DNA of 9,099 nt from Pseudomonadota bacterium (GTDB taxonomy: Bacteria > Pseudomonadota > Alphaproteobacteria > Rhizobiales > Devosiaceae): the NCBI GenBank assembly GCA_023433985.1, contig JAEYTN010000303.1, forward strand, positions 1 through 9,099, in the 5' to 3' direction. The notes under the pieces are model-generated. The model had not been told where the DNA came from. It did no database searches and saw only the letters and a list, made by a program, of their open reading frames with translations. A program made the translations under genes and the position numbers. Shown piece after piece: positions 1 to 9,099 of this stretch. Numbering within the stretch: the first letter of the stretch is position 1; each line of letters begins with the position of its first letter.

Positions 1-971
1 TCGCCGGCCGGCTGCAGGTTGACCAGCAGCGGGATGTCCTGGCCGTGCTTCTGCCAGTCGTCGATCTCGAGCTCGACGCCGATATGGCGGGCAATGGCGT
101 TGATGTGGATCGGCGCGTTGGTCGAGCCACCGATCGCCGAGTTCACGACGATGGTGTTGATGAAGTTGTCCTTGGTCAGGATGTCCGAGGGCTTCAGGTC
201 CTCGTGCACCATCTCGACGATGCGCTTGCCAGTCCGGTACGAGATTTCCTGGCGGTCGCGGTAGGGTGCCGGAATGGCCGCGGAGCCGGGGAGCTGCATG
301 CCCAGCGCCTCGGCCAGCGAGTTCATGGTCGAGGCCGTGCCCATGGTGTTGCAGTAGCCGGTCGAGGGGGCGGAGGACGCCACCAGCTCGATGAACTGCT
401 CGTAGCCGATCTCGCCGGCCGCCATCATCTGGCGGGCCTTCCAAACGATGGTGCCCGAGCCGGTGCGCTCGCCGCGGAACCAGCCATTGAGCATCGGGCC
501 GACCGACAGCGCGATGGCCGGGATGTTGACCGTCGCCGCACCCATCAGCATGGCGGGGGTGGTCTTGTCGCAGCCGATGGTCAGCACGACGCCGTCGAGC
601 GGGTAGCCGTAGAGCACTTCGACGAGGCTGAGATAGGCGAGGTTGCGGTCGAGGCCCGCGGTCGGGCGCTTGCCCGTCTCCTGGATCGGGTGGACCGGGA
701 ACTCGATGGCGATGCCGCCGGCCTCGCGGATGCCCTCGCGCACGCGCTTGGCGAGCTCGATGTGGTGGCGGTTGCAGGGGCTGAGGTCCGAGCCGGTCTG
801 GGCGATGCCGATGATCGGCTTGCCCGACTGCAGCTCTTCGCGCGAAATGCCGAAATTGAGGTAGCGCTCGAGATAGAGCGCGGTCATGTCCGGGTTATCC
901 GGATTGTCGAACCAGGCGCGCGACCTCAGCTTGCGCGGGGCCGAATTCCCTGCGCCGTTACCCGAACTCAT
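1..971 (-). CDS. IlvD/Edd-family sugar-acid dehydratase, L-arabinonate dehydratase-like (partial, C-terminus outside window)
   Basis: Cytosolic Fe-S dehydratase that removes water from an aldonate to give a 2-keto-3-deoxy acid. The first 323 residues are present; the family is usually about 570-600 long, so the 3' part lies beyond the left edge. The cluster ligands are visible: Cys66 in SPCNRHH, Cys134 in GCDKTTP and Cys207 in [10 protein letters not shown]. Their spacing (68 and 73 residues) is what I recall for the [2Fe-2S] Rhizobium L-arabinonate dehydratase. Lys136 in CDKTTP corresponds to the carboxylated Mg-binding lysine. IGGSTNAP follows further on. The ATG at 971 is preceded by GGAGAGGAGACC, a strong ribosome binding site. 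It is the last visible gene of the leftward unit, 106 nt after the LacI-type regulator. Family membership is secure. Whether the substrate is L-arabinonate, D-xylonate, L-fuconate or another aldonate is inference from sequence style and neighbours. Amino-acid-pathway IlvD is less likely, given the arabinonate-type motifs and the catabolic context. Confidence 0.9.
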
Positions 972-1000
972 GATGGTCTCCTCTCCGCGGCGAAAAATTG

Positions 1001-1022
1001 TTGGCGCAATCCCTAGCGCCAA
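1001..1022 (-). terminator. Stem-loop with T-tract between regulator and dehydratase genes (terminator/attenuator or operator)
   Basis: Read on the minus strand, a perfect 7-bp inverted repeat TTGGCGC / GCGCCAA with an 8-nt loop is followed three bases later by a run of five T (minus-strand CAATTTTT, plus-strand 993-1000). It lies 55 nt after the regulator stop and 29 nt before the dehydratase ATG. The hairpin plus T-run resembles a modest intrinsic terminator that would reduce read-through into the dehydratase. The 22-bp dyad could equally be a binding site for the adjacent LacI-type repressor. The sequence alone does not separate the two. Confidence 0.45.
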
Positions 1023-1077
1023 TCGCCCGTTGCTTCACTTAATAGTTGGTCGAAGCGGTGGGCGCCAGCTTCTTGCG

Positions 1078-2106
1078 CTAGCCGTTCCGCACGGTACTCT
1101 GGCGCGCCTTGAGGGCGATCGGATGCATGAGGACCCGCTCCTCGATGGGCTGTCCGTCGAGGCGGCGCAGCATCAGCCGGCCGGCTTCACGGCCCATATC
1201 GTAGCTGGGGATGTTGACCGTGGTGAGCGAGGGCCGCATGTAGTCGGTAAAATCGAGGTTGCCGTAGCCCGCGATGGCGATGTCCCGGGGGACGGAGATG
1301 CCGAGCTCGGCCGCGCGGAGGATGGCGCCCGTCGCCAGGATGTCGCCGGCAAAGAAGATGGCGTCCACGTCCGGGCCCTCGGCGCGGATCCTGTCGAAGG
1401 CTGCCACGCCATCGGAAATCTGGCTGGTCAGCTCGGCCGGGACGATCTTCACTAGTTCCGCACCGTGCGAGGCAAGGCCCTCCCTGAGGCCGGCGATCCG
1501 CTCGGCCCCTCTGTCCTCGACGTGGCCGCAGTAGCAGATGCGACGATACCCCTGGGCGCCCAGATGGTTTCCCATCAGCAGTCCGCCCTCCCGATTGGAG
1601 AAACCCACCAGCATGTCGATGGGATCGGCCACGCCGCCCCACATTTCGAGGCAGGGGATGCCCAGCTTCCGGAGGGAGCTTCGGGTAGCCTCCGACCGGA
1701 CGACGCCGCTGAAGACCACGCCGGCCGGGCGGAAGGGCAGGAGGGAACTCACGACGTCCGTTTCCAGCATCTCGGAATATTCGGTCTGGGCGAACATCAG
1801 GTGGTAGCGCTTGCCCTCGAAGGCATCGACCAGGCCCTGCATGGAGTTGGCGAAATGCGGGTTGAGCAGGCTCGAGACGAACACCGTGACGATCGGAGAG
1901 CGGCCCGAGCGCAGGCTCGAGGCGAAGCTGTTCACCACGTAGCCGGTCTGCGCGACCGCGTCGGCGACCTTCTTGCGCGTCTCCTCCTTGACCTTCTCAG
2001 GCTGGGAGAGGGCACGCGAAACCGTGATGGGCGAAACCCCGGCCACTCGTGCGACGTCTTCGACACGAACCGGGCGGTTCGTGTTCTTCGGTTCCTTGGC
2101 GGCCAA
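1078..2106 (-). CDS. LacI-family transcriptional regulator, GntR (gluconate repressor)-like
   Basis: DNA-binding repressor of 342 residues, normal for LacI/GalR proteins. The N-terminal helix-turn-helix is at about residues 14-36 (VEDVARVAGVSPITVSRALS), followed by the hinge region (GYVVNSFASSLRSGRS, 55-70). A periplasmic-binding-protein-like sensor domain fills roughly 72-335. Stretches such as DIAIAGYGNLDF and GAILRAAELG resemble the gluconate repressor GntR more than LacI itself, suggesting a sugar-acid effector. The start appears to be TTG at 2106, with GGGGGA about 5 nt upstream; I see no better ATG or GTG before the HTH. It sits inside the leftward cluster between the enolase-like gene and the dehydratase, so it probably controls this locus and perhaps the divergent SDR-permease unit. 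Family confidence is high; ligand and targets are inferred. Confidence 0.92.
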   Translation of the reverse strand: MAAKEPKNTNRPVRVEDVARVAGVSPITVSRALSQPEKVKEETRKKVADAVAQTGYVVNSFASSLRSGRSPIVTVFVSSLLNPHFANSMQGLVDAFEGKRYHLMFAQTEYSEMLETDVVSSLLPFRPAGVVFSGVVRSEATRSSLRKLGIPCLEMWGGVADPIDMLVGFSNREGGLLMGNHLGAQGYRRICYCGHVEDRGAERIAGLREGLASHGAELVKIVPAELTSQISDGVAAFDRIRAEGPDVDAIFFAGDILATGAILRAAELGISVPRDIAIAGYGNLDFTDYMRPSLTTVNIPSYDMGREAGRLMLRRLDGQPIEERVLMHPIALKARQSTVRNG

Positions 2107-2123
2107 TAAGTCCCCCGACTTTC

Positions 2124-2148
2124 AATATAGTAGCAGTAACAGCGCTAC
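2124..2148 (-). promoter_or_regulatory. Possible internal promoter with dyad in front of the LacI-type regulator
   Basis: In the short gap after the enolase-like gene, the minus strand carries TATATT (plus 2124-2129), five of six matches to a sigma70 -10 box, in an A/T-rich patch unusual for this window. Directly upstream is an inverted repeat with arms GTAGC (2130-2134) and GCTAC (2144-2148), which overlaps the enolase stop codon. A clear -35 box is not visible (the best at 17-bp spacing is TTCCGT). The arrangement would suit an autoregulated internal promoter, but the dyad arms are only 5 bp. Confidence 0.3.
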
Positions 2149-3425
2149 GGAATCCGGAAACTCCAGTAGCCGGTCGCGGCGACGCCCTCCGCGATCCTGA
2201 TAACTTCATTCCACTTCGCCGTCCGTTCCGAGCGGGTCATCGATCCGACCTTGATCTGATCCGACATCAGTCCGACGGCGAGATGACTCAGCGTAACATC
2301 CTCGCTCTCCCCCGAGCGGCCGGATTGTATTGTGTTCCAACCCAGCGACCGGGCGAGGCTGCTCGCCTGAATCAATTCAGTCAAAGTGCCGCACTGGTTC
2401 GATTTGAGCAACACGGAATTACACGAATGGAGACCAGCTGCATGTGCAATTCGCGCGCTGCTGGTCGTCAAGTAATCGTCACCGACGATCTGAACGGACG
2501 AGCCGAGCCGGCGGGTGATCTCGACGAAACCTTGGTCATCATCTTCGGCGAGGGGATCCTCTAGCGACACGATGGGGTAGGCCGCGACCCAGCGCTCGAG
2601 CATGTCGATCATGGCCTCGGTCGAGAGGGTTTTGCCTTCCAGCGCAAGGCGATAGCCGTTGTCGGCATAGAAGGACGAGGCGGCGACATCGAGGGCGATG
2701 CCGACGTCGCCACCAGGCTTGAAGCCAGCGGATTCGATTGCTTTCACAAGGAGTTCGAGGCCGTCCTCGTTGGCGCGGAAGTCGGGCCAGACGCCGCCCT
2801 CGTCGGCGATTCCGTTCAACTTGCCCGCCGCCTGCATCGACTTGGCGGTTGCCATGTATATTTCGGCGATCCACTCGGTGGCCTCGAGGAAGCTCGTGGC
2901 GCCGGTGGCGATGACCAAGTAGTCCTGGATGTCGATGCGGTTGCCGGCGTGGCGGCCGCCGCCGAAGATCTGGATCATCGGGGCGGGGATGTGCGGGGTG
3001 GCGGCATCGAGGCCGGCAAGGGTCCTAAGGTGTTGCCAGAGCGCTATTTCCCGCTCGGCGGCGGCGGCCCAGGCGATGGCCGAGGAGGTGGCGACGAGGG
3101 CGTTGCCGCCCAGCCGCGTCTTCTGCGGAGTGCCGTCGAGCTCGATCAGCCGGGCGTCGCACTTGAACTGGTCGAGCGCGTTAAGTCCCTGCAGTTCCGC
3201 GGCGATTTCCCCGTTCACGGCTTCGATGGCGCCGTTGACGCCGAAGCCGCCGAGGCGTTGGCCGCCGTCGCGACGGTCGAGGGCCTCGCGGCTGCCGGTA
3301 GAGGCGCCCGAGGGAGCGATGGCGCGACCGACCGCGCCGGAGGCGAGCTGGACCTCTACCTCGACCGTGGGGCGGCCGCGCGAGTCCCAGACCTGGCGTG
3401 CCCTGGTTGCTGCGATTTCTGACAC
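2145..3425 (-). CDS. Divergent enolase-like protein with altered active site
   Basis: Full-length enolase homologue, 426 residues against about 425-435 for bacterial enolases. Conserved parts, in order: the mobile loop PSGASTGSREAL (39-49), His159 in GGRHAGN, Glu209 in DEGG, Mg ligands Asp246 (ALDVAAS), Glu289 (SLEDP) and Asp316 (VGDDYLTT), the base Lys341 (LLKSNQ), Arg370-Ser371, and Lys392 in IKVGS. Two canonical catalytic positions differ. The VDIQEF-type glutamate is Asp168 (DIQDYL), and the histidine of the SHRSGE motif is Gly369 (QSGRSGESED). The start is GTG at 3425 with GAGG 8 nt upstream, 10 nt after the kinase stop, so the two are probably co-translated. Normal enolase interconverts 2-phosphoglycerate and phosphoenolpyruvate. 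Here the retained metal and phosphate ligands with a remodelled leaving-group side, plus the sugar-acid context, suggest another phosphorylated hydroxy-acid substrate. Weak or normal glycolytic activity cannot be excluded. Not named eno because of the substitutions. Confidence 0.88.
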   Translation of the reverse strand: MSEIAATRARQVWDSRGRPTVEVEVQLASGAVGRAIAPSGASTGSREALDRRDGGQRLGGFGVNGAIEAVNGEIAAELQGLNALDQFKCDARLIELDGTPQKTRLGGNALVATSSAIAWAAAAEREIALWQHLRTLAGLDAATPHIPAPMIQIFGGGRHAGNRIDIQDYLVIATGATSFLEATEWIAEIYMATAKSMQAAGKLNGIADEGGVWPDFRANEDGLELLVKAIESAGFKPGGDVGIALDVAASSFYADNGYRLALEGKTLSTEAMIDMLERWVAAYPIVSLEDPLAEDDDQGFVEITRRLGSSVQIVGDDYLTTSSARIAHAAGLHSCNSVLLKSNQCGTLTELIQASSLARSLGWNTIQSGRSGESEDVTLSHLAVGLMSDQIKVGSMTRSERTAKWNEVIRIAEGVAATGYWSFRIP

Positions 3426-3435
3426 GAAGAAGGCC

Positions 3436-4458
3436 TCATGATGAACGGATTCTGAACGGATTCTGAATGGCTTCCAGAACAGCTTCGGCGCGTTGTTCCG
3501 GCTGCTGGATCAATGGGATAGCCAGTTTTCGCACGGCGTCGCGGGCCGGTTCGTTCAAGTATTCGACCGGCGACTTGCCGTCGATCCGCGCCAGCATCAG
3601 ACACGGCAGCAGGGCCGCGACCCGTGCCTCAACCTCACCCCGCAGGGCCGCCGGGAAGTGGCCGAGCCAGGTACGGACGAATCCATCCGCCTGCCCGAGC
3701 AGGGTAGCCCCGAGCGCGGGGAGGTGGATAGATTTGAGCACGAGGTGGTTGAGGCAGAAGGCTGCGTCGAACGCCGGGTCGCCGTACCAGGCGCATTCGG
3801 CGTCGAGCAGGACCGGATGGCCATCCGCGACGGAGACGAGGATGTTCTTGGGGCTCACGTCGCCGTGGACCAGCGCCAGATGGGTGCGGCGCGAACGCTC
3901 CATGGTCGCGAGGATGCTCCCGTCGAGGTCGGGATAGCGGGCGGCGAGGGTGCGCAGGTAGGGATCGAAGCGCAGCGCGTCGATCAGGTCGTCCGTGGGG
4001 AACTCGGCGGCGGCGCCGGCGTCGTTCAGGGTGGCGGCGTGGATGCGGCCGAGCGCGTCGGCGACCCGGAGCGGAACCTGCGGGTCGGCGCGGCCGGCGA
4101 GCAGGTCGGATTTCCAGAGCGTATAATCGGCCGGCGGCAGATATTCGAGCAAGGCGATGCCGTGCTCGCGGTCCTCGGCGATCACCCCAGGCGCAGCGCC
4201 GGGGACGATAGCGCCGGCGCGGCGCAGCCAGGCGATTTCGTAGTGGTTGCGCTCGAGCGGCGCTTCCCACCGCGCGGCGACCTTGAGCTGCGACAGGGCG
4301 CGCTTGGCGCAGAACTGCCGGCCGTCGGGCAGCTCGACCCGGACGATGTCGGAGGAGACGCCGCCGGTCAGCGGCGCGACGGCCAGCGGGCCGGCTGCCT
4401 CGATTCCGGCCGAAGCGAGCATGGGCGGAAGCAGTGCTTCCCAACTGTCGGACTGCAT
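3436..4458 (-). CDS. APH-fold small-molecule kinase (phosphotransferase enzyme family)
   Basis: Soluble ATP-dependent kinase of the aminoglycoside phosphotransferase/choline kinase fold, 340 residues from the chosen start. Motifs in order: the glycine-containing nucleotide loop (LTGGVSSDIVRV, about 30-41), Lys52 (FCAKRAL), Glu74 in HYEIAWLRR, the catalytic loop HGDVSPKN (Asp200, Asn205), the metal-binding LLDAEC (Asp219), and ECAWYGDPAFDAAF. This last stretch is common in methylthioribose-kinase-like and other small-metabolite kinases rather than in resistance enzymes. The frame is open far upstream, through the divergent SDR, but that extension is antisense to a clear gene. An ATG at 4458 with G-rich GGGAGG/GGGGG upstream is preferred; an in-frame ATG at 4500 would add 14 residues and has no clear ribosome site. 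It is the first gene of the leftward unit and its stop is 10 nt before the enolase-like GTG. The substrate is unknown; a hydroxy or sugar acid is inferred from the neighbours. Confidence 0.85.
   Translation of the reverse strand: MQSDSWEALLPPMLASAGIEAAGPLAVAPLTGGVSSDIVRVELPDGRQFCAKRALSQLKVAARWEAPLERNHYEIAWLRRAGAIVPGAAPGVIAEDREHGIALLEYLPPADYTLWKSDLLAGRADPQVPLRVADALGRIHAATLNDAGAAAEFPTDDLIDALRFDPYLRTLAARYPDLDGSILATMERSRRTHLALVHGDVSPKNILVSVADGHPVLLDAECAWYGDPAFDAAFCLNHLVLKSIHLPALGATLLGQADGFVRTWLGHFPAALRGEVEARVAALLPCLMLARIDGKSPVEYLNEPARDAVRKLAIPLIQQPEQRAEAVLEAIQNPFRIRSS
3443..3470. repeat. Short tandem repeat of an 11-bp unit at the kinase 3' end
   Basis: The plus strand shows GAACGGATTCT at 3443-3453, repeated exactly at 3454-3464, followed by a degenerate partial copy GAATGG (3465-3470). 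The repeat lies inside the last codons of the kinase gene (encoding its NPFRIRSS end). Because 11 is not a multiple of three, the copies are read in different frames. Gain or loss of one unit would change the C-terminus and its distance to the enolase-like start. Confidence 0.7.
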
Positions 4459-4611
4459 GGCGACCCCCGGCCCTCCCGCGGCCCGTTCGACGGCCGTCAT
4501 GCTACCGGAGGAGGTTTCGGTCAACAACCGAACGGCCCGACTTTCTTCTGGCTTGCCAGAGCCTTGCGGCGCGCGTGAGGGTGCTTGCCAGTATCGGACG
4601 GGGAGGAAACC
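4459..4611. promoter_or_regulatory. Divergent control region between the kinase and SDR genes
   Basis: This 153-bp gap separates the leftward kinase unit from the rightward SDR-permease unit. It contains a 17-bp inverted repeat at 4516-4532 (TTCGGT, 5-nt centre, ACCGAA) and a perfect 14-bp palindrome at 4547-4560 (TCTGGC, TT, GCCAGA). The 9-mer GCTTGCCAG occurs at 4551-4559 and again at 4583-4591, 32 bp apart, about three helical turns. On the minus strand TTGACC overlaps the first dyad and could serve as a -35 box for the kinase; I see no convincing -10 at normal spacing. If that promoter is real, transcription would begin near 4500, which favours the 4458 kinase start. No gene fits here. 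Confidence 0.5.
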
Positions 4612-5364
4612 ATGGGCCGGCTTACCGGAAAGACCATCTTCATGACCGCGGCGGCGGCCGGCATCGGGGGTGCCTGCGCCACGGCGTTCGTGCGCGAGGG
4701 CGCGCGGGTGATCGCGACGGACCGCGACGCGGCGGCAATCGCCAGGAAGGGCGAGGAACTGGCCGCGATCTCGGCTGGCCACGAGGCCTACGCGCTCGAC
4801 GTCACGGACCATGACGGGTTGCGGGCGGCGGCGGAGCGGCACGGGCAGGTCAACGTGCTCTATAACGGCGCCGGCTGGGTGCACCAGGGCATGCTCGGCA
4901 ACACCTCGCTTGCCGACTGGCAGCGCAGCTTCGACATCAACGTGACGCCGATGTTCGTGCTGACCCAGGCCTTCCTGCCCGCATTCATCGCGCAGGGCGG
5001 CGCCTCCATCATCAACATCGCCTCGGTGGCGAGCTCGCTCAAGGGCGTCCCGAACCGGGTGAGCTACATGTCGACCAAGGCGGCGGTGATCGGTTTCACC
5101 AAGTCCGTCGCCTTCGACTACATGAAGCACAATATCCGCTGCAACGCGATCTGCCCCGGCAGCGTCGACAGCCCGTCGCTGCACGAGCGGGCGGTGGCGA
5201 TCGGCGAGCACGACGAGGTGTGGAAGACCTTTATTGCCCGTCAGCCGATGGGCCGCATGGCGCAGCCCGAGGAGATGGCGCATCTCGCGGTCTATCTTGC
5301 GAGCGACGAGAGCACTTACGCGACGGGGGCGAATTTCATCTCCGATGGCGGCATCACCCTCTAG
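4612..5364 (+). CDS. SDR-family dehydrogenase, 2-keto-3-deoxy-L-fuconate dehydrogenase/DHRS6-like
   Basis: Classical short-chain dehydrogenase of 250 residues. The Rossmann motif is TAAAAGIGGA (12-21), the DHRS6-style variant of TGxxxGIG. Asp37 at the end of the second strand points to NAD over NADP. The NNAG-type motif is YNGAG (84-88), and the catalytic set is Asn110, Ser138, Tyr152 and Lys156. The stretch IASVASSLKGVPNR and the later RCNAICPGSVDSPSLHER are strongly reminiscent of human DHRS6 and bacterial 2-keto-3-deoxy-L-fuconate dehydrogenase. Arg149, Arg193 and Arg210 occupy the positions proposed there to hold the substrate carboxylate. The likely reaction is oxidation of a 2-keto-3-deoxy sugar acid, the product type of the neighbouring dehydratase. 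The ATG at 4612 follows GGGAGGAAACC, an excellent ribosome site; an in-frame ATG at 4585 is less likely. The permease follows after 33 nt. Exact substrate (fuconate, rhamnonate or pentonate derived) is undecided. Confidence 0.9.
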   Translation: MGRLTGKTIFMTAAAAGIGGACATAFVREGARVIATDRDAAAIARKGEELAAISAGHEAYALDVTDHDGLRAAAERHGQVNVLYNGAGWVHQGMLGNTSLADWQRSFDINVTPMFVLTQAFLPAFIAQGGASIINIASVASSLKGVPNRVSYMSTKAAVIGFTKSVAFDYMKHNIRCNAICPGSVDSPSLHERAVAIGEHDEVWKTFIARQPMGRMAQPEEMAHLAVYLASDESTYATGANFISDGGITL

Positions 5365-5397
5365 GACAGGTCGTATTTCGTGGAGCAGCGCCGACTG

Positions 5398-6330
5398 ATG
5401 AGCGAACGCGAGGCGCTGGAGATCGCCGAGGCCGGGCACCTCGAACCGGTGCCGGTGCCGGCGCAGCCTGCGGGACGGCCGCTGCTCGGCGTGCTGATGG
5501 TGATGGGCGCGGTGCTGCTGTTTGCCGGCAACGACACGATCACCAAGCTGCTGGTGGCCGAGTATCCGGTGACGCTGGTGTCGGCCGTTCGCTACCTGGT
5601 GCACCTGGGGCTGATGCTGGTGCTGCTGCTGCCGCGCATGGGCACGCGGCTGCTGAGGACGCAGCGCACCGGGCTGGTGCTGGTGCGCGGGCTCTGCCTC
5701 GTGGTGTCGACGCTCGGGATGGGGCTCGCCTTCCAGCGCATGCCGGTGCCGGAATCGGTGGCCATCGTCTTTCTGGCGCCGATGCTGGTGGTGCTGGCGG
5801 CGGGGCCCGTGCTGGGCGAGAAGGTCGCGGCGGCGAGCTGGGTGGCCGCGGTGGTCGGCTTTGCCGGCGTACTGCTGATCGTGCGGCCGGGCGGCGGCCT
5901 CGACCTGTGGGGCGTGGTGTTCGTACTGGTGGCAGTGGCGACCTCGGTCGTCTACTACCTGCTCTCGCGGGTGCTGGCGCGCACCGAGAATACGCTGACG
6001 CTGCTGTTCTACACCGCGCTGGTGGGCTCGCTCTGCTTCGGCGTGACGCTGCCCTGGTCGCTATCGGGGCCGGCGCCTGACCTGCCGACGCTGCTGATGT
6101 TCCTCAGCCAGGGCGCTGCGGCGGGGCTCGGGCACTACCTGTTCACCGCGGCGCATCGCGAGGCCACGGCCTCGCTGCTGGCGCCGGTGAACTACATGCA
6201 GCTGCTCTGGGTGGGGCTGCTCAGCTGGCTGATCTTCGGCCACCTGCCGGACGCGCTGACGCTGGCCGGCATGCTGCTGGTGGCCCTCGCCGGCGTGAGC
6301 ATCGCGATGATCTCGACGCGGCGGAGGTAG
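5398..6330 (+). CDS. EamA/DMT-superfamily permease, about 10 membrane segments
   Basis: Inner-membrane transporter of the drug/metabolite transporter superfamily, about 310 residues as usual for two EamA repeats. After a hydrophilic N-tail of some 28 residues, about ten hydrophobic segments can be read. The first begins near LLGVLMVMGAVLLFAG (29-44) and the last is LAGMLLVALAGVSIAM near the C-terminus, before a basic TRRR end. The paralogous halves each carry the Ala/Gly-rich helix typical of EamA domains. It follows the SDR by 33 nt on the same strand, so co-transcription and export or uptake of a pathway metabolite are plausible. Related DMT proteins carry many unrelated substrates, so no solute is named. 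The start is uncertain: ATG at 5398 has GGAG 12 nt upstream, and GTG at 5380 would add six residues. It ends 6 nt from the convergent Crp/Fnr gene, with no room for a terminator. Confidence 0.9.
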   Translation: MSEREALEIAEAGHLEPVPVPAQPAGRPLLGVLMVMGAVLLFAGNDTITKLLVAEYPVTLVSAVRYLVHLGLMLVLLLPRMGTRLLRTQRTGLVLVRGLCLVVSTLGMGLAFQRMPVPESVAIVFLAPMLVVLAAGPVLGEKVAAASWVAAVVGFAGVLLIVRPGGGLDLWGVVFVLVAVATSVVYYLLSRVLARTENTLTLLFYTALVGSLCFGVTLPWSLSGPAPDLPTLLMFLSQGAAAGLGHYLFTAAHREATASLLAPVNYMQLLWVGLLSWLIFGHLPDALTLAGMLLVALAGVSIAMISTRRR

Positions 6331-6336
6331 TGCGGA

Positions 6337-7029
6337 TCAGATCGCGGCCAGGTAGGCGTCGTCGAACTCGGCGAGGCGGGCGAGGCCCTCGAAGTCGTGG
6401 ACGATCAGCTCGTGGTGGACGAGGTCGGCGAGCTTGAGGCGCCGGAGCTCCTGCAAGGTGCGGTTGACGTGCACGGTCGAGAGGCCGAGCACGCTCGAGA
6501 GCATCTCCTGCGTCATGTGCAGCGGGCAGCGGTCGACCTTGTAGTTTCCGGCAGGCGTGCTGCAGCGAACCAGGGTCTCGCACAGGAAGTGCGCCATCTG
6601 CTCAAGGGCGGTACGCTGCCCAAGGCACATCAGACGCTCCTGCGCGATGCCCAGTTCGCGGTAGACCAGCACCGCCATGCCATCATGGCCGGCCGGCGCC
6701 ATCGACCGCATCTGCCGGACCGCGGGATCGGGAACGTAGCCGATGACCGAGCCGTGGAGCGCCACGAGGTAGTCGGAGTGTCCCCGGCCGGTGCCGATAT
6801 AGCCCATCAGGTTGATGACATCGTCGCGGTAGTAGACGGCGACCGTGTGCCGGCGGCCATCGGCGAGGAAGCGCTGCCGGAGCACGGCGCCTTCGAGCAC
6901 CATCTGCAGGTTGGCGTTGCGTTCCTCCACCTGCACGCGCTCGGTATAGCGCTCGCTGCGGTCGCTGGCGGCTCGCAGGGCGTCCGTCAGGCGTCTCGCT
7001 TCGGTAGGTTCCTTGATCGTGTGAAGCAC
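6337..7029 (-). CDS. Crp/Fnr-family transcriptional regulator
   Basis: Transcription factor of 230 residues. An N-terminal cyclic-nucleotide-binding-like beta-roll spans about 25-115, a dimerisation helix about 120-155 (ELGIAQERLMCLGQRTALEQMAHFLCE), and a C-terminal HTH_Crp domain about 165-225. The recognition region is MTQEMLSSVLGLSTVHVNRTL (172-192). There is no N-terminal FNR cysteine cluster. The typical cAMP-contacting Arg/Ser pair is not evident, so the signal is unknown and this is probably a divergent Crp/Fnr subgroup common in alphaproteobacteria. The start is GTG at 7029, preceded by AAAAGGACT on the minus strand. It is tail-to-tail with the permease and divergent from the RidA gene across 179 bp, so it could regulate itself or ridA. 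No good TGTGA-N6-TCACA or TTGAT-N4-ATCAA site was found in that gap. Confidence 0.9.
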   Translation of the reverse strand: MLHTIKEPTEARRLTDALRAASDRSERYTERVQVEERNANLQMVLEGAVLRQRFLADGRRHTVAVYYRDDVINLMGYIGTGRGHSDYLVALHGSVIGYVPDPAVRQMRSMAPAGHDGMAVLVYRELGIAQERLMCLGQRTALEQMAHFLCETLVRCSTPAGNYKVDRCPLHMTQEMLSSVLGLSTVHVNRTLQELRRLKLADLVHHELIVHDFEGLARLAEFDDAYLAAI

Positions 7030-7208
7030 AGTCCTTTTACGCTCGCGCGAGAGGCCGTCGGCAACTTGTGAGGGTAACGTAGCTCATTATCATTGGTTCC
7101 ATACTGATCCATGTTAGCGCAACGGGCGCGCAGCGAGCGGGCAGTTTGGGCTTTGACGGGACGACGCCAGCCTGTAAGCAGGCTCCGCTATTTCCATAGG
7201 AGTACCCG
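7030..7208. promoter_or_regulatory. Divergent gap between the Crp/Fnr and RidA genes, with leader hairpin
   Basis: The 179-bp spacer has an A/T-richer block around 7079-7115. A weak plus-strand promoter candidate has TTGACG (7153-7158) and TAAGCA (7175-7180), 16 bp apart; the -10 match is poor. Overlapping it is a perfect hairpin, AGCCTG / CAGGCT with a TAAG loop (7169-7184), 13 nt ahead of the RidA ribosome site AGGAG (7198-7202). The hairpin could be a leader structure or a small operator. No RNA gene or additional ORF is supported here. Confidence 0.35.
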
Positions 7209-7559
7209 ATGAGCATCACCCGCTTCGAGCCCGGCAAGCGCATGAGCCAGGCCGTCGTCCACGGCAACACCGTCTACCTCGCCGGCCAGGTCGCGACCGA
7301 CTACAACGGCAGCATCGAGAAGCAGACGACCGAGGTGCTGGAGACGGTGGAGCAGTTGCTGAAGCAGGCGGGCACGAGCAAGGCGAAGCTGCTGACGGTG
7401 CAGGTGATCCTCAACAACATCGCCGATTTCGCCGCGATGAACACGGTCTACGATGCCTGGATCGATCCCGCCAACCCGCCGACCCGCGCCTGCATCGAGG
7501 CGCGCCTCGCGCATCCGTCGCTGAAGGTGGAAGTGATCGCCACGGCGGCGCTCGACTGA
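7209..7559 (+). CDS. RidA/YjgF/UK114-family reactive-intermediate deaminase
   Basis: Small cytosolic protein of 116 residues, slightly shorter than E. coli RidA (128). RidA-type enzymes hydrolyse reactive enamine/imine intermediates such as 2-aminoacrylate from PLP-dependent dehydratases, normally as trimers. The signature PPTRACIEARL contains Arg93, matching the catalytic Arg105 of E. coli RidA. Glu108 in LKVEVIATAA matches Glu120, with the same 15-residue spacing. The N-terminal strand SQAVVHGNTVYLAGQV is also typical. The ATG at 7209 has AGGAG six nt upstream. The gene appears monocistronic: it is divergent from the Crp/Fnr gene and followed by a terminator-like hairpin and a convergent gene. 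Because Arg is present it is likely an active deaminase. Which RidA subfamily (RidA versus Rid1-7) it belongs to was not resolved. Confidence 0.92.
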   Translation: MSITRFEPGKRMSQAVVHGNTVYLAGQVATDYNGSIEKQTTEVLETVEQLLKQAGTSKAKLLTVQVILNNIADFAAMNTVYDAWIDPANPPTRACIEARLAHPSLKVEVIATAALD

Positions 7560-7566
7560 GTTTGAC

Positions 7567-7595
7567 GGGCCTCGGCTTCGGCAAGCGTGAGGCCC
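7567..7595 (+). terminator. Hairpin downstream of the RidA gene
   Basis: Eight nt after the RidA stop, GGGCCTC (7567-7573) pairs with GAGGCCC (7589-7595). Inside it GCTT (7575-7578) pairs with AAGC (7583-7586) around a CGGC loop, giving a bulged 11-bp stem. No T-run follows, so it may be a weak intrinsic terminator, a stability hairpin or a Rho-linked end. Confidence 0.45.
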
Positions 7596-7642
7596 ACCGG
7601 GTTCGGCCGCGGGTCTTGGCCGACCCATCACAATGCTCCACA

Positions 7643-7677
7643 TGGTCCCCTCCCCGTTAGCGCGGGGGAGGGTACCA
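7643..7677. repeat. REP-like GC-rich intergenic palindrome
   Basis: An imperfect 35-bp palindrome has outer arms TGGT / ACCA and inner arms CCCTCCCC (7648-7655) / GGGGAGGG (7665-7672), with one mismatch between them and a 9-nt centre. It lies 4 nt from the DUF2934 stop, in the gap between convergent genes. Similar CTCCCC...GGGGAG palindromes are scattered between genes in many alphaproteobacteria, so this may be one copy of a dispersed family. It could also act as a bidirectional transcription end, though no T-tract flanks it. Only this one copy is in the window. Confidence 0.5.
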
Positions 7678-7680
7678 GCT

Positions 7681-8034
7681 TCAGAGCGCCTTCTGGACGG
7701 CGGCGCGGGGCTTGGGGGATTTCTTCGGCGCGGCCTCAGCGGCCTTCGCCTTTGCCTTCACCGGCTTGGCAGCCTTCCCCTCGTCGGCGGCCTTCCCCTT
7801 GGCCCTGGTGCCCGATTTCACCTTCGGCGGCATTTCGGATGGGTTCTTGCCCCCGGTGATCGCCGCGGTGCGGCTGGCGGTTTCCTCGACCATCGCATTG
7901 CGGGCTTCCTCGCTCGCAAGGTGCCAGTAGTGGTCGCCGCGGCCGTCAGGGCGGCCGTCCGCTTCCCACAGGTGGTAGGCGCGTTCGCGGATCGCGTTTT
8001 CGCTGAGCGCGGCGGCATCGGATCTGCCAGGCAT
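7681..8034 (-). CDS. DUF2934-domain protein with Lys/Ala/Pro-rich tail
   Basis: Predicted protein of 117 residues with two parts. Residues about 13-45 match the DUF2934 pattern (IRERAYHLWEADGRP then DHYWHLASEEA), a short domain of unknown function common in rhizobia and relatives. Residues about 70-117 are a low-complexity tail rich in Lys, Ala and Pro (KAKAKAAEAAPKKSPKPR), resembling histone-H1-like or other nucleic-acid-binding tails. The start at 8034 (ATG, reading MPGRSDAAAL) has AAGGGGAT upstream and begins just before the domain; an in-frame upstream ATG at 8079 has no such site. No signal peptide or membrane segment is visible. It is convergent with ridA and divergent from the flavoprotein gene, so it probably forms its own unit. 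DNA or RNA binding is inferred from composition only. Confidence 0.82.
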   Translation of the reverse strand: MPGRSDAAALSENAIRERAYHLWEADGRPDGRGDHYWHLASEEARNAMVEETASRTAAITGGKNPSEMPPKVKSGTRAKGKAADEGKAAKPVKAKAKAAEAAPKKSPKPRAAVQKAL

Positions 8035-8184
8035 GGTCGTATCCCCTTGGTAAAGGGCGCATCCGGGAGGACGCGCCACCCATTGCAGACGGGCTCAGCC
8101 TAGCAGAGTGCTGCAAGGCCCGCGACGCATCCGCAGTGCAGGCGAGCCATGAACCTCGCGGGCAGCACTTGGTTCCCGGTGTGA

Positions 8185-8212
8185 TTGACGTGCCGGGCTG
8201 GCCGGGTAGGCT
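8185..8212 (+). promoter_or_regulatory. Weak sigma70-like promoter candidate before the flavoprotein gene
   Basis: TTGACG (8185-8190) is followed after 16 bp by TAGGCT (8207-8212). The -35 matches five of six consensus bases and the -10 only three. It lies 29 nt ahead of the ATG at 8242. The remainder of the 207-bp gap (8035-8241) shows no gene or strong repeat. Confidence 0.3.
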
Positions 8213-8241
8213 CGCGCCTTTCGCTTCAGCCGGAGAGCGTC

Positions 8242-9099
8242 ATGCCGCAGCACTATGATTCCATCATCATCGGGGCGGGGCAGGCGGGGCCATTCCTGGC
8301 GGCGCGGCTGGCGGATGCGGGCCAGAAGGTGGCGCTGATCGAAAAGCGCTGGCTGGGCGGCACCTGCGTCAATGTCGGCTGCACACCCACCAAGACGCTG
8401 GTGGCGAGCGCGCGGGTGGCGTGGCTGGCGCGGCGGGCGGCGGATTTCGGCGTTTCGGCGGGACCGGTAGCGGTCGACATGGCGGCGCTCCGGGCGCGCA
8501 AGCAGCAGGTGGTGGACGCCTCGCGCGGCGGGCTCGAGAGCTGGATGGGCTCGTTGCCGACACTTCGCGTCATCTATGGCGAGGGACGATTCGTTTCGGC
8601 GCACGAGGTGGAGGTGAACGGCGAGGTGATCTCGGGCGAGACGATCTACCTCAACACGGGCGCGCGGCCGGTGGTGCCGGAGTGGGTCGGCGAGGTGCCC
8701 TATCTCGACAGCACCTCCATCCTGGAGCTCGAGGAATTGCCGCGGCACCTGGTGATCGTGGGCGGCTCGTATATCGGGCTCGAGTTCGCGCAGATGTACC
8801 GGCGGTTCGGGGCGGAGGTGACGGTGCTCGAAAAGGGCACGCATCTCGCCGGGCGCGAGGACGCGGACATTTCGGATGCGATCCGGGCGATCCTCGAGGA
8901 GGATGGCATCGGGGTGATTACCGGCGTGGATTGCTTCGGGGCAAGTGCGCTGCCCGACGGGGTATCGGTGCGCTTTTCGGCCGGCGGGGTGGCACAGCGG
9001 GTGGACGGCAGCCACTTGCTGGTCGCTATCGGGCGGACGCCGAATGTCGAGGCGCTGGGACTCGACCGCATCGGGGTGAAACAGGGCAAGCGCGGGTAT
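8242..9099 (+). CDS. FAD-dependent pyridine nucleotide-disulfide oxidoreductase, mercuric reductase/lipoamide dehydrogenase-like (partial)
   Basis: N-terminal 286 residues of a class I flavin disulfide reductase; the family is about 450-480 long, so the end lies beyond the window. The FAD-binding GAGQAG (11-16) ends its second strand at Glu34. The redox pair Cys42/Cys47 sits in GGTCVNVGCTPTK, the CxxxxC centre. The second Rossmann motif is VGGSYIGLEFAQ (173-184). Glu197 at the end of its second strand suggests NAD rather than NADP. The FAD-contacting segment LLVAIGRTPNVEALGL (259-274) is also present. Electrons pass from reduced NAD through FAD to the disulfide. TPTK after the second Cys is usual for mercuric-reductase-like proteins, but no mer genes or N-terminal metal-binding domain are present, and the dimer-interface His and any C-terminal Cys pair are out of view. 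The substrate therefore stays open. The ATG at 8242 follows CGGAGAG at good spacing. Confidence 0.9.
   Translation, partial: MPQHYDSIIIGAGQAGPFLAARLADAGQKVALIEKRWLGGTCVNVGCTPTKTLVASARVAWLARRAADFGVSAGPVAVDMAALRARKQQVVDASRGGLESWMGSLPTLRVIYGEGRFVSAHEVEVNGEVISGETIYLNTGARPVVPEWVGEVPYLDSTSILELEELPRHLVIVGGSYIGLEFAQMYRRFGAEVTVLEKGTHLAGREDADISDAIRAILEEDGIGVITGVDCFGASALPDGVSVRFSAGGVAQRVDGSHLLVAIGRTPNVEALGLDRIGVKQGKRGY

Follow-up and report, generated by a model that had tools for sequence, protein, structure and literature searches.

An enolase paralogue with an altered active site and a kinase partner, predicted to act on a small 2-hydroxy acid

The window, the whole stretch of 9,099 nt analysed here, has its closest relatives in Devosia (best locus L001, 89% identity). 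The genes relevant to its enolase-like protein are the following:

3..971, minus strand: IlvD/EDD-type dehydratase, cut by the window end, with a presumed start
1078..2106, minus strand: LacI-family regulator, 38 nt downstream of the enolase paralogue
2145..3425, minus strand: enolase paralogue (D168, G369), 426 aa with a GTG start, recognised as an open reading frame with Pfam Enolase_N and Enolase_C matches
3436..4458, minus strand: APH-fold kinase, a predicted 2-hydroxy-acid kinase (PF01636) with an intact HGDVSPKN motif
about 4612..5364, plus strand: short-chain dehydrogenase, divergent from the kinase, with a presumed start codon

On the minus strand, transcription proceeds through the kinase, the enolase paralogue, the LacI-family regulator, and the IlvD/EDD-type dehydratase, in that order. 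The kinase gene, whose probable start is the ATG at 4458 behind a GGGAGG, stops 10 nt ahead of the start of the paralogue, and because the regulator follows the enolase so closely as well, the genes look like one operon. Devosia loci keep the same gene order. The nearest NCBIfam model of the regulator is that of the HTH-type regulator GntR (NF052440), at 269 bits and thus below the cut-off of 400. For the dehydratase, a relative at L003 that is 93% identical to the part within the window has as its best PDB match 7m3k, 'Galactonate dehydratase'. The short-chain dehydrogenase probably acts on a sugar or a keto acid in the same pathway, and such dehydrogenases also lie near the module in other loci. 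Elsewhere in the window (6337-7029), beside an EamA transporter, is a Crp-family protein that has an HTH_Crp_2 domain and an N-terminal half without a cNMP-binding match.

In enolase, a lysine removes the C2 proton and a glutamate handles the C3 hydroxyl; positions 168 and 369 lie on the C3 side. The original prediction, that the window protein departs from enolases at these two positions, is borne out by direct reading: Gly369 stands in place of the active-site histidine and Asp168 in place of a glutamate. These positions correspond to 373 (in the SHRSGE motif) and 168 of the yeast enzyme. H159, E209, K341, R370, S371, K392, and the metal ligands D246, E289, and D316 are intact, again as predicted. 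The description of the first catalytic glutamate as lost holds only in part, since the aspartate that replaces it keeps the carboxylate; the glutamate is thus shortened rather than fully lost.

Both substitutions are family-wide. Among 80 related genomic loci, position 168 is aspartate in 78 (78 of the 79 that are readable), glutamate in one (L019), and uncovered in one (L044), and position 369 is alanine in 66, glycine in the 14 of the Devosia group, and histidine in none. A lone odd sequence or a sequencing error is thereby ruled out. The ordinary enolases read from 20 of the 23 genomes searched all have Glu168 and His369 (20/20 each), so the Gly/Asp pair, whose frequent occurrence in ordinary enolases would have made it unremarkable, has neither member in any of the 20 compared. 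The catalytic core, in turn, is retained: D246, E289, D316, R370, S371, and K392 are present in 80 of 80 loci, H159 in all 79 read, and E209 and K341 in 79 of 80 each. In a 29-row alignment the metal ligands, K341, E209, and the phosphate residues are invariant, as are H159, R370, S371, and K392. The change is also wider than the two residues first pointed out. Compared with the 20 ordinary enolases, 84 paralogues (76 of the 80 genomic loci, with the partial or broken L012, L016, L043, and L044 omitted, plus 8 plasmid loci) differ at Q152 (84/84), G155 (84), A207 (84), W213 (83), W279 (84), V393 (83), W405 (84), and E407 (84). One member of the family, at L019:10001-11227, has E168, Q209, and T341, and the kinase is absent from the DNA around it; here, active site and kinase partner appear to have been lost together.

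The paralogue is not the only enolase of the genomes that carry it. All 23 related genomes examined hold a second one, and in 20 of these its ordinary E168/H369 could be read. Each of the 23 has at least 2 Enolase_C matches; in 22, the paralogue is the weaker match beside one of at least 416 bits, and in the remaining genome (G011) both matches are in pieces. Within a Devosia-type genus group of 19 genomes (that of G002), 14 have the paralogue together with an ordinary-type enolase and 5 have the ordinary type only, the ordinary-type proteins being 40-45% identical to the paralogue query. Thus, the paralogue is accessory, and the idea that it is the sole enolase of its genome is rejected for the relatives (second enolase in 23/23 genomes and in 14/14 carriers).

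The kinase accompanies the paralogue with few exceptions. In the window, it matches PF01636 with 73.3 bits (cut-off 23.2) and contains the HGDxxxxN motif. A tblastn search detects the kinase in 82 of 89 loci with the paralogue, and in 75 of these the match ends at most 200 nt upstream on the same strand. The other seven lie slightly further upstream (L016, L024, L061), downstream (L070, where a GntP permease separates paralogue and kinase), or on the opposite strand some kilobases off (L101-L103). Of the 82 kinases, 81 contain the motif HGD.SPKN, that of L016 being fragmentary. Of the seven loci without a kinase, four (L012, L044, L047, and L052) start on or close to the end of a contig; in L019, L027, and L078 there is space for one, and the last two count against a strictly kinase-paired module. 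The 19 genomes of the genus group serve as a control: the kinase occurs in 14/14 carriers of the paralogue versus 1/5 non-carriers, and the match in that one non-carrier (G032) is partial, covering 247 residues (2-248) at 88% identity.

The model of the kinase (pLDDT 93.2) has methylthioribose kinase as its nearest fold, and the partner shares its fold and catalytic motif with this enzyme and other APH-fold small-molecule kinases. Unlike methylthioribose kinase itself, it scores 41.6 bits against the model TIGR01767, whose cut-off is 275, and is 16-18% identical to solved enzymes when compared by structure. By sequence, the solved structures that match are again methylthioribose kinase and others, all weakly, so that homology does not name the substrate of the kinase. 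A distant relative occurs on an Enterobacter chuandaensis plasmid (L112:8869-9924), with no enolase annotated nearby; the genes around it, for a U32 peptidase, an aminotransferase, and an iron-containing redox enzyme, resemble a small biosynthetic cluster.

In an unrooted tree with 104 rows, built after omission of six near copies (L004, L005, L071, L075, L077, L102), a branch with an SH-aLRT of 99 sets the main family apart. The ordinary enolases are separate (SH-aLRT 100), and the paralogue does not group with them. A third group (SH-aLRT 88) is made up of the five proteins included from a second branch, which comprises six enolase-like proteins on plasmids of Methylobacterium, Rhodococcus (two), Sphingobium, and two haloarchaea. 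These have D168, A207, A369, and V or I393 as in the main family, but they keep N152 and have S155. All six adjoin a kinase, found with the Rhizobium kinase as query. The haloarchaeal genes (L113:8975-10234 and L114:8999-10267) lie among several mandelate-racemase-type proteins. The gene sets of Rhizobium (main family) and Rhodococcus (second branch) are alike, each with FAAH, a 2-hydroxyacid dehydrogenase, a VOC-family protein, an alcohol dehydrogenase, and PEP carboxylase; this similarity hints at a common function for the two branches.

For the neighbouring genes, 81 loci were tallied, of which 17 were removed manually as near copies, as fragments, as the degenerate L019, or as the window itself, leaving 64 loci with 214 neighbours, 139 of them on the enolase strand; 109 were hand-picked for a domain scan, and the families viewed were the 25 commonest of 101. 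Open reading frames were called mechanically, so some of these neighbours are spurious or fused. The 109 same-strand neighbours include 12 2-hydroxyacid dehydrogenases, 10 short-chain dehydrogenases, 9 FAA hydrolases, and 2 Lar_N proteins. The D-2-hydroxyacid dehydrogenase is thus the commonest neighbour (12/109 scanned), and by tblastn it occurs in 29 of 89 loci; FAAH relatives occur in 17 of 89. The IlvD gene is present in 12 loci of the Devosia group, the window included. Plasmids of Paracoccus and Roseibium carry LacI, kinase, enolase, FAAH, short-chain dehydrogenases, and a carbohydrate ABC transporter; the nearest relative of the Paracoccus FAAH is the L-2,4-diketo-3-deoxyrhamnonate hydrolase 8gsr, and it scores 352 bits against NF053535 (below the cut-off of 500). 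Between them, the actinobacterial loci L057, L068, and L079 hold a UxuA-like dehydratase, an SMP-30 lactonase, short-chain dehydrogenases, FAAH, and RraA-type proteins, and in a planctomycete locus RpiR, DJ-1-type, and GntP genes surround the kinase-enolase pair. Overall, the gene context reads as catabolism of sugar acids and hydroxy acids, but not in all loci: some neighbours (Yip1, AFG1, ParA-type and AMP-binding proteins, CMAS) have no evident link to sugar acids.

In 2 of the 89 loci searched, both on Rhizobium plasmids, PEP carboxylase lies beside the kinase and a 2-hydroxyacid dehydrogenase, and in Rhodococcus opacus PD630 its gene is about 19 kb from the module. The Rhizobium and Rhodococcus plasmid clusters (L101:14889-19224, L102:14644-19230, L119:3648-6386) contain, besides PEP carboxylase, a dioxygenase and a dehydrogenase that resemble HpaD and IolM, respectively, but score below the NCBIfam cut-offs; the clusters possibly represent an undescribed ring-cleavage or cyclitol pathway.

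The paralogue is closest to enolase (EC 4.2.1.11). Its AF2 model (pLDDT 91.9) has the fold of solved enolases, with TM 0.91-0.98 and 39-46% identity among the 50 solved enolase chains listed, and it keeps the Mg ligands, the base Lys, the acid Glu, and the phosphate and carboxylate residues. It is unlike enolase in D168, G/A369, and the eight further positions given above, in its separate branch, in its kinase partner, and in having a second enolase in the genome. The original prediction was that such a pattern reflects a changed choice of substrate rather than a dead enzyme, and the comparison supports it: the substitutions are fixed across the family, base, acid, metal, and phosphate residues are kept, and the protein is accessory to another enolase and tied to a kinase. 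On these sequence grounds, an enolase of changed function working with a kinase is very probable. A precedent, also put forward at the outset, is carboxy-PEP synthase of phosphinothricin biosynthesis, an enolase homologue that performs a related elimination outside glycolysis. For a context of that kind, a domain scan of the 10 window proteins found no phosphonate gene.

The retention of the residues for carboxylate, phosphate, and metal alongside an altered C3 side makes a 2-phospho acid, as in enolase, the most likely substrate. Glycerate is the obvious three-carbon 2-hydroxy acid, and its 2-phosphate gives PEP by loss of water. In the first step of the predicted reaction, the APH-fold kinase would phosphorylate the C2 hydroxyl of a small hydroxy acid; in the second, the paralogue would, like enolase, bind the carboxylate, the phosphate, and two Mg ions, and would eliminate the C3 hydroxyl to yield PEP. 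That PEP is the product is somewhat favoured, as suggested by the PEP carboxylase genes near the module; their occurrence in just 2 of 89 loci, plus Rhodococcus, counts against it.

Conventional glycerate kinase families are present in 19 of 20 genomes (PF13660 in 11, PF02595 in 8), so a D-glycerate route is already predicted there. Given this and the second enolase, L-glycerate is the acid for which an additional pair would be most plausible. With L-2-phosphoglycerate, the C2 proton would face the changed side of the site, and E209 would then act as the base and K341 as the acid, their roles swapped relative to enolase. The source of the acid in the window would be a sugar acid on which the IlvD dehydratase and the short-chain dehydrogenase next to the module act; at other loci, pyruvate and glycerate would be set free by a diketo-acid hydrolase (FAAH). 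The FAAH relatives of the L-rhamnose pathway are consistent with the release of an L-acid. Two sources bear on where L-configured acids may come from: a title in the reference list of PMC13406643 has L-galactose converted to L-lactate and glycerate, and according to PMC5488244 L-glyceraldehyde arises from L-galactonate in a fungus. Glycerate kinases are covered in PMC2063504. Against L-glycerate count the commonest neighbour, the D-2-hydroxyacid dehydrogenase, which favours a D-configured substrate, and the IlvD and UxuA-type dehydratases of some clusters, which are named for D-sugar acids. Taken as a whole, the conversion of a small 2-hydroxy acid, probably L-glycerate, into PEP by the paralogue and its kinase is a reading that we hold tentatively and at less than even odds, and the assignment of L-glycerate as the acid used is likewise tentative.

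The logic of hydroxy acid to 2-phospho acid to PEP would be shared with the route of glycerate 2-kinase and enolase in the branched Entner-Doudoroff and serine pathways, as is, in a few loci, the nearness of PEP carboxylase to the module. The proposed pair differs from that route in that its kinase belongs to PF01636, while the known ones belong to PF13660 or PF02595, and in its dedicated, altered enolase. A second comparison is with the non-phosphorylative diketo-hydrolase pathways (L-rhamnose, L-fucose, and pentose Route III; PMC6336799), which resemble some loci in having IlvD or another dehydratase, a short-chain dehydrogenase, and FAAH. Those pathways end in lactate or glycolate, whereas here the kinase and the paralogue would recover a three-carbon acid as PEP.

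The alternative that survives best, though we consider it fairly unlikely, is that the pair acts on a D-configured 2-phospho acid with a different C3 side, either a C4 acid such as a tetronate or one with another leaving group, for example sulfite from 2-phospho-3-sulfolactate. K341 and E209 would then work as in enolase, and the extra group would be accommodated by the altered pocket on the C3 side. The changed residues do lie on the textbook C3 side while base and acid are kept, and the commonest neighbour belongs to a family that makes D-acids. At Oscillibacter L055:6065-12261, moreover, two Lar_N (lactate-racemase-like) proteins precede the kinase-enolase pair and a TauE-type exporter follows it. 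Yet the basic residues gained by the paralogues at positions that set them apart from ordinary enolases, R18 (71/84), R191 (47), H119 (50), and H381 (80), are none of them invariant, H381 is aspartate in the second branch, and two carboxylates stay in place at 168 and 209. A tblastn search of 89 loci with the L055 protein, which could miss diverged relatives, found no TauE relative outside L055. On the Paracoccus seriniphilus plasmid (L117:2148-13666), a hisD-like gene, two UxaA-family proteins, Ldh, and a sulfate exporter lie near the kinase-enolase cluster; by its look, we take this to be a separate operon of sulfolactate/DHPS type, and its exporter is about 14 kb from the paralogue. Thus, 2-phospho-3-sulfolactate was weighed as a substrate and lowered, given the lack of an invariant basic gain, TauE at L055 alone, and the separate Paracoccus seriniphilus operon. 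From a 2-phosphotetronate the product would not be PEP, contrary to the link with PEP carboxylase.

Unlikely, too, is a dedicated isozyme for ordinary D-2-phosphoglycerate supplied by a D-glycerate 2-kinase, in which the changes merely tune rate or direction. The paralogue does pass the curated model TIGR01060, 'phosphopyruvate hydratase', with 451 bits (cut-off 300), which counts against a changed function of any kind, and the hydroxyacid dehydrogenase, PEP carboxylase, and FAAH would fit a flow from hydroxypyruvate or a hexonate through D-glycerate to PEP. Such a pair would be redundant, however, because a second enolase is present in 23/23 genomes and a conventional glycerate kinase in 19/20, and neither active-site change is seen in any of the 20 ordinary enolases. 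Mutational work points the same way: according to PMC10619443, Ser42, Asp241, Glu163, Glu204, and Lys335 of Mycobacterium tuberculosis enolase were changed to alanine, and all variants but one were non-functional. Glu163 corresponds to position 168, although the aspartate found there in the paralogue is a milder change. A pseudo-enolase with a non-catalytic, binding or regulatory role is very improbable, for although L019 shows that the active site can be lost in this family, the metal ligands, K341, E209, and the phosphate residues are invariant in 29 rows and present at 79 or 80 of 80 loci, and the operon is shared with an intact kinase.

To return to L-glycerate, searches of an open-access library found no description of this family or of a link between L-glycerate and an enolase. 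What is new is a branch of the enolase family with an altered active site and a kinase partner, whose reaction is predicted from sequence. That it forms the first dedicated route from L-glycerate to PEP, composed of an APH-fold L-glycerate 2-kinase and a stereo-inverted enolase with exchanged acid and base roles, is a speculative extension. Equally speculative is the spread of such a route, under the name of enolase, over proteobacteria, actinobacteria, firmicutes, planctomycetes, and haloarchaea. If L-2-phosphoglycerate is indeed the substrate, the pair would close a gap in the bacterial recovery of L-glycerate from L-configured sugar acids, and it would serve as a natural experiment on stereochemical control in enolase. 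Enolase is a textbook case of strict conservation. This large family passes the curated enolase model, yet its active site is rebuilt and a kinase nearly always accompanies it.

The family is also numerous. A protein search of a 5.8-billion set scored at least 7999 candidates, at least 7986 of them with E<=1e-60; among the best 120 of the 7999, most are nameless and those with names are called enolase or phosphopyruvate hydratase. Many genomes carry a second 'enolase' whose reaction the label leaves unnamed. Separately, 682 Escherichia plasmid records contain an enolase-like match below 60% identity.
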